A stretch of 64,000 nt of DNA from Porphyra umbilicalis. Lineage: Eukaryota > Rhodophyta > Bangiophyceae > Bangiales > Bangiaceae. The notes beneath the pieces are model-generated. The model did not search any database and was not told the DNA's origin. It saw only the letters and a program-made list of their open reading frames with translations. A program made the translations under genes and the position numbers. Of the stretch, positions 1-64,000 are shown piece by piece. Numbering within the stretch: the stretch's first letter is position 1; each line of letters begins with the position of its first letter. Location of the stretch: the NCBI GenBank assembly GCA_002049455.2, contig KV918808.1:124001-188000 (forward strand), given 5' to 3'.

Positions 1-821
1 GGTCACGGGCTGCACCCCATGCACCTGCCGCCACAACTCCGCCACCGCCTCTCTCGGTAGGACGTCAGCTTGTAGCCAGCAATTGTCCTTCAACAGCGGA
101 CAAATATGCAGTAAACTCTTGGTGGTGAGGTCTCGCACACCAACCGAATACTTCTCGGTTTGTTAAATACACCTGTGAAACGCAGGCTACTTCTGCAACG
201 ACCCGCTGACATAATTGGATAATGACTGTACCGGGGTGCGGCCCGGGGGGACCCCGGCGCGTCGCTGGGCACGCAAGCCCCCCCCCCAGGACGCCTGTGG
301 GGTACACAGCCAAGGGAGCGCGTGTAGCTGTGGACGCTTCGCAGAGGAGGCCTGTGACACGTGCGGCGATGAGGAACCGCTAGGGATATGAGACACGGGG
401 GGTTGCTAAACACAAGACATTGGGCGGGCGTCGAGGGTGGAGCAGGGGGGAGGGAGGGGGGGAGGCGGGCGGGGAAGGCTTCAGCCAAGGACAGAGACGT
501 GAGGAAGGCTGCAGCAAAGGACAGAGACGTGGGGACGGGGGCGCACGGGTGGGGGAGGCAGGGGGGGGGGGGCGGACGGGCAGGGGGCGGGTGTGTTACT
601 GTGCTTCTCACAAAACTCGGACCTAGGTGCGTCAGCAAACTCACTGTTTCATTGGCTCAGGGCTCAGGGGGCGGTTCATGATGCCAAAGCGAATGTTGGG
701 ACGGGACCGTCTGCAACCAGCATCTGCCACCACACGTGCCACTGCCAGATTCGCAGGCTACCGTATGAATACAAACTTCCGTGGTTAAAAATTAGCCGCT
801 GCCCCCCCTGTCGACAGCGGG
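1..821. other. Gene-free left edge
   Basis: I see no supportable gene here. Open frames on both strands are low-complexity or lack any recognisable domain. The stretch holds a G-rich, purine-biased block at about 430-600 that contains a 30-bp tandem repeat. Confidence 0.5.
475..534. repeat. 30-bp tandem repeat, two copies
   Basis: Two adjacent 30-bp units begin with AAGGCT at 475 and 505 and share the core AAGGACAGAGACGTG. They differ at a few bases only. Confidence 0.8.
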
Positions 822-829
822 TATAAATA
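822..829 (+). promoter_or_regulatory. Possible TATA box for the ATAD2-like gene
   Basis: TATAAATA lies about 150 bp before the first good ATG (980) of the AAA+ ATPase reading frame. It stands out against GC-rich surroundings. Its role as a promoter is inferred from sequence and position only. Confidence 0.4.
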
Positions 830-979
830 TGGTCCGGTCGATGAGACTACTGTGACCGCCGCCGACGGGCGTCGCCGTCACACCGAGGCGCCCTCGTGCA
901 AGACCGCGCGGCTCGCTCGGCGGCGCGCGGGGTGCGCGCGGTGCCGCCGCCCTGTCGTTTGCCCCCCATCTGCAGCACC

Positions 980-3153
980 ATGTCCCCGCCGTCGCCCTCG
1001 CCGCGCGGCATGCCTCGGGGTGGTCGTTCCGCGCGAGACCGCGCGGCGCTTGCCGCCGTGCGAGACGTGGCGTCGCGCTTGGACGGGCGCCTCCACACCC
1101 TGCCGCCGGCGAGTGCCGCAAGCGCCGCCAACCGCGTGCCCCCCCCCCCGCCCGTCGACGCAGGCGGCTCGCCGGTGCGCCCCGTCGGGGCCAAGCGCGC
1201 CCGCACCGACCGGTCAGTGTCGGGCGGGGCGACCAAGCGCCGCCGGCGGGGCGAGACGGGCGACATTGTGCCCGAGCCCGAGCCCCCCGCCTCGCTCCCG
1301 TGAAAAACGGTAGCGGGCCACGACGCGCACGTGTCGCGGCTGCGCGAGGTGCTGGCGCTGCTCACCACCACGCCGCGCGGGGGAGGTGTCGGGCGGCCCC
1401 TGCCCTTTCCCCGGGGTGTGCTGCTGACCGGTCCGCCCGGGACGGGCAAGACGCTGAGCGTGCGGGTGCTCGCCTCGCACGCGCGGGCGGCCAATTGTGG
1501 CGTCCCCGTGCCTCTGTACCTCATCCGCGGCGGCGAAATCCTCTCCAAGTACGTCGGCGAGGGCGAGCGCCGCCTGCGCCGCCTGTTTGACACTGCGACC
1601 GCGGCGGCCCCGTCCATCTTGTTTTTCGACGAAGTCGTCGCCCTCGCGGCGACGCGGGACGACAACCGCGACCACTCGCGGGTCGTCAACACCTTTCTCG
1701 CCTTGCTCGACGGCTTTCGCTCGCGCGGTCGCGTGTTGGTCCTCGCCGCGACCAACCGGGCGGACCTGTTGGACTCGGCGTTTCGTCGTCCGGGCCGGTT
1801 TGACTTGGAGCTCGACTTTCAGCTGCCTGACGCGTCCGACCGCCGGCGGCTGATGGAGTTGCACGCAGACAAGTCGGCAGACGAGACGGCGGTCTCGTAC
1901 GTCGTCCGACGCACAGACGGCTGGTCGGGAGCGGAAGTCCGGGGCCTCGCCACCGAAGCCGTGTGCTGCGCGTGGCGCCGGACCGACCCGCAGTGGCTCG
2001 AGGCGGTGGCGACTGCCGCCACAGACCCGGCGACAGTCGGGGGTGGTGCGGGGGGGGGGGGGGGGGGGGGGGGGGGCCGCCGCCGCCGCTTCCAGACGTG
2101 ACGCACGCGGACTGGGACGTGGCGCTGGCCTCCCGAGCGCAGATCGCCCGGGTGGGGGTATCCCCGGCGCTGCACCGGCCGCTGCCGTTCCGCCTGAGCG
2201 CGCTCCTCGAACCGACCGTGTCGCGGGTGGTGGGGGTCCTCGGCACGCGCTTTCCGCTGGACGAGCTGACCACCCCCGGCGCCGAGTGGGCCGCCCAGGC
2301 CGTGGGCGGGCCGACGTCGAGTGCGTCTGCCGCCGCCATGCTCGCCGCGTGGCCGGTCCTCCCGCACCGCCTCTGAATTGCGGGGCATGCGGGCATGGGG
2401 CAGTCGCTGGTTGGGGCTGCGGTGCTGTGCCACCTGCAGTCCCTGCCCATGTTTGACGTCGGCTTCCTCTCCCTCACTGCGAGTGGCACCGACGGGCAGC
2501 TGCCGCTGCTGCTGTCCACGGTGGCGGCGGCCGTCCGTGTCCCGCCGTCGGTCCTGTACATGCCCGACGCCGAGATGTGGATGGCCGAGTCTGCCGCCGC
2601 CGCCGACGGGCGGCGCACAGCGCTGCTGCGCAGCGTGCTGGCCCGCATCCCCGTCGACACGCCCGTGTTGGTGCTCGGCATTGCCAACGCGACCGAGGTC
2701 GTGACGAACGCGTGGGCGCCGACGTGGTCGACGGTCGTGCGCATGGGCGGGGCGTCGGAGCAGCGGCGGCGGCAGTACTGGTGCCCGGTCGTCGACGCGC
2801 TCAAGGCGGTCGTGCGCAAGCACAAGACCGGCGTCGCGCGTGCCCGCGTCACCGAGTTGGACGTGGCGTTGGACGGCGTGCACCTCACGCACGCACACGT
2901 GGACGAGATGGAGCGCGTTTTTCAGCAGCTCCTCGACGCCCTCGCGAGCGTACACGAGGCAGCACCTGTGCCGCACGGGATCGACGCGTGGGTGGTGACG
3001 GTGTTGGCGGCCATCGACCAGCTGCCTGACAGCGGCGGCCGCACGTCCCTCGGTGGCGCACGTGCCGCTCGGTCGGCCTCGCACGCACCGGACGGTGTGG
3101 CTGCCGCTGCATCTGTGGGGCACCGCGCCGGTAGCCGCGACACGAACGACTGA
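980..3153 (+). pseudogene. ATAD2/Yta7-like AAA+ chromatin ATPase, disrupted
   Basis: The protein resembles the ATAD2/Yta7/Abo1 family, AAA+ ATPases that handle histones and nucleosomes in the nucleus. A basic N-terminal stretch with KRAR and KRRRR motifs is followed by a full AAA1 domain. That domain shows Walker A GPPGTGKT (about 1431), Walker B ILFFDE (about 1617), sensor-1 ATNRAD, and RRPGRFD. A degenerate AAA2 domain follows (LVGAAVLCHL, PSVLYMP, PVLVLGIAN), as is usual in ATAD2. No bromodomain is visible at the C terminus. Three faults interrupt the frame: an in-frame TGA at 1301-1303, a frame change at the 27-G run 2050-2076, and an in-frame TGA at 2374-2376 just before the AAA2 start. 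Protein similarity continues straight across each break. Two independent TGA codons plus a shift suggest a pseudogene; assembly error could explain the G-run break but less easily the stops. The ATG at 980 was chosen because it is the first downstream of the TATA-like site in the same frame as AAA1. Confidence 0.75.
2050..2076. repeat. 27-base G homopolymer
   Basis: Twenty-seven consecutive G residues lie inside the ATAD2-like gene. The coding frame changes here (frame 2 before, frame 1 after), so the run length is either misassembled or a real indel site. Confidence 0.9.
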
Positions 3154-4334
3154 CGAGACGCCTGTCCCACCGTCGGACGAGGCGTCGACCGCGCCGACAC
3201 CCCGAGCGGAGCGGGGCAAGCGCAGCACCCGTCCCGTTCGCCTCTGCAACATCATGCTGTAGGGTGGGGGGGGGGTGTGGCAGCCACCAACCGCCGCAGC
3301 CAAGCGACGTGCGTCGACCGTCCATTGTTCCTGCGAGTGGGTGGTCCGTGCGCGTGGCACGGTGTGCCGACGTAGCGTGGATGCGATTGGCCGAGGTCGT
3401 CACGTGACAGTATGCCGGTACTGTACGGATCCCCGCGTATGTTTACACCACTGTATACCGTCTGTGAAGGGAGATTTCCACGTCTTGGATGTTTGTAATT
3501 CCTCTTTGGCAACAACTGTCAAACGAGATGTCGACAATCCGGCAACGCCTCGCCCGGTGTGGCGACACACGCCGCTGCCAACGGTCGTGTGGTCTGTCCC
3601 GCTTGGCTGCACGCGTCTGGGCCCGCGCCAGGGGGTGTGCACAGGCGTCGCCGATCCATCGCGTCGGCTGCCGCGCCAACGCGCCCATCCGCACGTGCGT
3701 GGAGTGCGGGCGCGCACAGGTGAGACCCCCTTGTCAGCCGTGATTCACTTCGCCCTGTGCCGTCCAAATGATTACGGGAGCAACCCCGTGCGGCCGATGC
3801 GGACAGACCACACGAGCACTACATAAGAGAGGCGGGCTACAAGCTACTCACAGAGACCTCGGGCTGACCCTGCCGTTTCCCCGGCGCAGTGGCGCTTCAA
3901 TGGGGTGGGACGCATATGTCATTGCTGGCAATGGGGACCCACATTGGAATCTGAAATCGGCCTGTGCGTGGTCACCAGGGCCGATTTTTTCTTCGAACCC
4001 ATGTGGATTGACTTTCCGGGCCGACGGGGGTGTATTGCTTTACAGCGTTAGAAGCGTCTCAACGCGATGAAGAATGCCCCGCCGTGGCCGTCGAGCTCAC
4101 CGCACCGGAAGTGTGCTGCACATGACCTGGTGGAACGCGGCCGCAGCGCACTCCACATCGGCATGTGAGGGATGGAAGCCAGTCCTCCTCTGCGACCATG
4201 GCATCGTTTGCACCCCCCCCCCCCCCCCCCGGCCACCGCCACCGCCACCGCCCCCGCCCCCGCCGCCGCCGCCGGCCTTGGCGCTGCCGCTCGCCGCGGC
4301 AGAATAGTCACGCGATCGCGACGTCACCGCCTCC
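3154..4334. other. Gene-free spacer
   Basis: No domain-bearing frame was found. Short overlapping open frames occur on both strands and look like GC-driven chance frames. A C-rich then CCG/CCACCG simple repeat is present at about 4211-4281. Confidence 0.5.
4211..4281. repeat. Poly-C and CCG/CCACCG simple repeat
   Basis: A run of about 20 C is followed by repeated CCACCG and CCG triplets. It is open in several frames and produces artificial proline- or glycine-rich frames. Confidence 0.9.
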
Positions 4335-4682
4335 TCAACAAGCAATAAGCTTGCAAAGCAGAAGTTGACGGGGGCGCTCGGCGGCCCGTGCAATGCCACG
4401 CAAAAGAGCCCCATCCCTCCTGGCCCACGCGACAAAGTCAGGCCCGCGCACTCGCTCCATAAACGACGGCAGCATCATGAGGTCCTCCGACACATTGTCA
4501 CACAGATGCTCTCGTCCCGCGGCGTCAGCCGCGTACGGGATGGCCCCCCCCAGGACAGCGTCCACGCTATCCGCAGACGGCAGCACCGACGCGATGGCCG
4601 TGTCTTCAACCGCAGCCTGCGGCAATGAGACCCCGCGGCCAGCCTCGTCAGCGCCCATCACGTGGAAGTCCCCACCGGCCAT
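4335..4682 (-). CDS. Unrecognised protein fragment
   Basis: A 115-residue frame with balanced composition, unlike most neighbouring frames: it contains GREHLCDNVSEDLMMLPS and PDFVAWARRDGALLRGI. No family is recognised. Just upstream in a different frame is an acidic stretch, SESDEDDDDMGKR, so the true N terminus may lie beyond a frameshift. It sits on the same strand as the 4889-5646 fragment, and both could belong to one decayed gene or transposon. It may not be expressed. Confidence 0.4.
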   Translation of the reverse strand: MAGGDFHVMGADEAGRGVSLPQAAVEDTAIASVLPSADSVDAVLGGAIPYAADAAGREHLCDNVSEDLMMLPSFMERVRGPDFVAWARRDGALLRGIARAAERPRQLLLCKLIAC

Positions 4683-4827
4683 AGACGCGTTCTCTTCCCC
4701 ATATCGTCATCGTCCTCGTCTGATTCGGATGTCCCGGCGGCAAGCTACTTCGTTGCCTTGGAAGCGACGCCGCTGACATCAGACATCAGACCACACACAC
4801 ACATACAGATACGGCGCTGTGCCGCAC

Positions 4828-4860
4828 AGCGTGAGGCCGCACAGTGTTCGGCCTCACGCT
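4828..4860. repeat. Short hairpin, 12-bp arms
   Basis: AGCGTGAGGCCG at 4828-4839 is the exact reverse complement of 4849-4860, with a 9-base loop. It lies just beyond the 3' end of the minus-strand fragment that ends at 4889, so it could act in RNA 3'-end structure. That role is speculative. Confidence 0.7.
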
Positions 4861-4888
4861 CTTGCTGCAGCGTCCGTTCCATGCTCAG

Positions 4889-5646
4889 CTACAAATTGTG
4901 AGTGTTGTCCTTCTTCAACGGGTCCGGTTCGGCATCAAGGGACAGGAGCAGGGGCACAACCCCGACCAACTCGAGCAGCGCTGCCGCCGCCGTGTCTGAC
5001 GCCGTCGCAGCCGCCTGCTTGGGACTTTGCGGTTCATCTCCGCAATCGTTCCCTCAATGTTGTCGTGACAGACCATCGCAAGCGTGGGAAACGCCTGACC
5101 GACGGACTGACGCACATGCGACAGGGATGCATCCACATAGAGGTTGAGCACCCCCGCTTTCTTGGTCTCGGGGTCTAAGGGCTTGAGTGCGGCGTACATC
5201 GGCGCCAAGAGGGAGAAAGACAGCTGCAAGACAGCCGCGGCACGTTCTTGCTCGTCAGCGGGATGGACGCCGCTGGCACGGCGCCAGGACACGGTGAGGA
5301 CCTGGATGAACTGGAGCATGACGACGACACCGCTGCTGACGTCACAGTCGTCGCTGAGGATGCGCGGCACCGCCACTACCCTGGCGCACAACCGTTCAAA
5401 CTCGTGCAGGTACATAGCCCCCAGGTTGTGGCGGCCTAACAGCTTGTAAATCTTGGTGCGCGCAATGTCCATGAAGGCCGGGGTGAGTAGCGCCAGCAAA
5501 AAGTCCATCAGGCACTTGGATACTTTGCCGGCGCTGTGGAGGACCGGCGCCTGGATGCGATAAGGGATGTCTCCTAGCAGCGGGTAGCCGCGCTGCCCAC
5601 CTATGCGGCGGAGCAGCAGGCGATACGCGTCAGAGAGCGGCGCTGG
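4889..5646 (-). pseudogene. Unrecognised gene fragment with one frameshift
   Basis: The frame is open from about 5646. It reads RLLLRRIGGQRGYPLLGDIP, then a leucine-rich segment (ATG at 5508), and continues to HDNIEGTIAEMNRKV at about 5025. There the frame shifts by one base. The better continuation reads SDTAAAALLELVGVVPLLLS and ends KKDNTHNL with TAG at 4889-4891. The composition is that of a folded, helix-rich protein. I do not recognise the family. There is no ATG at the 5' edge before an upstream stop, so this is probably the 3' part of a larger gene or transposon protein. Confidence 0.5.
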
Positions 5647-5807
5647 TCATCGATGTGCAGCAGAGCCGCCCGGCGACGTTTCACCATCGTTTGCAGGACG
5701 CGCGCGACCCGTGGTCGAGAGGTGAATGGACCGACCAGGAGAACCGGTCTTTTCTCGCGCGCGTCCGCCGCTTTCAAGGCTAGCTGCCGGTGCCCTGCCC
5801 GGGAGGC

Positions 5808-6041
5808 ATGTTTTCAAAGACGTTCAAAACCCACGTCGTCTACCAGTGTCGCAACCACTCCCGGGCGATGGTCGAGGCTTGCGTCACCGTGCCATTCGTC
5901 CTGCCTACTCCGTCAAAAAGACCGTTCAAGGCCCGTCAGCGCAAGGCGACCGTACTGCCTGCCCCTCGCAAGAAAGCGTTCAATGCCCCCAGGAGCAAGG
6001 CGACAGAGGTGACGGATGAGGCAGGGGAGACGACCCTGTAG
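5808..6041 (+). CDS. Small basic protein, hypothetical
   Basis: A 77-residue frame starts at ATG 5808 and ends with TAG. It carries an internal degenerate duplication (PSKRPFKARQRKAT and PRKKAFNAPRSKAT) and a short acidic tail. The basic repeat could bind nucleic acid, but no family is recognised. It lies between the 4.3-5.6 kb minus-strand fragments and the coiled-coil gene at 6.2-7.4 kb. It could be a chance frame. Confidence 0.3.
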   Translation: MFSKTFKTHVVYQCRNHSRAMVEACVTVPFVLPTPSKRPFKARQRKATVLPAPRKKAFNAPRSKATEVTDEAGETTL

Positions 6042-6170
6042 GAGGAGGGGAATACGGGCGTGTCTGAGGGGGACCCGCCCAGCCCCCTCACAAACAGTGG
6101 CGGCAGGCTGCTAGCACTGCCCGGTCTTTAGAACTCCATCGCCGCTCGCACCGCTACCGTCCAGTCCTAT

Positions 6171-7421
6171 ATGTCGCACTGTTTGTCATTTTTGATCGCT
6201 GCACCGAGTACGTCGCCGGGCGTTCTGTTTGCTCTGCTTTGTCTTGCTGGTGTGTGCTCGTTGTGCGCCGGACGGGTGGACGGGGCACGGCGACGAGTGG
6301 GGCTCGTATGGAGTGCGGGGTTTTGCCTCTGTCAGGCGGCTCGGCACCTCGTACTGACCGGCAACCCTTCTTCGTGCTCTCTGGATCGGTTTCATCCCCC
6401 CGCGCTTTGTTTTCAACAACCAGTCCGCCACACCATCGACGACATCACCGCCAGGGAGCTGCTTTGGGCGGCCAACGTCGTCGTCAGATGCTGCTCGACG
6501 GGTGGGTGGGCTCAGTCGTCTTTGTTGCGACCGCTTCTGACGACCTGGACGCCCTTGAGGTGGCGGCTGCGCTTGTCGTCAAGGGGGTGGCGACCTCCAG
6601 CGGCATCTCGGAGGCTGTTGTGTCGTTGCGCGCTCACGCGCCCGACGTCAGGCTGATCCGAAGGCGCGTCACCTCTATCGCTGACATGCAAATGCAGTTG
6701 ACCCAGAGGCTGCGGCGGGACACCTCGTCGCTCCAAAAATGGACCACCGCGTTGGCGGTGGGAGCCAGGGACACCTTCCGGCTTCGAAAGGCCATCAGCC
6801 GCGTAAAGGCTCGCATCCGCAATCTGGATACCGACCTCGGGAGGATTCGTGAAGTCGCCGACAAGGCCACCATGGAGCTGGGTCAACGTGAGCACATCAT
6901 CAACCACCCCTGCGCGACTGCCCGTAAAGCTTTCTGCCGCACGCAGTGGCGCATGGTTTTCGCCCAAGGGATGCGGAAGGGTGATGGCGGCGAGCGTCAT
7001 GTCGAGTGGATCGACGGGGCAGGACGCGACTGCCGAGCCGCCGGTGCTGCCATCGCCGTCTGCACCCTGACGCCGACGGAGGTGCCCTCCCTCGGCCAGC
7101 ACGTGCGGCACAATATGCTCGTGTCGCGAGTCGCCGCCGAGGCGACGCGGTCGGTTAGGATCGAGCTGCTGCTCGCGTCGGGGTGCCGCCGTCGCCGTCT
7201 GCACCCTGGCGCTGACGGAGGTGCCCTCCCTCGGCCAGCACAAGCGACACAATATGCTCGTGTCGCGAGCCGCCGCCGAGGCGACGCGGTCGGATGGGAC
7301 CGAGCTGCTGCTCGCGTCGGAGACGCAGTACCTGACACTGGAGGACTGTGCGAGGCCGGGGCAACAGGCTTCCGTATGTTATGTTTCCTGGCCTTTAGGA
7401 CAGGGTACTCTCAAAGTGTAG
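6171..7421 (+). pseudogene. Coiled-coil protein gene with internal frameshifting duplication
   Basis: From about 6490 the frame encodes a helical, heptad-like region (QMQLTQRLRRDTSSLQKW, then IRNLDTDLGRIREVADKAT), which predicts a coiled coil. The family is not recognised. Upstream, a frame beginning at ATG 6171 (HTIDDITARELLWAANVVV) looks coding but is out of phase. A GTACGT donor-like site near 6208 and CAG acceptors near 6423 and 6489 could connect the parts by splicing. Downstream, a 139-bp segment is tandemly duplicated (7044-7182 and 7183-7321). Because 139 is not a multiple of three, the second copy is read in another frame. Its frame ends ETQYLTLEDCARPGQQ and TAG at 7421, probably the original C terminus, while the straight frame runs to 7441. 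Confidence 0.45.
7044..7321. repeat. 139-bp tandem duplication
   Basis: Two adjacent copies each run from GTGC(T/C)GCC to a GCTGCTCGCGTCGG end and are about 90 percent identical. Both include CTCGGCCAGCAC and ATGCTCGTGTCGCGAG. Confidence 0.85.
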
Positions 7422-7441
7422 TGCTGCACACATATGCTTAG

Positions 7442-9957
7442 ATCGTGGGACTTGCTCTCCGTTTCAGAGGTGACAGTCTGCATTCATTTTCTCGGCCTGT
7501 CGTGCTCTGCTGTTTCGTGTCGGACGTACGGAAAACACTCACCGCCTGTCAGGCAAAGCACTGGTCCCGGCCGAGGTGGGAGTGAGCTGGACAGTGTCCG
7601 CACCACGGCCGTAGCGCCACCCCCCACAAGCTGGAATGCAGGGACGTTTGTGATTGGCCGAGAGGAGCAACAGCAGTGCATGTCGGGTCCCATCTTTACA
7701 GAATGTGCCCGTACGGCCCGCAAACGCACAATCGGCGCACTCGTCTTTCTGAGATTATTTGAGAATCCTGAAGAAAACCTCGATAACTCACTGCTCTGGG
7801 CTACTTTACCACATGAGACGACTGAGAAAGGAAGAATATCCCAAGAAAATGGAGAATCTCGATTCTGCACGAACCTGGCGGTTGGAGAGCCAATGGCGCG
7901 TCGAAGATACGCACTCAGCAGCTGTTTGATGCTGTTCTAGACCAATGGTTGGCCTGTTTTGCAAAGCAGTCCCGGTCTTGGCCGATGAGGACAAAATTGG
8001 GGGATCAGCAATTCATTGAGGGAGAATGTCTTTTCGATGCTGTCATAGAATTCCGAGCTTCGTCACTGTAATGGCGGCTAGTCGTCCTGTCCCTTTGCTC
8101 TTGTGACCACCATGGCGTTGGGTCCCTTTTTTCTTGCCCAGTTGTCGCTGTGTCTTTTTCTCTTCTACAGTTGTCGCGTCCCCATTGTCGGTCCCCATTT
8201 GATATCTTCATCTTTGTCGTATGGTTCTCAGTATAAAACAATGGTCAGCAAAGCAAATAAACACAGCACCCGGCGCGCCGCCACACGCAGGGGGAGGTCG
8301 ACAGCGGAGGCCGCCAGATGCCTCAAGAAATGAACAAGAGATGAGTAAACACTCCGGCAGGGACCGGGGGGGGAACGGGGAAGGACGTGAAACGCATGGA
8401 GGAAAAAACCGAACGTCAGTACAGCTCGACTTGCATGGCGTGCGGATGGGGGGAGGGAGGGGGGCAAAGAATTGGGCAGATGCGGCGCGCGGGCGCAAAG
8501 AAAGGGGGAGGGCGGGGAGCAAAAAAAGGGGCGGATGCGGAGCGCGGGCCCGAAGAAGGAGCGGATGCGGCGCGCGCGTCGAAGAGAGAGCATGGCGGTG
8601 CGGTGACGACGATGGAGTGGTGGTGTGAAAGGCCCGACGGAGGGGCCAGATGACAAGATGGCGAAACGACGGAAGAGAGCGGAGAGGCAGTGCAGGCGCG
8701 CTGCTGACCAGTTCTGGACCTTGGTGTGGAGTGTATACTGTACAGTGGGGGCTCCCCGAAGGCTTCTGTAAACGCTTTTGGCGGAATCTGTAATCGCTTG
8801 CGTGTGTAATCCATCTGGACCAGAGCGATCGTGAGCCATCGAATGCTCAAACGTGGATATTCTTGATTGGGCGTGCAGATGGGACCATCCAATCAAATGG
8901 CCTAGAGGGTGACCATCAAATCGACTAGGGCCATCCATTCTATGCAACGTGGCTGCCTGAGCGTTGAGCACACGAATGGATCCCTACTAGAAGCTTCGCT
9001 AATAAATAGGCAGCCTTCTGATTGGCTGAGAGTGCCAGGATGAGAGTGCCAGGAAAAATGCATTCTTCTGTTTTTTTTTTTGCCATGCTGAGAGACACAG
9101 GTGGGGACCTTCCAGGCCGAAGAAAAGGGATCTCCCAAGCTCAGTAGATGCGCTTCTTCTTCTTGTACATTTTGATGTTTTTTTCTCTGCCAACAGCTCG
9201 TCGCCTCACCCTACCTCACGGCCTCGTAGCCGTAAGGCCGGAAAAAGGGGGGTGTACCTGCGTGTGGTGTGGGGGGGATCGAGGACCGGTCCTCGCCACT
9301 GCACCGCGGCTCGGCCCGATTGGACCATTGTCAGCGCGGTCGCCGACGCGGGTTCGCCACGGGCGCTGGCGGGGCGCGTGGCACGCTCTTGCCCGCCGGC
9401 TGCACTGACCGATCGCCAATCCAACATGGGTGATCCCCGCTCATGAAACGGTGCCACGACGCGGGGGTGGCGGCGGCGCTGCCCGCGCATCGACACTGCC
9501 AACGCGCGACGCGCACGCGACACGAGGCGCACGCCCGGTCGCCGCCGCTGTGTGGGCGCGGCGGGGGCCGACGCTGACGCTGCTCGCGTCACGTGGTCGG
9601 TTGAGGACCACGCCCGGCCGTTCGTCGCTGGGGCGGCGCCAGCAGTCGGTACGCCCGCGGGCCCTTCGTGGCGGGTCGGAGCGGCGCGGGCGCATGGCAG
9701 CGGCAGCGTGCGCGTCGCCCACCGGTCCCGCCTCGGCGGTCCGAGTGGCGCCGTAATGTGCCCGCGCCGTGGGACCGTGGCTCGGTAGCGGCGTGCCCTC
9801 CCGCCGTGGACAGCCGCCGACCGCCCTCAAAAGCACACGTCCGTCGGCGTGGAGCGCTCGCGGCCTTCGGGTTGCCCGTGCCGCTTGGATCAACCCCTTT
9901 CCCCATTCCCGTTCCCACCTCTGCCGTTGACCAGCCGACCCGTACGGCCCGCCCGCC
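7442..9957. other. Gene-free spacer
   Basis: No convincing gene. The stretch includes a lone transposon-end-like sequence at 7968-8006 (GGACAAAATT then GGGGATCAGCAAT). This matches the right terminus of the MITE that interrupts the transposase at 26.07-26.47 kb. It also includes a purine-rich degenerate repeat at about 8460-8590. Confidence 0.45.
8460..8590. repeat. Purine-rich degenerate tandem repeat
   Basis: Three to four loose copies of a unit containing GCGGATGCGG followed by GCGCGGGCSCRAAGAARG. The strand is almost entirely A and G. Confidence 0.6.
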
Positions 9958-10038
9958 ATGCCCTCCCCCCCGCTGCCCGTCGGCAGCGATGGTCTCGTCG
10001 CGGGGGTCTTCCGCCCCCCCCTCCTCCCCCCTGCCGCC

Positions 10039-10787
10039 ATGCCGGTGACGGCCGCCCTCCAACAACCATGGGCCACTGCGCTGCCCGCCGCGGTCGCCCG
10101 CGTCTCTGGCGCAGCGCAATCCACCCTGTCGGCCGTCTCGTGGGTGGTCTTTTCCTTCATGGCGGCCTCCTCCCTCGCGCTCATTGGGCTCTACCTCTAC
10201 CACTGCCGCAAGGAGCGCGTGCCAATCATCCCCCCCTCCCACCCACTCGCGCGGGCCGCCATGGCCCGTGCCGGCAGCGGCACGCCCCCGACGGCGTATC
10301 ACAACCGGCAGGCCCCGCCTCGAGCGCCACCCGTCACCCCGCCACCCAGCGTCGCCGCCAACTTTGCGGCGGATGCGCACGCGCTCGTCGCCGCCCTCCC
10401 CCGCGTGGCAGCCGACTGCGCCATTTGTCTCGAGGGGGACTCGGAAGGCGAGTCGGGTGGCGCGGCGGCAGCGGGTCATGGCAGCGGCGGCGGCCGTGGT
10501 GGCGGCCGGCCGGCCGTCGGCTTGCCGTGCGGCCACGCCTTCCACGCTGGGTGCCTCGGGCGGTGGCTAACCGAAGCCGACCGGTGCCCGCTGTGCGGGC
10601 GGGGCGTGCGCGCGGCCGTCGACGCGGCGCGTGGGGGGGGGGGAGGGGCGTGCCGGGCGTCCCGCCGCTCCCGTATGTGTCGGAAGGGAAGGGGGGGGAG
10701 GAGAAAACGGGCGGGGGGGGGGAGGCGGTCGACGCGACGCCGTCGGCGCCGCCCTGGCCGGCCGCATCGGCGGGGTGGTCCGTCTAG
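10039..10787 (+). CDS. RING-H2 membrane protein, putative E3 ubiquitin ligase (1)
   Basis: The predicted role is ubiquitin transfer to membrane-associated substrates, as in ATL-type RING-H2 ligases. An N-terminal segment is followed by one membrane helix (about residues 34-58, WVVFSFMAASSLALIGLYLY). A linker leads to a RING-H2 finger from residue 127: CAIC, a long Gly-rich insert, CGHAFHAGC, then CPLC. All eight metal ligands are present. The insert between the second and third ligands is longer than usual. After the RING the frame meets an 11-G run (10633-10643). Staying in frame gives an Arg-rich tail to 10941. A one-base shift gives YVSEGKGGEEKTGGGGEAVD and TAG at 10785-10787, which I prefer because its acidic Gly/Ala-rich tail resembles the neighbouring paralogue. 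ATG 9958 is an alternative start; 10039 gives an N terminus like that of the second gene. Confidence 0.7.
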
Positions 10788-13499
10788 ACCTGGGGTGGGG
10801 GGGGGGGGGTTGCACGATTGCGAGTGTACAGGGTTTGCGGCCGGACACGGGCCGCGACGGGCGAGCACGACCGTCTGCTGGTGCCCGCGCTTCCGTCTTG
10901 GGCCGTTTCTTTTTCTTTGCTCGGCTCTCCGTCTGTCTTGAGGGGCCTCCCGCCTCCGTGCCTCCCGCCGCTGTCTCTGTTACCGCTCGGCTCGAGCAGA
11001 TGAGGGGGCAGCGCGCGGCAGAGGTGCATGGCAAGCAATGGGCAAGCGACGGCCGCTGCCGCCGCTGCACGCGGCCGAAGCTCAACGACGTCCTTACGGG
11101 CCCTCCAAAGGGTGACCCGACACTATCCACAGCCGCGCCCTGCTCTACCTGGCCCGAAGGCGGCGGGACCGCCCGTGGGCCGCCGCACGAGCCTGCCGTC
11201 GCGCCGGCCAGTGGCGCACCGCAGGAGAAAAAGCAGGCGCCGTCGTGCACGCCGCGGTGCCGCGCTCGTTCCGCGGTGGATGCGGCCACCTTGGCAAGCC
11301 ATGGATGCCGGGCAGCCATCAGAAGTGCTGTGGCTGGCGGCGGAGGTGCTACGACGCTCGCCGTCCGACGGAATCCCACGGGCGCGGCGCGTCGACGCGG
11401 GGAAACGAGGGGTCTGGAGCGCCACCTCGGCGTCGGGATGGACGACGAGCAGCGGGGCGCTGCCTCTCGCGGTAGGTCTTGCCATCCGGCCGCGCCGATC
11501 GGTGGTCGCGTGCGGATGGAGCGGCGCGCGGCAGCTATCCGGATACCGCCCACCGCGAGTCCAGCTGGGGCCTCGACAGCCACCTCCTGCGACGCAGACA
11601 GACCAGCCGTGGCCCCGTCGGTTCGTGTGATGCTCGCCACGTGCTGGCCATCATTGGACGAGGGCGGAGGTCGCCGCTCCGTTGGTCCACCAAGAATCTG
11701 CAGAGGGACACACCGACGGGGCTGCCGTCGAAAACGCAAGCGTCCTGACGAACGACACCGCCACGCAACGGTCCAAGCGAGGGGCGTCGACCGGGCACCC
11801 TCCCTCCGTCGATCATATGATCCGTGCCAGGCCTGGCGGTCTGCGGTTTCTCTACTTTTCATTCGATGTTGTGTGCTTTCCGCACAGATCTTCCGCCACA
11901 GAAACCCGCGCCGGCCCGCTTGGGCTGCGTGCAAGTCTGACTCGCACCCAGTCGGATTGGCGGAGAAACGGACCGTCTTCCCAGGATCCGATGGCTGTGA
12001 CCAATGGGATGCAAACGAACTGTCCAAGCTGTACACACCGCCCCCACACAGGTGCTTGGGCGGGGGGGCGGGAGCGGGCTGTTCCCGGTCACCGGCCATC
12101 CCAGCAGACAGCGTAGTGAGGACCGCGCATCAGGGTTGAGAGAGGATAATTTTGATCGGATTAATACACATGAGCTTTTCACTGTACTAATGCAAACCAT
12201 GGATCGGCGGACTCTGATTATACAACGTGTGCACCACGTCTTGGTAGTGGCTGCCCATTTACTCATGTAAAGTTGCATTTAAGTACTGTAATTGAACATA
12301 GTGGGGGTAGGCGGTGGGCGACGGCCGCGCATGAGCACTGTGCACCTGGGAGGGGGGCTCGGGCAGGCGGTGGGCAGTGTGGCGTGCGGGGCAGGCACGG
12401 GCGCCCGGCAGGAGCTGTGCCCACAGGCCCCCCCAGTGCTTCAGCCACAACCTGCTCTGGCGACACAGCCAGTGCCGCCGCCCCCCGCAAAATGGCTGCC
12501 TGGCATACCCCGCAGCGCCGCCCCCCCCAGCGAAACGGCTGCCTGGCATTGCCTGGAGCTCCCCATGCCCCCGCGAAACGGCTGCCTGGCATTGCCCGCA
12601 GCGCCACCGTAAGCTCGCGCCATTGCCGGTGACGAGGTAGATGGCCAGGCGAAACGGTCGGAATAATTGTTGAAATATATTGGAATGGGGAATGCATAAG
12701 TCTTCCACAAATGCTTACTAAAACTATACTGTCACCATTTCTATAATTATACTGAAATGAAACTTCAGCGGATGAGTACACCGTAAACTTGCAACCCTGC
12801 CGCGCATGCCACCAACACGCCCCAAGTTGCACGCAGGCGCGGGCACAGACCTTGCTGGCAGCTGCAGCTGTGGTCGTTGTCACCCCTGCCCTGTGTCGCG
12901 CTTTCGCACGCGTTTCTCCGTGACACTGTCGTTTCGCTCGCTCTGCGGTCGCTACACCCTCCACGGCCACCGCCTCGGGACCGTTCCATCTGCTGTTCTA
13001 TGTTGGCGACCGAGTGGTGCGTGATGTCCCGCGGGGGACCCACGCCGTGCGGGGGGGTTTGCAGGGGGGCTCGCGCAGCCGGCGGCGGCAGGCGGCGCCT
13101 GTCGCGCTGGGAGGCGTGCCTCGAAGGGGGCGGTGCCGGCGTCGGCGCGCCGCCTGCACGTCACCACGCGTTTCTGTGCCTCAGCTCGGGGGGTGGTGGG
13201 GGTGCGGCACCCGCCCGCCTCGCATCAGTCTGAATCCGCCACACCGATCCTCGTTTTATGGTGTGGCGTGACGCACACACCAGCTTCCACGTCCGCCCCA
13301 CATCTCTCGACGCCGGGTGTGCCAGCCGCGCTCCTCTCCCCGCCACGCGCCGCCTCCTGCCCGTGAGCGCCGAGCACGACGACGCGGCGCCGCCGTTGCG
13401 CGGGTCCGTCCCCACTCTCTCGACTCCCTCGTGGTGCGGCGCTTGCCGCCGTCTCTCCTTTCGCTTCCGCCCTCCCCCACCCCCCCCTGACGCCTTGCA
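10788..13499. other. Long spacer between the two RING genes
   Basis: Large overlapping open frames of opposite strand span 10.57-12.1 kb. Neither shows a domain, and their composition mirrors GC bias, so I do not call them. A 43-bp minisatellite lies at 12487-12615. The stretch 12640-12780 is noticeably AT-richer than its surroundings. Confidence 0.4.
12487..12615. repeat. 43-bp minisatellite, three units
   Basis: Units start at 12487, 12530 and 12573, exactly 43 bp apart, each with the core GGCTGCCTGGCAT preceded by GCRAAAYG. The third unit ends near 12615. Confidence 0.85.
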
Positions 13500-14447
13500 A
13501 TGCCCGTGGCCATGACCCTCCGCGTGGCGGCTACGGCGGGGCCTGCCGTCCTTTCCACCCCGGCCTTCTTGCCGCCCCTGACGTTCCGGCAGGATGAGCC
13601 CTCGCCGGCGGACCCCGCCCCCCCCACCGGCCCCACCCGCAAGACGCTCTTCCTCGGCGGCCTCGCATTTGCCTTGATCCCCTTTTCCTTCCTCCTCGTC
13701 TTTTACATGTGCATGCGCCGCGAATTCAAGCGTTCGATCCTCCGCCGCCACCAAGTCATGGTCATGACTGCCGCGCGCTCCGCGACCAACCGCGGGGAGG
13801 CGCGCGGGCGCGCCCTTGCCGGCGGCGCCGGCGGCGGCAGCGGCGGCGGCGGCAAGCGCAGCCGCTTTTCCGACCAGGAAAAGGTGGCGGCGGCGCTGCC
13901 AACCACCGACCTTGCCGCCGACGCGTGCACGTCGTGCGCGATTTGCCTCGACGAGTCGCACCCGGATCGGACGGAAGCGACTCTCGCGTGTGGCCACACC
14001 TACCACGGCAGCTGCATTCGGCAGTGGTTGGGCAAGTCGGACAAGTGCCCGCTGTGTGCGACGGCGGTGCGGGCGCCGCTGTTTGCGGCGGCCGCCGCGC
14101 GGGGCGTCGACTTGACCACCCCGACCGCCTTTGCGGCGGGCGACGTGACGGTGGAGGTGGGCAGCGACGCGGAGGGGCACGACGCGGGGGGGGGTGGGGG
14201 GGGCGACGCGTCGGCGCCCGCCGCGGGTGCCGCCGTCGGGTCTGCCGCGGCGGCGGCGCCGTTGGCCGATCGTGCGGACGGGAACGCGGTGGTGGATGCG
14301 ACGGGGGCGGCTGCGCTAGTGGCGTCGCCGCCGCCGGCCATGGCGCCCGACACGGTGGTGGTGATTCGGCCGCTCGGATTTGGGCACGCGCCAGTCGTGC
14401 CGCCGCCCGTGGGGCCGGTGGCGGAGACGGCGACGGCGGTCCTATAG
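13500..14447 (+). CDS. RING-H2 membrane protein, putative E3 ubiquitin ligase (2)
   Basis: A 315-residue protein with one membrane helix at about residues 48-72 (LFLGGLAFALIPFSFLLVFYM). A basic juxtamembrane segment and Gly/Ser linker lead to a canonical RING-H2 finger: C146-A-I-C149, CGHTYHGSC from about 164, and CPLC near 183. The C-terminal 120 residues are Ala/Gly-rich and low complexity, with a 10-G run inside that does not break the frame. The order (N-terminal helix, linker, RING-H2, disordered tail) matches the gene at 10039-10787 on the same strand, so the two are probably tandem paralogues. Both begin MPV. The likely role is membrane-anchored ubiquitin ligase; substrates are unknown. 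The ATG at 13500 is the first in frame. Confidence 0.8.
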   Translation: MPVAMTLRVAATAGPAVLSTPAFLPPLTFRQDEPSPADPAPPTGPTRKTLFLGGLAFALIPFSFLLVFYMCMRREFKRSILRRHQVMVMTAARSATNRGEARGRALAGGAGGGSGGGGKRSRFSDQEKVAAALPTTDLAADACTSCAICLDESHPDRTEATLACGHTYHGSCIRQWLGKSDKCPLCATAVRAPLFAAAAARGVDLTTPTAFAAGDVTVEVGSDAEGHDAGGGGGGDASAPAAGAAVGSAAAAAPLADRADGNAVVDATGAAALVASPPPAMAPDTVVVIRPLGFGHAPVVPPPVGPVAETATAVL

Positions 14448-14913
14448 GACAGTCGATGGACGCTGGCACGCGTGCAACCGCTGTACGGTTGTTTGTCTCG
14501 ACCTGTTGTAGGTGCTGTTTTTAACTGGATAGGATAACTTGTACATACTCCCCTGTTCCCTCTGCCTGTGTTTTCTTTCCTGTCGCACCTTGAGAGGCGC
14601 GCTGTTGCTTTTTTTTCGGTAAGCTTGTCCCTTGCCTGTGCGGCTGTCCTCGTTTTTCTTGTTTTACTAGCGTTTGTGAGCTGAGGCAGTCCTTCCCACA
14701 CTTGGGCATGGCCCGCTGCAGCAGCTTCTTGCGGCATGCAGCAACGGAAGCACCGTGAATTTCCTCCCACGAGGGATGTTGCTGCAGACTGTTCTGGCCG
14801 GGGATGCGTTTGGAGCTGCCACGTCATGGACAGGGAGTTGGTCAACCACAGGCCCGTTGCGCTGTCGTTTCGGGCAAGGTGCGGCCGTCCCACCGCAGCG
14901 CACGTCGGACTAA

Positions 14914-15465
14914 GGGCGTGTCCAGCAATGGAGCCAACCGTCCAAAACTCCAAACGTGGCCAAACGTGGCTCCGTTTGGCCAACCGGGCATTGGTGGCTG
15001 GGTCGAGCTCCAAAACTTGGGTGTGACGGTCCAAAAATAGCCCTTCCTCACATATTCTAGTCTTCTAATCGGTCTCGTGTGGGGCCTGCGCAATCGCTTA
15101 GTTTTGGAGCTTCAACGGCAGCGAAACGGCACCGAGGTCCAAACAGGCCCGTTTGGCGGCGCTCCAAAGCGCTGCGCCAAAACATGGTTCCGAACGTGGC
15201 CATCCAACGCCAATAGGATGGCAGACCCGTGGCGATCACACAGTCCCGAGATGCTCTGTGATCGGAGCAGATCCAGGGTGGGACCTTGGCGGATGCTTGG
15301 GCCGCCACAAAAGAGGCCCACCGTCTGAGAGCGCCGACAGCAGCCCAAGATTGAGACGTGATGTGCCTAGTTTTGGCCCAGCGGTTGGAGAGCCAGTAGC
15401 AGGGCCACACGTTGCCCACACGTGGCCGTTGGGTTGGACCGTTGGCTCCATTGCTGGACATGCCC
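14914..15465. mobile_element. MITE with TAA target duplication (Harbinger-type)
   Basis: A 552-bp element whose ends are imperfect inverted repeats of about 30 bp. The left begins GGGCGTGTCCAGCAATGG; the right ends CCATTGCTGGACATGCCC. It is flanked by TAA at 14911-14913 and 15466-15468. A 3-bp TWA target duplication is typical of the PIF/Harbinger superfamily, and a Harbinger transposase gene lies 10 kb away. The interior has no coding capacity. It is rich in GTGGCCAAACGTGG-like subterminal motifs. Confidence 0.8.
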
Positions 15466-15479
15466 TAATTTAGGCTTGT

Positions 15480-15600
15480 TGAGTGCGCCCCGATTTTCGG
15501 GGCGCTGTTGCATAATGCGCCCCTGAGCGCCCTTTGAGCGCTCAGTGCTCCCTGAGCGCCCCTCAAGCGCCCGTTGTAGCACCCATAAATGATCAGGTAG
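15480..15600. repeat. GCGCCC-type dispersed repeat, copy 1
   Basis: Several GAGCGCCC / AGCGCCC motifs are followed by GTAGCACCCAT and a short AT-rich tail. Two similar tracts occur at 56864-56990 and 57440-57550, so this is a dispersed family within the window. Confidence 0.6.
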
Positions 15601-15715
15601 CCCCCTCTTGTTCTTACGTTTTGACTGTGTTTCCTGGAAACTAGCGACCATCTGTGAACTTCTCCATGCATGTGAAAGAAGGACTGTTGACCGTCATCCG
15701 CAAGCCCCAATAGAG

Positions 15716-15817
15716 AGCGTCGGCAAGTCGGGCGTGGGTATCAAAAGTGGGTAGAATGTGGGTCGCCGACCCACGTCGGATGTACCCACATCTTACCCAC
15801 ATTTAGCGTCGGCAAGT
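15716..15817. repeat. Small element between 13-bp direct repeats
   Basis: AGCGTCGGCAAGT occurs at 15716-15728 and 15805-15817. Between them is an imperfect inverted repeat (GTGGGTAGAATGTGGGT and its near reverse complement ACCCACATCTTACCCAC) centred on CCGAC. This could be a tiny foldback insertion with its direct repeats. Confidence 0.6.
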
Positions 15818-18428
15818 GGCCAAATAACGGTCGACACGATTTGAGCTCTCCACATCTACCGCAACTAAACGTGTATTATTGTGGTGCACTAGCCGAACAC
15901 TCAACGCGCAGAGAGGACTCCGTCTCGCAAATTAAAAGAGTCACAACTCAAGGCAAGTCACCATCCGCGACATCGCTGCCACAAGTGCCACAGCAAGCGT
16001 CCCACTCGTCGTCGCCCGAAGCGCCAGCGGCCGCATTCTGCGGCCGCGGCGTCACCAAGCGACTTGGACCCGGGACGGAGTCCCCACTCGCCGTGAAGGG
16101 GCATGCTTGGTCTGCAGCGAGTTCAAGCCGCACGCCTTCCTCCGCTTGACAGATTAAACACCAGCCGAAGCCGCAGCGCGGCGGGCAACGGCCGCGCTGG
16201 CGACCGCAGCTGGTGATGCGCCGGCACACGGCGACGCATAGGAGCCGCCGCTGGGAAAAGGTGCAGACGGAAGCAATGCGGCCGCACTCGCGGCCGCGCC
16301 GGACGCCGGGGACTCGACCGTACGGCCCGTGGTCGACGCCGACGCGGCCGCTTCGCGGCCGTTCACGGCCGCGACGCCGGGCGTAGCGGGCGCTCCGCCA
16401 GACCCAGGAGACGCGGCCGCACCGGCACATGCAGAAGACGCACATGCAGGCGATGCGGCCGCACCTGGAGCCCCACCTGCGGCCGCAGCCGCCGTCGCCT
16501 CAGCGGCCGCAGTAGCGGCCGCAGAGGTTCCCAATACAGACAGCGCCGTCGTTGTCAAGAGGGACGCGAGGCGTGACGACGCTGCTTTGGCCTTGCGCAG
16601 TCTTGCACTGGACAGCAGCAGGGTGTGTCCGGCTGGATGCATATGAACAGCGCGTCTGACCAATGAGCATGCGGATCGATGACACAAAAATCGGAGGGGG
16701 TCGCACGATTCTGCCGCTCCGCAAGGGACGCGATCGTACGTTGCCCCTGCCGCGTCTCGGCAGCCTCGCAGGCCGGGCCGCCCGACCGCCGCAGACGGCC
16801 GCGTGGGAGCCCGCCCTGCGTCACGGTGACCGGCAGACACCACGCGGCCGCCTCACAGGCGCTTCAGAACAGAATGCTCCAGTGTCGATCGAGGCGAAAG
16901 CGCCACCAGATTGCACGCACGCTGTACGTCTGCCGGCTGAACGGACCAATGAGAGACCTACAAATCACTGCTGTCAGTCGCGAGATGCGACAGCGCCTCG
17001 AGATGATGCGAGATACTGCCAACGTGTCTCCGACATTTGTGCGTTTGACCTCGTCGTGTCTACTCCATCGCAAGAATTTGCAGCCATTTGAAGCCTATCG
17101 CGCTGCGTGTCTCACTTGACCGGCTTATTTGCTGACGATTGGGGTCTAGATCAGCGTGACCGCGAGGTCGATCGATGGCCTGTTTGCTTGAAATGTCGCA
17201 CTGGACTGTCGGAATGTGGACATCTCACGGGAAAGCCGCTCGCAGGCTCCAGTTGGCAGGTCGACAACCCAGCAACGTCACCTTCTCCGTTTCCCATACA
17301 CTGCGATCTGCCGACAGAAGAGAACAAGTACTCTGGATCCGAGCGGAGCGGGTTCGCAGAGCCTGCGCATATCGCTGCCGAAACACTTTTGGCCACTCAT
17401 CGGCGCACACGTTGCGCTCTTAAACGGTTCGCAGGTCGTTCGCAACCGACGTTGTTGGGTGTGCTCTGATTGGGGCGTGCTTGACAAAAAAAGTACATGA
17501 TCTTGGGGCGCCAGTCCACTGAATATTTTTCGGTGCAGTTCCGTGCCACCTTCGTTACTTTTTCAGGGCGCGGTGTCTTACTGCTCCGCCGAGCGTCCAC
17601 AAACAAGGTGCTCGACGCTATGAGGAGTGGGAACCATTTTTCCGTCGTGCGCCCACAAACAAGGTTCTCGACGCCACGATGCGCGGACGCCATCTGTGCG
17701 GAATGGCACAGCAACGGCCACCTGCTGTCATCAGCCAGGGAGGACGCAGAGGGGCTCCTTGACACGGGCGCCAATGAGGACGTTGAATGCGACGCATCGC
17801 GCGCCGGCAACGGCCAGGCCGACGGCAGTGATGGAGGGGTGCCGGCGGCGAGCTACGCGCCTCCTGAACGAGGAGGTCGCCCGATGCGACATGGTTGGCG
17901 CCGGCGTCACTGGACCGGACTTTGGTCGTCCCGGCGACGAGGACGCCACCGCGGCCACGACCGAGAATGATTTGATGACCATCTGCTCTGGCTTCGTGCG
18001 CGGTGAGATGGGTGGGACAGCGGGCGGTGGGGCGGCCGGTGGGGGCCAGGCGAGCCGACGTCCCGTGATGCTGCAAAGCGTCTTTGATGCAGAGTGGTAG
18101 AGTCCAAGAGAGTGTATCGCATGCAGCGGTTTCCTTCATGTTTTCTGGCATTTTTGTGGTCCTCTGAACCATCCAAATTGCAAGAATATTGGGTACTTTG
18201 AATCGCCTATCAAGTAAGTGCCAAAACATGGGGGCTACATCAGGGGCGTGAAGAGGGGCGTGCCAATGTTGGGGGCGTGCAGAAGGGCGTGATTAGGCGT
18301 GCATCGCCCACCCCGTCACCCAAAAAGGGGCGTGATGCACAACCCTAGGGCTGGCACAAGGCTGGGAACTTCAAAGCAAAGCCACCAATGTCGGTCTATC
18401 ACAACGTGTCTATATTATTGATGAAACG
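15818..18428. other. Spacer with NotI-octamer cluster and no supported gene
   Basis: Between 16027 and 16523 the 8-bp palindrome GCGGCCGC occurs ten times, with one more near 16842. Alanine-rich open frames on both strands cover this cluster but cannot be told apart from repeat-driven frames. At 17588-17680 a short direct repeat (CACAAACAAGGTGCTCGACG, then CACAAACAAGGTTCTCGACG, 58 bp apart) is present. At 18240-18330 the motif GGGGCGTG recurs several times. Confidence 0.5.
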
Positions 18429-18518
18429 TGTCTAAATTCGTTTAATAGGGCACAGGTAGGTGCTTGTCAATGTGAACGTGCCCTAACGAACGTCGAGCCA
18501 CATTCTCGAATTTAGATA
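18429..18518. repeat. Nested inverted repeats
   Basis: An outer pair TCTAAATTCG / CGAATTTAGA (18429-18438, 18509-18518) surrounds an inner pair TAGGGCAC / GTGCCCTA. The segment is AT-rich relative to its surroundings and may be a decayed small transposon. Confidence 0.5.
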
Positions 18519-18903
18519 ATTCCAACTCGATTCGATAGTCCCGGTGTCACGATAGAACGCGCATGTCCTATTCGAAGCCGAAATACGGCACGCACACCCT
18601 ATTCAGGACAATTGGAGTATGCTACGGGCCCTCTCATTGGCTGGGCGCCAAATGATTTTATTGCCATACGTGTCTGACGACGACCGACGACGCAAAACAA
18701 CGACAGCGACACGATCGAGGCCCGATGCACTGGGCAGATGGTGACACGTGACCGAGGGACTGATGCAGACGCAAACCTTGTGAGAGGCCGCGACGTATGA
18801 GGGCGACAGAGACTCGTGGCAGGCAGCCACAAGCATGCCCACACTCCAGAACGTAGATTGATCCCCGGCAGCAATCGCGTTGCACTCTGGGCCCGACTTG
18901 TGC

Positions 18904-19301
18904 TGTGAAGTGAGCGGTAGTTGGGTGCATGCGTTGCTTTACTCGAGAGCGGTCTGAGGCGCGAGGCCAGCTGGCTCTTAACCCCTCCGTGTGCCTCTCT
19001 CGCCACGTCCTGCCGGGGCACCCCCCGCCAGCGCAGTGCTCCCTCCCTTGGAGGGTACATGCTCTCACCACCCCACTAATCGCGACGCCTCTCGAGGAGC
19101 CCACAAGAATCTCCCCGAGCTCAGCTCCAAAGTGAGCTGCCCTCGAGATACAAGTACAAGTAATTACATCACACACGTACAGCAATGCATGTCAATGGCA
19201 CAGCCAAACAAGCCGATGACCGCATAAGTACTCCTGGAATTAGCCAGGCAGTCCGCGGTAACTCCGTCTTACCTGCGCGGGCTTGGGGGGCTGCCTCAAC
19301 A
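18904..19301 (-). repeat. 3' LTR of the copia element
   Basis: 398 bp, identical to 24417-24814 except at three positions, two near the low-coordinate end and one 22 bp from the high-coordinate end. A GGGGGGAG polypurine tract lies directly upstream in element orientation (19302-19309). Confidence 0.97.
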
Positions 19302-19309
19302 CTCCCCCC
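19302..19309 (-). promoter_or_regulatory. Polypurine tract
   Basis: GGGGGGAG directly abuts the 3' LTR in element orientation. This is the expected site for plus-strand DNA priming in LTR retrotransposons. Confidence 0.75.
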
Positions 19310-19617
19310 AGCACCCCACAGTCCGCGCCATCGGCGCCTCAGCGCGGTCACAACCCGTCCCGACCAGCGCGACATCTCCCGCCATCATCCGCAGTCGAGA
19401 AAATGCCCATGTCGATCCCCAGGTTCCAGGTGTTGCACCTGTAAAATCGACCTTCGCCAGAATCACCAAAATCACGATCGATGTGAAGCAGACGTCGAGG
19501 TGAGTGCAACGCACTAGGGCGCGTCTCGAACGGAGACGATCCGGCGCATCGGCGGCCCGTCAAAGTGCGGGCGTAAACGCATCTCATCGACTTTGCCGAA
19601 AATCGGCTCGACCCGTC

Positions 19618-19639
19618 GGAGCTGTAGGCCTACAGCTCC
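19618..19639. repeat. 22-bp perfect palindrome, copy 1
   Basis: GGAGCTGTAGG followed directly by its reverse complement. The same palindrome is at 19780-19801, 162 bp away. Confidence 0.95.
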
Positions 19640-19779
19640 CTTAGCCAAAATCGGCCAAAATCGACTTGCACCAAATCGAGTCGGGCCCGACCGGCCGACT
19701 TGGCCCGAAGCTGGAGACTTCCAGATTCGGGCCCAAGACCACAAAGAAATCGACTTCACCAAAATCGACTCTACCCGTC

Positions 19780-19801
19780 GGAGCTGTAGGCCTACAGCTC
19801 C
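19780..19801. repeat. 22-bp perfect palindrome, copy 2
   Basis: Identical to the palindrome at 19618-19639, inside a direct repeat of the copia 3' region. Confidence 0.95.
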
Positions 19802-20080
19802 CGGCCGAAATCGCCCAAAATCGACTTAGGCCAAATCGAGTCGGGCGATCGCCGCGAACCCGCGGCTGCGCCACTGGTCGGCCCCAGTGGCGCCACAGCG
19901 CCCCAGGACGGTCCCAACCGGCCGTCCCCCCAAGGCAACAGCGCCCCATTGCCGGCCCCAAGCAAGTGGATGGTAGCGCAACCGTCCACGGCCGGCACCG
20001 GCCCGCAGCAAGGTCGACAGAGGTCGCTGCCGCGAATCCGGGGCTGCGCCACTGGACGCCTCCAGTGGCGACATGGCGCC

Positions 20081-22096
20081 TCAGCACTCCCCCAACAGGG
20101 GGTCGCCAAGCCCGGCGCCCCGCGCAGCCGCGCCCAGGTCTTCACCAACCCTGACGGCAGCCCGGAAAGCCGTGAACGCCGGCGACGGCAGCGGCTTGGT
20201 GAGCCCATCCGCCGGCATGTCGGCGCTCGGGAGGAAGTAGAAGGCCACATCCCCGCGCGCCTGGTAGTCGCGAACCATGTGGTAGGCGACGTCGACATGC
20301 TTGGTCCGCCCCGTCGCCTCGGGGTTGTTGACCAGCGCCAGGCAGGACTGGTTGTCCTCCCCCATCGGCACAGCTCCGCCGTCGACGCCCGGAGCCGACA
20401 GCAGCTTACGTAGCCACAGCGCCTCCTTGGTCGCCATCGCGGCGGCCACGTACTCGGCCTCGGCCGTCGAGGTGGCAACGGTCGACTGGCGCTTGCTCGC
20501 CCACGCAATCGGCCCGCCATTGCAGGTGAAGACGAAACCGGTTGTCGACCGACGACCGTCGATGTCGCCGGCCCAGTCGGCGTCGACAAACCCTTGCAGC
20601 GGCTCGCTGCCGCCGTAGACCACCCCCAGGCGAGTCGTCCCGCGCAGGTAGCGCAAAACCCCCTTGGCCGCGCGCATGTGGTCCTCCTCAGGGCAGGACA
20701 TGAAGCGCGACAGCACCCCCACGGCAAAGGCGATGTCTGGCCTCGTCGTGATAGACAGGTAGAGGAGGGAGCCAACCAACTCGGCGAAACGGTTGCCTTC
20801 CGGCAGCAGGCCCTCCCCTGTCTTGGTCAGCTTGACCCCCGACGCCATCGGTGTCTTGTTTGGCGTCGCCTTGTCCATCCCGAACGCCTCCAGCAGCGTC
20901 GCGGTGTGCCCCGGGTTGCTCAACGTCAGAGTCTTGGCCGCCCGGTTGCGCATGACCTTCATGCCGATAAAGTCCTTGACCTCCCCCATGTCGCGCACCT
21001 CAAACTTGGCAGACACGAAGCGCTTGACGGCCTCGACCCCAGCCAGCCGCTCACCCGCCACGATGAGGTCGTCGACGTACACGAGGATAAAGATGCACCC
21101 GTGCACGGGGTGGTGCCACTCATAGAGGCACGGGTCCACCTTGGAGCGGACCGCCCCCATCTCCTTGAGCTCTTTGTCGAGCTGGATGCCCCACAGCCGC
21201 CCCGCCTGCTTTGTCCCGTAGAGTGCCAGATTTAGCCGACATATCTCCTCCAGCCCCTTCGGATCGACACCGTCGGGGAGTTCGATGTACATCTCCTTGT
21301 CCATCTTGGCGTTGAGGAAGGCTGTCTTGACATCGACATGATGAACCTCCCAGCCCGTAGCTGCAGCCACAGCAAAGAGAGACCGTGTCGTAGCCGCGTT
21401 GGGCACCGGCGCCCATGTCTCATCAAAGTCGCGCCCCGGCACTTGGTTGAAACCTTGGGCCACGAGTCGGGCCTTGTAGCGCGTCATCTTGCCCTCCGCG
21501 TCGTGCTTGATGTCAAACACGAATCGCGTCTTGACGGCCTTGTGCTTCTTGTTGTTACCGTTGGTCTTGGACCAGGTGCCAAGGTTCTTGTGTGCCGCCA
21601 CCTCCTCCTTAATGGCCTGCTTCCACAGCGGCCAGTCAGGACGAGCGCGCGCCTCCTTCTCGTTTGCAGGCGGTTTGTGCAAGTCCCAGCCCGCCTCAGC
21701 CGCGGACGCGGTACCGCTTGCCAGGTACGCCTTGGGTTCCTTCTCCCACCATGTTACCTTGAGCGCTGGCTTGCGCTTCGAGCGACGAGGCCCCGGTGCG
21801 ACGCTGTCACTGGCCGCAGGTGCTTGACCGACCCAGGGTGTCGAGTCACCGTCGCCGTCATCGTCCTCTTTCTCGCTCTCTTCAGCGAGGGAAGGAGGAC
21901 TGCCATCTTCGTCGCTTGTGGAAGTTTCGTCGGGGGTGTACTCGTCCCCACGCCCGCCTTCAGCGTCGAGCATGTCCATTTCCCCTTCCGTGCCGTCGAC
22001 GCTGTCGGCGTCAGCCTCCGCAGTTAGCCGGGGACCAGCGCTTGGACCGACCGCCGACGTCTCGACCTTAGCCGGGTTCTCCTCCATCAGCACGTC
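20081..22096 (-). CDS. pol: Copia Pol, reverse transcriptase and RNase H part
   Basis: This is the second half of the copia polyprotein. It copies element RNA into DNA and degrades the RNA strand. It is in the same frame as the gag-integrase part and follows one TGA. The first residues, DVLMEE, correspond to the conserved stretch that normally links integrase to reverse transcriptase. An acidic linker (SEKEDDDGDGDS) is followed by the RT domain, with HVDVKTAFLNAKMDKEMYIELP, the catalytic LVYVDDLIVAG near 21070, and TRPDIAFAVGVLSRF. The RNase H domain shows GFVDADWAGDIDGRRSTTG, STAEAEYVAAA, and ADGLTKPL. The stop is TGA at 20081-20083. With no good ATG at the start, expression would need readthrough or repair of the upstream TGA. 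Confidence 0.93.
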   Translation of the reverse strand, partial: DVLMEENPAKVETSAVGPSAGPRLTAEADADSVDGTEGEMDMLDAEGGRGDEYTPDETSTSDEDGSPPSLAEESEKEDDDGDGDSTPWVGQAPAASDSVAPGPRRSKRKPALKVTWWEKEPKAYLASGTASAAEAGWDLHKPPANEKEARARPDWPLWKQAIKEEVAAHKNLGTWSKTNGNNKKHKAVKTRFVFDIKHDAEGKMTRYKARLVAQGFNQVPGRDFDETWAPVPNAATTRSLFAVAAATGWEVHHVDVKTAFLNAKMDKEMYIELPDGVDPKGLEEICRLNLALYGTKQAGRLWGIQLDKELKEMGAVRSKVDPCLYEWHHPVHGCIFILVYVDDLIVAGERLAGVEAVKRFVSAKFEVRDMGEVKDFIGMKVMRNRAAKTLTLSNPGHTATLLEAFGMDKATPNKTPMASGVKLTKTGEGLLPEGNRFAELVGSLLYLSITTRPDIAFAVGVLSRFMSCPEEDHMRAAKGVLRYLRGTTRLGVVYGGSEPLQGFVDADWAGDIDGRRSTTGFVFTCNGGPIAWASKRQSTVATSTAEAEYVAAAMATKEALWLRKLLSAPGVDGGAVPMGEDNQSCLALVNNPEATGRTKHVDVAYHMVRDYQARGDVAFYFLPSADMPADGLTKPLPSPAFTAFRAAVRVGEDLGAAARGAGLGDPLLGEC

Positions 22097-24259
22097 TCAA
22101 CGCTCGAAGACTGGGTTCGTCTCGTCCTCGAGGATGCGGTAGGCCTTGCCACCGACAGTGTAGCCGACAAAGCGGCCGACGTCGGTCCTTGGCTCCAGCT
22201 TACGCTGCTGCTTCTTGGGTTTGAGAACCCACGCCCGACTCCCCCAAACGCGGAATCCCGCGACGTTAGGGCGTCGACCCGTTAGAGCCTCCAGCGGCGT
22301 CACGTCCAGCCCCGCCTTGGGGGACCGGTTCAGAACATGAACGACGGAGGCCAACGCCTCAGCCCACAGCTCTTCCTCCGCTCCCGCATCGAGCAGAGCA
22401 GCACGCACGCGCTCCATCAGCGTGCGGTTCACCCGCTCCGCTTTGCCGTTCTGCTGTGACTTGTACGGCGCCGTCATCTCCGACGTGATGCCCTTGTCCT
22501 CGTACCATGCCTTGAGGTCGTTAGTGACGTACTCCTTGGCACCATCATGACGGACGCGCTTGACCTTGACCCCCGTGAGCGTCTCGAGCTGCTTAATACG
22601 CGTCCTGAGCACGTCCGGGGCCATCCCTTTTGTCTTGATAGGCGTAGCCGTGATGAACCCCGTTGAGTCCTCCAGCGCCGTCATAAAGTAGAGGGAGCCA
22701 CCCAGCGACTCAGTGAGTGGGCCACCAATGTCGGTGTGCACCAGTTCGCACTTGGTTGTCGCTGTCGACGAGCGGGGGCTCGGCGACTGAACCATCTTGC
22801 CGTCCACACACGGCACACACACAGTGCCAATGACGCGCTTAGCGTCTGCCACTGACGACGGCATGCCGTCGACCATTGTGGCCGCCCGCTTGAGGTTCTC
22901 CAACCCCAAGTGGTTGAACCGACAGTGCCACAGCTCCGCCTCCCCAGCTATGCGCGTGGATGCCGCGTTAGCCGACGCCTGGACCGGCGTTACCTTGAGC
23001 ACATATTGCTCCAGGTCGTTCACCTTGCCGACCACCGTCGCCTTGTCGAGCACCCCGCTCAAGCGAACAGCATCCCCGTCGCTGAGGATGTAACAGGCGT
23101 TGTTGACAAACACCACCGCACCTCGATTGCGGTCGACCGCTCGAACCGACAGCAGGTTGCTGGTCAGGTTCGGAACGAGCATGGCCTCCCCTAGCACCGT
23201 GCGCGTCTTGGTTTTGCCCTTGCCAACGTCCATGGAGACGTGGCCGTGCCCCTTGATGGGCACCTTATCGCCGTTGGCCAAGGTGACCTCGGCCCCGCTT
23301 CCCGCCGTCCGGACGGTGAAGCCCTTATCCCCGGCGGCCATGTGGTTGGTTGCACCAGAGTCGAGCACCCAAGTTGATGACCCCAGGGTGCTCCCGTGAG
23401 CCTTGCTGCTCCCGGCATTGCCAGTAGAAGCAGTGTAGGCCAGAGCGGCACCCGCGTGGGGCCCGCCGCCGTGGCCGCCTTCACGACCACCACCGCCGGG
23501 CTTGCCCTTGCCCTTGGCCTCGTCCGCCTTCTTCTTGTAGCAGTCGCGCTGCATGTGCCCCTTCTTGTTGCAGTAGAAGCACACGACCGACTTCTTGTCG
23601 AACGGCTTATTAGGCGCCGCTGCCGCAAAGGCTTGTGACTTGACACTGCCAGAAGGCTTGGAAGCGCCGACAGAACTGCTCCGCTGCTCGACTTGAAGCA
23701 GCTTAGCCGTCACGTCCGACATGACGAGCTTAGTGTCCATGTTCTCCAACACCGTCCTGAGCATCCCGTACTCTGCCGGGAGCCCTGCCAGGACACGCAG
23801 CGCAAGCGTGTTGTCGTCCACCGGGTTTCCGAGCATGGCGAGCTCGTCCCGGAGCATCTTGGCGCACGACGCAAACTTGATGATGTTCTCGTCGCCGCCC
23901 TTCTTCAGGCTGCTCAGCTCGTCCATGAGCCGCAGAAGCTGCGCGTTGTCTCGCGCCTCGAACATGACCTTAAGCGCGTCCCACGCCTCCTTGGCCGTGT
24001 CCACCGAAGTGACCGTGTTGAGATGCACGGGCTTGACCGACATCTGGATGGTCGCCAGCGCCGCCTCGTTCATGGCGTCCCACGCGTCGACCACCGGGTC
24101 GGACTTCTTGTCGTCGGACGAAGATGCCGGTCGGTCCGACACGACCGCCGCCCAGAGCTTCTCCTTCTTGAGCTGCGCACGCTGGTACGCTGCCCACACC
24201 TTGTAGTCGTCGTCCAGCTGCGCAAACCGCGGGCCGCCATAGCGGCCGTGGTCTGCCAT
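22097..24259 (-). CDS. gag-pol: Copia Gag, protease and integrase part
   Basis: This part encodes the capsid and the maturation and insertion enzymes of the copia element. Gag runs from MADHGRYGG (ATG at 24259) through a UBN2-like region (WDALKVMFEARDN, LRVLAGLPAEY). A CCHC zinc knuckle CFYCNKKGHMQRDC follows near 23540-23585. The aspartic protease signature is WVLDSGATNHM near 23350. Integrase has an HHCC finger (HCRFNHLG and CVPC) and the DDE core: VHTDIGG, RHDGAKEY and QQNGKAERVNRTL. It ends ...NPVFER at TGA 22097-22099, in frame with the RT part. An upstream in-frame ATG at 24412 overlaps the primer-binding site, so 24259 is the more likely start. A CGA-to-TGA change would explain the stop. 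Confidence 0.93.
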   Translation of the reverse strand: MADHGRYGGPRFAQLDDDYKVWAAYQRAQLKKEKLWAAVVSDRPASSSDDKKSDPVVDAWDAMNEAALATIQMSVKPVHLNTVTSVDTAKEAWDALKVMFEARDNAQLLRLMDELSSLKKGGDENIIKFASCAKMLRDELAMLGNPVDDNTLALRVLAGLPAEYGMLRTVLENMDTKLVMSDVTAKLLQVEQRSSSVGASKPSGSVKSQAFAAAAPNKPFDKKSVVCFYCNKKGHMQRDCYKKKADEAKGKGKPGGGGREGGHGGGPHAGAALAYTASTGNAGSSKAHGSTLGSSTWVLDSGATNHMAAGDKGFTVRTAGSGAEVTLANGDKVPIKGHGHVSMDVGKGKTKTRTVLGEAMLVPNLTSNLLSVRAVDRNRGAVVFVNNACYILSDGDAVRLSGVLDKATVVGKVNDLEQYVLKVTPVQASANAASTRIAGEAELWHCRFNHLGLENLKRAATMVDGMPSSVADAKRVIGTVCVPCVDGKMVQSPSPRSSTATTKCELVHTDIGGPLTESLGGSLYFMTALEDSTGFITATPIKTKGMAPDVLRTRIKQLETLTGVKVKRVRHDGAKEYVTNDLKAWYEDKGITSEMTAPYKSQQNGKAERVNRTLMERVRAALLDAGAEEELWAEALASVVHVLNRSPKAGLDVTPLEALTGRRPNVAGFRVWGSRAWVLKPKKQQRKLEPRTDVGRFVGYTVGGKAYRILEDETNPVFER

Positions 24260-24401
24260 GTTGACGACCTCGGCGCCGCACAGCGCCGCACTAACGACGT
24301 AGGGAGCAGAACACGCCCGCCCGACGCCGGAACACACCGCGATCCCAGCCACGTCGTCTCGCCAGCGACCGCAGGGAAGACGACGGTTACCACCAGCGAC
24401 A

Positions 24402-24416
24402 GCTGGGCCCATAACC
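24402..24416 (-). promoter_or_regulatory. Primer-binding site matching the anticodon arm of initiator tRNA-Met
   Basis: The plus strand here reads GCTGGGCCCATAACC, directly next to the 5' LTR. That is the anticodon stem-loop of eukaryotic initiator tRNA-Met (anticodon CAT). The element RNA would therefore pair with an internal part of that tRNA rather than its 3' end. This is the half-tRNA priming known from Drosophila copia and yeast Ty5. Confidence 0.85.
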
Positions 24417-24814
24417 TGTGAAGTGAGCAGTAGTTGGGTGGATGCGTTGCTTTACTCGAGAGCGGTCTGAGGCGCGAGGCCAGCTGGCTCTTAACCCCTC
24501 CGTGTGCCTCTCTCGCCACGTCCTGCCGGGGCACCCCCCGCCAGCGCAGTGCTCCCTCCCTTGGAGGGTACATGCTCTCACCACCCCACTAATCGCGACG
24601 CCTCTCGAGGAGCCCACAAGAATCTCCCCGAGCTCAGCTCCAAAGTGAGCTGCCCTCGAGATACAAGTACAAGTAATTACATCACACACGTACAGCAATG
24701 CATGTCAATGGCACAGCCAAACAAGCCGATGACCGCATAAGTACTCCTGGAATTAGCCAGGCAGTCCGCGGTAACTCCGACTTACCTGCGCGGGCTTGGG
24801 GGGCTGCCTCAACA
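24417..24814 (-). repeat. 5' LTR of the copia element
   Basis: 398 bp, three differences from the 3' LTR. It is followed outward by target duplication TGTGC at 24815-24819. Confidence 0.97.
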
Positions 24815-25172
24815 TGTGCCTCTCGAGTCGTGTGCGAGGAATGAGAATCAGGGGGAGCGGTGGACGCGCAGCTCATGCTACGTAACAGTCAGTGAAGTGT
24901 GAGTGCGTGGGACGTACACCTGTCGATGCGGATGTCGTAGTACTGGCTGCCAGCCTCTCCTACGTATGAGAGAGTCGTCAGCGCTGTTGAGCCTGATTGG
25001 TCACGCGACACGATTGGTTCAGCGACTAACACTGATTCCAAGGCTGTACCGGATGGCAGGTACGGCCCGGCTGCGCCAGAATATGCGCGGTCTGCCGGGG
25101 GTGCCAGCGGGGGGGTGTCCCAGAACCGAGGCGCACGCCTGCCCCTGTCGTCGCCTTGCCTCACCTGCCGCT

Positions 25173-25232
25173 GTGCTCGCCACCGTCGTGCTCGCCACCG
25201 TCGTGCTCGCCACCGTCGTGCTCGCCACCGTC
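25173..25232. repeat. 15-bp tandem repeat, four perfect copies
   Basis: GTGCTCGCCACCGTC repeated four times, 30 bp before the transposase ATG. In the transposase frame it reads as repeats of CSPPS, which would be an unusual N-terminal extension if translated. Confidence 0.95.
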
Positions 25233-25263
25233 GTGCTCGTGGCCGGCGCCGCCTGCGCGCACC

Positions 25264-27278
25264 ATGGACGCTGCAATGACTATGAGTGGGTGGGAGGAGG
25301 ACGAGGGCGTCAACGATGACGTCACCACCGCGGTGGTAGTCGCCGCTCACGTGGCCACTCTTCTGGATTCGCGACGGCGGGCTCTCGCGGCCGCGCAAGT
25401 GCACAGGCCGCGGTACCGGGGCTCCGTGCCCGATCGGTTGGCCAATCGGCCGCGAAATTTTGAGCTTGGCCTCCAGTGCATCCTTCGCGACTCTTTTGGC
25501 GTCGACGGCCTTCCCCCGGTTTTCGGTCGACAACAGTTTGAGCGACGATTTCGCGTGCCGTTGCCGGTCTTCCTGCGGATCTACCATGCTATCAAGGACC
25601 GCCCGTTCTGGGCGCAACGTGTCAACGCAACCGGGCAGCCGCAGGCCCACCCGCTTCAAAAGCTGGTGGCCGCGTTCCGCGCGCTGGCGTACGGAGAATC
25701 GTACGACCGCGCGGACGAGTACGTGCGCTTGTCCAGATCTACAATCGCGCGCGCGGTCAAGCTCTTCACCGAGTTCATGGTCGACGAGCTCGGTCCACAC
25801 TACCTGCAGCCACCCACGCCCCCTGAGATTGAGAAGATCCTTGCCCGCAATGATGAGCGTGGGTTGCCTGGCTGTCTCGGTTCTCTTGATTGCTCTCACT
25901 GGGAGTGGTCCTCGTGCTCTAAGGCGCGGGCGGGGACGTACCAGGGCCGGGATGGGCGGCGATCGATTGTGATTGAGGCCATCTGCGATGAGGACACGTG
26001 GATCTACCACATCTTCGCGGGGAGTCCGGGAAGCCTCAATGATATTAACGTCCTGTACCAATCGCCTATGTATGGCTGATCCCCGAATTTTGTCCTGGTG
26101 GACAGAGACTGACTTGCAGACCGACTCTCTCCACCAATCAGATGCGCCCCTCGGACTGACTTGGTGCGCCTGATTGCTTACATGTGCCCATCCAGCCTGG
26201 AAATCGACATCAGCTCCTCTCTTTTTCTGCACATCTGGCAAGGAAACAGTAGAAAATCTCAAGATCTCGCGTAGGCAGCTTGCTCCGTGCCAAGAAAATC
26301 GGATCAAGCGGCAACAAACAGTGAGTTCTGCTGGATGCAAGGTCCTGGTACCGAATGCGGGCTTTCTATTGGCTTCGATGCCTTCTTACTGTCGTTTTCG
26401 ACCAATAGAGTGCTGTTATTCACCGTCAGTCTCTGTCTCTGTCCCGCAGGACAAAATTCGGGGATCAGCAATATATGGATGTTATCACGGGAAAGTGGCC
26501 GCCCCGTGAGTTTTCGTTCACTGTGAACGGTAATACCCGAACTTTGCTTTATCACCTGGTGGACGGAATCTATCCCCGCTTCGCGTTCTTCGTTGCCCCT
26601 TTCCCCACCCCGCAGACTCTCGAGCAGCGCACGTTCAACCGTCTTCAAGAGGCTCTGCGGATGGACGTAGAGCGTCTTTTCGGCATCCTCACGGCGCGAT
26701 TCCACGTCATGTTGCACCCTTGCCGAATGTGGACGGTCCCCCAGATGGTGCTAACGACGCAGACTGTTGCCATTCTTCACAATATGGTGGTCGAGGCACG
26801 CAGGGATGGTTTCCTGTCGCGCTCGCGCTCGTCCCACTATGGGGCGGACGCTGCCGGCGCGGGGGCTGATCTGGGCGGGGGTGGCGCGGTCGCCGGCGCC
26901 GCTGACGGTGCGGGTGTCGGCGGCGCGGCGGGAGACGATGGGGCGGGCGCGGCTGGCGCGGCTGCTGGCGCCGCTGAAGGCGCAGGGGCCGGCGGCGGCG
27001 GCGCGGGAGGCGCTGGGGCGGACGGGGCGGACGGGGATGGCGCGGGGTCTGGCGCCGCCGATGGGGCAGGCGGCGCCGCGGGCGCGGCTGCCGCGGGCGC
27101 CGCCGACGGCGCTGGGGCCGGCGGTGGCGCTGCGGTAGACGCCGGGGCGGGCGCGAACATCGGCGGCGGTGCGCCGGGAGTGGCCGGGGAGGGAGGTCAC
27201 GGGGGGGGGGTGGCGGGGCAGGAGGTTCTGGGGCTGGAGGCGCAGGTGCTGCTGCAGGGGGTCGGCTGGGCGACCTAG
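25264..27278 (+). pseudogene. PIF/Harbinger transposase (plant transposon protein type), split by a MITE
   Basis: This is the DDE nuclease of a PIF/Harbinger DNA transposon. From ATG 25264 the frame runs to 26073 and includes GCLGSLDCSHWEW (first catalytic Asp) and GSLNDINVLYQSP (second Asp). There a 398-bp MITE interrupts it and brings a TGA at 26077. Coding resumes at 26475 in a register that joins the two halves without frame change. It continues VNGNTRTLLYHLVDGIYP, then MDVERLFGILTARF (third acidic residue, Glu), then AILHNMVVEARRDG. All catalytic residues survive, so the damage is the insertion alone. The C-terminal part becomes a Gly/Ala-rich tail ending at 27278. After a G-run near 27201-27210 another frame reads APMSEFMQILMATGEAKSREE to about 27466 and may be the true C terminus. 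A convergent Myb/SANT-like gene at 31.9-33.7 kb is a likely partner. Confidence 0.88.
26074..26471. mobile_element. MITE inserted in the Harbinger transposase
   Basis: About 398 bp with inverted ends. The left reads GCTGATCCCCGAATTTTGTC; the right ends with its reverse complement, CAAAATTCGGGGATCAGC. The match extends to about 33 bp with two mismatches (through GGACAGAGAC). The host gene sequence on either side suggests a 2-3 bp duplication (TA or TAT at 26071-26073 and 26472-26474). There is no coding capacity. A related end lies alone at 7968-8006. The superfamily is uncertain; TA would suggest Tc1/mariner. Confidence 0.85.
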
Positions 27279-27699
27279 ACGGTACTCCTGGTGTTCCACC
27301 CCCAGCTCTGGGGGCCGCTGCGGTGGCCCCCATGAGCGAGTTCATGCAGATTCTGATGGCCACTGGCGAGGCCAAGTCCCGTGAAGAGCATGCGGCGCTG
27401 CGCGAGGATCTGTGCGCGCACGTGTTTTCGCAGCGTGGTGAGTTCTTGGCGCCTTATCTTGATTGATTTCTCTCCCTGTATCGTGCGTCTTCTGCACACC
27501 CTTCCCTGTGGCGTGCTCTGTGATGTGTGTTGTGTACGAGAGATCTGGTTTACCATGCGGGCGTGAACCCTAAAGCGTTTTGCACATTTTAACCTTCTTC
27601 CCACTTCGGACACATGCACCATTGGTCGGCTGATGCGCGTTGAGGGTCCTGGTATCGGTCGCGCGGCGGTGGCCGCCACGGCCAAGGTGCTTCGCAGGT

Positions 27700-30350
27700 G
27701 GAAGCCTTTGCGAGGGCGGCCACCGCAGCGCGAATCACCCCGCACGCCGTCGTCGTCTGTGCGCGGCGGCGGCCGCCGCCGCTCCACGCCGGGCACAGCG
27801 AGGCGACGGCGGCCGCCTCTATTGTTCCCCTACGTCAGCGACCGCCGCCACGCCCAACCATGCGCGGCGGCGGCCGCCGTACTTGTTTCTTACGGCAGCG
27901 GCCGCCGTCGTGCCACATGACGTGCGGCGGCGGCCGCCGTACTTGTTGCTTACGGCTAGGCGGCCGCCGCCGTGCCGTACCATGCGCGGTGGCGGCCGCC
28001 GCTCTTGGTCCCCTGCGGCGGCGGCCGCCGCCGTGCAACATGATGCGCGGCCGCGGCCGCCTCACTTGTTCCCTGACGGCGGCCGCCGCCATCCTTATTG
28101 CTTACAACGGGGCGGCCGCCGCCGCGCCACACCATGCGCGGCGGCGGCCGCGCCACACCATGCGCGGCGGCGGCCGCCCCACGTGTTCCCTTATGTCGGC
28201 GGCCGATGCCGTGACAGAACACGCGAGGCGGCGGCCGCCGTACATGTTGCTTTCAGCGGCTGCCGCCGCCGTGCGCCATCACGTGCGGCGGCGGCCGCCG
28301 CACTTGTTCTCTTACGGCGGGGCGGCCGCCGCCGTGCCGTACCATGCGCGGTGGCGCCTGCCGCACTTGTTCTGTTACGGCGGCGGCCGCCGGCGTGCCA
28401 CATCACGTGCGGCGGCGGCCGCCGTACTTGTTCCCTTACGGCGAGGCGGCTGCCGCCGTGCCGCACCATGCGCGGTGGCGGCCGCCGCACGTGTTCTGTT
28501 ACGGCGGCGGCCGCCGGCGTGCCACATCACGTGCCGCTACTGCCACCGTACATGCTTGCTGGCGGCGGCGGCCGCCGCCATGCTCTACCATGAGCGGCCG
28601 CGGCCGCCGCACTTAATCTGTTACGGCGGCGGCCGTTGCCGTGCCACATCACGCGAGGCGGCGGCCGCCGTACTTGTTGCTTAAGGCGGCGGCCGCCATC
28701 GTGCCACATCACGCGAGGCGGCGGCCGCCGTGCTTGTTGCTTACGGCGGCGGCCGCCGTCGTGCCGCATCACGTGCGGCGGCGCCCGTTGTACTTGTTTC
28801 TTTACAGCGGGGCGGCCGCCGCCGTCCCGCATTATGCGCGGTGGCGGCCGCGGCACTTGTTGCTTACGGCGGCGGCCGCCGCCACGCCAAACCATGCGCC
28901 GCGGCGGCCGCCGTACTTGTTGCTTACGGCAGCGGCCGCCGTCGTGCCACATGACGTGCGGCGGCGGCCGCCGTACTTGTTGCTTACGGCGGCGGCCGCC
29001 GCCGTGCCACATCATGCGAGGCGGCGGCCGCCGCACTTGTTCTGTCACGGCAGCGGCCGCCGGCGTGTCACATCACGCGAGGCGGCGGCCGCCGTACTTG
29101 TTGCTTATGGCGGCGGCTGTCGTCGTGCCACATCACGTGCGGCGGCGGCCGCCGTACTTGTTGCCTCACGGCGGGGCGGCCGCCGCCGTGCCGCTCCATG
29201 CGCGGCGGCGGCCGCCGTACTTGTTGCTTACGGCGGCGGCCGCCGTCGTGCCACATCACGTGCGGCGGCGGCCGCCGTACTTGTTCCCTTACGACGGGGC
29301 GGACGCCGCCGTGCCGCACCATGCGCGGTGGCGGCCGCCGCACGTGTTCTGTTACGGCGGCGGCCGCCGTCGTGCCACATCACGCGCGGCCGCGGCCGCC
29401 GCACTTGTTCCCTGACGGCGGCCGCTGCCGTCCTTGCTTCATCACGCGTGGCGGCGGCCGCCGGACTTGTTCCCGTACGGCGGGGCGGCCGCCGCCGTGT
29501 CTTACAATGCCCGGCGGCGGCGGCTGCCGCACGTGCTCCCTTACAGCGGCGACCGCCGCCGTCTCACATCGTGCGCGGCCGCTGCAGCCGCACGCGTTCC
29601 TCGACGGCGGCGGCCGCCGCCGTGCCACACCAGGCGCGGCGGCGGCCGCCGTACTTGTTGCTGATGGCGCCGTGCCACATCACGCGCGGCGGTGGCCGCC
29701 GGACGTGTTCCCTTACGGCGGGGCGGCCGCCGCCGGCGTACCATGCGCGACGGCGGCCGCTGCCCCCGCTCCCCAACGGCGGCGTCTGCCGCCACGCGAC
29801 ACCACGGGCGGCGGCGGCCGCCACACTTGTTGCGTTTGGCGGCGGCCGCCGCCGTGCCACATCACGCGCGGTGGCGGCCGCCGCACGTGTTCCCGTACGG
29901 CGGCAGCCGCCCACGTGCCGCATCACGCGCCGCTGCTGCCGCCGTACATGTTCGCTGGCGGCGGCGGCCGCCGCCGTGCACCACCATGAGCGGCCGCGGC
30001 AGCCGCCCACGTGCCGCATCACGCGCCGCTGCTGCCGCCGTACATGTTCGCTGGCGGCGGCGGCCGCCGCCGTGCACCACCATGAGCGGCCGCGGCCGCC
30101 GCACTTGTTCTGTTACGGCGGCGGGCCGCCGCCTTGCCACACCATGCGCAACGGTGGAGGCCGCCGCACTTGTTGTGTGGCGACGGCTGCCGCCGCCGCG
30201 CACCGCCGGGCGCGGGGGCGGTGGCCGTTCTTGTTGTACGGCAGCGGCGGCCGCCGCCACTCATCGGTCCGCGCGGAGGCAGCGGCAGCACTTGTGCTCG
30301 TGCTGCGGCGGCCGCCACAGCCCGACGCACTGCGCGGGCGCGGCGGCCGC
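27700..30350. repeat. Large GC-rich tandem array, 60-bp unit with GGCGGCCGCC cores
   Basis: About 2.65 kb of degenerate tandem units. The typical 60-bp unit carries two GGCGGCCGCC palindromes separated alternately by a GTGCCACATCACGTGC-type and a GTACTTGTTGCTTAC-type spacer. Roughly 40 or more units are present, with variable edges. Because 60 is a multiple of three and the unit has no stops, long open frames exist in all plus frames. The largest spans 28641-30551 with 20-residue repeats. I regard these as by-products of the repeat, although coding use cannot be excluded. Similarity decays towards 30350-30550. Confidence 0.9.
29904..30095. repeat. Perfect 96-bp duplication inside the 60-bp array
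   Basis: The segment starting CAGCCGCCCACGTGCCGC at 29904 repeats without visible change from 30000, giving a 96-bp period. It indicates a recent local expansion. Confidence 0.85.
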
Positions 30351-30551
30351 ACACGTGGTCGGTGGGCGGTGGCCGGCGCGCGTGTGTCGGCCTGGCGGTG
30401 GCCGCTGCCGCCCACCGTTACCTACCGCAGCCGGCCCCCGCGCGGGGGCCCACTTGTGCCCGCCTGGTGGCGTCAGCTAGCAGCCACCGCCACGTTCCGT
30501 AACCCCTTCAAAGTGGGGGCCGACGTGCGGACAGTGAGCGGCGGCCGCTAG

Positions 30552-31020
30552 CCCGCACAGCCGTTCCTGGCGGCGGCGGCGACGCGGGCGACGTCAGCCA
30601 AAGACCGGCGTGCGCTGACATCGCACCCCCGCCCCTCAGGTACACCGTGGCTGCCCCCCGCCCTCCGCGGCGCCTCGCGCACGCGCGGCACACTGCCTGA
30701 TTCATGTCCCCCCCCCCCCTCTCCTCCGGCCGTGGACGCAGTTCAGTCTCTGGCAGCGGCCGCCAAGCACGCACGTGCCCGCCCCACCCTCCCACAGCGA
30801 CCCGCAAAAAATGATGTGCGACATCTGAACTGACCAATTAGAGACGTTTAAACTATAATCAGAAAGAGACGTTGACCAATCAGGAAGGCGCCTCGCGATG
30901 CTGATGCAAGCCGCAAACAAGGTGTCGCAAACCGCTCAGCATACACTGGGCACAACAGCGACAACGCCGCTAGCCGCTAGACGAAGGCGCGCGGTGCGGC
31001 ACCGCCCGCCGCGCCGCCGC
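30552..31020. other. Spacer without a supported gene
   Basis: Contains a C-run near 30710 and an AT-richer stretch at 30805-30900. No domain is visible in any frame. Confidence 0.5.
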
Positions 31021-31590
31021 TCCTCGCCCACTGCGCCTATGGCGCCACCACCACCACCCCCGTGATCGTCCTCACCCCGCCGCCACACCCGCCCCACCGC
31101 CAGCTGTCGCCCCTCGTGGTGGCGACCCTGCCCGTTGCCGCCCCCGCCGTTCTCTCCTGCAAGCGCTGCCACCTCTGCCGGCCACGGCCGACATGGCGCC
31201 CGCCGCCGCGGCGCCGCCGCCGCCGCCGCGTGCGGCGCAGCGGCCGCCGCGGCCGCCGCGGCAACTGACGTGCGCGCGCCTGGCTCGTCGTCGCCCGCCG
31301 CGCCGCCGCTCCTCGCCCACTGCGCCTACGGCGCCACCACCACCCCCGCGACCGCCCTCGCCCCGCCGCCGCAACCGCCCCACCGCCGGCTGTCGCCCCT
31401 CTTGGTGGCAGCCCTGCCCGTTGCCGCCCCCCCCCCCCTCTCCTGCACGCGCGGCCACCTCTGCCTGCCACGGCTGACATGGCGCCCGCCGCCGCGGCGC
31501 CGCCGCCGCCGCCGCGTGCGGCGTAGCGGCCGCCGCGTTCGCCGCGGCAACTGACGCGCGCGCGCCTGGTGTGTCGTCGCCCGCCACGCC
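31021..31590. repeat. 289-bp direct tandem duplication
   Basis: The segment beginning TCCTCGCCCACTGCGCC at 31021 repeats at 31310 with about 90 percent identity to about 31590. Both copies contain GACATGGCGCCCGCCGCC and GCAACTGACG. Arginine/alanine-rich frames across it are repeat-driven and are not called as genes. Confidence 0.85.
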
Positions 31591-31859
31591 ATCGCCCCGG
31601 CACAGTGAGTGCCCATCGGAGTTGCGCGGCGCATATCGACGGCCGGCACGCGCGGGGACGGGGGGTTTGGAACAGCGTGCCGGAACGCAATTGGGGGGAC
31701 GCTGAGCTGCATCTCACTGGTGTACGAGAGTGCACAGACAAGTCATGTAGGAAAAAAAAAAACCCTGCCCAATGGGGAAAAAAAACCTTGTCTTTCTACG
31801 GTACCACGCGGCATCACAATCACACTCAAACGCAAACACAAAACGCAAAGGACAATCCC

Positions 31860-33722
31860 CTACAAAGCGGCAGAGGAACAGATGGCCCGCGACCTCGGAA
31901 AAAACAAGACAGAAAACAATACAATGGGCATGGGCATGTCGGCCTCCTGCTCCTCAGACTCACTGGACGAGCGCCCGCAGTTCAGGGCAAAAGACTCGAT
32001 GAGATCACTGTCAAAGCCATCGAAGCCGCCGCCGTCGGAGACCGAGTCGTCAGAGCCAGACGCCGGCGGCGACGCGCGACGCTTGCGGCGCACCGAGGGC
32101 GGCGCGCTCGGTGCGCTCCCCGGTGCGACCACCACTGCCGCCTCAGCCGCCGCGGCCGCTGCCGGTGAAGATCGCGCTGCCGACGGCGCCGCCAGCGGGA
32201 TCGTCAGGTCGACGGTCGTCTTCAGCGGCTCGTCCATGGCGGCGGCGGCCTGCTTGCGCTTGGTCGACTGCGCGCGGCGGCCGCGTTGCTTGTGCACGTC
32301 CTTGGCGGCCGCCCACGCGGGCAGTATATGCGCATCAGCGGCTGCCGCCACCGTCGCCGCTGCCGCCGCCGGAGGCGCCACACTCGATGCCGCTGTCCCA
32401 GGCGCAGAAGAAGCGGCGGCGGCCATCGATGCGGTCAGCGTGGAGTCGGCCGCCGTGCCCTCGGCAGCCGACTCCGGCGGCGTCCCCGTCGTCTGCTCCA
32501 CGGGCGCTGGCGTCGCTGGTGGCGCCGGCGGTGGCGCCGGCGGTGGCGTCGGCGGCGGTGGCGTCGGCGGCGGTGGCGGCGGCGGCACCGACGACGTCGT
32601 GTCGCTGACGATAGTGACGTCGTCGTCTGCCGCGCCATTACCCGTCGCCGAGATGCCGTCATGAGCGGCCTTTTCAGGTGCGGGTTCAGCGCCTGCAACC
32701 TTGTCCTTGTTCGCCGCCCCCACCCCGTCAGCGGCAGCCGACGCGTCGGCCGCCTGCCCGGATGACGGGACCGTAATGCCCTCGTGGGCAAACATCTTGT
32801 TGGCTTGGTGCGCCCAAAACGCTGCACCCATAGGCGTTTCGCGCATGAAAGGAAGGCTGAAGGCCATCATGGAGGTCCGCTGCGTGGTTGCGTCGCTCAA
32901 CTTCTCCATCGCGCTGGCAACGCGGCCCATCGTACGGTCGTGGGCAATGCCCTCGGCGCGAGAGCGGTTGGCCGCCTTACAGCCCATGGGGCGACCCGCC
33001 CATGGCCCTTCCTCCTCGTCGTCGTTGCTCTCATCGGCATTGCTCGGCGCCTCTTGGCCACCAGCAGCGCCGGCGGCCGCAACATTCGCGGCAGCCGCCG
33101 GCGCGGGATCCCCCCCAGCAGCCGCCTGCTCAGCAGCGGCCCCGCCGCCGTGCGCTACAGCGGCCGCCGCCGCCCTTTCCGCGGCACGCGCGTGCGCGGC
33201 GGCCGACCGCCTCTGCAGGGCGGCAAATTCGGCGGCCGCCGACTTGAAGCGATCTTGGTCCTTGAGCACCTCCCAATACTGTGCCCATGGGCACGTGACC
33301 CGCTTGATGCGGCGCTTGGTCTTCTTTCCAGTGGCCACGTCATCGGCGTGGTCACCGCGGATGCGCCCGTAAACGTTGGTGCCACAGTACAGGCCCTCCG
33401 CACAGTTGACGAGGTCCGCATGCGTCGTGATTCCCGTCGGCTTCGCCTTCCGCGCCTGCACAATGCAGCTCGAAAACTCCATGGCGCCAGCCACCATCTT
33501 CGCCCACTGCTTGCGCAGCGCGTCGAATCCACGCTGGTCGCGCGCCGCCTTGACCGCCGCGTCCGTCTCATTCCGCAGCAGGTGCTTCCACGACGTGAGC
33601 ACCCGCCCCCAAAACTCCTTCCCCGACTGGTCCGTCCCCCGGATGGGGTTTTTGGCCTCAATGAGCCACGCCTTGATGAGCGTCATGTTCTCCGCCACGG
33701 CCCACGCCGGACAGCGCCCCAT
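31860..33722 (-). CDS. Myb/SANT-like (NAM-associated type) DNA-binding protein, Harbinger partner
   Basis: PIF/Harbinger transposons usually encode, beside the nuclease, a Myb/SANT-like protein that binds DNA and brings the transposase to the nucleus. This frame fits: AENMTLIKAWLIEAKNPIRG, then GTDQSGKEFWGRVLTSW, DALRKQWAKMVAGAMEF and CPWAQYWEVLKDQDRF make up a trihelix-like domain in the first 170 residues. The rest is Ala/Pro-rich and disordered, with an acidic DDEEEGPW, a proline tract and a basic RRKRRASPP. It ends at TAG/TGA-bounded 31860. From ATG 33722 it is 620 residues. Upstream in another frame (33760-34300) is a helical Ala-rich segment with SKRLRR that probably belongs to the same protein, joined by an intron or lost by a frameshift. 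The gene converges on the transposase at 25.3-27.3 kb; membership of the same element is inferred. Confidence 0.7.
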   Translation of the reverse strand: MGRCPAWAVAENMTLIKAWLIEAKNPIRGTDQSGKEFWGRVLTSWKHLLRNETDAAVKAARDQRGFDALRKQWAKMVAGAMEFSSCIVQARKAKPTGITTHADLVNCAEGLYCGTNVYGRIRGDHADDVATGKKTKRRIKRVTCPWAQYWEVLKDQDRFKSAAAEFAALQRRSAAAHARAAERAAAAAVAHGGGAAAEQAAAGGDPAPAAAANVAAAGAAGGQEAPSNADESNDDEEEGPWAGRPMGCKAANRSRAEGIAHDRTMGRVASAMEKLSDATTQRTSMMAFSLPFMRETPMGAAFWAHQANKMFAHEGITVPSSGQAADASAAADGVGAANKDKVAGAEPAPEKAAHDGISATGNGAADDDVTIVSDTTSSVPPPPPPPTPPPPTPPPAPPPAPPATPAPVEQTTGTPPESAAEGTAADSTLTASMAAAASSAPGTAASSVAPPAAAAATVAAAADAHILPAWAAAKDVHKQRGRRAQSTKRKQAAAAMDEPLKTTVDLTIPLAAPSAARSSPAAAAAAEAAVVVAPGSAPSAPPSVRRKRRASPPASGSDDSVSDGGGFDGFDSDLIESFALNCGRSSSESEEQEADMPMPIVLFSVLFFPRSRAICSSAAL

Positions 33723-33759
33723 AGTGGTCGACGACCTCGCCGGCCGCAGTCTTGCAGAC

Positions 33760-34300
33760 CTACTCAGCGGATGGGCCACCACGGCGGCACGACGCCGGAT
33801 AAAGTGGCGGTCGGCCGCCGCTACAGCCCCGTCTGAGCCTCTTGGAGGGGGGCAGGTCACCGCCACCGGCAGCAGGGGCAACATCAGCGCCTGGCACCGC
33901 CGGCGGCAGCACGAAGCTCCCGGCAAAGTGGGACGCGGCCGCCGCCGCGGTGCGGGAACCTGCCGCCGCCCTTGCCGCGGTCCGCTGGGCACTCTTCGCC
34001 GTGCGCTTGGCTGCCGCGGTGATCGCGGCCGCCTCCCGGTACGAGACCTGGGCAGCCGCTGCCTCTGCTGAGGCAGTGGCGGCCGCCGCGGCCGCCTTGG
34101 TAGCGGCGGCAACCGCTGACTTAGCTGCCTCTGCGGCAGCCACCCGACGCTCCGCCGCAAGACGCTCGGGGCTGCGAGGGCGCGCAAGCCTCCGCTTCTT
34201 CACAGCGAGCTGAGCCCACTGCTTGCAGGGTGGCCACACCCCGAACAACGAGAACAACGAAGCGGGCGGGGACGACCCGTCCACAGATCCCGCAGCCACC
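33760..34300 (-). CDS. Probable 5' part of the Myb/SANT-like gene
   Basis: The minus-strand frame reads WAQLAVKKRRLARPRSPERL, a long Ala-rich helix (AAEAAKSAVAAATKAAA...), and then GGGDLPPSKRLRRGCSG with basic nuclear-localisation-like motifs, up to a stop at 33760. It is one frame off the SANT domain frame that follows immediately. The first ATG and the exact junction are not clear because the upstream end runs into the 48-bp array. Confidence 0.4.
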
Positions 34301-34339
34301 CCACCACCACCTACAGCTCCTGCGGCGGGCTCGACGGTG

Positions 34340-36985
34340 GCGTGTCGGGCGGCGTGCCGCCACTCAACCTCGGCGGGCTCGTCGGCCGGTTGGCGGGCGG
34401 CGCGCCGCCGCTCGACGTCGGCACGCTCGTCGGCCGGTTGGGGGCGGCGCGCCGCCCTCGCCCCGCGGGCTTCGGCCGGTTGGCGGGCGGCGCGCCGCCG
34501 CTCGACGTCGGCGGCTCGTCGGCCGGTGGGGCGGCGCGCCGCCCTCGACCTCCGGCGGGCTCGTCGGCCGGTTGGCGGGCGGCGCGCCGCCCTCGACGTC
34601 GGCACGCTCGTCGGCGGGTTGGGGGGGGCGCGCCGCTTCGACCGGCGGGCTCGTCGGCGGTTGGCGGGCGGCGCGCCGCCGCTCGACCTCGGCGGCTCGT
34701 CGGCCGGTTGGCGGGCGGCGCGCCGCCGCTCGACGTCGGCACGCTCGTCGGCCGGTTGGGGGGCGGCGCGCGCCGCTCGACGTCGGCGGGCTCGTCGGCG
34801 GGTTGGGGGGCGGCGCGCCGCCGCTCGACGCCGCTGCGGCGGGGGCGGCGCGCCGCCTTGCGCGGCGGGCTGTCGGGCGGGGGCGCGCCCGCGCTGACCT
34901 CGGCGGGCTGGTCGGCGGGTTGCGGGGCGGCGCGCCGCCGCTCGTACCGTCGGCGGCGCCTCGGTCGGCGGCTTCGGCGGGGGGCGGCGCGCCGCCTCTC
35001 GCCGCCGGCGGGCTCGTCGGCCGGTTGGCGGGCGGCGCGCCGCCGCTCGACGTCGGCACGCTCGTCGGCGGGTTGGGGGCGGCGCGCCGCCTCTCGCCGC
35101 CGGCGGGCTCGTCGGCCGGTTGGCGGGCGGCGCGCCCGCCGCTCGACCGTCCGACGGGCTTCGTCGGCGGGTTGGGGGGCGGCGCGCCGCCGCTCGACGT
35201 CGGACGGGCTCGTCGGCGGGTTGGGGGCGGCGCGCCGCCGCTCGACGTCGGCGGGCTCGTCGGCGGGTTGGCGGGCGGCGCGCCGCCGCTCGTCGTCGGC
35301 GGCTCGTCGGCAGGCTGGGGGCGGCGCCTCGCCGCTGGACCTCGGCGGGCTGGTCGGCGGGTTGCGGGGCGGCGCGCCGCCGCTCGTCGTAGGCGGACTT
35401 GTCGGCGGGTTGGGGGGCGGCGCGCCGCCTCTCGCCGTCGGCAGGCTCGTCGGCAGGTTGGGGGCGGCGCGCCGCCGCTCGTCGTCGGCAGGCTCCTCAG
35501 CGAGTTGGAGGGCGCACGCCGCGCTCGTCGTAGGCGACTTGTCGGCGGGTTGGGGGGCGGCGCGCCGCCTCTCGCCGTCGCAGGCTCGTCGGCAGGTTGG
35601 GGGGCGGTGCGCCGCCGCTCGTCGTCGGCAGGCTCCTCAGCGGTTGGAGGGCGGCGCGCCGCCGCTGGACCTTGGCGGGCTCGTCGGCGAGTTTGGGGCG
35701 GCGCGCCGCCGCTCGCCCACCGGCGGGCTTGACGACTGATCGCCGGTCGGCGCGCTGCCGCTCGACCTTGCCTGACTCGTCGGCGGGTTGGGGGCGGCGC
35801 GCCCGCCACTCGACGTTGGCGGGCTTGACGGCCTGTCGCCGGGCGGCGCGCCGCCGCTCGTCCTCTGCGGGCTTGAAGCTCGGACAGTCTGGCGGACCGC
35901 CGCCGCTCGACCGCGGCGGGCACGAAGCCCAAGTATCGGGCGGAGCGCCGCCGTTTAACCTCGGAGGGCTCGTAGGCGGGTTGGGGGGCGGCGCGCCGCC
36001 GCTCGACCTCGGTGACCTTGTCGGCCGGTTGCCGGGCGGCGCGCCGCCGCTAGACCTCGGGCCGGCTCGTCGGCGGGTTGGGGGGCGGCGCGCCGCCGCT
36101 CCACCTTGGCGGCTCTGCCGTCGTCGCTTGGGGCGCGCACCGCCGCTCCACCTCGGCGGGCTCGGCCGTCGCTGCTCGGGACGGCCGCCGCCCGACCTCG
36201 GCGGGCTTTGTGGTCGATGAATAGGCGGCGAACCGGCCGCCCCACGTACGCGGACTGGACGGTCGTCGCTCTGGCGGCACACCGCCGCCCCACCTCTGCG
36301 GGCTAGGCTGCCGTTGGTCGAGCGGCGCGCCGCCGCCCCACCTCGGCGAGCTAGACGGCCGTCGGTCTTGCGGCGCGCCGCCGGTCCACCGCGGCGGGCT
36401 GGACGGCCGTCGGTCCAGCGGCGCGCCGCCGCCCACCTCGGCGGGCTCGGCTGCCGTCGGTAGTACGGAGAGCCGCCGCCCACCTCGGCGGGCTCGGCTG
36501 CCGTCGGTCGAGCGGCGCGCCGCCGGTCCACCTCGGCGGGCTGGACGGCCGTCGTTCCAGCGGCGCGCCGCCGCCCCACCTCGGCGGGCTCGGCTGCCGT
36601 CGGTAGTGTGGAGAGCCGCCGCCCCACCGCGGCGGGCTCGGCTGCCGTCGGTCGAGCGGCGCGCCGCCGGTCCACCTCGGCGGGCTGGACGGCCGTTGTT
36701 CCAGCGGCGCGCCGCCGCCCCACCTCGGCGGGCTCGGCTGCCGTCGGTAGTGTGGAGAGCCGCCGCCCCACCGCGGCGGGCTCGGCTGCCGTCGGTCTTG
36801 CGGCGCGCCACCGGTCCACCGCGGCGGGCTGGACGGCCGTCGGTCCAGCGGCGCGCCGCCGCCCCACCTCGGCGGGCTCGGCTGCCGATGGTCGAGCGGC
36901 GCGCCGCCGCCCACCTCGGCGGCTCGGCGGCCGTCGGTCGAGCGGCGCGCCGCCGCCCCACCTCGGAGGGCTCGTTGGTCGGGCC
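34340..36985. repeat. Large GC-rich tandem array, 48-bp unit with GGCGCGCC core
   Basis: About 2.6 kb, roughly 50-55 units of about 48 bp. Each centres on the palindrome GGCGCGCC, usually extended to GGCGGCGCGCCGCC. Subfamily A (34340-36090) carries CTCGTCGGCGGGTTGGGG. Subfamily B (about 36090-36985) carries CTCGGCTGCCGTCGGTC, with the same CTCGGCGGG border and orientation. Single-base slips are common. The unit is stop-free and a multiple of three, so arginine/proline-rich open frames of up to 730 residues appear on both strands. I treat them as artefacts. Confidence 0.92.
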
Positions 36986-39900
36986 TCGGGCGGCAGCCGG
37001 CGTCTACCTTGCGATGGTCCCACCGGTCGTGGTGGAGGGGCGGGCAGCAGCACTCGCAGCGGCAGTGGTCGAGGTGGGGGCCGACCGCCGCCACCCACTG
37101 CACCACGCGTCGGTGTTGACGGCTCCGCTGGTCTCTTCGCCTCTTGGTCTTGTCCTCGCGTGTCATGCGGGTCATGCCGGTCACAGAGGGCAGCGGCGGC
37201 CGCCCTTTTGTAGGGAATCGGCGTCCCCAGACGGCCGCCGGCAGTGCGAGCCGGCGGCGAGCACTGCCCGCAACGAGCGTCCACAAAGGTGGCGACCGCC
37301 CGCACAGGGCACCGAGGGAAAAAGCGCGGGCAATCGCCGCTCAAGGGCCACCCTGCAGCGGCTATCGGCTGGATGGCGCCCTCCAGAAACCTGGCGGCGG
37401 CCGCCGGCGGTGGTAGCCGGCGGCCAGCCCTGCCTGCAGCCACCGTCACACAGGGTACCGAGGGAGAAGGCGCCAGAACCCCAAGAGGACGAGACGAAAA
37501 GCGCGCGCACTGCCCAGAGCGCACGAGCACCACCCGCAGGAGGTTGCAGGGGGCACCTCGCCGGCAGCGGCCACTAACACCACCAGAACCGAATGGGGGC
37601 AGGAAAAAAGCGCGCGCAAGACGACGGGCCCAAACGCCACGAGGGACGCGCAGGCGAGAGCGACGCCAGCAACGATCGGTGGTGGGCGGCAAGCAGGAGG
37701 GGGAACGGTTGCGAGTCCACGCACGAGCGCCCGTGGCGGAGGGCCCGGCGCGGGCAACCAGTCACCCCACGCGCACCACAGCAGCCCAAACCACAGCGCG
37801 TGCGGGTCCACAGGTAGGATGGGCGCTGTCCCCCGAAGCAGACAGCCCGACCGGGTGCGAGGCAAGACAAGGCAGGGCGATGATGCTCGGCACGGCGGAC
37901 AAAGGCTCGCGGGGCCCGACAGCAGCCTGCGGCTCTCTAGCCAGCTGGCTCGTGCGGCCGACGCGAAGCGGCTGCGTGCGTCACGCCCCCCGCCGATCCT
38001 GCCGCGACAGCCACACGTCCGCCCAACGAAGTGCATCTCAGCCGTGCCGTGGCTCAGTTCTACGGCTCAGTTTCGCAGCTGACACCAGCGAAAAGATGCC
38101 TGCCGCACCGCCTCACTCAGGAACTTTGCCGGGCCCGGCCAGCAAGGCCGGGCGAACGATACGTCGGGACAGAAAATGCACGGTCAGCAACTGGCCCGTA
38201 TATCATTGGCGGACAGAACGAGCCGCCACAGGCCACCATCGGCGTAGAAAGGTTGCCTCTGATGGCTGTTCCAACCATTTCATTGGCTGCTCCGCTCGCT
38301 ATATTTGACGCGCTGTTAACTGACCTGCGCAGGCTCCTGCCCACCCTCTGTTCTGGTCACTGGTCAAATTTATCACGTCATCGGTGGCTCATTCCACATC
38401 GTTTGTTCGCGTTGTGCACCGCAAGATGACGTCCGACCGCGCTTCGTCAAATTGTTCCTCCCAGTTCTGTTGCCTTCCAGGCCGGCGAGACTCGTCGAAT
38501 GTCGGATCTCGAGTATCCTCGGCACCACTTCGACTCGAAAGCACCACTCAGTGGCCGCCATACCCCGCCGTGATGCTGCCTGCCGGAGAGCCCATGGCCA
38601 CGCCGACACAGGGCCACACACGACAAGGGCCCGTGGCCTGGACACTAGTGCTCAGACCTCCTGACAACCTTTCTCGCAGGCGGCAGTCGCCACGCGTCGA
38701 CGCCACAGAGGAGACGTAGCAGAGTACTGCGTGCTGCTGGCGTGTCATTCGGGCTCTCATGTCTGATTGGGTGAAGGGCCCTCACGAGGCTACTCGGTGG
38801 CAGCCTGCAGTACTGCCATGTGTCACATGATCGACGTTTATCGAGACGATCGCCCATTTTGCGTCATATATCTGCTTCGTGTCTGCGTCGTGTCACACAA
38901 TCGCCATTTTCAATCAGTCTGTGCGCCGCAATCTGTGGCGGATCACGGCGATCTTGCCTCACAGACTCCGTCGCACCTATACTCCATTGGAATGGGCCAC
39001 CGGTCTCCCAACGGTAAACGGGACTATCGACGAGATAGTAGCCTGCTGACAAATAACTCTATTGCACATATCATCCATTTCGGGCCCCCCCGTTAGGGGA
39101 CCTCTGAGAGGGTGCCACGTCGCATGCCCAATTGAGATTTTAACAATATAGTCCCGACATTGGTGGCTTTGCTCTCACTTCCTGGTTGGACGCTCGGCGC
39201 AGTGCACGCGCATACTCCGTGGCAAGCGACCTCTGCTTCATCGTCTGAGTTGCATGGGCACGAATGACGGCAGAGGCTCGGTCTGGCTTTCGATCTCGTG
39301 GCACGCGGCAGCTAGCAAGCCGACGACGACTTCGCCGTCCGCGTTGTTCGCTCAAGCCTAAACCGCACGACACGCAAGCCTCTCACGACCCTCCCCCACG
39401 CAGCTCACCCGTCTGGTGCCGACCCCGCTGTCCAATCTATTGTTGTCGCCGTCACCGCAAAAGCGTGGTGCGTTGACCTGTGTCCTCAGCCCTCCGGCGG
39501 GCGCTGTCAAGAGCGCCGCGCGCCGCCGCCCACACGGCCGGGTGAGGCGGGGCGGCCGAGCCGGCAGTACCGTGACCCACGCGTGTGCCGAGCTTTTCAT
39601 CTCCCATGGTGACTAGCGCGCCGACTTGCGGATTGGGAGGAAAGGGAGAGTTGTCGACAGCCTTGCCGACAGAGGTGGTGGTCCTGCAAAGGTGGAGCAG
39701 ATGGCAAAGTGAGTGGAAGGAGTGTCGAGCGAGCTGCGCGTACAGAAGGCACCATGAGTCGTCTGAGCCAAAGGTGCAGCTCGCTTTGCCGCGTGCAAAC
39801 AAGCAGCTCCACCATATCGGTGTTGTGCTTGCAGTTTTTACCTCCGTCGCGCCGCCGGGCGTGACCGACGGTCCCAATCGTGCCACGTCAACGGCGCCGG

Positions 39901-40965
39901 CTTGCGGACGGATGGCCGTATCGGCGGCGGCGGTGGCGGCGGCGGTGGCGGCGGTGGGCCTCTTCCGCACGTGGCTCAACGTCATCGAGGGCGCACGTGG
40001 CGCCGTCAGAGGTCACGACCTGGATGCTGCCGTCCCACGGCGCGCGTCTGGTCGACGCATGGCTGCCGCGGCCGCCCGCCGGTGGGTCTGCCGCGTGGGC
40101 GCCCGCGTGGGCGCGCGCGTGAGCAGCGGTGGCGGCGGCGGCGCGAGAGCCCGCGCCCCGCCATCCCACCCGCACCCGCGGCCAGTCGGTCAACGGCCGC
40201 TGCCGGGGTAGCACACGCCGCCATCTGCGGTGCGCTGCTCGAAGGCGAACCCACCGTGCCAAGAGCTCTCTGCCCCCAGCGATGAAGGACCTCACAGTTC
40301 GTTCAGCAGGACAAAGCAGGGCAACGACGTTGTCTCTCTCGCCAGATGCAGAGTGCAAACTGGCTGCCACCTGCTTGTCGACCACACATGTTGAGCATGG
40401 TCCGGCGCCAACGCCGGGCGCGTTTCCAATGCCGGGTGCGTCTCCAACTCGGGGGACGTCAGCAGCGACTGCGTCGGCCTCCGCAGCGGCCCACCCCAGT
40501 CCCGACCATCAAATGTAAATGGGGGCAGACCACGCGCTCCCCCCCCTCCAGTAACAAAGTCAAAGCAGAAAAAACGCGCTTGTAACGGTGTCTGACCACA
40601 AACAGAGCAGCCACACGCTCCATCCATACGGCCCCCTCCGTATGTCATCCCCCGGCGCTCCCGACATGGCACTCGTGCCACGAATGCCGCACCCCAAACC
40701 GGCACGGCGTACGCCCTGTGCCACCGAGTGAGCGCGTCCCCGTCCAGGAGCGACCCAGCCCCAAACCCAGCCGCCGCGCGCGCCGCCCCACGCCACCGTC
40801 CTTCCCCAGCCCGCTGTCTAGCCCGCCCACCCAACCTCCGCTGTATCCTCCCGCCTCCCCTGCAAACGCACGTGGCCCCACGTAGGCCACCTTCTCTCCC
40901 ACCCCCCTTGCTCCGCTACCGCACGTGCACACCTTCCCTCCACCCCCCGCCCTACGGGGCGAGCA
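36986..40965. other. Long gene-poor region
   Basis: No gene can be supported in about 4 kb. At 37200-37480 two loose copies of a 190-bp segment (GGCCGCCGGC...CACCGAGGGARAA) give Arg-rich frames. The stretch 38030-39260 is less GC-rich and free of long frames. At 39450-40390 frames of moderate length occur on both strands with no recognisable domain. Confidence 0.45.
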
Positions 40966-41325
40966 CTAGGCCGGCCCGACGAGCCCGTCCGGCACAAACC
41001 CCCGTGCGAGCGTCGCCACCAGCCCGAGCGCCATAATGCCCATGATGAAGGCAAACACCAGCGCCCCAAACACCGTTTGCTTTTGAGGCTCCTTGGTCGC
41101 CGGCGCGTTGGCGGGCGTCGTCGCCCGCGCCTCCTCCACCGCCGCGGGGGTGACGGGGACGGGGCCGTCTTCGCCCGACGGCTCGACCATGACCACGGGG
41201 CGGGCGCGGCGGGCGGCGGCGGTGGCGCGGCGGCGGGAGGCGGCGGCCACGGGGGAGTGGCACAGAGCGGCGCCGCGGAGGGACGGCCGAACGGCAAGGG
41301 GCGAAGCGGCGGTCAAAAAGGCCAT
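40966..41325 (-). CDS. Plastid-targeted single-helix membrane protein
   Basis: A 119-residue protein from ATG 41325 to TAG. The first 45 residues are rich in Ala, Ser and Arg with no acidic residue (AVRPSLRGAALCHSPVAAAS, then RRRATAAARR). They end near PVVMVE, which is a typical plastid transit peptide with a likely cleavage around residue 44. An acidic linker (VEPSGEDG) and PATKEPQKQ precede one hydrophobic helix at about residues 85-106 (TVFGALVFAFIMGIMALGLV). The short C terminus is ARGFVPDGLVGPA. The shape suits a small thylakoid protein. It lacks the chlorophyll-binding ExxNxR motif of light-harvesting-like proteins, so that assignment is not supported. The exact family is unknown. Confidence 0.75.
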   Translation of the reverse strand: MAFLTAASPLAVRPSLRGAALCHSPVAAASRRRATAAARRARPVVMVEPSGEDGPVPVTPAAVEEARATTPANAPATKEPQKQTVFGALVFAFIMGIMALGLVATLARGFVPDGLVGPA

Positions 41326-42366
41326 GGTGTTGTGGGAGGAGGTGGAGTGCGGCGGGGTGGGAAAGAAGGAGAAGCAGAGGGGGTTGACACAGTGTACAGA
41401 GGGAGGAGCAAGTCGGAGATTGGAGTCAAGGGGATGGCACAGGGGGCGCGCGGCACAGGCGCTGTAGGCTTGGTCGACAGGGGGGACAAAGGCGTCGGAT
41501 GAGCTCACGGACAGGAAGCGCAGCAAAGGGGGACACGGTGACCGTCGGAGAGAGCTGCACCGCGGATCCAGTGGCTGCGGCGATGCGCGTGTGCGTGGAA
41601 GGCGCGTCGCGCTGCGATGCCACCCCCCAATCCGCAGCAAGCGGCCAGCAGGAGGGTGGGTGGCGGGCGCCGCTGCCGCATCCGCGGCAGCTGGCCGCAC
41701 GTGATCTCAACGTCATCCAGAGAACCGGTGCTACTTCAGGCTGTCCAATGGCGTCCGACGTAGCGCGACGATGGCCCTCTGCGGCTCGGCGGCGATCAAA
41801 GGTGCTGCGACCGAGAAAGGAAGAAAAAGGCACAGGTGCGCGGGTTTAAATAGGGCAGGGCCGCTCCCTGACGACGCCAAAGCAAAGGCCATGCCGCTCG
41901 ACACGCGCCGAGAAAAAAAGTGCTCGACGGGTAAGAAGAACACGCCGAGGAGATGGCCGACAGCAGGGGAAGCCACGCCCAACCGTCCTCCAAAAATCGC
42001 CCACCCGAGCACCCCGCCCTACGGGTCTAGCCGCAGCGGCGCGCGCGCCCAACCCCCCCTGCTCTACAACCTTGTCCGACGTACAAAAAAAAAATAAGGG
42101 AATGGCAGAAAAATAGAAAGCAGAAAACCCGACGCAAGCGCGCACACGCGCACCCCCCCCCACCATCGCGGACCTTCGCCAACAAACACTCTTACAAGGA
42201 GCTCCCACCGCCGACAGCTACACAGGTGGCGGTGCGGGGCTCTGTCTGCAACCCCTCCCCCCCCATCCCCGCCACCGCGCACCAAGAGAGGAAGGCAGTG
42301 GCGGCGGGCGGGCGGATTGCCACGCGGCCCGTCGCGCAGCCCCCTCCCCCCCCCCCGCCCCCGCCC
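41326..42366. other. Spacer between plastid protein and cyclase genes
   Basis: No further gene is supported. The segment includes the probable promoter of the minus-strand plastid-protein gene (41326 upward), though no TATA box is visible. It also contains an A-run near 42082. Confidence 0.45.
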
Positions 42367-43665
42367 TCACTTGCCCCCCACCAGCGACCGGTGCAGCATC
42401 CCCCCCGGCTGGTGGAGGGCGCGGAGCTCCGCGAGCGCCTCGCCGAGCTCCTCGAGCGTCACGTCATTCACCACGACCGCCTCGCCAATGGCGGTGACGA
42501 GGGGCAGCCGCTGGCGGCCACCCCGGTGTTCCACCGCGTCGACGAGCCCCGCCCACAGCACCTCCACCCCGCACCCGTCGTGCCACGTGGGGAGGGCGAG
42601 GCGGGCCATGACGCGGAGGATGCGGTCCCGCGTCGCCCCGTCAATCCACCCGCGGCGGGCCGACAGGACGACGCACAGGACGCCGTCGAGGTTGACCGCC
42701 TCCCCGTGCATGAGGCCGTCGGGGCCCGCCGGGTGGTTCATCTCGAGGATTTTGGAGAAGGTGTGCCCATAGTCGACGACGCGCTCGAGGTTGGCCTCCC
42801 ACAGGTTGGGGCCGAGCTCCTCGAGCATCATCTGCACCGACAGCTCGACGACGCGGGTGGCAACGGGGGCAATAGTGGCGGCGGTGGTAGCGGCGGCGGC
42901 GGTGGTCGTCGCCGCCTCGCCCGCGTCCGCGTCGGTGGCGGTGGAGGCGGCAGCGGCGGGTGTGGGTGCGGGGGCGGGGGCGGGGGCCACCCCCCCAAAC
43001 CGCGAGTCGATGAGCGCCCGCCCGTGCACTTCGAGCAGCGCAAACAGCTCGGCCGACCGCACGAGCGCGAGCTTCATCACCTCCCCGAGCCCATTGACCA
43101 CATTCCGCTCGTCTTGCGTCGCGACAAACGCCACGTCAAGAAAGGCGGCGAGCGGCGGGTAAAAGGCGCCCATGCGGTTTTTGAGCCCCCCGTGCACCGG
43201 GTCGGCCCAATCGACGCCCGTCTTGACGCCGACCGACGCGTCGACGAGCGCGAGGAGCGTCGTCGGCACGCGGATGTAGGGCACCCCGCGGCGGTACATG
43301 GACGCCGCAAAGCCGACAATGTCGAGCACGACGCCGCCGCCAATGGCGAGGATCGGCTCGCGGCGGTGGAGCCCAAAGTCGACGAGCGCCTCAAAGAGCG
43401 CGTGCACCGCCGGCAGCGTCTTGTTCTCCTCCTCCCCGCGGAGGATGAGCGTGCGCGTCGGGATGCCCTGCGCGTCGAAGTAGGCGGCCAGGCGGGCGCC
43501 ATACACCTCCGCGACGGCCGCGTCGACGACCAGAAAGCGGCGGGCGGGCGTGCCGGCCGGCCGGTGCCGGTGGGCGAGGGTGGGGTTGGCAGGATTGAGC
43601 AAGTCCGTGTACATTTCTACCGTGTACTGTTGGGGGGGGGGGGGGGGAGGGGGGGGAGGCAGCAT
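42367..43665 (-). CDS. Sugar-phosphate cyclase (dehydroquinate-synthase superfamily, EEVS/DDGS-like)
   Basis: These enzymes close sedoheptulose 7-phosphate or a related sugar into a cyclitol, using NAD and a metal. DDGS makes the core of mycosporine sunscreens, and EEVS leads to gadusol or pseudosugars. Visible motifs: the NAD-binding GGGVVLDIVGFAASMYRRG (about residue 110), IRVPTTLLALVDASVGVKTG, and the metal ligands in NGLGEVMKLALV (Glu near 195), YGHTFSK (His near 300) and LMHGEAVN (His near 320). NGLGEVMK and PNLWEANLERVVDYGHT are closer to EEVS/DDGS than to true dehydroquinate synthase. A low-complexity Ala/Thr insert follows residue 220. The 432-residue model starts at ATG 43665 before a proline run; an upstream in-frame extension to 43992 exists but looks noncoding. 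No O-methyltransferase domain is fused. EEVS versus DDGS is not settled. Confidence 0.8.
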   Translation of the reverse strand: MLPPPPPPPPPQQYTVEMYTDLLNPANPTLAHRHRPAGTPARRFLVVDAAVAEVYGARLAAYFDAQGIPTRTLILRGEEENKTLPAVHALFEALVDFGLHRREPILAIGGGVVLDIVGFAASMYRRGVPYIRVPTTLLALVDASVGVKTGVDWADPVHGGLKNRMGAFYPPLAAFLDVAFVATQDERNVVNGLGEVMKLALVRSAELFALLEVHGRALIDSRFGGVAPAPAPAPTPAAAASTATDADAGEAATTTAAAATTAATIAPVATRVVELSVQMMLEELGPNLWEANLERVVDYGHTFSKILEMNHPAGPDGLMHGEAVNLDGVLCVVLSARRGWIDGATRDRILRVMARLALPTWHDGCGVEVLWAGLVDAVEHRGGRQRLPLVTAIGEAVVVNDVTLEELGEALAELRALHQPGGMLHRSLVGGK

Positions 43666-44316
43666 AGAAAAGTGAGGCGCAAAGGACGAGCAAGAGGCAA
43701 GCCGACCAGCAGCAGCGCAAGCAGGTCGTAGGTCGCAAAAATAACCAGACGCACGAGTGTCAGTGCTGCCGCTCAGCTCGCAGCCAACATGCGGGCGGCC
43801 CGGCAGGCGGCCCGGCAGGCCCCGTTGGCGCCACCCGCCGTCGGCAGGCCGTCGCGGCGCCCCCCCATCGCGACCACGCTGACCCTGCCCCGTGCCCCCG
43901 GGGGACGCCAGCCCGTCCCTCACCCGCCCCCGCCCCCGAGACGAGCCCCCCGCCACCCGTGCCGTGGGTGTTGCCACCGGCACCGCCGTCAAGAGACCGC
44001 AGCGGCGCGCTCAACGGGGCGGCCGGCCGGCCCGCCCCTCTGCCCGACACCCGTTCGACGGCCAGCGCGCACACACAGCATCAGCGACGCTGCCTCCCAG
44101 CCATCCCCCCCACCCCCCACCCCCCCCCTCACCACGACCGCCCTCGCCGTCACCACCGCACCCATCGGCGGCTCCACGCCACCGCGCAAGCAAGCAGCCC
44201 ACGGGGCAGCCGCCGACCACACACACACACACACACCCACCCACCCACACACACGCGAGCACGGCTGTCATGCGCCACCCCCCCCCCCCCCCCCCCCCAC
44301 CCCCCCAACAACGCAC
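43666..44316. other. Spacer with CA/ACCC microsatellite
   Basis: Contains a dinucleotide and tetranucleotide repeat (ACAC... then CCACCCAC) at 44213-44255 and a C-run of about 18 near 44280. There is no supported gene. Confidence 0.6.
44213..44255. repeat. CA/CCCA microsatellite
   Basis: About ten AC units, three CCCA units, then four more AC units. Confidence 0.9.
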
Positions 44317-44739
44317 CTCAACCGGCAACTCAAAGTAGTTGGTCCACGCGCGCGTGCACCCCCCCCCCGGCGCGTCGTGCACAAACACATTGTGCGGCGC
44401 GCGGGGCACGGGCGTCATGCCCGGGCGGTCGTCGGGGGACGCGCCGGGCCGGCGGCCGCCGCCGACGAGGCCGACGCCCACCGGCGGCGGCGGCGGCGGC
44501 GGGTGCGGCTTGGCCGGCGGCGGCAGCGCGTGGCCATTGACCGCCTCGACGACGGCGGTGACGGCGGGCGTGGCGCCGCTGGCGGTGGCGCTCTTGAGCG
44601 GCGCCCCAATGGTGGAGGGTTGGGGGGGGGGCGCCGTAGCCGCCGCCGCCGCCGCCGCCGCCGCCGCGCCAGTAGCGTCGGCGGCGGCGGCGGGGCTGTG
44701 CTCTCTCCCGGCCGCAGCGGCGGGTGGCGTCGGCGCCAT
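44317..44739 (-). CDS. Possible first exon of an unrecognised gene
   Basis: From ATG 44739 the minus-strand frame is Ala/Pro-rich and then becomes distinctly non-repetitive: GMTPVPRAPHNVFVHDAPGG, followed by CTRAWTNYFELPVE. It ends at a good splice-donor match, GAG|GTGCGT, at 44316. That suggests an exon-intron boundary. No downstream exon was located with confidence before the cyclase gene. The family is not recognised, and the frame overlaps mirror-image GC-rich frames on the plus strand. Confidence 0.35.
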
Positions 44740-45236
44740 GGCCAGCCGTGGGGGGCTGCCGGGATCCCGCGTGTCGGGATGGTGGGGGGGGGGGGGGGGG
44801 GGCAGGGGGGTTGGGTGGGGGGGCAGGGGGGTTGGGGGGGGGGGGGCAGCACCCGTCCACAGTGGACGCGGGTCCCGGCCGGGTGCCGGCAGGTCCCTCG
44901 TAGCGGTGGCGTACCGCCGCTGCGGCGCCGGCCGAGGCGGGGCCGAGGCAGCGGGACGGTCCGAGCACCGGGGGGGGGGGGCAGACGCCGGTCGCGGGAC
45001 GCGAGCGCCCCGCCGTCGGGGGCGGTGGCGGTTGACGCGCCGGGCCACGCGCGTCGTGCCAGCGGCCGCGGCGCGGCCGCGCGGCCAGACAAGAGCGGCG
45101 CGCGCGGCAGCGCTTGCAACAGCAGCGCGTCGGGGCGCGCTCGCCGCTCGGGCACGGGGCGCCCGAGCTCGCGGCCCACCGCGACCGCCGCGGCCCTCGA
45201 CCCCGCGACAGTGGTCGTCAACCGTCGGTGCAGGCG

Positions 45237-46073
45237 GCAGCCCAACAAAACGCCGAATGGAAAGGCCTGTTGGGCAACGCCGAACAAAAGCTCATCTGTT
45301 GGGCCGCTTGTTCGGGCAACAGACGCCGAACAGAACGCCATTCTGTTCGGCGTCGCTGTTGGTCTGTCTCGTGGGTCGGTTGCACAATAGCCAGGAACTG
45401 GCTCGCGAAACGGCTCTCAACAGCAACCAGCTGTAGCATGACTATGCGTATTTGATGCTTCAATGAAAGTCCATAGCCGCCCCTGTGACGGACTGCGTCG
45501 TGAGGAAGTCCCGCTGCGTTGCTAGATTAAGTCAAGTACGACGCAGCCAGCCTTGTCCTTATGTGTAGCTCGTTGGAGAAAAGCTGGTCCACCTCCTCAA
45601 CCGCCCACGAGCCATTTGCCGACGGCTTGGCAATCGTTGTCTTCGGCCGGGATGCCACAAACACCACTCGTTCCACTTACTGCCCGGCTCCTCCCCCTGC
45701 CCCCCGACGTCAACGCCCTCGCTCAACCCTTTCATTCGCTCTGTGGATGCATGGCCTCTGGGCGTGCTTCGCCCCCGCATGTGGTGCGTTGAATGGCGTT
45801 CTCCTCGCGTGCTGTTCCTCTGCCCCCGACCCCCCCCCCTACCACTTGCTATGAACTGTTTCTGCGGCACAGCCTTGGCACTGCAGCACTAGTGGCTGTG
45901 TAGTTGATCGTGATCCAGAGTATCCAATCCCGCGCTCGATCGCACGTGCTGCACGGTTCTACCGAAAATTCCGAGATCCAGCACCTACCACCGAATATTG
46001 ATGGAACAGAATGGCGTCTGTTGGGCCTCTGTTGGGCACAGACTCCCGAACGGAATGGCGTTCTGTTTGGGCT
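45237..46073. mobile_element. Possible non-autonomous element with degenerate inverted ends
   Basis: The left end reads AGCCCAACAAAACGCC. The right end, reverse-complemented, reads AGCCCAAACAGAACGCC. Both ends contain further CTGTTGGGC and GAACAGAAYGGCGT motifs in opposite orientation. No target duplication is visible, so the boundaries are tentative. Confidence 0.4.
45322..45354. repeat. Hairpin with 14-bp perfect arms
   Basis: GACGCCGAACAGAA at 45322-45335 is the exact reverse complement of 45341-45354, with loop CGCCA. Confidence 0.9.
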
Positions 46074-46530
46074 ATCCCCTTCACTGACGACGGCAGGTGG
46101 GGGTCGGGTGGGGGGTGACGGCCCCGAGGCGGCGCCCCCCGACGGCGGGGCCCACGCAGACGCCTGTGGCCCGCGGCGGGCGATGCATCGACGCGGCGTG
46201 CGGCCGACGCGGCACGTGCGGTTGGGAGGGCGGGGCCAATTGGCGACCGGTCCAGGCGGGCGGTGGCGAATGGCGTCGGGCCCTCACCGTGCGGCGGGGC
46301 GCGCCGCGGTCCGCGGCGCGCGCCCGGTCGCCTCTTTCCACCGTCGACGGGTGACCCGGGGGTTTGGTCACACTCGAGAGCGCCTCGTAGGGGCGCGCCC
46401 CACCGCCGGCGGTGGACCTCGGGCCGGCTGCTGACAATGGGAGACGGGCCCCTCGCACGCCCAGTTAAGGCGTCCGCTCCGGCTTTCAGCATTACAGCTG
46501 TCTCCAAAAATATTGTTCCAACGTGCTGCT

Positions 46531-46620
46531 TTCTGAATGGAGCAAGGGTCGCGGCGTGCATTCTGAATGGAGCTAGGGTCGCGGCGTGCATTCTAAATGG
46601 AGCTAGGGTCGCGGCGTGCG
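46531..46620. repeat. 30-bp tandem repeat, three copies
   Basis: Units at 46531, 46561 and 46591 begin TTCTRAATGGAGC and end GGGTCGCGGCGTGC. They differ at two or three bases. Confidence 0.95.
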
Positions 46621-46660
46621 ACCCTAGCGCTCTGCTGCAGTGTGAGAGGGGTGCGACCCC

Positions 46661-46702
46661 AGCACTTTTTGACCCATTGGATCCAATGGGTCAAAAAGTG
46701 CT
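46661..46702. repeat. 42-bp perfect palindrome
   Basis: The 21-bp half-site starts AGCACTTTTTGACCC and meets its exact reverse complement at a central TTGGATCCAA. There are no mismatches and no spacer. Confidence 0.97.
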
Positions 46703-46717
46703 ACCCTCCAGGGAGAG

Positions 46718-46741
46718 GGTCATTCAACCAATTGAATGACC
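46718..46741. repeat. Mini-hairpin with foldback-element ends
   Basis: GGTCATTCAA and TTGAATGACC are separated by CCAA. The outer GGTCATTC equals the terminus of the foldback element at 46809-46977, so this may be an extreme deletion derivative of it. Confidence 0.6.
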
Positions 46742-46808
46742 GCCTTCCGCGACGGCGTCGTCGTGATTCCGGCGTTGATCCGGGTGCCTGACGGAATCGC
46801 CTCGGGCG

Positions 46809-46977
46809 AGGGTCATTCTACACCAGCCCGAACGCCCCGAACGTCCGAACGCTGAACGGCCATATCGAAATTCCATTGGCCAAGCATCCCAGCCGAGGCC
46901 ACGTCGCCCAATGGGATTTTGATATGGCCGTTCAGCGTTCGGACGTTCGGGGCGTTGGGCTGGTGTAGAATGACCCT
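46809..46977. mobile_element. Foldback element, about 72-bp inverted arms
   Basis: Left arm 46809-46880 and right arm 46906-46977 are inverted repeats with about four differences and one indel; the loop is about 25 bp. The ends are AGGGTCATTCTACACCAGCC and its reverse complement. The arms share AACGTCCGAACGCTGAACGG exactly. There is no coding capacity. No convincing target duplication was seen. Confidence 0.85.
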
Positions 46978-47787
46978 GGGTCAGCAGCGGGCGTCAGACC
47001 AGAAGCAGTTTCGCGCCGCGTCGTGCCTTGCCTGGCGCCGCGCGTTCAGCGACATTCACCATTGGATGACTTGTTTCAAACTGACTCCATGCCACGTCTC
47101 TCGGCATCACCGCTCTTGTGGCATGCAGAGGCGATGACCACCAAGCGTTCGAAAAGAACCATCTATTTGACTGACAAACTGGCTAACAGCCAATAAAGAA
47201 TGCGAATTTAGATGGCGGGCCAACCACGAGGCAGAAGTTCCGTTGAAACCCAGACGAGACAAAACACTCACTCTGAACTGGGCGCGCTCGTGCGTCGGCT
47301 GGCGTGTATTTTGTGAGGGTATTTGTGAGATGTAGAGCACATTGCACACGTGGAACAGTTGGGGTAGCCATCACATTGATCCTAGCCCATTATTCAGTTC
47401 CAGCAGTCGCTTGTGTGGCCAATGAAGGAACACCCTTTGCTCTGTCGACCAATCAACGTCGCGGTCATAGGCTACCGAACCGACCGTACGCGGCGTGCGT
47501 CACGGGGTTCGGACAGTGGGCGCTGTACAGCAGGACCACCCCGCCATCCCGTGCCATCCTCGCTTGTAGTCGACCACCTCGTCGACCGCCCGACCACCCC
47601 GCCCGCCCGTCGCTGTAGCCCCGGTCGCCAATGTCGCCACGGTCGCCACTGTCGCCACTGTCGCCACGGTCGCCACACTGTCGTTTCTGACCCACCGCCC
47701 CGCGACGGCCATCATAACACCGGGGTCGGGATTGGCGCGCCCGCCCCCGCCCCCGCCAACGGGCGAGCGCCGCCGCTGCCGCCACCG

Positions 47788-47819
<32 letters not shown>

Positions 47820-47854
47820 GGATTGGCGTGCCGCCGCTGCCTCCCGACGCGGCC
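46978..47854. other. Spacer with a 9-bp repeat and C-runs
   Basis: No gene is supported. A 9-bp repeat (KGTCGCCAC, five copies) lies at 47632-47676. C-runs occur near 47796-47819. Confidence 0.5.
47632..47676. repeat. 9-bp tandem repeat, five copies
   Basis: TGTCGCCAC or GGTCGCCAC repeated without spacing. Confidence 0.9.
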
Positions 47855-48326
47855 ATGGCAGACCCCCCCCGCCCCCTCCCCGCGCCAAAGGCGGAACCCC
47901 CCCCCCCTCCCCCCCCCCCCCCCGCCCCCTCGCGCCGCTGTGCCCCCCCCCCGCTTCCACGCCCTCCCCGTCACGGGCGTCACGACCCTCGTGGCCGCGT
48001 CGGCGACCCCCCCCGTGTCGGCGGTCAAGCGGTTCACGCTCGCCCTGCCGCCCGACCAATCCCTCGCCGCGTGGGCGCCCACCGACCACGTCAAGGTGCT
48101 GCTGCCGGGCGTGCCACCGCGCAAGCCGCGCTCCTACTCGCCGACGTCCCCGCGGAGCCGCGTCGGCAGCGTCGACTTGACCGTGAAAATCTACGCGGGC
48201 GGACCGGCGTCAACCTACTTTGACGCCCTCACCGTCGGCGACGTGGTGCGCACGGCGGGGCCCGTCACGCTGCCGGTCGCCCGCCCGCGGCGGCGGGGGT
48301 ATGGGCCTGCCGCTGCCGCCCCGCCG

Positions 48327-48361
<35 letters not shown>

Positions 48362-48817
48362 GGACGGGGGCGGGCGGCTGCTGGTCGTTGTGGCGCTCGG
48401 GATTGGCATTACGGGCGCGCTGCCCGTGGTGGTCGATGAGCTCCGCCGCGGCGCGCGCGTGGCGCTCGTCCACGCGGTGCGGTTTAGGGTGGAAGCCGCC
48501 GCCGTCGACGGGGTGGAGGCGGTCGCCGCGGCGGCCGGCGGCCGCCTGACCGTCCACCGGCTGGCCAGCGGGGAGGCGGTGGACGGGTGGGCGGCCGGCC
48601 GCGTCGATGCGGACTACCTGCGCCGCGTTGTGGCGGATGGGGCGGGTGGGGCGACCGACGGCGCGGCGCCGTGCGTGCGTTGGGTGGTCGTCGGCAGCAA
48701 GCCCCAAATGCGGAGCGTGTGGGGGGTGCTTGGGAAGCTCGGCTACACCCGCTGGTCCCACGCGTTGTACCTCAAGACGCTCGTGCCCCGGGGGGGGGGG
48801 AGGGCCAAGGGGCGTGA
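47855..48817 (+). CDS. NADH-cytochrome b5 reductase-like flavoprotein
   Basis: Family members move electrons from NAD(P)H through FAD to cytochrome b5 or other acceptors. The FAD-binding signature RSYSPTSP (from 48129) is followed by VDLTVKIYAGGPASTYFDAL and VGDVVRTAGPVTLP, which match the ferredoxin-reductase-type fold. A Gly insert precedes the NAD domain, LLVVVALGIGITGALPVVVD, where GIGITG replaces the usual GTGITP. The domain ends VVVGSKPQMRSVWGVLGKLGY in place of the usual CGPPPM motif. The usual PPM cysteine is missing, so activity is uncertain. The N terminus is unclear: ATG 47855 is in another frame and joins only if a C-run (47914-47934) is one base off. The C terminus is also unclear because of a G-run at 48789-48799; 48817 is the stop in one of two possible frames. 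Confidence 0.65.
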
Positions 48818-49021
48818 CGGCCCCCGTGTTGGTCGAGCAAAGCGCACGGTGGGTGCGGTTCCGGGATGCCGGCGTCAGGCGGCGCTTGAACCAAACCGCG
48901 AAAACGAATTGTCGTGTCGTGCACCAGACCAAGAGGTGCGTCCCGCGCCACCCACCCCTCATCCGACACCTACGGGCGTGTAGAGGCGCTCTCCCCCCTT
49001 TGCCCCCCCCTGCCGCTCCCC

Positions 49022-49810
49022 TCACGAGCGGAACGTCGGGCAGTCGAGCAGCTGAAACTCGTTGCGCAACTCAATGCCGAGCCCCAGCTTGGCCGCCACC
49101 TGGTACGCGCTCAACCCCGGGTGGCGCGGGCTGCGGGCCCACATGCCCATGACCTCGGGGGGCCCCTTTTGGGCGCACGGCAGCCGCGGCGGCGCGTGGC
49201 CCGCCGGACACTGGTAGATGGCAAACGCGTGCACGCGGCCGCCGGGCGACGTTTTAACGGCCACGATTTTGACGGGCGGCAGCGGCGGCCGCCGCCCGCC
49301 GCCGCCCACCGGGCGCCACAGCAACGCGCGGCGGCCGCCGCCCGCCCCGCCGTACCGCACCGTCCAGCGGCGGCAGGCGGTGCGGGCGGCGCCGCCCTCG
49401 GGGCGGGTGGTGAGGCACAGGGTGACGGCGAGGCGGCCATAGCGCACCGTCGCGTCCATCGTCGGACACGTAATCTGGGCGGCTGCGCCGAGGCCAAAGA
49501 GCCCCTTGACGTAGTTTTTGGCGTCGTTGCTCAGGTCCCGCATGACCCACCGGCCGGCGAGGCGGTAGAGGGGCACGACCACCGACGGGACGGTCGCAGA
49601 GCAGCCGTCGTGGTGCGGAAAGTCCCCGGCCTGCGTACACTGCCGGACGGCCGTGGGCAGGGCGCCGTCGACGACGGCGGGGGTGACCGCGCCCGCCGCC
49701 CGTACCGCCAGTGCCGCCTCGGACGCCGACGTGGCGGGGGCCGTGGCGGCAACGGCAACGACGACGGTGGCAGCGGCGGTGGCAGCGGCGAGCGCTCGCC
49801 AGACCGCCAT
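49022..49810 (-). CDS. Secreted lipocalin-like protein
   Basis: Lipocalins bind small hydrophobic molecules in a beta barrel. The 262-residue model starts at ATG 49810 with a signal peptide (MAVWRALAAATAAATVVVAV, cleavage after about residue 28). The first lipocalin motif fits YRLAGRWVMRDL (GRW at 86-88). Strands such as ATVRYGRLAVTLCL, RWTVRYGG and VHAFAIYQCP follow. The closing MWARSPRHPGLSAYQVAAKL...NEFQLLDCP matches the conserved lipocalin end (a WxxxRxP segment, a helix and a final Cys). Cysteines near 58, 70, 107, 121 and the C terminus could form disulfides. A Gly/Arg insert sits mid-domain. The assignment rests on motif pattern only. The ligand is unknown; pigments or lipids are possible. 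A frame extension upstream to 49924 is unlikely to be coding. Confidence 0.6.
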   Translation of the reverse strand: MAVWRALAAATAAATVVVAVAATAPATSASEAALAVRAAGAVTPAVVDGALPTAVRQCTQAGDFPHHDGCSATVPSVVVPLYRLAGRWVMRDLSNDAKNYVKGLFGLGAAAQITCPTMDATVRYGRLAVTLCLTTRPEGGAARTACRRWTVRYGGAGGGRRALLWRPVGGGGRRPPLPPVKIVAVKTSPGGRVHAFAIYQCPAGHAPPRLPCAQKGPPEVMGMWARSPRHPGLSAYQVAAKLGLGIELRNEFQLLDCPTFRS

Positions 49811-51547
49811 GGCCACGGCGGGGGGGGGGGGAGACGGGCACCTCGACGGTCGGTCCTTGGCGGGGTGGCGCCGGGGCGGGCGAGCCGGCGCGTCGAGCAG
49901 CACACGGTCGCCTCGGCGGGGCACGGGTGGCTGGCGGGATGCACTGACCCCCGCCGATGCCCCGGTCGCACCGGCGGCGGCGGCGCGTCAAGTACCTGCC
50001 GACGGCGGGGGCCGTGCGCAGCGTCGGCGCGCCGCACGGGGTTGCCCCCGACCGAGGGCGCGGTGCGGCGCGCGCCGCGTGCCCCGCCCGCGTCCCCTGC
50101 TCGCCCCCACGCGCCGCACGCGGCGGCGGCGCGCGCCCGTCGTGGCGCCGGGTGCGCTCGGGCAACCTCCCCGCGTCGGCGACCAGTGTCCCTTCCCCCC
50201 CCCCCCACGGGGGGTGGTGCCGCTCGCCCCCGCATGGCCAAAGGGCCCTCGCCCCCGCCAGTGCCCCGCCGCCGTCTGTCGCCGCGCGCGCGCGCGCGGC
50301 GGCGCCGCCGCCGCCGCGCGGCCGGGGGGCGGCGGCGGTCGGCGACGGCCGCTTGCCGCCCTCTCCCCATCACAGAGGGAAAAAAAAAAAAAAAGTGGCA
50401 GCGGGGCACCGTGCCCGGGCGGCATGCCACCCCCCCGCGCCCCCCCGCGTGCCCGGTGCGCGCCGCCCCGCCGGCACACAGCGGCGGCGGCGGTCCAGGG
50501 CACCGCCCCCCCCCACCCCCCCCCCCCCCACCCTGTCGCCCCACGCCGCCGCCGCCGCCGCCGCCGCCGGCGGGGCGTCACGCGGGTGGATGCCGCCACG
50601 CGGGGCGGCGGCCGCCGCCACGGGCGCGGCTGCCAGCCGGCCCCGCGCGGGGGGGGCCCCCGCGGCGGCAGCGCGCCGCGGCGCCGCCGCCCCGCCGCCG
50701 CCCGCCCGCCCGCCCGCCGCCGTCGGCGCCGACGCACGGCGGCGGCAAGGGCGTGGGCGGGCACGGAGCGGGCGGCGGGGGGGGGGGGGCGGGGGGGGGG
50801 CGCAGACGGACGCGCCGCGGCGCGGCACGTGGGCGGGGCTGGCGGGCGGGCGCTCGCGCGCCGGTGATCCAGAACGGGCGATGGAATGAAACGGAAAGCA
50901 CGTACGCGAAAATACCCTGGCCTGGAGTTGTGCTGTGATCATGACTGTTTAATGATCAAAGACCGTCCATTTGTGTCAGTTCTGAAGCCGCATTTAGGCT
51001 TGAAACATGCCTCGTCGCGCTTCACTTGGCACGTGGCTGCATTTTTCATGTACATCGCTACTCGCGTGGCGATTTGGGGGGGGGGCGTCCAGCGGGGGAA
51101 TCTGCCGCCTGCTCGGTACAGGGGGGGGGCCACTGCGGAACCGGGTGTGCGTGTGCTCCCCCGCCTCGCTCGTGCCGCGCCACGTCCACCCGCACCGCGC
51201 GCGGCGGGCAGCGTCGACCGCGGCCAAGCGCCCCAACACCCGCGCCCGCCCCCGCCATCGCGGCGCCGGCCGACGCCCGCGCGGCCGGTCGGCGGTGCGC
51301 CCGTTCCCCCCTGCACCCGCCTCCCCGCCGCTCGTGGGGCGCACCCCCCACCCCCCCCCCGCACGCGGCGGTGCGCGTCGGCCGCCGCGGCGCGGCGCCC
51401 CGCCGCGGCCGCCCGACCGCTCCGCTCGCCGCGCGCCGCCGCCGCCGCGCCGTTGGCGCGCGCGGCCGCGCGGCCGCCGGCAGCGGCACACTGCCAGTGG
51501 CGGTGGCACGCGGCTCCGTCCTCCCCCCCCCCCCCCCGCCCCCGCCC
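49811..51547. other. Extremely GC-rich spacer
   Basis: Dominated by GC runs, CCG/GCC triplets and homopolymers (C-runs near 50505-50535, a 15-A run near 50382, a G-run near 50780). Long frames on both strands are Arg/Pro-rich mirror images and are not supported as genes. A short AT-richer segment lies at 50880-51070. Confidence 0.5.
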
Positions 51548-52579
51548 ATGGGCTCCTCCCCCACCGCCCCCCGCGATCGGTCGCGGACCCCCCCGCGACC
51601 CCCCCCCCGACCGCGGCGGCGCGGCGTCGGCGGTGGCTGCGGCGGGGGCACCCCCCCGCCGCTCCCCCCCGCCGGCGGGGGTCCCCCCCCCACCCCGGCC
51701 GCGACGCGGCCGCCGCCGCGCGGTGCCGCCAACTCGACGCCGAAGCGTCGGCGCTGCGGCGGGAGCGCGCCGCCCTGTGGCGCGTCGTCAGCACGTACGT
51801 GCCGCCGCCGTCGGTCGTGGCCGTCGGCGCCGACGCAGATGCCGACGGCGGGGGTGGGGGCGGCGGCGGGGGCGCCGGTGGGGGCGCCGCCGACGGCGGC
51901 GGCGGCGGCGGTGGCGGTGGCGGTGGCGGCGGCGGGGACGCGGTGGCAGACCTCGCCGCCGCCGTCTGCCGCGTGACGCGGGAGCGGGACGCGTGCCGCG
52001 CGGCGGCCGCGGACGTGCGGGCGTATGGGGTGGCGGCCGCGACGCGCGCGTTTGAGGCGGAACGCAAGGCCGCGGCGGACGAGTTTGAGGCGGGCAAGCG
52101 GCGGCTGCGGGAGCGCATGCTGGCGGTCAATGGGGAGCAGCGCCGCCGCGTCGACGCCATCCGCTCTTCGGGTACGTTGTGGGAGAGGGGGGGGGGAAGG
52201 GGGGGGGGGAGAGGGCAGGAGGGGGGCGTGTGGTGTGGCGGCCAAGACGACCGCGTCGGCGGTGGGTGGGGGTGGCGACCACTCCGTGCACGTGTGCACC
52301 GCGCGCCCGTTGCGGTGGATGGTTGGCACGCGCGGGTGGCTTTGCGCGCACGACAGTTTCCTGACGAGCGTGGGAGCGTCGGGCGGCGGTCGCCTCGGTT
52401 TGGTGTGTGGGTGCCGCGTTTTTGGCTGGTGTGGGTCTGCTCTCCCCCGTGCGTGCGTCGCTGCGGCCACCTCCCCTCCCCCCCCCAGGTGTTGCCAAAC
52501 GGCGCAAGCGGCCACTCAGCTCCCCGCTCCCGGCCTCTGCGCCCGGCACGCCCGGCGGGGGGGCCCGCTCACGCCCGTC

Positions 52580-52626
<47 letters not shown>

Positions 52627-52760
52627 CCTGCCACCCCTCTCCCTCGGGCCATTGGCGGTGGCGGCGGCGGCGGGCGGCGCGCCGACCACCGCCGCGGCCG
52701 CGGCGGCCGCCGCCGCCGCCACCGCAATGGCGGCGGGCGGCGGCGGCGGCGTCGGCGTCG

Positions 52761-52792
<32 letters not shown>

Positions 52793-54042
52793 AGCGTTGG
52801 CGTCCACGGCAGTGTCAGTGGCGGCGGCGGCGGCGGGGACGGCCGCCCGCCCGGCGCGGGTGCAGTCGGCGCGGCGGCGGCGGCGGCGCCCGCGAGCGCG
52901 GGTGCGGCCATTGCCGCTGCGCGGCGCGCGTCGGTCGGCGCGGGCGCCGGGGGCGGCGGCTGGGCGGGCGGCGCCGGTGGCGCGGGGCTCGTCCCCGCTC
53001 TCCAGCGGGAGGGCGTCGTGCGCGTCGCCCTCACTGCGGATGAGATCAATGGGGATTTGGCGGCGCTGTTGGCGACCTATGACGCGGCGCAGCGCGCGCG
53101 GGGCGGTACGTTGGGGGCCGCGTGGCGTCGCACGGGGGGGGGCGGGCTCGAGTGGGTCTGGGGGGGTCGTGGCCCGTGGCGCTGGGGAGGTGATGACGGT
53201 GCTCGGCTGCCGAGCCGCCGCCGGTGGGGGGTGCGGTGTCGGGCCGCCACTTTTGTGGGGTGGGCGTGTCCGCGCCCTGGTGCCGATGCCACTGATTGCC
53301 ACAAGCGTGTACTCACATGGTGGTTCCACGCCCTTGCTGCCCGCTCTTGTCCCCCTACGGGTGCGGCTTGTCCCCGTTTTGTTTTGGCCGTGTGGCGCGT
53401 GGTGTGGCGCCTTGCTTGTTGTTTTGTTTGTTTGCCGCCGCCCCACAGCCGAGCGCCGCGAGGCCGCCGCCGCCGCCGGCGACGGGCGCGCGGGCAGCGG
53501 CGCCGCGTCGCGCACCAACGACGTGGTCGTCGCGCGCGGCGTCTTGCAGCTGCACGCCGAGACGTACGCGCAGGGCGACCACGTGGCGGTGCTCAGCCCA
53601 AAGTCGGGCAGCCCAAAGTACATTGGGTGGATCTGCTCCATCAACTCAAAGGAGGTGCAGATTCGGGACGTGCGGGGTACGTCGGCCGCCGTCGACGGCG
53701 GGGTGGGTGGCGGCGCGGCTGTGGTGGCTACTCGGCGAACGGCCGCGGCGGTGGCAGGAGTGGTGGAGGGGGATGCTTGGCGTGAGCGCCCGGGCGTGAG
53801 GCGTGTGTGGTGGCAGCGCGTGAGTGTGTTCTTTCCCGTTGCACTTCTGACGCATGTCTGCTAGATTCACCCGAGTACCCATTGCTGACTCTGCTGGTAC
53901 GCCCTTTGGTTGCTTGTTCGTACCCTCTTTTTGTGTGCTGTGGATTGCCTGCCTTGCTCGTGCAGATGTGGCGCATCGGGTCTACGTGTCGCACCTGCGC
54001 AACAACCGCCTGTTCCTCCGCCGCACCTGCGACGTGTTGTGA
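51548..54042 (+). CDS. SDS3/SUDS3-like subunit of the Sin3 histone deacetylase complex, four exons
   Basis: SDS3 proteins scaffold the nuclear Sin3-HDAC corepressor. Exon 1 ends with a basic-acidic helix (RAFEAERKAAADEFEAGKRR) like the SDS3 coiled coil. Exon 2 carries VAKRRKRPLSS and, later, VRVALTADEINGDLAAL, matching the family's LTDEEINEDL motif. Exons 3 and 4 give the C-terminal tudor-like segment HVAVLSPKSGSPKYIGWICS, INSKEVQIRDVR, VYVSHLRNNRLFLRR. Exons: about 51548-52171, 52489-53105, 53449-53676, 53966-54042 (TGA). All three introns (317, 343 and 289 bp) start GTACGT, end CAG and are phase 1. Within exon 2 the frame must shift once inside the GGC repeats (52560-52980), probably an assembly slip or hidden intron. 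The start is uncertain: ATG 51548 needs a C-run correction to reach the coiled-coil frame. Confidence 0.75.
52560..52990. repeat. GGC/GCG simple repeats inside SDS3-like exon 2
   Basis: Long GGC and GCC triplet tracts encode Gly/Ala runs. The coding frame before this block (KRRKRPLSS) differs from that after it (LTADEINGDL). Confidence 0.8.
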
Positions 54043-54600
54043 GGAGGTGGTTTGTGTCTGTGCGGGGAGTGTGCCCACGGGAGCCGCAGGGCGAAAGCTC
54101 CTTTGTGCGTGTCGTTTTTGTGTCTCCCTGTCGCTTGTGTGCCACCTTGTCGTATGCTGTATATTTCTTGGGGGTTTTGTCTTGACTGGTGGTTCCCTTG
54201 CCAACGGCCGCTCGTGCGTGTCGTACTCGTGCAGCTGCTCGTGAGCCGTTTTGTCACTCGAGCGTACCACACCGCATACTTTACAAGGTCCACCAACGAG
54301 CACCGCTTGGCCGTCGTTCCCCTACAACGTCGCGGGCGGACGACACCAACCGCCCTCATCCAGCCCAGACGCGGGCACACGGTGGCGCAGGCCAGCGCCG
54401 GCGTCGATGGCCGCTGCCGGTGGCCGCCGAGGGCGTCGGCCTGTCGGGTACGCGCACCCGCCCCGCCCATCCGACGCACGGAGGCCGTTTGCCGCCGGCC
54501 AGAGCGCTCGGCCCTGCACCGTCAACGCCACCACCCCCCGCGCTCGTTCACCTCTGCGGCGCGCAACACACAGGGGGGCTCTCGGCGACGCCACCCGCCG
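54043..54600. other. Intergenic region between SDS3-like and GT14 genes
   Basis: The two genes are convergent here. No gene or obvious polyadenylation signal is recognised. Confidence 0.5.
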
Positions 54601-56013
54601 TCACCGGGCGTCGGCCGCCGCCGCGTCGGCGGCCACCCCCGCCGTCCCGCTCCCCTGCACGTGAGCCTCCCCCCCCCCACCCTCAACCTCTGGGTCCAGC
54701 GGCGTGCGGTCAATCTTGTCGGGCAGCACGCCCGCGGCGGCCGCGGCGGCCCGTCGCGCCTCCCACGCCGCCGCCGACGCGCGGGACTTGGCGAGCGCGG
54801 CCGCAAACGCGTCCCGCACGCGCGCGCTCGCGGCGGCCACGGCGTCCGCTTCGCCCACGTCCGCCGGCAGCTGGATGCCGCTGTGCGTACGGTCGAGGGC
54901 GTCGAGCAGCGGCGAGTCTGGGACGCGGAACTTGCGGGCAAACCAGGCGGGCGTCGACGCGAGACGGTCGGCAAAGACGTACCCGTCGGCGCTGCCGTCG
55001 ACGGTGGCCGACGCGTTGGCCTGCCGGTCGTCGAGCCAAAACGGGTGCTGCCGGGCTGTGACGCCCCGGTGGTACCACACGACCAGCCGCAGGGGGTTGG
55101 CGACGAGGGAGCGCCGGAAGCGGGCGGTGTTGGCCAGCAGCGTCACAAAAAAGTGCTCGCTCGCCTCGATGGACATGCCAAACGCAACAAGCAGCCGGCG
55201 CGCCGCCGGGGAGCGCACCACGTGTTCGACGTACGAGCGGTGGAGGACCATCCACGCCTCGGACTTGTGCGGTGTCCACGACGCGAGCTCAAACGCCGGG
55301 TTGGGCTGGCGCGTCGCAATGATCCGCGTGTCGTTGGCCTCAAACGCCAACGCCGTGTCGACAAAGATCTTGCCGATGCGCTGGGCGGCGACGTGGGCGA
55401 CCCACTTTGGGGGCACGCTTACCGACGCAAAGTTGGCCTGCGCGTCGGCGACGCCCGGCGACGCCAGCAGCCGCCGCTGCTCGATGGGCGCCACGAGCGG
55501 GTAGTCTGAGGCAGAGATGTTGATAAAGTAGGCCCACGAGGTGGAAGCCGCCAGGAGCGTCTCCATGGCCGAAAGCACGTTGAGGACCATGGAGATGCCC
55601 CGGTACGTCACGACCTCCCGCTTCATGAACCGCACGTTTTTGGCGTACGCGGCATTGGCGCGGATGGCCGATTCGACGGGCGCAATCGCCGCCGCGTCCA
55701 TCTTGCGGTCGCAGTGCACGGCGTAGACATTGCGCGGGTGGTGGAGCACCTTGATGAGCCGCGGCAGCAGCGGCAGGTTGGTGGCAGACACTTGGATAAA
55801 GTAGGCAACATCCACCTCGCCCGAGTCGGAGCTGCCCGACCCCCACAAGGACGACACGAGGCGAGCACGCCGCCCCGACCCCGTTCTCCCCTGCGTGTCC
55901 GGCCTCGACAGTAGCAACGTCGACGCCACCGCCACCACGCAAAACAACAGCAAAATGGCCACGGATACGCTCCACCGGCTGACGGTCTTGCCTTGGGTCG
56001 GGAAGAACCACAT
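54601..56013 (-). CDS. GT14 (core-2/I-branching) glycosyltransferase, type II membrane protein
   Basis: The family adds sugars (GlcNAc or xylose) to glycans or proteoglycans in the Golgi. The 470-residue model starts at ATG 56013 with a short cytosolic tail and one membrane helix at about 14-35 (WSVSVAILLLFCVVAVASTL). A stem follows, then the catalytic domain. It begins VAYFIQVSATNLPLLPRLIK and contains HPRNVYAVHCDRK and, at 162-173, the family signature YFINISASDYPL. It then continues with FELASWTPHKSEAWMVLHRS and EHFFVTLLANT. The C-terminal 90 residues are Ala-rich and probably disordered. An in-frame extension to 56262 lacks membrane or domain features. The donor sugar cannot be told from sequence. 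The gene converges with the SDS3-like gene and looks intact and intronless. Confidence 0.85.
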   Translation of the reverse strand: MWFFPTQGKTVSRWSVSVAILLLFCVVAVASTLLLSRPDTQGRTGSGRRARLVSSLWGSGSSDSGEVDVAYFIQVSATNLPLLPRLIKVLHHPRNVYAVHCDRKMDAAAIAPVESAIRANAAYAKNVRFMKREVVTYRGISMVLNVLSAMETLLAASTSWAYFINISASDYPLVAPIEQRRLLASPGVADAQANFASVSVPPKWVAHVAAQRIGKIFVDTALAFEANDTRIIATRQPNPAFELASWTPHKSEAWMVLHRSYVEHVVRSPAARRLLVAFGMSIEASEHFFVTLLANTARFRRSLVANPLRLVVWYHRGVTARQHPFWLDDRQANASATVDGSADGYVFADRLASTPAWFARKFRVPDSPLLDALDRTHSGIQLPADVGEADAVAAASARVRDAFAAALAKSRASAAAWEARRAAAAAAGVLPDKIDRTPLDPEVEGGGGEAHVQGSGTAGVAADAAAADAR

Positions 56014-56627
56014 TGGGGTCGGACCAGCCGCGCGGGAAGAGGTGGCCGTCGCTTGTCGGGGGGCAGGGGAAAGGAGGGGAAGGGGAGATGAGGGAATCGA
56101 TCCGGGCGGTGTGCGGTGCCCCGCCATCCTGACACACGGGGGCGGACAGTGGTGCGCTTTGCCGAGGCAGGGGTGCCGTGTCGATGGCTCTCCAGATGAG
56201 ACGGCCACGTCTGTCGACTGCGCCGGACAGGTGGTGGTTCGCGATGACGTTGGCGGTCGCAAGTGCGCTACAGTGAGGATAGCTGCGACTCGAGAGCCGG
56301 GTGCCCCAGCAGCACGCTGCGCTCACCAACGAGTGAGAACGTGCGCGCGTACAGCTCATCATCAGCCGCTTCTGGCACCAGGCCGGCGCCACAGCGTGCC
56401 ACAGTCACACAAACGGCGCTGAGCGCACGATTGCTCCCCAGCAAATGACACTTCTGCATGACCCCTGTTCCGGCGGTTTCGTGTGCGTGCCCACACGGCG
56501 CCACGCGGACGAGTGTCGGCCGATCACTTGTCAGGTGTGGTCAGAAACAGGACATGGAGTCGCCATCTGGCCGCCTGAGGCAGCCCACCAGGCGCGACTG
56601 ACTGTGCTGCGTGTAGGGTTCGCAGTA
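56014..56627. other. Upstream region of the GT14 gene
   Basis: Holds the likely promoter of the minus-strand GT14 gene. No TATA-like box and no other gene were recognised. Confidence 0.4.
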
Positions 56628-56861
56628 CAGTCAATATCCGGTTATATGCGCTCCAGTTATATGACATGTCATATAACTGGGGGATTTTCCTGGCCCGAGG
56701 GCGCACGAGAACGCAGCATTCGACTGTTTGCAGACGACCAAGTCGCCAGAGGGCATCTCATTGGTCAGATCCTGTAGATGTGGCAGCGCAGTCAGCAACA
56801 ATCCAGCAACATGGACAGTTGACCAAGTGCGCAAGGGTGTCATATAACCGGGTATTGACTG
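56628..56861. mobile_element. TA-flanked MITE (Tc1/mariner or pogo type)
   Basis: A 234-bp element starts CAGTCAATATCCGG and ends CCGGGTATTGACTG, giving 21-bp inverted ends with one mismatch. It is flanked by TA at 56626-56627 and 56862-56863. CAGT ends with TA duplication are typical of Tc1/mariner/pogo MITEs. The interior has no coding capacity but contains a 28-bp perfect palindrome that shares GTTATATG with the termini. Confidence 0.85.
56653..56680. repeat. 28-bp perfect palindrome
   Basis: CCAGTTATATGACA followed directly by its reverse complement, within the TA-flanked MITE. Confidence 0.97.
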
Positions 56862-56863
56862 TA

Positions 56864-56990
56864 GCGCCCCTATGCGAGGGGCGTGGGGCGTAACCGCGCC
56901 CTAATGGCGCCCTAACAGCGCCCTTCTGAAGGCTAACGACGCCCCCAAAACGCCCCAAGTAGCACCCATTAAAACTGATTTAATACAGAT
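56864..56990. repeat. GCGCCC-type dispersed repeat, copy 2
   Basis: Multiple GCGCCCTAA and ACGCCCC motifs, followed by GTAGCACCCATT and an AT-rich tail, as in 15480-15600. Confidence 0.65.
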
Positions 56991-57195
56991 AGCACCCTAT
57001 TGTTCCGTGATTCATCTGTGATCGCAGCCGCTAGTTGATCCAATTGTCTATTTAATGATGACAGTCTGGGGTCGCTCCTGCCGATTCCTCGTCAGTCTTT
57101 GTTTCCTTCACTATCAAGCCCAAACACCACGACGCTTACATCATCACCGTTCACCATACAGACGCTCTGCTGCCGCAAGGTTCCACACCACGCGT

Positions 57196-57293
57196 GTCGC
57201 GTCTCGCAGCGCAAGGCCGTGGGGCTGGGTGACGTCTTTCTCGTACGTTAAAGACGTCACCCAGCCCCACGGCCTTGCGCTGCGAGACGCGAC
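57196..57293. repeat. 98-bp perfect hairpin, 44-bp arms
   Basis: 57196-57239 is the exact reverse complement of 57250-57293 (44 of 44), with the 10-base loop CTCGTACGTT. The arm starts GTCGCGTCTCGCAGCGCAAG and ends GACGTCTTT. Transcribed from either strand, it would form a long perfect double-stranded stem. No gene surrounds it. Confidence 0.97.
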
Positions 57294-57439
57294 GGTAGCG
57301 GTGGGCAGCGCCACCCCCCGTCGAATCCCCAGTAGAGGCTGTGGCCCCTTGACAACGTGTTCCACGCCCAGCTCCAACACCCGGAGCTGCGTGCTGGGCA
57401 CCAGGCAATCATGAACTTGAAAAAGTGGAATTATCCATG

Positions 57440-57550
57440 CTCTAAGCGCGCCCTATTCGCGCCTCGGCGTCGAGGGGCGCGGGGCGTTAACAGCGCCCTA
57501 ACAGCGCCCTAACAGCGCCCTAACAACGCCCCTCAATGGCGCCCCGGGCT
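57440..57550. repeat. GCGCCC-type dispersed repeat, copy 3, with 11-bp tandem units
   Basis: CAGCGCCCTAA repeats three times from 57491, followed by CAACGCCCC. A related GCGCCCTA tract precedes it. Confidence 0.85.
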
Positions 57551-57675
57551 CTCTTCCCAACCCTAGCTGCGTGATCGCGGCAGCGTCTTCGTACTGGGCA
57601 TTCCAGGTGGCCGTCGTGCGCGCAGGGCCCAAGACAGACACAGCAGGGTCCAAAGCTCTGACAATCAGCACAACG

Positions 57676-57830
57676 GGGGCTAGGGGTGGAGGTGGGGTTC
57701 ATGTCCGACCGCTGAGATGGGGTTAGGGTGCATGTTGGGAGTTGGAGTGGAATTGGAATTGCAAGGTTGTGTATTGAAGCACTGCTAGTAAGACGGGTTG
57801 AGGTGGGGTTCAGTTGGGGACGGACAGCCC
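57676..57830 (+). repeat. Left terminal inverted repeat of the MULE
   Basis: Starts GGGGCTAGGGG and contains GGTGGGGTTCATGTCC, GATGGGGTTAGGGTGC and GAGGTGGGGTTCAGTTG. It matches the reverse complement of 63710-63861 in blocks. Confidence 0.8.
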
Positions 57831-58118
57831 CACGCACGACGTCGTGTCTGATTTTTGGCGCCACCTGGGACGACAGGTGGGGTCGCGAGCATCTGCGCGC
57901 GCTTTTGGCGATGCATCCGCGTTTTTGCCCCACACCCCTCCCCCGTCAACCGTTTCTTGAGACGACGCCGCCCCAAATGGCCTTCGCACTGCTGGTATGG
58001 ACGACGCTGTCTACGATTCCTCCACCGCCACACCCCTCACCAATCCCCTTTCTCGTCCCGCGTTGCCGTGGGCATCAACGAGCAGCACAGCGCACGCGGC
58101 GAGCTGCCGCGACCGGCC

Positions 58119-61100
58119 ATGAATCCGCCCTGCGCGTCGGAGGCGCCGCCGCCGGCGCCGCCGGCGGTGTCCACAGGCACCGTGCTGCCCGAGGAGGCGT
58201 CTCCATCGGTGTTGAAGCTGCCACCGGGGTCTGCTGCGGAGCGCGCGGAGCCTGAGCCGATTTTTCTTTTCAAGAAGGATGCATCTGGGCAGTACAAGGT
58301 ATGCTTGTTTGCTCTTTGGTTGGCCGTGCGTGTCTCTGTCTTACTGTGGCAGCATCTTTGATGTCCCCCTCTTTCTTGCTACATGTTATACGATTCTGGC
58401 GTGCCGTTCCGTTTCTCGGAATGTTCCCAGAGCTGATATCCCATGTTCGTCCGATGGTGATGCTATGTCTATGTACTTCTTGTGGCGCTTTCCCCCTCTT
58501 TTTAGATCTCTCGGCGCAAAACTGTTGGCGAGGTTGTCATCCATGGCGAGGAGCCGACGCCATACCTCCGCACCACTGAAGCCGGGGTCGCGCACGTGGT
58601 GACCATGTCACGGGCGAGCGCGACGATGCACTTCCGCGACAGCCCCTACACGTGGGGGGATCCTAAGGGGTCCTCTAACACCTCTTTGTGCCTGGCAGGC
58701 CGCTGGCGGCCCTACGAGATGCGATCTCACGGCTGCATTCCCCCTATGGTGTGCTCCCGCATGCGCTCGGAGGTCGCCAATATGGAGCACACGGAGGTCG
58801 ACTTCAACAACCCCACGTGGCTGGCGGCAATGCAGCTGTGTGAGGAGGACGAGACGCCCGAACGACAGGCGCATAAGACCACCCTGGTACGTGTCACTTG
58901 AGCATGGCCTTACATTTGTTGCTTGTGTGGTGCCTCTTTGACTACCTGGCAGTGACGCAGTGTGTATTGAGTCTGACATGTCCAGTTGCTTCCTGCCTCG
59001 CGCGTTCCTTTTTGGTGCATGATTTGGATGGACGGGCATCATGACAGTCCTATTTCAAGTCCTTGCAAAAAACCCTAGAAGGGGGGTGTTCGTTTGAGGA
59101 CGAAGAAGGATGCCAGTGCGGCGGCAATCCCGTGGTCAAGCCTTCGAGCACAACGCGCGGGGCATTCGTCGGCTGCTCCGATTGGAAGAAGGGCGATCCC
59201 CCAACCCATTCGGGAGGCCATATGGCTCGTTGGGTGCCGGCTGGGGTGGATTTGGACCGTTTGAGCAAGTGGTTGGACAGCGGCGTTGATGAGCTGCAGC
59301 CTGCCGGCAACTGCGTCTTCATCGCTCCCAAGTGCACGCGCGAGCTGGAGTGCAAGCGGCACGGCGGCGAGTTCCCCGACCTGGTGCGGTCAGGTAGCGG
59401 TGCTTGCCCAGTAAGAGTCCACTTTTACACTCCACGGGGACCCCGGGACTCGGGCGGGGGGCCTATCCGAACCGTCATCGTCATGCGCGGGAAGCACAAC
59501 CACGTGTACCCTGTGTGGAAACCGAACATCGCGGTGGTGCACAGAGTAGTGGCTGAGAATCCGTCGCTGTCCATTCGAGCGCTGCAGGTACGCTGACTTT
59601 TCGTCGTTGCTTGGACTGACTTTCGTTGTGTTGGGTGAACTACAGTGCTCTTTGATTTCTGTCTGCTGTGCCACGGTGAACTGACGCCTTTTCGACCCGC
59701 TGTGGTGTCTTGATTGCTTGACGCAGAATGCAATCAGCGACGCAAGCGGTGGGGGCCAGGTCAGCAGCTCTTTTACGCGTAAGTTGCGCCAGAAAGCCCG
59801 GGCGACGGCGCACCCCTTTGGACAGGACATCCTGGGGATCACCGACCTCTACCGCCGGGCTGGATCGCGGCACGACTACATCCGGGCCATACTACAGAAG
59901 CCCGACTACACCGCAGTGATACTGCAGACGGACGAACAGGCGGCCTGGTCGGGCAAGCTGCGGTACATCCAGGCCGACTCTACTTTTGGCGTCGTCGCCC
60001 CCGGCTCTGCAAAGGAGGGTGTACCAGCGGAGGTCATTCGCAACGCTGGCAAACGAGCCTTTGACTGGGATCTCCTTATTATCGCGTACGTTCTGGGCGT
60101 ACTTTTTGTATGACATGTTAGACAGGGGGGGCGTGAAGCGCACGGCACAAGCGGTCCGCACATGTAGTTCGACCAACAATAAGGTCAAAGTGGGTCGTCT
60201 CGACTGCATGTATTGACTGACGACAGCACCGTACTTTTCGTTTTTTCTGACTACAATATCCTGTCGTCTGCCTTTTTTTATTGCTCATTTTTTGTGATTG
60301 GCGCAGCGCGTTTGTTCACTCTCTGAATCAGACTGTGGTGTTGTTTCGAGCCATGGTGATAGGCAAGGTGGCTGAAATGTACGAGGAGCTGTTTGAGTAC
60401 TTCTTCCGTACGGCCGCTGCCAACGGGCTCCTTGCGCCGCGGGTGGCAGGAAGCGCCGGTGCCGACAGCAGGGCGCGTGCCGGACGGGTACCGTTTGTGT
60501 CTGCAACCATGGACTTTGAAACGGCACAGCACCTGGGCTTTTTTGGGGGGCTGGCGCGCGTTTTCGGCGGGCAGCCGAGCGACTACCATGGGCGCGCCAT
60601 CGGGTGCGGCGTGCACTTTAAGCGGTTCCTCCTCAAGCCCTGTGATAACGACCTGCGGGATCCATTTTACACTCGCATGGTGTACCTGCGGGAGTCGGAC
60701 GAGGAGCGCGGGCTGCCCGACGTGCGGCGGGAGCTGTCGACGATGGCAGCCGACTACCAGAATCAGGGGGAAAACAAGAAGGCCAACATCATCAAGTGGC
60801 TGCTCAAAAACGAGGCCGCCCTGATGGCCGCCTTCCCTCGCAGCACCGGTATGCTGGACAAATTCGAGCTCTTGGCCAGCCACCACGACACGGACTCGTG
60901 CGAGTCTCTAAACCACCAGACGAAGCAAGTCGTCGCGGAGAAGAGCGCGTCTACGCTATTGGAAGTTGTGTCGGCGCTGTCGGACTTTGACCACCGGACG
61001 ATGGCGGGCCTGACGACCGCGGGGCTGCCGACGCCGGTCGGGGCCTCCCAAACCGCGCGGATGAACCGGTCTGCAACGCGGAAGCGACGGACCAACGCTG

Positions 61101-61624
61101 TGCCAGTCGCCGGGCAGCCGCCAAAGACGGCACGCCCGCGGCGCGAGCGCGGCAAATCGGCGGACGCGGCTACTGCCGCACGTGCGGCGTCGGAGGGACA
61201 GGGGCAGTCGAAGACCGCGGCAGAGGGAGGGGTACCGTCAGTGGAGACAGGCGGGGGGCCCTTGGCGGCGACCGGAGGTGGGGGGACTCCGGCAGCGGCG
61301 GCAGGCGAGGGGGCCTCGGTGGTGGTCGGAGGCGGGTGGATCTCGGCGGCGGTGGCAGGCGGGGGGGCATCGGCGGCGGCGGCCGGCGGGGGCGCCTCGG
61401 CGGCGGCGGCAGGCGGGGGGGCGTCGGCGGCGGCGGCAGGCGGGGGGGCACCGGCGGCGGCCGGCAGTGTTGCGGTATCGACTGCCTCCGCCATGCCCAC
61501 TGTCACGGCGGCGACAACCCCCGCTGCCGTGCCGAGTACCCTGTCACTGGAGCTGTTCGCGGAATTTCAGCTTTTCTTGGCGGCGCGGGCGCAGGCGGCT
61601 GCCGCTCGCGATGGAACCCTGTAG
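58119..61624 (+). CDS. MULE transposase with zinc-finger domain, five exons
   Basis: This is the transposase of the surrounding Mutator-like element. Exons: 58119-58298, 58506-58886, 59048-59587, 59727-60085, 60307-61624 (TAG), about 925 residues. The donors are GTATGC, GTACGT, GTACGC and GTACGT; the acceptors are TAG or CAG; reading phase is kept throughout. Exon 3 holds a WRKY-GCM1/FLYWCH-like zinc-binding region: several Cys pairs, then CPVRVHFYTP and VIVMRGKHNH. Exons 4-5 hold the MULE DDE domain: RYIQADSTFGVVAP (first Asp), VLFRAMVIGKVAEMYEELFE, VSATMDFETAQHLGF (second Asp), GCGVHFKRFLLK, and later DSCESLNHQTK (third acidic residue). The C terminus has a basic RKRRTN region and nine-residue GGGASAAAA repeats (61255-61475) before a final helix, LELFAEFQLFLAARAQAAAA. 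No disabling mutation was seen, so the element may be active. Confidence 0.85.
61255..61475 (+). repeat. 27-bp coding minisatellite
   Basis: Tandem units of about 27 bp encode GGGASAAAA-like nonapeptides in the MULE transposase tail. Several units are near identical. Confidence 0.8.
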
Positions 61625-62654
61625 GGCAGGGCTGTGGGGGGGCTCCCGCCTGGCGCGACCTGAGGGTGTGTGTGGGCGTGAGATGAATGAAACATCCACG
61701 GCAATGTATTGATGACAAAGCACCCAATGACAAAGGCTGCTCGCGAGACACCCTGTATCCAATGACCTTGTGACTCGCACAAAACGAAAAAGAAAAGGAA
61801 CGAACTCGCAGAGTAAAGAAAAGGACCGAACAAGCTGCGGGGTGCAGCGCAACGACACGGCTGGTCGAGGAAAAAGTCGAAGGTGGACATGCTGCCACCG
61901 GGGGGCTCAGACAACCGGTCCGCCGGGAACCCAACGGGTCTGTGGAGATGCATTCGGAGCAAGGTCACGAGAGAGCAGTCACCGGGGGGGGGGGATCACA
62001 GCTGAAGGGATGTAGTGCACTGAGGGGAAGCTCACTCAGAGCGACACAGAGCAGGTGAATGAATCAGCGGTCTGCTCCGTAACTCCCACGCCCCACATGG
62101 CCCATCGCAGGGCGCCAGAGGGGGTGGCGCCGTGGCGCTGCACCGGCGTACGCGGCCGCACACTTCTGTCAAGAGGCCTCCCCCACGCCCCTCCCCCCCC
62201 CTTCCCCCGCGGGCACGTACGTCGGCAACACGCAGAACGACCTAACGGTGTCGTACTCTATGATGCGCGGAGACAACTCCCGTCCCTCCACTATCACCGA
62301 ATCTCCCCACATCTCCCGCTACCACTTGTTGACCGACCAAAGAAAGACGACCTCCCCCTCCAACTTCAATACCGCCACCCCTCCCACCCTCAACAACGCC
62401 TTCCTCTTCCAGCTTGAGCATCGCGCCCACCCACCAGCTTGAGCACGGCCCCCCCCGCCAGCTTGAGCACCGGCACCCCCCCCAACATGACCACCGCCCC
62501 CCCCCTCTCGCTGGAGCCCCGCCCCCTGTACAGGCTTGCGTACCGCCCCCCCCCCTCAGATTGAGCACCGCCCCCCCCCCCCCCCGCTGAAACCCCACCC
62601 TCCCCACCAGCATGCGCATCGCCCCACCCGCCGGATTTCGCACCGCTCCCCCCC
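61625..62654. other. MULE interior without a gene
   Basis: No supported gene. The stretch ends in C-runs (62240-62590) with a loose CAGCTTGAGCACCGCCCC repeat of roughly 40 bp (several copies at about 62410-62580). Confidence 0.5.
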
Positions 62655-63310
62655 TCAGCTCGACAGAGGGTAGGTGGCGGCGGGGGGGTGGCGGCGAAGA
62701 GATGTGACGGGAGGAGCGGGTGGCGGCGGAACGAGATGGTAGCAGCGGCAGGTAGCGGCAGCGGCAGGTGGCTTCGGGGGCGGGTGGCGGCGTAGGGAGG
62801 TGGTCGCGGCCGCCAGTGGCGGCGAAGGGAGGTCGTGGCCGCTGCAGGTGCCAGCGGGGGTGGATGGAGGCGGGGGCGCTTGGCGGCGGACGGAGGTGGT
62901 GGCGACGGTAGGGGGCGGCGGCAGGTGGCGGCGGGAGCTGGTGTTGGCGTGCCCTGTTGGCGGCGTAGGGAGGTGGTAGCAGCGGTAGGTGGCGGAGGGG
63001 GCGGGCGGCGCCGGGTGCGGATGGCGGCAGCGGCACGTGTCGGCCGATAGGCAGGTGGCGGGGGATAGTGGTGGTGCATGGAGATAAAGGTGTCGGCGGG
63101 TGGTGGCGGAGGGGGTTGGTGGGGGCGGGGGCGGGTGGTGGCGGGGGCCGGCGGCGGCGTAGGGAGGTGGTGGCGGCGGGGGCGGGTGGTGGCGGCGGCG
63201 GGGGCGGGTGGTGGCGGCGGCCGGTGGTGGCGTAGGGAGGTGGTGGCGGCGGCAGGTGGCGTCGGGAACGAAGACTCAGCAGACAGGACGATGGGGGCGG
63301 GGGGTGGGCG
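62655..63310. repeat. G/T-rich minisatellite, strong strand bias
   Basis: Degenerate repeats of GGTGGCGGCGGGGGCGGGTGG-like units. The plus strand is almost free of C runs, with many GGG tracts close together, which could fold into G-quadruplexes. Open frames here are repeat artefacts. Confidence 0.8.
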
Positions 63311-63660
63311 CCGCTGTGGAGCGGGCGCCCCGCGGGTGTCCGTACGCGATCATGGTGCGGGTGTCCCCCCCGCCTGCGCCACCGTGCGCAACGTCACCGA
63401 TGCGGGAGTGGGCGTGCCCCCCCCTCACTAATGTGCCCCCGCGGCCGCCCCAGTGCACGCGGTCGTCGATGCTGGCGGCAGGGCGGGTGCCCCGCGAGTG
63501 TGTCCACCCGCGGCCGCCCCGTTCCACCCCGTTTTCAATGCGGGGGAGTGGTGCAGGGGCGGGGGGGCGCGCACGCCGTTGGCAGCGGCAGGGCGGGTTC
63601 CCCGCAGGTGTGCCCCCCCGCGGGCGCCCCGGTCCGTGCCGTCGCCGGTGTGGTGGGGGC
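63310..63660. repeat. GC-rich degenerate tandem repeat near the MULE right end
   Basis: Loose copies of about 65-75 bp share GCAGGGCGGGTKCCCCGC and CGCGGCCGCCCC motifs. It abuts the right inverted repeat. Confidence 0.6.
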
Positions 63661-63709
63661 GCGCGCGCGCGCGCACCCGGCCGCGGTCGGCCAGTCGAGC
63701 GCTGTTGCG

Positions 63710-63861
63710 CAGTCGATCAGCAACCGAACCCCACCTTAACCCATCATACATGAACGGAGAATTCCGTCCCTCATTGAATTGAAGTATCCCCCATTTCTCG
63801 TCTAGGCACCTGAACCCCACCCTAGCGAGTGGACATGAACCCCACCCTGGTCCCGAGCCCG
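63710..63861 (-). repeat. Right terminal inverted repeat of the MULE
   Basis: Read on the minus strand it starts CGGGCTCGGG and contains GGTGGGGTTCATGTCC, GGTGGGGTTCAGGTGC and AAGGTGGGGTTCGGTTG, in the same order as the left end. Confidence 0.8.
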
Positions 63862-64000
63862 AGCACAACGCACTGTTGGGCCGACAACGTTCTCAGCCCG
63901 TTCCATGCGTGGGATAAATTCTGACAATTTCTGACTCAATTTTACCGAACTCACAGCACGGCGGGATGTCCCGGATTGCCCGCATCAGGTGGCGCTGAGT
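63862..64000. other. Right edge outside the MULE
   Basis: Begins with the second copy of the target duplication AGCACAACG. Nothing else was recognised. Confidence 0.5.

Follow-up and report, generated by a model that had tools for sequence, protein, structure and literature searches.

What primes reverse transcription of an LTR retrotransposon whose primer binding site (PBS) resembles the middle of a tRNA? The question is raised by 15 nucleotides, GCTGGGCCCATAACC on the plus strand, at positions 24402–24416 of a 64,000-nt stretch of Porphyra umbilicalis DNA (hereafter the window; C48:124001–188000 of the searched assembly of 83.8 Mb and 665 contigs). The original prediction, made from the letters of the window, was that these nucleotides equal the anticodon stem-loop of initiator tRNA-Met, that they lie directly beside the 5′ LTR of a copia element in what is probably a red alga, and that they represent half-tRNA priming as in Drosophila copia and yeast Ty5. 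The guess about the host was right, P. umbilicalis being a bangiophycean red alga: contig C665 of the assembly encodes an acetylglutamate kinase with 100% identity to the P. umbilicalis plastid protein. The remaining claims are taken up below together with the distribution of the site in the genome.

Anatomy of the element

The site belongs to a Ty1/copia retrotransposon of 5,911 bp that occupies 18904–24814 of the window on the minus strand and has the following parts:

18899–18903: left target-site duplication, GCACA on the minus strand, identical to 24815–24819
18904–19301, minus strand: 3′ LTR, 398 bp, 395 of 398 positions identical to 24417–24814
19302–19317, minus strand: polypurine tract (PPT), GGGGTGCTGGGGGGAG, read directly, adjoining the 3′ LTR
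20081–22093, minus strand: RT and RNase H part of pol (Pfam RVT_2, E 2.2e-55; the translation contains TRPDI, an RNase H motif)
22097–22099, minus strand: in-frame TGA between integrase and RT in the window copy
22100–24259, minus strand: gag, protease and integrase, likely start codon 24257–24259 (MADHGRYGG...)
24402–24416, minus strand: PBS, GGTTATGGGCCCAGC, complementary to nt 25–39 of the host initiator tRNA-Met
24417–24814, minus strand: 5′ LTR, 398 bp, from comparison of the LTR pair
24815–24819: right target-site duplication, GCACA on the minus strand

The LTRs are direct repeats with three differences that start with TGTTGA and end with TTCACA, and the 5-bp duplication GCACA is present at both ends of the element; TG...CA LTRs, a PPT and a short target duplication, as expected of Ty1/copia elements (Pseudoviridae), are thus all present. 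The order gag, protease, integrase, RT, RNase H is also that of copia: Pfam matches follow one another as Retrotran_gag_2, zf-CCHC (20.2 bits, slightly below the cut-off of 20.8), Pol_BBD, gag_pre-integrs, rve and SH3, with RVT_2, the copia-type RT, 3′ of integrase. RNase H is assigned by the TRPDI motif alone, which has been named as an RNase H motif (PMC3587641, in the part available). The two open reading frames (22097–24412 and 20081–22093) share one frame that is split by the TGA, and in several relatives the frame stays open over 1,456 codons, so the window copy is a stop-bearing member of a family with unbroken copies.

The PBS necessarily contains an AUG, the complement of the CAU anticodon, which in the window copy is in frame with gag and stands in a context that we take to be strong. 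The idea that the leader is coding sequence and that gag starts at this AUG was rejected, as there is no coding constraint upstream of the ATG at 24257–24259: between A (L002) and B (L007) copies the leader has 12 replacement and 6 silent codon changes, compared with 15 and 46 in gag. The leader frame also meets a stop at codon 18 in some copies of sub-family A, and has only seven residues in the copies read of a second family, D′ (described below).

Several other features of the window were recorded. Immediately next to the copia element, at its 5′ end, two plus-strand open reading frames (25156–27278) jointly span the Plant_tran transposase profile (positions 2–94 and 96–203). A cyclase of 3-dehydroquinate-synthase type is encoded at 42367–43992 on the minus strand; it scores 192 bits against an NCBIfam aroB cut-off of 305, and so is perhaps a related sugar-phosphate cyclase. 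Two GC-rich arrays, at about 27805–30150 and at 34323–36960, have repeats of roughly 60 nt and 48 nt.

The site, the host tRNA and the lineages that share them

The PBS adjoins the 5′ LTR without a gap and is the exact reverse complement of nt 25–39 of the 72-nt host initiator tRNA-Met. The predicted match to the anticodon arm therefore holds against the host's own tRNA, where a mismatch had been named as the result that would count against it. It is the sole match in the window at up to three mismatches; chance alone would give about 2.9 such loose matches there, and for that reason weight is given to the exactness of the match and to its position alone. Hemivirus elements are marked by a PBS that pairs with an internal stretch of initiator tRNA-Met, and here the complementarity is exact over nt 25–39; the length of the tRNA segment is an ICTV criterion for that genus (PMC8515867, in excerpt), and Hemivirus and Pseudovirus are not clearly separated on trees (PMC3599292, in excerpt).

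Across the genome the exact 15-mer occurs at 155 places (79 forward, 76 reverse), compared with none for a reversed control. Five of these places are tRNA genes, in which the match extends to a longer exact anticodon arm, GCTGGGCCCATAACCCAGAGG (21 nt, no mismatch), and all five were read by eye as initiator tRNA-Met genes. One mark of an initiator tRNA is A1–U72. Another is A54 (PMC3978253, in the part available). One gene (L033) is a plain 72-nt tRNA-Met that is called by ARAGORN and scores 65.5 bits in Rfam. The other four (L031, L032, L034 and L035) have no ARAGORN call, and the D loop of each is lengthened by a 12-nt insert that differs among them and leaves 72 nt once removed. The insert lies at about position 20/21, the position of the junction in a permuted red-algal tRNA gene (the same source, PMC3978253). 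Two further tRNA-like sequences were seen: an initiator tRNA 3′ half with an altered anticodon stem (L048, C50:298340), which is either a broken or a split tRNA gene and is flanked on its contig by two complete ones; and a 21-mer repeat, ACTGGGCCCATAACCCGGAGG, that resembles the initiator anticodon arm at 27 places plus three close variants (L036–L047, L049–L060 and others), with no LTR-like end beside it in six copies inspected.

The remaining places were related to RT genes. Searching the genome at the protein level with the window-family RT gave 66 copies at 85–100% identity (66 of 915 candidates scored), and 39 of the 66, the window copy included, are free of stops over the part of RT that matched (counted by eye). 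The rows for counting the site were chosen by their RT and not by the PBS, on those contigs that the first 100 listed places of the site cover. For the window family these are the 39 of 66 RT rows that lie on contigs C1–C175: the exact 15-mer stands upstream in the right orientation in 28 of the 39 (two control counts gave 0 upstream on the same strand and 2 downstream, whichever the strand), at a spacing of exactly 2,309 bp in 22 of the 28. Among the 150 of 767 RVT_2 candidates that were scored, 55 rows lie on C1–C57, and 38 of the 55 have the exact site 2,596–2,644 bp upstream (with control counts of 2 for the same strand and 4 for downstream). The exact site is missing in 11 of 39 and 17 of 55 copies in the two counts; three of these 28 were inspected, all from the RVT_2 count (L100–L102), and in each the half-tRNA site is present and differs by a single substitution, located at the LTR edge. 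A 14-mer plus the LTR edge, with up to one mismatch, has 564 matches in the genome, and an LTR-like end lies beside the site in the element copies inspected, L009 excepted. A standard 3′-end primer site in related copies, which had also been named as telling against half-tRNA priming, did not appear in place of these sites.

These copies do not all belong to one family. In D′ (L092–L098) the leader and LTR differ from those of the window family, and five of its seven loci are among the sites paired with RVT_2 rows at 2,596–2,644 bp. A tree was made of 29 RT sequences hand-picked from 242 proteins, among them some partial rows and a very long one from Ectocarpus, with D′ represented by the RT of L099 (C36), which was chosen by its 2,605-bp spacing and not by its leader. 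Volvox africanus and Klebsormidium nitens share a 14-row clade (99/100) with the window family, which has a 7-row subclade of its own there (100/100), whereas the D′ RT is placed outside the 14-row clade and pairs with P0177 (97/92); its best named relatives in the protein search are plant and oomycete proteins at 48–50%. Forcing the window family and D′ into one clade cost 138 log units and was rejected (p-AU 3.9e-50), the clade constraint being a group fixed after the protein searches had been seen. The exact 15-mer is also carried by two lineages of gag, F (L009 and L010) and E (L012), which are copia-type by Pfam; F is 28.5% and E 30% identical to the gag of the window element, and the two are 42% identical to one another. 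Taken together, at least four lineages share the site (E and F being known from gag alone), which shows that more than one copia lineage carries this type of PBS. The presence of the same PBS in two separate lineages is compatible with age, with repeated origin or with exchange between lineages.

The site is shared as well by much smaller elements. The clearest, L020 (1426–1731 in element orientation), is 306 bp long and has LTRs of about 75 bp, the PBS, a PPT (GGGGGGAG) adjoining its 3′ LTR, and the duplication CCCGC. Its relatives L001 and L016 have LTRs of about 78 bp; no target duplication was seen at L001, and L016 is a tandem array with shared LTRs. A 32-nt piece of the mini LTR, with up to three mismatches, is found at 62 places in the genome (control 0), and no coding region was seen in the mini-elements. 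They fit the TRIM type, as L020 in particular is short and non-coding and has two LTRs, a PBS, a PPT and a duplication. TRIMs such as Cassandra are likewise a few hundred bp long and non-coding, with LTRs, a PBS and LTR-sharing tandem arrays (PMC7215508, in excerpt). They differ in that Cassandra has the PBS TGGTATCAGAGC and a 5S promoter in its LTR, whereas the mini-elements have the half-tRNA PBS and LTRs of 75–78 bp. Half-tRNA TRIMs may be new. A tRNA-like pol III promoter is not claimed: A-box-like letters are visible by eye, while a scan gave an A box in two of five loci and a B box in none of the five. Rfam found no tRNA in seven mini-element loci.

A half-tRNA-Met PBS is itself a known type. 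Drosophila copia and yeast Ty5, both of Hemivirus type, resemble the window element in copia gene order and in a PBS for the anticodon arm of initiator tRNA-Met (a likeness by description) and differ from it in that its host is a red alga. Half-tRNA-Met sites are also on record for the green-algal Osser and for Bryco and part of Gymco-II in plants (PMC6317226, in excerpt). The window element therefore belongs to a known type, and the weight that the original prediction placed on the red-algal case, as evidence of an old or repeatedly arisen mechanism, was overstated. The Osser lineage is another point of comparison: it has the half-tRNA-Met PBS in common (same excerpt), and the window RT groups with those of Volvox africanus and Klebsormidium in a tree that was built without the Osser type element itself. 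The window family is nevertheless 45–46% identical to the named green-algal proteins and separate from them in its 7-row subclade. The GalEa-like copia elements of red algae (PyRE10G and CoPorcru) are of the same superfamily and also have red-algal hosts. In metazoan GalEa, however, the PBS is TGGTAGCAGAGC, for the 3′ end of tRNA-Met (PMC3587641 and PMC5445492, in excerpt), and such a site was not found in the window element with the host tRNA 3′ ends as query. A red alga is thus added to the animals, fungi and green plants with half-tRNA sites on record, with hundreds of places in one genome. No literature report of a half-tRNA PBS in a red alga was found, in a partial search that did not extend to the Porphyra yezoensis copia papers (Gene, J Mol Evol). 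The second, separate copia RT lineage, the two gag lineages and the TRIM-like type on the same PBS are possibly new. Searches of other databases gave two rows in PDB (E 0.45 and 0.69), with no relative, and, for the PBS plus LTR edge, two stretches in IMG/VR that had no tblastn match to three copia RTs and were taken as chance.

Candidate mechanisms of priming

Element anatomy, exact complementarity, position, recurrence upstream of RT genes and the lack of a competing PBS in the window element can all be read from the sequence itself. From these we infer that the 15 nt are very probably the minus-strand PBS of a Ty1/copia LTR retrotransposon that is primed by a cleaved half of initiator tRNA-Met. 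The tRNA would be cut after nt 39, within the 3′ strand of the anticodon stem, and the resulting 5′ half (nt 1–39) would anneal to the PBS through nt 25–39 (15 nt). The 3′ end of the half (...GGGCCCAUAACC) would join the U5 letters: since this new end would lie directly against the LTR, synthesis would begin by copying the final base of U5. What follows would be the usual course of reverse transcription, with its two strand transfers, and an integration that duplicates 5 bp of the target.

Other readings of the site have to be set against this one. The site could bind the anticodon arm of intact tRNA during packaging or annealing, with priming elsewhere or after enzymes of the element nick the bound tRNA; there is precedent for more than one tRNA contact in the bipartite PBS of Ty1 and Ty3 (PMC5371799, in excerpt). 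We regard this as improbable, given that no further match of at least 10 nt to either type of initiator tRNA occurs in the 5.9-kb element (scattered 9-nt matches do), that a search of the window with the host's own tRNA 3′ ends, allowing up to three mismatches, gave no PBS of the 3′-end type, and that the match stops precisely at the edge of the LTR, the place where the 3′ end of a primer is required. Genome-wide, the tRNA 3′-end pattern at up to two mismatches gave 96 places compared with 94 for its reversed control, three of the places being exact. A longer site with a second contact, to the D arm of the tRNA, was also considered, based on D-arm-like letters 3′ of the PBS in some families, and was dropped, as the loci had been picked by the 15-mer and the families were few.

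A chance resemblance, or a conserved leader motif unconnected with priming, would gain something from the three-mismatch matches that are expected by chance in the window. It is hard to reconcile with 155 exact places and none in the control, with the same site in the otherwise unrelated leaders of four gag or RT lineages and of the mini-elements, and with the LTR-like end that adjoins it in the copies inspected other than L009, and we consider it very improbable. Least probable of all, to the point of being barely credible, is self-priming of the Tf1 type: the 5′ LTR and the initial 60 nt of the internal region have no Watson–Crick complement of at least 8 nt in common. A structured PBS was rejected, as RNA folds of two U5–PBS regions showed no gain in stability over shuffled sequences (z 0.86 and 1.21).

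For a primer made by cleavage, the enzyme that makes the cut is a separate matter. The primer of Drosophila copia is also a 39-nt half. RNase P is said to cut tRNA within its mature sequence (reportedly in work by Kikuchi of 1990 and 1992, the earlier title naming the copia primer), and tRNA halves in general are products of several nucleases. By analogy with copia, which uses a half-tRNA, and with Ty5, for which anticodon-loop priming with RNase P has been described (PMC5371799, in excerpt), RNase P is a plausible cutter here too. An RNase P RNA gene is present in the host genome at one place (78.1 bits), and a search of the host for PRORP, run without a positive control, found nothing. That the half is made by another tRNA nuclease, with the site working alike, is unlikely though well within reach: several nucleases could supply it, and the proposals for copia and Ty5 and the presence of the RNA in the host lean towards RNase P, neither of which is a test.

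Junctions between families at the primer binding site

LTR and inside, on the two sides of the PBS, were compared in 39 rows (38 places, L001 and L091 being one place). Three main pairs of LTR and inside account for 29 of the 39 rows, and five loci mix types of different families: a mini LTR with a window-family inside (L004 and L027), a D′ LTR with a mini inside (L014 and L022), and one mini LTR type with the other mini inside (L016). L012, with a mini LTR and an E inside, may be another. LTR ends were also compared across the 79 window-family insides whose site is intact; they have the usual TTCACA in 70, CAACA in five, a CCACA variant in three and TTAACA in one. Six window-family loci have the odd ends CAACA or TTAACA: a mini LTR lies directly upstream at those on C18, C124 and C143, the one on C3 is L004, and the others are on C208 and C252.

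The loci on C18 and C124 are composites in which a mini LTR, PBS and window-family inside, and an LTR, PBS, mini inside and mini LTR, occur in that order (the second PBS of C18 has one substitution). In both, the mini LTRs are 5,300 bp apart and the 5-bp outer flanks are identical (GCCTC/GCCTC at C18, GCACC/GCACC at C124). The equal spacing may mean that one composite has moved, perhaps, and not that two events took place. At C9 the mini LTRs are 4,778 bp apart and the flanks agree at four of five positions (TTGGT/CTGGT), and at C143 they are 5,833 bp apart and the flanks disagree (TGAGG/GGAGC).

With moderate confidence, and on the evidence of the letters, these junctions can be read as strand-transfer exchanges at a common primer site. 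Strong-stop DNA of one family would be transferred onto another at the PBS, thereby swapping LTRs. A template switch between co-packaged RNAs at the shared PBS is the simplest account, because second-strand transfer pairs exactly there; a rival for the composites is later recombination of cDNA circles or of chromosomal copies at the same 15 bp. Fused LTR elements in Triticeae have similarly been ascribed to switching during reverse transcription (PMC1950507, in excerpt). The two named examples there are each of one family, with the PBS unmentioned in that excerpt, whereas here different families are joined exactly at the PBS, and such junctions between families may be new.

Strand transfer at the shared site leads to a broader and more tentative proposal, which we hold as possible without favouring it: that the initiator-tRNA half serves in P. 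umbilicalis as a common site of priming and exchange, giving LTR swaps and composites that integrate with duplications of their own, so that this type of PBS spreads by exchange and not by descent alone. Spread of that kind, if true, would account for the lack of a single clade of half-tRNA users. With the site shared by autonomous and mini-elements and the junctions falling exactly there, exchange at the PBS is testable both in sequence and in particle cDNA.
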